Shown piece by piece: positions 1 to 13,474 of a stretch of DNA of 13,474 nt (its first letter is position 1; each line of letters begins with the position of its first letter). A program made the position numbers and the translations under genes. The notes beneath the pieces were generated by a model, which saw only the letters and a list, made by a program, of their open reading frames with translations, was not told the DNA's origin and did not search any database. Source of the stretch: Ardenticatenales bacterium (GTDB taxonomy: Bacteria; Chloroflexota; Anaerolineae; Ardenticatenales; Ardenticatenaceae); NCBI GenBank assembly GCA_013812995.1, contig JACCSL010000764.1, positions 1 to 13,474 on the forward strand. Direction: 5' to 3'.

Positions 1-322
1 CTGTAGCGCGCCGCCGCGAACGCCTCGGTAAGATCGTCGAGTTCCGCCTGAGCGTCCGGCGGCGTCGGCTCCAGGGAACGATGGACAAGAAAGGGAATCG
101 TCAGCGGATGGGTATGCCCATCGACGGTCACCTGTCGCTCCTGCGTCGCCTCCAGCAGCGCGGCCTGTGTGCGCGGCGTGGCGCGGTTGATCTCATCGGC
201 AAGGAGCAGGTTGACAAAAACCGGACCTGGCTGAAACTCAAAGGTGCCAAGCTGCTGGTTGAAGATAGTCACACCTCGATGGTGGCGAGCAGGCGCTCCG
301 CGAAATCGGTGATAGGGGTCAC
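1..322 (-). pseudogene. MoxR-family AAA+ ATPase remnant, probably fused to the tail of a DUF4129-type protein
   Basis: Seen: on the minus strand a GTG at 322-320, behind an AAAGGA ribosome-binding site (335-340), opens a short MoxR-like N-terminus ([17 protein letters not shown]) that stops at TGA 271-269. One frame over, from about 275 down, the text is clearly Mox[16 protein letters not shown], then the Walker B segment [20 protein letters not shown], then [12 protein letters not shown]. The Walker A region that should lie between the two pieces is absent. After [10 protein letters not shown] the expected sensor-1 segment (IATQNP) is replaced by [20 protein letters not shown] and AFAAARYS, which runs off the window edge. 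Known: MoxR, DUF58 and transglutaminase/DUF4129 genes usually form one operon, and DUF4129 tails commonly read like LTE-x-RARYS. Inference: one internal deletion removed the P-loop, and a larger one joined MoxR to the end of the downstream operon gene. It is almost certainly non-functional as an ATPase. Confidence 0.75.
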
Positions 323-359
323 AATGGCTCTTGATCCTTTCGCTTCGGTGGAAGGCTGA

Positions 360-388
360 ATTATAGCGCCTCGTCACTCGTTCGGTAA
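360..388 (-). promoter_or_regulatory. Candidate relic promoter of the MoxR remnant
   Basis: On the minus strand a perfect TATAAT (plus positions 360-365) lies 17 bp from a weak TTACCG (383-388). Transcription would begin near 353, about 30 nt before the GTG of the MoxR remnant. Only 3 of 6 positions of the -35 fit the consensus, so this is a modest call. It may be a leftover of the intact operon. The region also lies just upstream of the plus-strand acetyltransferase gene. Confidence 0.35.
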
Positions 389-418
389 GGGTCCAAAAGA
401 AAAGTGACAGGAGAGACA

Positions 419-1735
419 ATGGTTTTAAAAGAATTGGGTGACGGTTTGATTTTGCGCCGCGCCACCCCCGCCGATGCTGAGCCATTGGCGAAATTCAATG
501 CAGAGATGCACATCAACCCTGGGGAAGAGCCTAACGAGGCCATCGCGCAGTGGACGCGTGATCTCATGGCGGGCACCCATCCCACGTTCCCACCGGAAGA
601 TTTCATGGTGGTGGAGGATACGCGCAACGGAGCCATTGTCTCGGCGCTAAATCACATCTCCCAGCGCTGGTCCTATGGCAGCATCGAATTCGCCGTGGGG
701 CGACCCGAACTCGTTGCCACGCACCCGGACTATCGACGGCGGGGGCTGGTTCGTGCCCAGATGGAGATGTCCCATCAGTGGAGTGTCGAGCGCGGCGAGG
801 TGCTACAGGTCATCACCGGAATTCCCTGGTATTACCGCCAGTTCGGGTATGAGATGGGGCTGGAGCACGCGGGCTATCGCGCTGGCTACCTGCCCCATAT
901 TCCCAAGCTTGAGGAGAGTCAGGAAGAGTCGTACCACATCCGCCCGGCCACCCAGGACGACCTGTCCTTTATCGCGGAATGCTACAAGCGAGGCATGGGC
1001 CGCTATCTGCTTTCCACCGTTCGGGACGATGCGCTCTGGGAGTACGAGTTGCAGGGTCGCTCTCCCATCAGCGAGCCGACGGTGCACTTATGTGTGATTG
1101 AGAAAGATGGCGAGGTAGTTGGCTTGCTCGCCCACCAACTCAGACTGTGGGGACCGACTCTCTCAGTGCGAGCCTATGAGCTAAAGCCGGGCATCTCCTG
1201 GCTCGCCGTCACCCCGACTGTGCTCCGCTATTTGAAGAAAACGGGGGAAGCGTATCATGCGGAGGAGGGCAAAGAGCCTTTCGGGGCGTTTATCTTCTTT
1301 CTTGGCACCGAGCATCCCGTCTATCAGGCCATCCCGGAACTCCTGCCTCGCAAGCGCGACCCCTACGCCTACTACGTGCGCGTGCCAGATGTGCCAGGCT
1401 TCCTGCGCCTCATTACACCCGTACTGGAGCAACGGTTGGCCGAGTCCGTCGCGGTGGGACATACCGGAGAATTACTACTGAATTTTTATCGGAGCGGGGT
1501 TCGGCTCGTGCTGGAGCAGGGGAAACTCACCGCCATAGAACCCTGGCAGCCCATGCCCGATGATATAGGACACGCAGGCTTCCCGGATCTGTCGTTTTTG
1601 CAGTTGCTGTTCGGCTATCGTTCAATGGAAGAACTGCGCCACTTCTACGCGGATTGCTGGGCCGAGGGGGACAATTTCGTTCTCCTCTCCATTTTATACC
1701 CCAAACAGCCCTCCTACACCTGGGCGATTAGCTGA
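419..1735 (+). CDS. Eis-like GNAT N-acetyltransferase
   Basis: The 438-residue product resembles the Eis family: an N-terminal GNAT domain, a second degenerate GNAT-like domain and an SCP2-like C-terminal domain. Seen: the first domain carries acetyl-CoA-binding motif A around residues 97-121 ([17 protein letters not shown], with RRRGLV at 106-111). The second domain begins near residue 172 ([14 protein letters not shown]). The last ~110 residues (from about [14 protein letters not shown]) fit the sterol-carrier-like domain. The start is ATG 419, preceded by ACAGGAGAG at 408-414; an in-frame GTG at 404 lies upstream of that site and is less likely. Known: Eis enzymes acetylate amines, including aminoglycosides, but many homologues have unknown substrates, and no substrate can be read here. 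The gene stops 9 bp before the pyrophosphatase-like gene, whose ribosome-binding site overlaps this stop, so the two are translationally linked. Confidence 0.85.
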
Positions 1736-1744
1736 GGAGAAGCC

Positions 1745-2104
1745 ATGCGACCCGATCTCACAACCTACCTTGGCAAAACCGTAACAGTGACGGTAGACCG
1801 CCCCCTGGGCAGCACCCATCCCCGCTACGCAGATCTGATTGCTTATCCCATAAACTATGGCTACCTGCCGAATACCATCTCCGGGGATGGGCAGCCGATT
1901 GATGTTTACATTCTGGGTGTGGAGCAAGCAGTGGAGCAATTCAGCGGGGTCATCATTGCCGTGGTGCTGCGCGAGGACGATGTGGAAGACAAGCTCGTAG
2001 CGGCCCCGGCAGGTCGCTGCTACACCGCTGCGGAAATAGTTTCAGCCCTGAGCTTTCAGGAGCAATTTTTCAGCAGCCGCGTGGGGCTAGAAACAAAACC
2101 TTAA
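1745..2104 (+). CDS. Short inorganic-pyrophosphatase-fold protein
   Basis: This 119-residue protein matches the core of soluble family I inorganic pyrophosphatase, which hydrolyses pyrophosphate to phosphate with Mg2+. Seen: YPINYGYLPNTISGDGQPID at residues 34-53 corresponds to the family's tyrosine and aspartate active-site segment, and VEDKLVAAP at 80-88 corresponds to the second acidic/lysine cluster. Classical enzymes have D-G-D-P-x-D; here it is D48-G-Q50-P-I-D53, so the middle aspartate is glutamine. The protein is also about 50 residues shorter than the usual 160-180. Its C-terminus (SSRVGLETKP) lacks the late Tyr-Lys segment of the classical enzyme. It may be a short subfamily acting on another phosphoanhydride, or it may have weak activity. 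The start ATG has GAGGAGA at 1734-1740. It follows the acetyltransferase gene in an operon, and its stop is 4 bp from the converging hicA stop. Confidence 0.8.
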   Translation: MRPDLTTYLGKTVTVTVDRPLGSTHPRYADLIAYPINYGYLPNTISGDGQPIDVYILGVEQAVEQFSGVIIAVVLREDDVEDKLVAAPAGRCYTAAEIVSALSFQEQFFSSRVGLETKP

Positions 2105-2108
2105 TTTT

Positions 2109-2300
2109 TCATTTTCCAATCTCTGGAACAGACAACCCACGACAAATTTTCCTTGCCAAGATGTCGGAAATCTCGATATGTCGCGGAACAGACTCCATCT
2201 GACCCGTCAAAGGATTGCTCCATAGTGAATGAGACTTTCCTTCTCTCTTGAGGATGCACCCATATCTACGAAGGTGCTTTATAAGTGCGTTTCGCTTCAT
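2109..2300 (-). CDS. hicA: HicA toxin (mRNA interferase)
   Basis: A 63-residue HicA-family protein with a double-stranded-RNA-binding-like fold; family members cleave mRNA independently of the ribosome and are inhibited by HicB. Seen: the catalytic histidine is in EGKSHSLW (H24), preceded by the typical basic start MKRNALIKHLRRYGC and followed by the conserved PRH-x-EIS segment (residues 39-45). Length and residues are intact, so it should be active. The ATG overlaps the TGA of hicB by four bases (ATGA) and has no evident ribosome-binding site of its own, implying translational coupling to the antitoxin. The order antitoxin first, toxin second is the reverse of the E. coli hicAB layout. The gene converges on the pyrophosphatase-like gene with a 4-bp gap and no visible terminator between them. 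Confidence 0.88.
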   Translation of the reverse strand: MKRNALIKHLRRYGCILKREGKSHSLWSNPLTGQMESVPRHIEISDILARKICRGLSVPEIGK

Positions 2301-2512
2301 CCGACAACTACGATTTCACGGATCGCATCATCGGGTACCCCTCTCAATCCCTCTTCGCGACGCTCCTCCAGAATGAGCGCAATCGCTTCCGCTAGATTTT
2401 CTCGACACTCTTCCAGTGTCTCTCCTTGCCCATTCGCACCCGGAATCTCGGGGCAGTAGCCAATAAACCATTTGCCATCTCGCTCAATAACTGCGGTGAA
2501 CTCGTTGTGCAT
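2297..2512 (-). CDS. hicB: HicB antitoxin
   Basis: A 71-residue HicB-family antitoxin, a partly degraded RNase H-like fold that binds and inhibits HicA. Seen: the sequence matches the family core, with FTAVIERDGKWFIGYCPEIP then GANGQGETLEECRENLAEAI. The start is ATG 2512-2510, preceded at good spacing by TGAGGAGT; an upstream in-frame TTG at 2530 lies at that site and is rejected. The chain ends at REIVVVG, so there is no C-terminal ribbon-helix-helix or helix-turn-helix domain. Autoregulation by direct DNA binding is therefore doubtful. The ribosome-binding site overlaps the xseB stop codon, only 14 bp upstream. The pair therefore appears to ride on the exonuclease VII transcript rather than on its own promoter. 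Confidence 0.88.
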   Translation of the reverse strand: MHNEFTAVIERDGKWFIGYCPEIPGANGQGETLEECRENLAEAIALILEERREEGLRGVPDDAIREIVVVG

Positions 2513-2526
2513 AATAGCTTTACTCC

Positions 2527-2748
2527 TCAAAGCTCGAAGGGTTCTTCGTCCAGCACGCCATCCTCGCGCTCGCGAAGCTGGCTGATGCGCAATTCCGCCC
2601 GCTCCAGCAGCCGCCCACAGTGCTGCGAGAGCACCGTGCCGCGCTCATAGAGGAGCAGGGCCTCGTCCAGCGTGGCCGCGCCCTGCTCCAGCCGCTCCAC
2701 CACCATCTCCAATTCCTGATACGCCTCTTCAAATGAGAGATCTTCCAT
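2527..2748 (-). CDS. xseB: Exonuclease VII small subunit
   Basis: The 73-residue XseB subunit assembles in several copies with XseA to form exonuclease VII, which degrades single-stranded DNA from both ends and acts in repair. Seen: the family signature begins at once with LSFEEAYQELEMVVERLEQG and continues DEALLLYERGTVLSQHCGRLL, the usual two-helix coiled-coil layout, ending in an acidic tail (REDGVLDEEPFEL). The length is normal. The start ATG is preceded by GGAAGGGA. A 117-bp gap separates it from xseA, longer than the overlap usual in xseAB operons; the gap holds a heptad repeat. The hicB ribosome-binding site overlaps the xseB stop. Confidence 0.93.
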   Translation of the reverse strand: MEDLSFEEAYQELEMVVERLEQGAATLDEALLLYERGTVLSQHCGRLLERAELRISQLREREDGVLDEEPFEL

Positions 2749-2835
2749 CCCAATCCCTTCCGCAAATTCAATGTGTCCTGGGCGCGACTGCTCTCGCCCC
2801 TACAGGTCGTTTGCCGTTCCTGGCGTTGGCGTCCG

Positions 2836-2867
2836 TTTTGCCCTTTGCCTTTTGCCTTTCCCCTTTT
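2836..2867. repeat. Heptad direct repeat (TTTTGCC-type) between xseA and xseB
   Basis: The plus strand reads as consecutive 7-mers TTTTGCC, CTTTGCC, TTTTGCC, TTTCCCC followed by TTTT, an almost guanine-free tract. On the coding (minus) strand it is purine-rich and lies right at the xseA stop codon, where CCCC-TAAAA-GGGG could form a weak 4-bp hairpin. It may be a slippage-prone spacer; no function can be assigned. Confidence 0.6.
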
Positions 2868-4074
2868 AGGGGCCTACTTGGTGCCCTTCCGTCACCTCCA
2901 CCTCAAACTCGCCCTCTTCCACCGTCACCCGAAGCGCCTGCCCACCGCTCACCTCGCTGGGAGCGCGCACCAGGCGACCCGTTGCCCGGTCCGCGACGAT
3001 GGCATAGCCGCGCGCGATGGTAGCGCGGGGGTCAAGATTGCCCAGCTTCCCCTGTATTCCTGAGAGGTGGCTGCGCTGAAGTTGCAGGTGGGTGGTGAGC
3101 GCGCGCTCCACGCGGGACGCCAGGTGGTCCACACGCTGGCGCTGCTCTCGCAGGTGGCTGCTGGGAGCCATGCGCTCCAGGGCGCGAATCTCCTGGGTGA
3201 GATGCTGGCGGCGACGGACCATCTCCAGGTACATCGCCTCGTGCAGCGCCTCCATACTTGCTTCCAGGTTGTCTCGTAACTCGCGAATGTCCGGGACAGC
3301 CAGCTCAGCGGCGGCGCTGGGCGTCGGGGCACGCTGATCCGCGACAAAATCAGCGATGGTGTAGTCCACCTCGTGGCCAACCCCGGAGATGATGGGCGTC
3401 GTGCACGCATGAATGGCGCGCGCCACCACCTCCTCGTTGAAGGCCCACAGGTCCTCAATGGAGCCGCCGCCGCGTGCCACGATGATCACATCCACGCGCA
3501 CGCGCTCAAAGCGGGCCAGCGCCCGGACAATCCCGGCAGGAGCGTCGTTTCCCTGCACCAGTGTGGGGCTGAGCAGCACCTGCACGAGTGGCTGGCGGCG
3601 ACGCAGCACATTGAGCATGTCGTGGAGTGCCGCGGCGGTGGGCGAGGTAACGATCCCGATGCGGCGCGGAAAGGCGGGAAGTTCTTTCTTGATGGTACTA
3701 TCGAAGAGTCCCTCAGCGGCGAGCGCCGCCTTCAGCAGCTCGAAGCGTTGGTAGAGCGCGCCCAGGCCAATGGGCTGCATCTCAGCGACGTAGAACTGGT
3801 AGCTCCCCCGCTCCGCGTAGACGGACACATAGCCCGCCGCGATCACCTCGTCGCCATCACGGGGGAGCACGGGTAGCCGTTGGGCGGCATCGCGCCACAT
3901 GACGCAGCGAATCTCGGCAGCGCCATCTTTCAAGGTGAAATAGCAGTGGCCGGAGCGAGCTCTCGTCCAGTTGGAGACCTCGCCCCGAATCCACACATCC
4001 GAGAGGAGCGGATCACTCTCGATCAACTCACGGAGGTAGGCTGTCACGCGGGAGACAGGGTAAATAGTACTCAT
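2866..4074 (-). CDS. xseA: Exonuclease VII large subunit
   Basis: The 402-residue catalytic subunit of exonuclease VII. Seen: the N-terminal OB-fold occupies roughly residues 1-100 (VSRVTAYLRELIE, then DVWIRGEVSNW). The catalytic domain carries IGIVTSPTAAALHDML (140-154), RGGGSIEDLWAFNEE (201-215) and GVGHEVDYTIADFVADQR (231-248) followed by the P-T-P-SAAAEL motif. These include the conserved acidic and histidine residues of the family. A coiled-coil-rich segment follows (about 265-350), then a C-terminal piece with GYAIV and a short acidic end. All key motifs are present, so the gene is intact. The ATG at 4074 has no ribosome-binding site, and a good promoter ends only a few bases upstream, suggesting a leaderless mRNA. 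xseB follows after 117 bp. Confidence 0.96.
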   Translation of the reverse strand: MSTIYPVSRVTAYLRELIESDPLLSDVWIRGEVSNWTRARSGHCYFTLKDGAAEIRCVMWRDAAQRLPVLPRDGDEVIAAGYVSVYAERGSYQFYVAEMQPIGLGALYQRFELLKAALAAEGLFDSTIKKELPAFPRRIGIVTSPTAAALHDMLNVLRRRQPLVQVLLSPTLVQGNDAPAGIVRALARFERVRVDVIIVARGGGSIEDLWAFNEEVVARAIHACTTPIISGVGHEVDYTIADFVADQRAPTPSAAAELAVPDIRELRDNLEASMEALHEAMYLEMVRRRQHLTQEIRALERMAPSSHLREQRQRVDHLASRVERALTTHLQLQRSHLSGIQGKLGNLDPRATIARGYAIVADRATGRLVRAPSEVSGGQALRVTVEEGEFEVEVTEGHQVGP

Positions 4075-4083
4075 GTTCTATAA

Positions 4084-4112
4084 AGTATACGATGGCTTTA
4101 GGAGGCGAGCAA
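4084..4112 (-). promoter_or_regulatory. xseA promoter, apparently giving a leaderless mRNA
   Basis: On the minus strand TTGCTC (4107-4112) is followed by a 17-bp spacer and TATACT (4084-4089). The usual start distance puts +1 near 4077, against the A of the ATG at 4074. No Shine-Dalgarno sequence fits in that space. A 5-bp inverted repeat (AGGAG / CTCCT, 4100-4117) flanks the -35 and could be an operator. Confidence 0.6.
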
Positions 4113-4132
4113 CTCCTGAGCCAGGCGCTTTT

Positions 4133-4387
4133 TCACCACTCATCTTCTTCATCTTCCTCGTACAACACTGGCTGGCCGACCAGGTGAACCTCGTACCCCG
4201 CGCCGCGCAGAATGTCCGCCAGCTCCTCAAGGTTGCCACCTGCGACCCAGCGGTTGGTTCCGCCCGCGCTGGTCAGCGCCCCCACCTTGCGAATCTGCCC
4301 ACCGACGATGTCTTTAATCTTTTCAGCCTCGCCCTGTGGCATTACCATGGTCTTCGTCGAGCGGTTGATTGTAATTTCAACAGCCAT
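4133..4387 (-). CDS. Small hypothetical protein with acidic C-terminus
   Basis: I do not recognise a family for this 84-residue protein. Seen: it begins MAVEITINRSTKTMVMPQGE, then a helical stretch with EKIKDIVGGQIRKVG, a glycine-rich turn (SAGGTNRW), a region with alternating hydrophobics (LEELADILRGAGYEVHLVGQ) and a strongly acidic end (YEEDEEDEW). There is no signal peptide or membrane segment, so it is probably cytoplasmic. The start chosen is ATG 4387-4385, preceded by AAGGGAG (4394-4400); an in-frame ATG eight codons earlier lacks such a site. It has its own TATAAT just upstream and is followed after 58 bp by xseA, which has a separate promoter. Confidence 0.65.
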   Translation of the reverse strand: MAVEITINRSTKTMVMPQGEAEKIKDIVGGQIRKVGALTSAGGTNRWVAGGNLEELADILRGAGYEVHLVGQPVLYEEDEEDEW

Positions 4388-4422
4388 ATAAAACTCCCTT
4401 CTGTTGCTCATTGTCTTGGCCC

Positions 4423-4430
4423 ATTATAAC
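4423..4430. promoter_or_regulatory. Overlapping divergent -10 elements (unknown gene / thioesterase)
   Basis: The 8-bp core ATTATAAC reads TATAAT on the minus strand (4428-4423) and TATAAC on the plus strand (4425-4430). The minus -10 would start transcription near 4416, giving a leader of about 29 nt for the small unknown gene. The plus -10 points at the thioesterase, whose ATG is at 4465. The -35 boxes are weak on both sides (TTGCTC at 4404-4409 is 15 bp from the plus -10). Confidence 0.5.
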
Positions 4431-4464
4431 AGATTCAACAAGGTCCTAAGAAAGGTACTCTGTC

Positions 4465-4875
4465 ATGTATTCCCATGAGTCGCTGATTCGTGTTCGTTAT
4501 GCCGAGACCGACGCGATGGGCGTCGTTCATCATAGCAGTTACATTGTCTGGTTCGAGCTGGCACGAACCGACTGGCTGGAGGCGAGAGGTTACAGCTACG
4601 CCGAGTTCGAGGCAACCGGATACTATCTTGTCGTCACAGAGATTGGCGCGCGCTATCTGCGCCCCGCCCGCTACGGCCATGATGTCATTGTCCGTGCCAC
4701 GCTCACCGAGCCCCGAAGCCGGGGGCTACGCTACGACTACGAGGTACGCCACGGGGGAACGCAGGAGGTATTGATCACAGGCTTCTCGCGCCATATTCTC
4801 ACCGATCACCAGGGAAATATCCGCAAGTTCCCGGCCTATATGTGGGAGACGTTACAGGGGCCCAAAGAAACATGA
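4465..4875 (+). CDS. Acyl-CoA thioesterase, hotdog fold (YbgC/FadM type)
   Basis: The 136-residue protein belongs to the 4-hydroxybenzoyl-CoA-thioesterase-like hotdog family, which hydrolyses acyl-CoA thioesters in the cytoplasm. Seen: the N-terminal signature VRYAETDAMGVVHHSSYIVW holds the catalytic aspartate (D16) and the His pair (22-23), with WFE following at 29-31. The rest shows the usual beta-sheet pattern (GARYLRPARYGHDVIVRATL, then RYDYEVRH) and length. The start ATG follows AAAGG at 4451-4455. It stands alone on the plus strand, with its stop at the edge of the 28-bp palindrome. Its substrate cannot be told from sequence; phenylacetyl- or fatty-acyl-CoA are common in the family. Confidence 0.9.
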   Translation: MYSHESLIRVRYAETDAMGVVHHSSYIVWFELARTDWLEARGYSYAEFEATGYYLVVTEIGARYLRPARYGHDVIVRATLTEPRSRGLRYDYEVRHGGTQEVLITGFSRHILTDHQGNIRKFPAYMWETLQGPKET

Positions 4876-4902
4876 TGGGGGGACAGGTACCTGTCCCCCC
4901 AT
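4875..4902. repeat. 28-bp perfect palindrome between convergent genes
   Basis: Six G, ACAGGT, ACCTGT and six C, extended by AT on each side, form an uninterrupted self-complementary sequence that begins at the last base of the thioesterase stop. In RNA of either strand it can fold into a stem of about 10 to 12 bp with a GUAC centre. Only short T runs follow on the minus side (TCATGTTTCTTT) and none on the plus side. It is therefore a poor textbook terminator but may still stop both convergent transcripts. It could also be a dispersed REP-like element or an end of a small mobile element. Confidence 0.85.
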
Positions 4903-4908
4903 TCAAAA

Positions 4909-6234
4909 TCATGCCACCCAGGCGTGCGCCATCTCTTTGATGACCGTAAGAATGGAGTCGGCAATGGTGGGCCAGCCAAAGCGGATGGCCCGCTCGCTCC
5001 CCTCCCGGCCCATCCGTGCCCGCAATGCCCGATTCTCCAGGAGTTCAATCATCTTGTTGGCGAGCAGGTCCGGGCGCTTGGGGGGAATGAGAAAGCCATT
5101 CTCCCCATCGCGGATGGTGTAGGTCAGCCCGCCCACCTCACTGGCAATGACGGGTGTGCCGGAGGCCGTTGCCTCCAGCGCCACCATTCCAAAGCTCTCA
5201 TAGTGGCTTGGCATAACGACGCTCTCCGCCGCCGCATAAAAGTAGGGCAAAGTTTCCTGCCCCTGCGCCCCGAAGAACGTCACCACGTCCCGGATACCCA
5301 GCTCCGACCGCAACTCCCGCAGGCGGCGCATCTCGGCAGTCATGCTCTCGATATCGTCCTCGGCGCTTCCGCCCACAATGGCGAGGATGAGTCGCTCGCG
5401 CCATTCCGGGCGGCGCTCGACAAGCAGCGCGATAGCATGGAGGAGCGTATCCACTCCCTTGAGCGGCTCGATGCGCCCGACGAAGGTGACAAGCTTCTTG
5501 TCCGCCGGGATGCCTAATTCCTCGCGCGCTTCCGCCTGCGGAATCGGGCGGAAGAGGGAAAGGTCCACCCCACAGGGAACGATCTTCATCTTGCGCGGGT
5601 CGGCCCCGTACAACTCGACCATGTGCTGGCGGTCAATCGGGTTGGCGGCAATCAGACAATCGACCGTTGACATGAGGCGCGATTCTTCCTGAATGCGCAG
5701 GTCCAGCTCTCGATCCTCGTCCCGTTGCGCTACATGGTTTTTCATCTTGCCCAGCGTGTGGAACATCTGGATGATGGGCGTGCCCCATGCCCTGCGAAGG
5801 CCCTCGGCGACCAGCCCACTCAGCCAGTAGTGGCTGTAAACCGAGTCATAGCGAATCCCGGCCTGGGCCACCAGCTTAATAACATTTTTGGTAAACTCGG
5901 GGACATGATGGTGCAACTCATTCTTCTCAATGAACTGTACCGGCCCCGCCTGGACATGGATCACGCGCACGTTGCGCGCCATGTGGACAATCGCCGGGCG
6001 CTCCAGGCTCTGAGCATGGGTGAAGATATCCACCGCCCATCCGCGTCGGCCCAGCTCGCGGCTCAGCTCACGGACATAGACGTTCATGCCGCCCGTGTTC
6101 TTACCGCCTAGCGTGGCAAGGGGGCAGGTGTGCATAGAAATCATGGCAATCCGCCCACGCGGCGCGCGCCATCCCATCTGGAGATACTCATGACAGGCAT
6201 CCTGCTCACAACAGATCGTCTTGGTCAGGGTCAT
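4909..6234 (-). CDS. GT4-family glycosyltransferase (MshA/sucrose-phosphate-synthase-like)
   Basis: The 441-residue GT-B retaining glycosyltransferase transfers a sugar from a nucleotide sugar to an unknown acceptor in the cytoplasm. Seen: the N-terminal acceptor domain has SMHTCPLATLGGKNTGGMNV (33-52), close to the opening of MshA-type enzymes, and H135 in YSHYWLSG. The C-terminal donor domain has FVGRIEPLKG (251-260) and the E-x7-E motif, E346 to E354, in SHYESFGMVALEATASGTPV. Length is normal. The first ~28 residues are an extension with three cysteines and a histidine (ICCEQDACHEYL). The ATG at 6234 is supported by AGGAAGG. It lies 28 bp behind the CelD/BcsL-like gene, forming an operon. 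Mycothiol synthesis is not supported by the neighbours, so exopolysaccharide or glycolipid synthesis is an equally open possibility. Confidence 0.88.
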   Translation of the reverse strand: MTLTKTICCEQDACHEYLQMGWRAPRGRIAMISMHTCPLATLGGKNTGGMNVYVRELSRELGRRGWAVDIFTHAQSLERPAIVHMARNVRVIHVQAGPVQFIEKNELHHHVPEFTKNVIKLVAQAGIRYDSVYSHYWLSGLVAEGLRRAWGTPIIQMFHTLGKMKNHVAQRDEDRELDLRIQEESRLMSTVDCLIAANPIDRQHMVELYGADPRKMKIVPCGVDLSLFRPIPQAEAREELGIPADKKLVTFVGRIEPLKGVDTLLHAIALLVERRPEWRERLILAIVGGSAEDDIESMTAEMRRLRELRSELGIRDVVTFFGAQGQETLPYFYAAAESVVMPSHYESFGMVALEATASGTPVIASEVGGLTYTIRDGENGFLIPPKRPDLLANKMIELLENRALRARMGREGSERAIRFGWPTIADSILTVIKEMAHAWVA

Positions 6235-6262
6235 TTCTGCTTCCTTCCTCTATGGTCCTTTG

Positions 6263-7267
6263 CTATGGTTTCGTTAGTTGTAGCTGGAAAATGGGCTCGG
6301 CGATGGCACCGAAACGGAACTTGTACGTCTCCTCGCCGCGTAAAAAATCATATCGGGTGCGTCCCCGCGCGATGGCATCCTCGATGTGATAGCAAAGTAG
6401 GAGCCATCCGGGGCTGAGTGTCCCCCCTTTATCCCCGTCGAAGCCCGAGTTATAGACCCACACCTCGTCCCGAAAGATAAAATTGAGATAGGTCGCCACC
6501 GGAACACCATCCACCAGCAAGAAGATGAGGTCCAGCCAGCCCAGCTTGCTGAAGGTGAGCGCCAGGTCGCAGAAGAAAGCACGCATCGGCGTCGTCATAA
6601 AGGTGGCTTTCTCCGCATCGCTGAGCGCGTGCAGGCGAAAAAAGCACTCCATCTCCTCCTCAACCTGTTCCGGCCTCACCTGGTACCAGCTCACCAGTGC
6701 CTCGTGCCCGGCCCGGCGCAGCTTGCGCCGTAGCTCGCGGCGCTGCTTGCCCTCCAGCTGCTCCAGGTACTTTTCCCATGTGTCCGGCAACGTGATGACT
6801 GGGCAGACTTCCTCGCGCACCTCAGATATGGCAAAGCCAGCGCCCGGAGCCAGACGTAAAAATGCCTCGCGCGTTGGCGAGGCATGGCGAAGACAATGCA
6901 GATCAATGGGGCAACTACACGGCGCATCGGCCCACCCGGCGAGGAGTGCCGCAGCTGCTTCTGTTTCCCGCCCTGGGGCTACAATAATATCCAGATAGTC
7001 ACTGATATCCACCCCGCCGAGGAAGCGAAGCACGGTTGTGCCCTGCTCCGTCTCGGCTTCGTACAGGGGCGCAATGGCAATGAGTTCTTCCTTGTCCCAC
7101 ACCGTCCATATCTGGAGTCGGCCAGGGGTGCCAAAATGTTGCCACCATAATCGTGTGTAGGGCAGGCTATTGAAAAGAGTGGCCGTGTGGCTGCGCTCAT
7201 GGAGCGCCTCCCACGCCTCTCCCAAGAGGTCAAAGACCCCCTCACCTTGGTAAGACTGTTCTTCCAT
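6263..7267 (-). CDS. GNAT-fold acyltransferase, CelD/BcsL (FemAB-like) type
   Basis: The 334-residue protein resembles the CelD/BcsL family, tandem GNAT-fold acyltransferases often encoded near cellulose or other exopolysaccharide genes. Seen: an N-terminal domain with FNSLPYTRLWWQHFG and APLYEAETEQG, then a basic helix KQRRELRRKLRRAGHE. The C-terminal GNAT domain has FLLVDGVPVATYLNFIFRDE, then YNSGFDGDKGGTLSPGWLL and YDFLRGEETYKFRFG, the typical C-terminal signature. Length is near the family norm. The ATG at 7267 follows AGAGGATAGGG. It is the first gene of an operon with the GT4 enzyme, suggesting joint work on a glycan. Its acyl donor and acceptor are unknown. Confidence 0.8.
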   Translation of the reverse strand: MEEQSYQGEGVFDLLGEAWEALHERSHTATLFNSLPYTRLWWQHFGTPGRLQIWTVWDKEELIAIAPLYEAETEQGTTVLRFLGGVDISDYLDIIVAPGRETEAAAALLAGWADAPCSCPIDLHCLRHASPTREAFLRLAPGAGFAISEVREEVCPVITLPDTWEKYLEQLEGKQRRELRRKLRRAGHEALVSWYQVRPEQVEEEMECFFRLHALSDAEKATFMTTPMRAFFCDLALTFSKLGWLDLIFLLVDGVPVATYLNFIFRDEVWVYNSGFDGDKGGTLSPGWLLLCYHIEDAIARGRTRYDFLRGEETYKFRFGAIAEPIFQLQLTKP

Positions 7268-7301
7268 CCCTATCCTCTATAATGCTATCGACACCGGGGA
7301 A

Positions 7302-7329
7302 AGTATAATAGATTGGTTGGCGCTGACAA
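7302..7329 (-). promoter_or_regulatory. Promoter of the acyltransferase-GT4 operon, overlapping a divergent -10
   Basis: On the minus strand TTGTCA (7324-7329), a 16-bp spacer and TATACT (7302-7307) place +1 near 7295, giving a leader of about 28 nt. The same bases read TATAAT on the plus strand (7304-7309), pointing towards the metalloenzyme gene at 7381, but no good plus -35 is visible. Confidence 0.6.
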
Positions 7330-7380
7330 ATATCAGAGCTATATACAAGTGTCTGTTCATATATCCCGGGACAATATCCA

Positions 7381-8316
7381 ATGGCTCTACTCGTCGTCTT
7401 TCTGGATGGGGTTGGTGTGGGGGAAGATAACCCCGCAAGCAATCCATTCCTGGATGCCGATATTCCCACCTGGCGCTCCCTCGCGGGCGGCGACTGGCCC
7501 ACCCTGGCCGACCCGCGCCCGCGCCATAGCCAACACGCGACGCTCCTCCCGGCAGATGCAACGCTTGGCGTGGAGGGGGAGCCTCAGTCCGGGACAGGCA
7601 CCACGACCCTCCTCACAGGGGAAAATGCGCCGGCTCTGCTGGGACGCCATGCCGGTCCCTATCCACCACGCGCCCTTCACCCCTTGCTCCAGGAAAAGAA
7701 TATCCTGGCTCAGGCAGCGGCGCGGGGCTGGCAAGCTGCTTTTGCCAATGCCTATCCGCCCTTCTTTTTCGAGAGGCTGGAGCGGGGAAAGGCGCGGCGC
7801 ACCACCTGCACGCAGGCCGCCCTCGCGGCGGGGCTCACCCTGCGGGGCTCTGAGGCGTTGGCGCGGGGCGAGGCCCTGTCGCCCTTCCTCACGAACGAGC
7901 ACTGGAGCCGCCTGGTACCCGAGGTACCGCTCATTACCCTGCACGAGGCGGGCCAAAACCTGGCACGGCTGGTGCAGGCGCACGATGTCACCCTCTTCGA
8001 GTTCTTTCAGACCGACCATCGCGGCCACCGCCCGGATATGGCCGAGGCCCACGCGCTGCTGCGCGACTTGGACCATTTTCTAGCTGGCATTCTGGTGGAA
8101 CTGGACCCCGCGAAGGATCTGCTCGTGCTTGCCAGCGATCATGGCAACTTCGAGGATCAGACACACTCCAACCACACGATCAATCCGTCGCTTATCACGC
8201 TCTGGGGGTATGAGCAGGAACAACTTGCCGCTGCCATTCAGAACCTGACGCATATTACACCCCTGCTGCTAGAGTGGCTGGAACGCCGGGAGAACGAAAA
8301 ACGCCCCTCAGAGTGA
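7381..8316 (+). CDS. Alkaline-phosphatase-superfamily metalloenzyme (phosphoglycerate-mutase-like)
   Basis: The 311-residue protein has the metal-binding layout of the alkaline phosphatase/independent phosphoglycerate mutase superfamily. Seen: the first metal Asp in VVFLDGVGVGED (D9), the nucleophile loop PQSGTGTTTLLTG (68-80), where Ser70 or a following Thr would be phosphorylated, FFQTDHRGH (D212, H216), and ASDHGNFED with THSNHT (D253, H254, H262, H265). These would bind two Mn or Zn ions. It is much shorter than true independent phosphoglycerate mutases (about 510 residues), so that role is unlikely; phosphatase or phosphotransferase activity on an unknown substrate fits better. The start ATG has only a weak GGGA upstream. 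It stands alone on the plus strand between the acyltransferase operon and rpsU, and its stop codon lies within the terminator stem. Confidence 0.8.
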   Translation: MALLVVFLDGVGVGEDNPASNPFLDADIPTWRSLAGGDWPTLADPRPRHSQHATLLPADATLGVEGEPQSGTGTTTLLTGENAPALLGRHAGPYPPRALHPLLQEKNILAQAAARGWQAAFANAYPPFFFERLERGKARRTTCTQAALAAGLTLRGSEALARGEALSPFLTNEHWSRLVPEVPLITLHEAGQNLARLVQAHDVTLFEFFQTDHRGHRPDMAEAHALLRDLDHFLAGILVELDPAKDLLVLASDHGNFEDQTHSNHTINPSLITLWGYEQEQLAAAIQNLTHITPLLLEWLERRENEKRPSE

Positions 8317-8323
8317 GGGGCGT
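8301..8323. terminator. Bidirectional intrinsic terminator
   Basis: A perfect 10-bp stem, ACGCCCCTCA / TGAGGGGCGT, encloses a GAG loop. On the plus strand it is followed by CTTGTGTTT, and on the minus strand by GTTTTTCG. It ends both the plus-strand metalloenzyme gene, whose stop is inside the stem, and the rpsA-rpsU transcript coming from the other side. Confidence 0.9.
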
Positions 8324-8343
8324 CTTGTGTTTATGCTAAAAGC

Positions 8344-8526
8344 CTAGGCGATTCGCTGCTTGGCCTTGCGAATGGCCTTTTTCTTCGCCTTGCGGCGCAA
8401 CTCGCTCCTGGACACAAACCAGCGCTTTTTGCGATAGGTGCTCAAGATACGGGCCGTTGCCACCTCCTTGCGGAAGCGCTTCAGCAGCATCTCCTGGCTC
8501 TCACCCGGTCGTAGCTTGACGGTCAT
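8344..8526 (-). CDS. rpsU: 30S ribosomal protein bS21
   Basis: The 60-residue bS21 sits near the anti-Shine-Dalgarno end of 16S rRNA on the 30S platform and helps initiation. Seen: TVKLRPGESQEMLLKRFRKE, then a helix with ARILSTYRKKRWFVSRSELR and a lysine/arginine-rich end (RKAKKKAIRKAKQRIA), all typical. The start ATG 8526-8524 is chosen because it begins the conserved MTVKLRPGES and is preceded by GGTGAGGG; longer upstream frames add unrelated residues. It follows rpsA after 91 bp that hold two hairpins, and ends 21 bp before the shared terminator. Confidence 0.93.
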   Translation of the reverse strand: MTVKLRPGESQEMLLKRFRKEVATARILSTYRKKRWFVSRSELRRKAKKKAIRKAKQRIA

Positions 8527-8553
8527 GGTGCCCTCACCCCCTTCCATGCCTCG

Positions 8554-8602
8554 AATAAAGCGCCCGAGGGCGCAACGGGGAGTGACCAGGCTCGTCACCC
8601 CC
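8554..8602 (-). promoter_or_regulatory. Two hairpins between rpsA and rpsU (attenuator or processing site)
   Basis: Reading the minus strand, the first hairpin (8602-8577) pairs GGGGGTGAC with GTCAC-T-CCCC, 9 bp with one bulge and a GAGCCTG loop. The second (8573-8560) is GCGCC-CTCG-GGCGC followed by TTTATT (8559-8554), shaped like a weak intrinsic terminator. Both lie immediately before the rpsU ribosome-binding site. They could lower readthrough from rpsA or act as a control or RNase processing point for bS21. Confidence 0.6.
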
Positions 8603-8617
8603 CTGCTGGTAATCTCG

Positions 8618-9874
8618 TTAAACGGCGTCTACGCTCGTCTCTTCCGTGCTCTCTTCGTCGCTGTAGAAGGCAGGCTCCTCGGGAAGTGTTTCCTCGAAGG
8701 CTGCATCGTCAGCCGGGAGCGTTTCCTCGAAAGCCATCGGGCTGTCGTCGCTCTCGCCAACCTCCTCGTCGCTCTCCATGCCATCGCCCTCCTCAGGGAG
8801 AGGTTGGGGAGCACGCTTCAGGCTCAGGCCGATGCGTTGGCGCTCGCTGTCGATGCTGATGATCCGTAGCGTCATGCGCTGGCCCCGGTGGACGACCTCA
8901 CGCGGGTGCTCGACCTTGTCCTCCGAGAGTTCGGAGATGTGGATCAGCCCCTCGATGCCAGCCTCGATGCGAGCAAAAGCACCGAAATCGGTGAGGTTCG
9001 TGACCTCGCCCTCCACCACATCGCCAACATTGTACTTGGAGCTCGCCTGGGTCCACGGATCGGACTGGAGCCGCTTCATGCTCAGGGCAATGCGCTCCTC
9101 ATCGCGATCGATGCTGAGGACATAGACATCCACTTCCTGTCCCACCTCGATGACATCCTTGGGATGCTTCACCCGGTGCCAGGCCATCTCGCTGACGTGG
9201 ACAAGGCCATCGGCCCCACCCAGATCGACAAAGGCCCCAAAGTTCATCAGGTTGGTGACCACACCCTTGCGCACATCGCCGGGCTGTAGTTCATCAAGCA
9301 GGCGGCTCTTGTTCTCGGCACGCCACTCCTTCATGGCGGCGCGCTCCGAGAGGATGAGGCGGCGGCGCTTCTGATTCACCTCGATGACCTTCAGTTTGAG
9401 CTTCCGCTCCATCATCTGCTCAAGGCGCTCCACGCGGCTGCCGCTGTCCGTGCGCTGCACCAGCCCCATGACCTGCGAGGCGGGCACAAAGCCACGAAGC
9501 CGACCAAAAGGAACAATGAGACCGCCCTTGTTATGGCCGGTGACCGGGGATTCAAAAATATCTCCCGTCTCCATCAGGCGCAGCGCCTCATCCCAATCCT
9601 CCTGGCTCTTTGCCATGCTGATTGAGGCGTGGATTCTGCCATCTACATCCTCAGGGTTGAGGATATAGACCGGAATCTCATCACCGACCGCAATATTAGC
9701 CAACTCGTCTGGATCCAACTTTTCCAGATCCGCCGAGGTGATGACCGCATCCAACTTCACCCCTACATCAAGGATGATCTCATTGGAATCTTTGCGAATG
9801 ACAACACCCTGTCTGATTTCGCCTCGCTCGGGGCGCTGGTAATCGTACTGCTCCTGGTTCAGATACTCCCACAT
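8618..9874 (-). CDS. rpsA: 30S ribosomal protein bS1 (four S1 domains)
   Basis: The 418-residue protein binds mRNA on the 30S subunit through S1 domains. Seen: four S1 repeats. The first two (from about GEIRQGVVIRKDSNEIILDV and GDIFESPVTGHNKGGLIVPF) are the divergent ribosome-docking type. The third and fourth (GDVRKGVVTNLMNFGAFVDL and GDVVEGEVTNLTDFGAFARI) are canonical. E. coli has six; four is usual in Gram-positive-like phyla. The tail of about 55 residues is very acidic and contains AFEETLP twice. The start is ATG 9874, where the conserved reading MWEYLNQEQYDYQRPERGEI begins. The frame is open further upstream but reads as non-coding leader. No Shine-Dalgarno precedes the ATG; instead ACCTCCTTA does, the reverse complement of one. 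E. coli rpsA also lacks a strong site and is autoregulated. Confidence 0.92.
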   Translation of the reverse strand: MWEYLNQEQYDYQRPERGEIRQGVVIRKDSNEIILDVGVKLDAVITSADLEKLDPDELANIAVGDEIPVYILNPEDVDGRIHASISMAKSQEDWDEALRLMETGDIFESPVTGHNKGGLIVPFGRLRGFVPASQVMGLVQRTDSGSRVERLEQMMERKLKLKVIEVNQKRRRLILSERAAMKEWRAENKSRLLDELQPGDVRKGVVTNLMNFGAFVDLGGADGLVHVSEMAWHRVKHPKDVIEVGQEVDVYVLSIDRDEERIALSMKRLQSDPWTQASSKYNVGDVVEGEVTNLTDFGAFARIEAGIEGLIHISELSEDKVEHPREVVHRGQRMTLRIISIDSERQRIGLSLKRAPQPLPEEGDGMESDEEVGESDDSPMAFEETLPADDAAFEETLPEEPAFYSDEESTEETSVDAV

Positions 9875-10071
9875 TAAGGAGGTATCTTTATCTTGCTGCT
9901 CTCCAACAAATTCTTTCACAGGCGTTAGCGCCAGGAGGCCCGCACTTTGCCCAATAGTAGGGGCTTTAGACGAAGCGTGGGAGGGAATGAAATGGCAAGG
10001 CAAAAGCTTTGCTATTCCAAGACCTGGCCTCTCCTTTCTTGAATTAGGGTGATAGGGTTGAATATCAAAGT
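9875..10071 (-). promoter_or_regulatory. Proximal leader of rpsA with an anti-Shine-Dalgarno-like element
   Basis: No gene is visible here. On the minus strand ACCTCCTT (9883-9876) ends one base before the rpsA ATG. AAAGGAG (10037-10031), about 150 nt upstream, can pair with CTCCTT and would close a helix beside the start codon. Small hairpins GGCG-CTAA-CGCC (9932-9921) and GCAAA-GCT-TTTGC (10012-10000) lie between. No convincing promoter with both boxes was found in this part, which leaves the promoter near 10680 as a candidate for rpsA. Confidence 0.4.
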
Positions 10072-10381
10072 AGGGGGATTTTGCCTTTCGACCGGGCTCC
10101 CCCTGGGCCACCACCGCTTGCGCGGGTAATGTGTGCCGCCTAAAGCGCCTACTGTTGGCTCGCCAAGGTTATCCTGGCTTGTCCAGCCTACCGCACTGTC
10201 TTAGACCCTCAGACTGTTTAACGGTAGACGATAGAGCGTGGGGCTGGCAAGCACCCCAAGGTATCATGACCAGGATAACGTAGCCCTCGTAGGGCTTAGG
10301 CAATGGTCAGCACGGGCTTGTCGTAACAAGCCCACGGCTTTTTAGGCCGTAGGTCGCTGACAGGCAACACTTCTCCTAGAA
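10072..10381 (-). ncRNA. Multi-helix structured RNA domain, possibly orphan omega/HEARO-like RNA
   Basis: No open frame of note, but dense base pairing. Helices in order along the minus strand: TTCT/AGAA (10381-10371); GTTGC/GCGAC (10368-10353), competing with GTCAGC/GCTGAC (10361-10356 with 10311-10306), which encloses two hairpins; CCTACGGC/GCCGTGGG (10353-10331); GGGCTTGT-TACG-ACAAGCCC (10333-10314); AGCCCT-ACG-AGGGCT (10296-10282); a 10-bp long-range stem GTTATCCTGG/CCAGGATAAC (10279-10270 with 10177-10168); inside it CTACCG/CGGTAG (10227-10222 with 10193-10188); and AGGGGGA/TCCCCCT (10104-10072). Wobble pairs fit only the minus-strand RNA; on the plus strand they become A-C mismatches. 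Inference: either an omega/HEARO-type RNA left by an IS200/IS605 element that has lost its nuclease gene, or a cis-regulatory leader of rpsA. The family name is a guess. Confidence 0.55.
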
Positions 10382-10430
10382 AACCCACCCTTTTAGAGGC
10401 CACCTTACCCCTCAGATGCCTCCGACGCTG

Positions 10431-10487
10431 CCTTTTTATAAATAAAGACCCGAGTTTCATGTCCCTAAATCAGACGAAACCCGAGTC
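10431..10487 (-). terminator. Intrinsic terminator on the minus strand
   Basis: GACTCGGGTTTC (10487-10476) pairs with GAAACTCGGGTC (10458-10447) over 12 bp with two G-U wobbles and a 17-nt loop, followed by TTTATTTAT. On the plus strand the wobbles become A-C mismatches and no T run follows, so it belongs to the minus strand. It would end or attenuate the transcript that starts near 10663. Confidence 0.75.
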
Positions 10488-10663
10488 CACCCACGGTCGT
10501 AAACCGACGCTACTACTCACCTATTGCGCAGATACGCGCCATAGATGGGGTAAAAGAGAAAAGTGTCTTACGAAAAGTCAGCGATGAACTGTACTTGTGT
10601 GTCCGTATGTGGTTCCCGAGGCACCTGCATGAGTGTAGGGGATACTAGAGATGGAAAATTGCT
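10447..10663 (-). ncRNA. Candidate small RNA (~217 nt) between a consensus promoter and a terminator
   Basis: The segment is bounded by a perfect sigma-70 promoter and a strong terminator and contains no convincing coding frame. The 5' TCAGC can pair with GCTGA near 10580, and small hairpins GCGC-GTATCT-GCGC and CGGT-TTACG-ACCG lie in the 3' half. I looked for RNase P, tmRNA, SRP and 6S RNA hallmarks and saw none. It may be a free small RNA, or the attenuated first part of a very long rpsA leader. Confidence 0.5.
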
Positions 10664-10669
10664 GAGCGA

Positions 10670-10698
10670 ATTATAGGAGGGCGTTGAAATAATGTCAA
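10670..10698 (-). promoter_or_regulatory. Perfect-consensus sigma-70 promoter
   Basis: TTGACA (10693-10698), 17-bp spacer, TATAAT (10670-10675) on the minus strand, matching all twelve consensus positions at the ideal spacing. Predicted +1 is near 10663. It begins 14 bp after the stop codon of the bcsB-like gene, so that gene's transcript must pass through it. Confidence 0.85.
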
Positions 10699-10711
10699 AA
10701 TAGTGTTGGTT

Positions 10712-13474
10712 TTATATTGTTGGGGCGCGACGCCGTCGCCACCAGGAAAAACCCACAAGGGCAATGATGGCGATCATGGTGAGAATGGCAACGCCGATGA
10801 CGGGCGGCACCCACCAGAGGCGCTCCGAGGCCGGGGGCGGTGCCGCCGGAATGCCCTTACTTTCGCCACCTGGAACCACGGTAGCCGCGAGACTAATCGC
10901 CCCCCCACCCAGGCGGGTATCGCCGACGACAATCTGTTCCCCATTGATCACCGCATAATTGCCCGATAATCGACCCCGCAGGGTAGCGTCTGTGAGAGCC
11001 CTGCCCGCCCATTGGACCCCCTCCGGGGTGCTCCCCAGAATGGCCAGGATGGCGCGCTGTCTGTTCCAGGGTGAGGCAAGGAGTTGCAGGTAGCCCAGAC
11101 TGGTTCCATCGGGCACCTCGTAGATGACCCGCATGTTGCGCTCAATGGCGAGGTCGCTGCCGGGCTCGAAGGCGGCGGGCAATTCCTCAGAGAGTTCCGT
11201 GATGAGAGGTAGGGTGCTTGGTTGCCCCACTACAATCAGGCTTCGCTCCAGCCGTAGCTCGGGGGAGAGCGCATCGCTGTACGTGGCGAGCAAGTCAGAG
11301 GGTGTACCATCGCCCCGATGGCCGAGATCAAAGGCCACGCTTGCCGCAACCTGCCAGGCCAATGGGGCCTGAGTGGGCAGCACAAAAGCGATTTGATTGA
11401 AAGAGAGTCCCAGTCTTGCCACATTGCCGTATCGGCTCATGTCCAGAATCTGGGCACGGGGGTCTCCTTCCGCAATCAAGGGGATATGAAGCAAGGACTC
11501 GGGCCGAACCGTGAGCCAGATGGTGGCAAGGCGTGGGTCCACACAGGGCTCGCTCGGCATCAGCGTCGATTGGACGGAGAGGCGATTGTTCCCCGCCCGA
11601 AGGACAGAGGGGGGCACGTAGAAGCGCATTATACCCTGCTGAGCCGTGTCGTCATTCAGCCGGACACTCCCAATGGGCTCATCATTGAGCCGTACGATGA
11701 TTTCCGAGCGGGCATAGTCCAGCTTGGCAGTGTGACTGAAGCGAAGCTCAAAATATCCTTCTCCATCTACCTTCATGCCCGGCGGCATATAGAAGTTGTA
11801 CTCGTTCCAGTTGAGGCCCACGCTCTGTACAGTCTCTGCCACATAGCCCATATCGCCCAGCGTGCGATCTGTCAGAACGAGCCTCGACGCATCTTCTGAG
11901 AGCTGACGCACCTCAGTGATGACCGCCAGGGAGGGCGAGGGACCCGCACGCACCACGCCAGTACTCACCGCGCCGCCGGCCTTGAGCACGGCTTCCTCCG
12001 AGGCACCGCTGACCACCAGAACCACCTTCAGAGGGTTCCAGGGGGAGAGCGCCATCTGGACCACACCATCTTCGGCGGCTCCGGCACCCTCGAACCCTTC
12101 GCCCGTCAGAGGAGCAGGAAGCTTGATCTCGCTCAGGAGGGGAAGAGCGGCACCGCGTCCTACAAAGATCAGATGCGTGTTCTCCCGCACCTCATTCGGT
12201 AGCTCGCTGATGGAGTGGAGGGTGAGCTGTAGTTTGCCACTCGTGAGCCGCCCAAAGCCAGCCGCCACACTCAGTGCTGCCTGCAACTCGCCTGCCGTCG
12301 GCTCATCTGGTACCACCAAGGTCGCCGTATCTGTCATAAAGGAGCCCTGATAGATGGGCCGGGGCAGGAACTGAAGGGCCGTTGAAGGCGAAACAATCCG
12401 ATGCGGCAGGGAAAGGCGGGAGCGGGCCTGAAGAAGCACGGTTCCCTGTGGCTGAACGTTACACTGTAGACTGCTATCTAGCGCGACACGAAGCTGGTGC
12501 TGTCTATCACGCCGGGTGGAGACGAGCACCTCCGGCGGAATCGAGAGAGTGAGAGTGCGTAGCCCAGGGCGGTCAAGGCTAACACTATCAATCACCGCTC
12601 CATTGAATGAAATCTCCAGCGTTCCCGCAGAGGTGGGGCTGATAGCCGTGCCCTCTGCGATCTCCGGAAGAATGACGGAGCCGCCAAACGTGGTGTCAAG
12701 ATCAAGCTGCATCTCAGCGCCCTCTGTAAGTTCCCACTCTGCGGGAAGATTAAAGAGGATCTGCACTGAATCGAAAGGGCCACGCAGGATCCGATCATTG
12801 AATCCTAATTGCTCAAGCGACAGGAATGCGTCGGGAGCCCCCTGGTTGCGCGCGTCCCTCTGAGTATCCACCGATGAAATCTGTTCGCCCCCCACCAGGG
12901 CAAGGTCGCCGGTGAGTCTGCCCCGCAGGCTCGGCGTCGTCAGGGCGTTGCCGGCCCACTGGATCCCTTCATCGGTGCTGCCAAGCACCGTCAGGATGAC
13001 GCGCGCACTGCTCCAGGGGGCGCGGGCGAGTTCCAGATACCCTATACTACTACGCTCCGGTAGTCGGTAGACCACTCGCATCTTGCTCTCGCTGGCAAGA
13101 TCGCTGCCCGCCTCAAAGGGAGCAGGGAGCACCGTCCCAAGCTCGGCAACCAGGGGTAGAGTGCTGGGACGGCCCACGATGATGAGGTCGCGCTGCTGGA
13201 CGGTTGCCGGGAGATCCCTCCCATAAAGAGCCAGTATCTCTGCCGCGCTTCCCTCAGCACGGTTCCCAAGATCAAACGCCACCTGAGCGGCGACGGCCCA
13301 GGCCGTCGGCTCCTGGGGCGGGAGCACGAAGGCCAGGCGATCCAGCGACAGCCCCAGCGTGCGCGGGTTGCTGTAGCGCGCCAGGTCCAGGGTGCGAACA
13401 GGCGTTCCCTGGGGCTTGGCAAGCGGCAGGTGAAGAGACGATTCCGAATCAATTGTAACCCACAAATTGGCGGC
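10712..13474 (-). CDS. BcsB-like cellulose synthase accessory protein, tandemly duplicated (5' end outside window)
   Basis: BcsB proteins sit outside the membrane on the cellulose synthase BcsA and alternate carbohydrate-binding jelly-roll domains with flavodoxin-like domains, ending in one anchoring helix. The frame is open to the window edge, so the start is not seen. Numbering from the TTG at 13465: residues 2-202 form a flavodoxin-like module, 226-365 a jelly-roll, 367-505 a second flavodoxin-like module, 540-655 a second jelly-roll and 650-851 a third flavodoxin-like module. A Pro/Ala linker, a membrane helix (about 884-909) and RRRRAPTI follow. Module 2-202 and module 650-851 are close copies (shared AFVLP, VAFDLG, VG-x-PSTLPL, GYL-x-L, GST-x-EG-x-QWAG). 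The 648-residue period equals a whole four-domain BcsB, so the full protein probably holds two copies. Ordinary BcsB has about 700-800 residues. Confidence 0.85.
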   Translation of the reverse strand, partial: AANLWVTIDSESSLHLPLAKPQGTPVRTLDLARYSNPRTLGLSLDRLAFVLPPQEPTAWAVAAQVAFDLGNRAEGSAAEILALYGRDLPATVQQRDLIIVGRPSTLPLVAELGTVLPAPFEAGSDLASESKMRVVYRLPERSSIGYLELARAPWSSARVILTVLGSTDEGIQWAGNALTTPSLRGRLTGDLALVGGEQISSVDTQRDARNQGAPDAFLSLEQLGFNDRILRGPFDSVQILFNLPAEWELTEGAEMQLDLDTTFGGSVILPEIAEGTAISPTSAGTLEISFNGAVIDSVSLDRPGLRTLTLSIPPEVLVSTRRDRQHQLRVALDSSLQCNVQPQGTVLLQARSRLSLPHRIVSPSTALQFLPRPIYQGSFMTDTATLVVPDEPTAGELQAALSVAAGFGRLTSGKLQLTLHSISELPNEVRENTHLIFVGRGAALPLLSEIKLPAPLTGEGFEGAGAAEDGVVQMALSPWNPLKVVLVVSGASEEAVLKAGGAVSTGVVRAGPSPSLAVITEVRQLSEDASRLVLTDRTLGDMGYVAETVQSVGLNWNEYNFYMPPGMKVDGEGYFELRFSHTAKLDYARSEIIVRLNDEPIGSVRLNDDTAQQGIMRFYVPPSVLRAGNNRLSVQSTLMPSEPCVDPRLATIWLTVRPESLLHIPLIAEGDPRAQILDMSRYGNVARLGLSFNQIAFVLPTQAPLAWQVAASVAFDLGHRGDGTPSDLLATYSDALSPELRLERSLIVVGQPSTLPLITELSEELPAAFEPGSDLAIERNMRVIYEVPDGTSLGYLQLLASPWNRQRAILAILGSTPEGVQWAGRALTDATLRGRLSGNYAVINGEQIVVGDTRLGGGAISLAATVVPGGESKGIPAAPPPASERLWWVPPVIGVAILTMIAIIALVGFSWWRRRRAPTI

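Follow-up and report, generated by a model that had tools for sequence, protein, structure and literature searches.

The window analyzed here, a stretch of 13,474 nucleotides on contig C94 of an Ardenticatenales genome, contains upstream of the ribosomal protein gene rpsA a feature that, judged from its sequence and from that of its copies, is a non-autonomous (MITE-like), IscB-less omegaRNA element. The omegaRNA belongs to a family already described, of which the gene-less element is a variant, and the feature is probably best understood as an IscB-less omegaRNA element that sits in the presumed rpsA leader, could be used in trans by IscB, and was later hit by a 22-nt sequence. This 22-mer, the insertion of which matters more than the omegaRNA-only element, is likely to be a mobile element in its own right, one that has crossed phyla. 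The coordinates of the features are collected in Table 1.

Table 1. Features of the rpsA-proximal region of the window
Feature	Position	Strand	Basis or remark
rpsA, encoding ribosomal protein S1, with GTG 9919 as the likely start	8618..9919	-	similarity to relatives
Diverged second copy of the 22-mer with 3 mismatches, in inverted orientation and directly adjoining the element's right end	9951..9972	+	window search
Downstream part (~160 bp) in the place of iscB	9975..10136	-	common to C587 and C605; partly C999
AGGGGGA...TCCCCCT hairpin inside the downstream part	10072..10104	-	sequence, fold, copy comparison
22-nt insertion CCAACAGTAGGCGCTTTAGGCG in the unpaired omegaRNA tail	10137..10158	-	missing from C587 and C605
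omegaRNA (HEARO) body	10159..10361	-	RF02033 model, alignment, compensatory changes
Presumed 16-nt guide region, flank left of the element	10362..10377	-	flank variable; guide position and length as in IscB elements
Hairpin and T-rich stretch, terminator- or attenuator-like by reading	10441..10487	-	fold of 10430-10500
Sigma-70-type promoter-like site TTGACA-17-TATAAT, 12/12	10670..10698	-	upstream of omegaRNA and rpsA

Identity and Fold of the omegaRNA

The initial annotation had described a highly structured RNA and had guessed at a relationship with the HEARO/omegaRNAs. Both proposals are borne out by the Rfam covariance model RF02033 (HEARO/omegaRNA), which matches the minus strand of the window at 10149-10361 over the full model (1-211), scoring 141 bits where the cut-off is 83; the body given in Table 1 is what remains when the 22-nt insertion in the unpaired 3′ tail is left out. 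The helices are beyond chance, the 310-nt region folding with -134.7 kcal/mol on the minus strand and -135 kcal/mol on the plus strand (z of about -4 on either) and none of 100 shuffles folding as well. As both strands fold well, the strand is called from the covariance model and not from the energy, and it is the minus strand, which is also that of rpsA. When 12 of the genome's 26 HEARO copies are aligned, compensatory changes, in which both sides are altered with the pair being kept, are found at 21 of the 67 predicted pairs, and the window omegaRNA retains the consensus stems, including the 10-bp stem between distant segments and the UACG-capped hairpin that had been picked out in the initial annotation and that are both present in the HEARO alignment.

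The genome assembly (5.03 Mb, 1069 contigs, 83.57% complete) yields 26 HEARO matches, of which 20 are above the cut-off, along with 24 matches to RRXRR (IscB), a single broken gene on C425 accounting for two of the latter, and many of the HEARO matches share contigs with RRXRR matches. At the end of contig C580, two HEARO copies (L022/L023) are arranged in tandem about 50 nt apart. The window omegaRNA is similar to the known HEARO/omegaRNAs of IscB elements in its full consensus, its GTCA start, its variable 5′ flank, and the presence of many copies alongside IscB genes in one genome. It differs from them in that it has no adjoining iscB, that a shared part of approximately 160 bp is found instead, and that its tail carries a 22-nt insertion. 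The family itself is covered by the work of Weinberg (2009) and Altae-Tran (2021), both cited in PMC9755519.

The 32 nt that precede the GTCA differ among the 26 own-genome HEARO loci. The guide is presumably located in this flank, immediately 5′ of the GTCA start, where we take it to be 16 nt long, both position and length being presumed by comparison with IscB elements. In IscB elements the guide matches the unoccupied insertion site. Among the own-genome loci compared (424,339 bases, redundant), the presumed guide of the window matches only its own site.

A Gene-Less Element and Its Sister Copies

In the window the element measures 387 bp, or 365 bp without the 22-nt insertion, with its right end placed at about 9975 to within about 2 nt. 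The whole unit of approximately 355-365 bp, down to this end, is common to the window and to contigs C587 and C605 with the flanks being unrelated, and the recurrence of the whole unit in unrelated surroundings is what argues for a non-autonomous, omegaRNA-only element; the one difference in length that sets the window copy apart from these two sister copies is the presence of exactly the 22 nt CCAACAGTAGGCGCTTTAGGCG. In the iscB-bearing copies inspected, the start codon of iscB follows the omegaRNA, mostly within about 60 nt, and its position is where the downstream part begins in the gene-less ones. In the window, C587, C605, and C999, the omegaRNA is followed not by iscB but by this other part with its AGGGGGA...TCCCCCT hairpin. 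The lack of a nuclease gene beside the RNA, which had been read from the letters, was confirmed, as no RRXRR match is found on contig C94 and the window omegaRNA does not have directly downstream of it the iscB of an autonomous element; the contigs of C587, C605, C999, and C753 are likewise free of RRXRR matches. C314, C729, and C580 were not counted as gene-less, the contig ends being nearby.

The copy on C999 has 45 bp of the downstream part in common with the window, at 84% identity. Its omegaRNA is 72.7% identical to that of the window, versus 88.6% for C587, which places the gene-less layout in two omegaRNA groups. The right ends of iscB-bearing copies were considered as a source of the downstream part and gave no match among the copies compared; since the part is missing from these right ends, an origin in which iscB was simply lost is unsupported. 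Plasmid sequences gave no match to 9860-10711. Like the MITEs of the IS200/IS605 type, the element is short and noncoding and occurs in several copies that share sequence but have unrelated flanks; it differs from them in carrying a whole guide RNA, and terminal structures of the kind used by the transposase were not identified.

It is in this context that the alternative of a dead relic, i.e. of a former iscB element now decaying without function after the loss of its gene, has to be weighed. Such a history would fit the absence of iscB and the 22-nt insertion in the RNA tail, and other HEARO/IscB copies of the genome are indeed broken, as exemplified by C425, which is split into two frames, and by four iscB genes that are frameshifted by the 22-nt insertion (see below). 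The consensus stems, however, are retained in the window RNA, and the same layout is repeated in the two sister copies and, with the shared 45 bp, in the diverged C999. The suggestion of a relic in the initial annotation is in this respect not supported, the consensus structure being intact and the gene-less layout being shared, and a relic is regarded as unlikely, although it is the alternative that retains appreciable weight.

The rpsA Setting

The similarity of rpsA to its relatives is consistent only from about GTG 9919 on, though the frame spans 8618-10114. The description of the RNA region as 310 bp without a gene holds insofar as no gene is recognized inside it, but the GTG-started frame overlaps its 3′ part. 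The best named relatives of this rpsA come from Ardenticatenales and Ardenticatenaceae and do not point to Ktedonobacter, which had been brought up. Both taxa belong to Chloroflexota.

A scan of both strands of 9880-10720 returned the promoter-like site of Table 1 as the only one, whereas shuffles had on average 0.6 sites when only 9/12 positions were required. The order on the minus strand is promoter, T-tailed hairpin, omegaRNA, and rpsA. As the omegaRNA is located between a 12/12 promoter and rpsA, transcription of rpsA would produce the omegaRNA, and the latter would be made as part of the presumed rpsA leader. The region 10430-10500, which contains the T-tailed hairpin, folds with -23.0 kcal/mol on the minus strand versus -10.4 kcal/mol on the plus strand; the hairpin is not among the calls of the terminator scan, and from its predicted fold it is a possible attenuator.

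The position in a presumed rpsA leader, on the same strand and after a 12/12 promoter, would also be compatible with a cis-regulatory RNA of the rpsA operon, in which the omegaRNA fold, or IscB bound to it, controls rpsA, but this proposal of a new regulator of a ribosomal protein operon appears highly improbable, since the sequence is multicopy and mobile and since a covariance search, the very test that had been suggested for it, found HEARO at 0 of 29 rpsA loci of relatives (20 + 9 loci), so that a conserved rpsA leader regulator is not supported. At least 500 bp of upstream DNA were available at 27 of these 29 loci, the exceptions being L135 (263 bp) and L153 (38 bp). Any HEARO match at all was found in 1 of 59 relatives under stricter filters, which lose some weak matches. 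The rpsA genes of the relatives are at most 61% identical, and the 29 HEARO-free loci are too distant for the insertion point to be aligned.

Proposed Model for the Element

In the model considered probable here, a non-autonomous omegaRNA element would have landed downstream of the rpsA promoter and ahead of the start codon, following which transcription of rpsA would yield the omegaRNA as a part of its leader. An IscB protein from another genomic copy would then bind the window omegaRNA in trans; a candidate is C637, which has an IscB frame of 449 aa without a stop and an omegaRNA that is 85.6% identical to that of the window. The guide from the left flank would steer this complex to nick or cleave DNA in which the rpsA leader is still unoccupied, and such cutting would favor retention of the element. 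The 22-nt mobile sequence would have been inserted only afterwards, into the unpaired 3′ tail of the omegaRNA. Standing against this model is the terminator-like hairpin between the promoter and the omegaRNA. If the model is correct, the element would represent a natural guide RNA that spreads without a nuclease of its own and borrows one, in this instance placed behind the promoter of a ribosomal protein gene.

Distribution of the 22-mer

In the window, a search with the 22-mer retrieved the exact copy and the diverged one listed in Table 1, and none of 200 shuffles gave two matches at up to 3 mismatches. At the same site of the omegaRNA tail, a 23-nt form that has an extra T is found in the copies on C448 and C667. 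In the whole genome there are 28 copies at up to 1 mismatch (reversed control, 0), and none was found in the 300 genomes drawn from other Chloroflexota at the same threshold. An exact scan of GTDB contigs returned at least 115 stretches with the 22-mer; among the 80 matches listed, 76 bear gammaproteobacterial names, two belong to Polarisedimenticolaceae, one to Nitrospinae, and one to a MAG labeled as Halobacteria. In the class of Methylobacter marinus the 22-mer is present in 11 of 229 genomes, the chosen carrier M. marinus included. Ten genomes picked as carriers contain from 1 to 43 copies at up to 2 mismatches, with a reversed control of 0 in all ten, and the named isolates M. buryatense, M. 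tundripaludum, M. marinus, and Exilibacterium contain 17 to 39 copies by the same measure. Diverged forms include CCAAAAG..., ...GCTCTAGG..., and the 23-nt form.

The possibility of a longer parent was addressed with a probe made of the first 14 nt, which gave 15 to 29 matches per genome in six carriers; the reversed probe gave none except for one match in G063, and, with part of the forward matches inspected, a longer form may exist. Viral contigs hold no exact 22-mer. One degenerate form is present on an IMG/VR contig (L330:8592-8613), a possible vehicle. The letters of the 22-mer were not found in the published texts searched, and no title or abstract naming it was found in the literature on small mobile repeats.

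With respect to systems already described, the SDR elements of cyanobacteria are reportedly 21-27 nt long, dispersed, nested in themselves, and found inside other mobile elements. The 22-mer resembles them, by its behavior and by this description, in its size, in its precise dispersed insertions, in its self-nesting, and in its presence inside mobile elements; it differs in that it occurs in other phyla, being found in Chloroflexota, Gammaproteobacteria, and, among the matches listed, other noncyanobacterial records. The SDR work (Elhai 2008) is cited in PMC3116915 and PMC3733652. With the GTAG-REPs, as described in PMC3733652, the 22-mer shares its shortness, its dispersal, the GTAG motif, and its frequency in Gammaproteobacteria. 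According to that source, the GTAG of such a REP is terminal and its stems measure 5-13 bp, whereas in the 22-mer the GTAG is internal (positions 7-10) and the sole stem seen by inspection has 3 bp, and an assignment to the GTAG-tagged REPs was rejected on these grounds.

Precision of the Insertion

The 22-mer behaves as a precise insertion, as far as can be judged from the sequences compared. Its surroundings were examined in 160 distinct contexts (27 from this genome and 133 from others; up to 3 mismatches, 145 exact), in 152 of which the junction is purine/purine, being A/A in 110. After one context had been dropped because of N in its flanks, the remaining 159 fell into 63 clusters. For 19 of the 63 clusters, uninterrupted counterparts were found in the DNA compared (up to 4 mismatches in 30 nt, with at most six contexts per cluster as queries), although two of these (L101 and L077) are trivial, corresponding to uninterrupted 22-mers elsewhere, and one (L251) is doubtful at 4 mismatches; swapped-half controls gave 0 of 78. 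No target duplication was seen at the insertions, and the 22-mer is found nested in itself on C133, on C597, at C587:3759, and in others.

Four iscB genes (C330 L091, C448 L087, C425 L086, and C234 L072) carry the 22-mer at the identical site GGYAAG/AAG. The 22 nt frameshift all four, and without the insertion their frames read on into GRVAVR and GSFNI. In the tree, C330 is paired with the empty C194 (support 1.000), C448 with the empty C637 (0.952), and C425 with the empty C667 and C122 (0.997), the fourth carrier, C234, being poorly placed with 245 nt only. The carriers being paired with different empty iscB copies, they do not form one clade, and by parsimony at least three gains or precise losses would have taken place at one iscB position, unless the 22-mer was moved by gene conversion. 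In the reading preferred here, the sequence would insert as exactly 22 nt between two purines and would do so repeatedly at one nucleotide of iscB.

The alternative, that the 22-mer is not mobile and is either a motif of old age held in common or an adapter-like sequence introduced during assembly, draws on the unusual nature of an exact 22-nt identity across phyla and on the fact that no enzyme or intermediate is known for it. It is at odds with the uninterrupted counterparts and their empty control, with the existence of diverged forms, with the 17 to 39 copies in assemblies of named isolates, and with the absence from the other Chloroflexota drawn, and is considered improbable. If mobile, the 22-mer would rank with the smallest such elements so far described. 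Its mobility is directly testable, given the pairs of filled and empty sites and its presence in cultured Methylobacter and relatives.

Sequence Context and Putative Target

Judged from their positions or their flanking sequence, twelve of the 28 own copies are located in omegaRNA or IscB sequences, all 12 in the sense direction, with several sharing descent. Frames of at least 200 codons run across the joined site in 17 of the 63 clusters, the 22-mer being in sense in 10 of these 17, and a general orientation bias with respect to coding frames was rejected. Two further own copies, on C133 (L320) and C597 (L319), nested and in a hairpin, have a Y1-transposase match no more than about 150 bp away. 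In the Ectothiorhodospiraceae MAG G067, a 23-nt form is found in a group II intron where two pieces of its reverse transcriptase meet (L316), and a second 23-nt form has a reverse transcriptase on one side and a match to an intron domain on the other (L317). The same two neighbors, intron domain match and reverse transcriptase, enclose a 22-nt form in G069 that has 2 mismatches (L318). RVT_1 and Y1 transposase were both present in 9 of 9 carriers tested and in 3 of 14 and 5 of 14 controls, respectively, and the association with carriers is not decisive, as both are also found in control genomes.

With flanks of 12, 16, 20, and 25 nt, 43, 37, 31, and 25 of the 63 clusters have their junction in a predicted hairpin loop; purine/purine sites nearby do so at average rates of 0.425, 0.375, 0.332, and 0.281, i.e. 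the predicted enrichment is moderate and fades with longer flanks. Taken with the omegaRNA/IscB, Y1, and group II intron contexts, the hairpin loops suggest insertion into folded RNA or single-stranded DNA. If 22 nt do move precisely within and between phyla, some enzyme must copy or paste them, and such an enzyme would have a preference for purine junctions and hairpin loops.

One copy, on C926 (L329:1583-1604), is preceded on the left by the 5′ hairpin of an omegaRNA and followed on the right by post-omegaRNA sequence, as in C613, and to judge by these flanks it looks as if the RNA body had been lost between two 22-mers.
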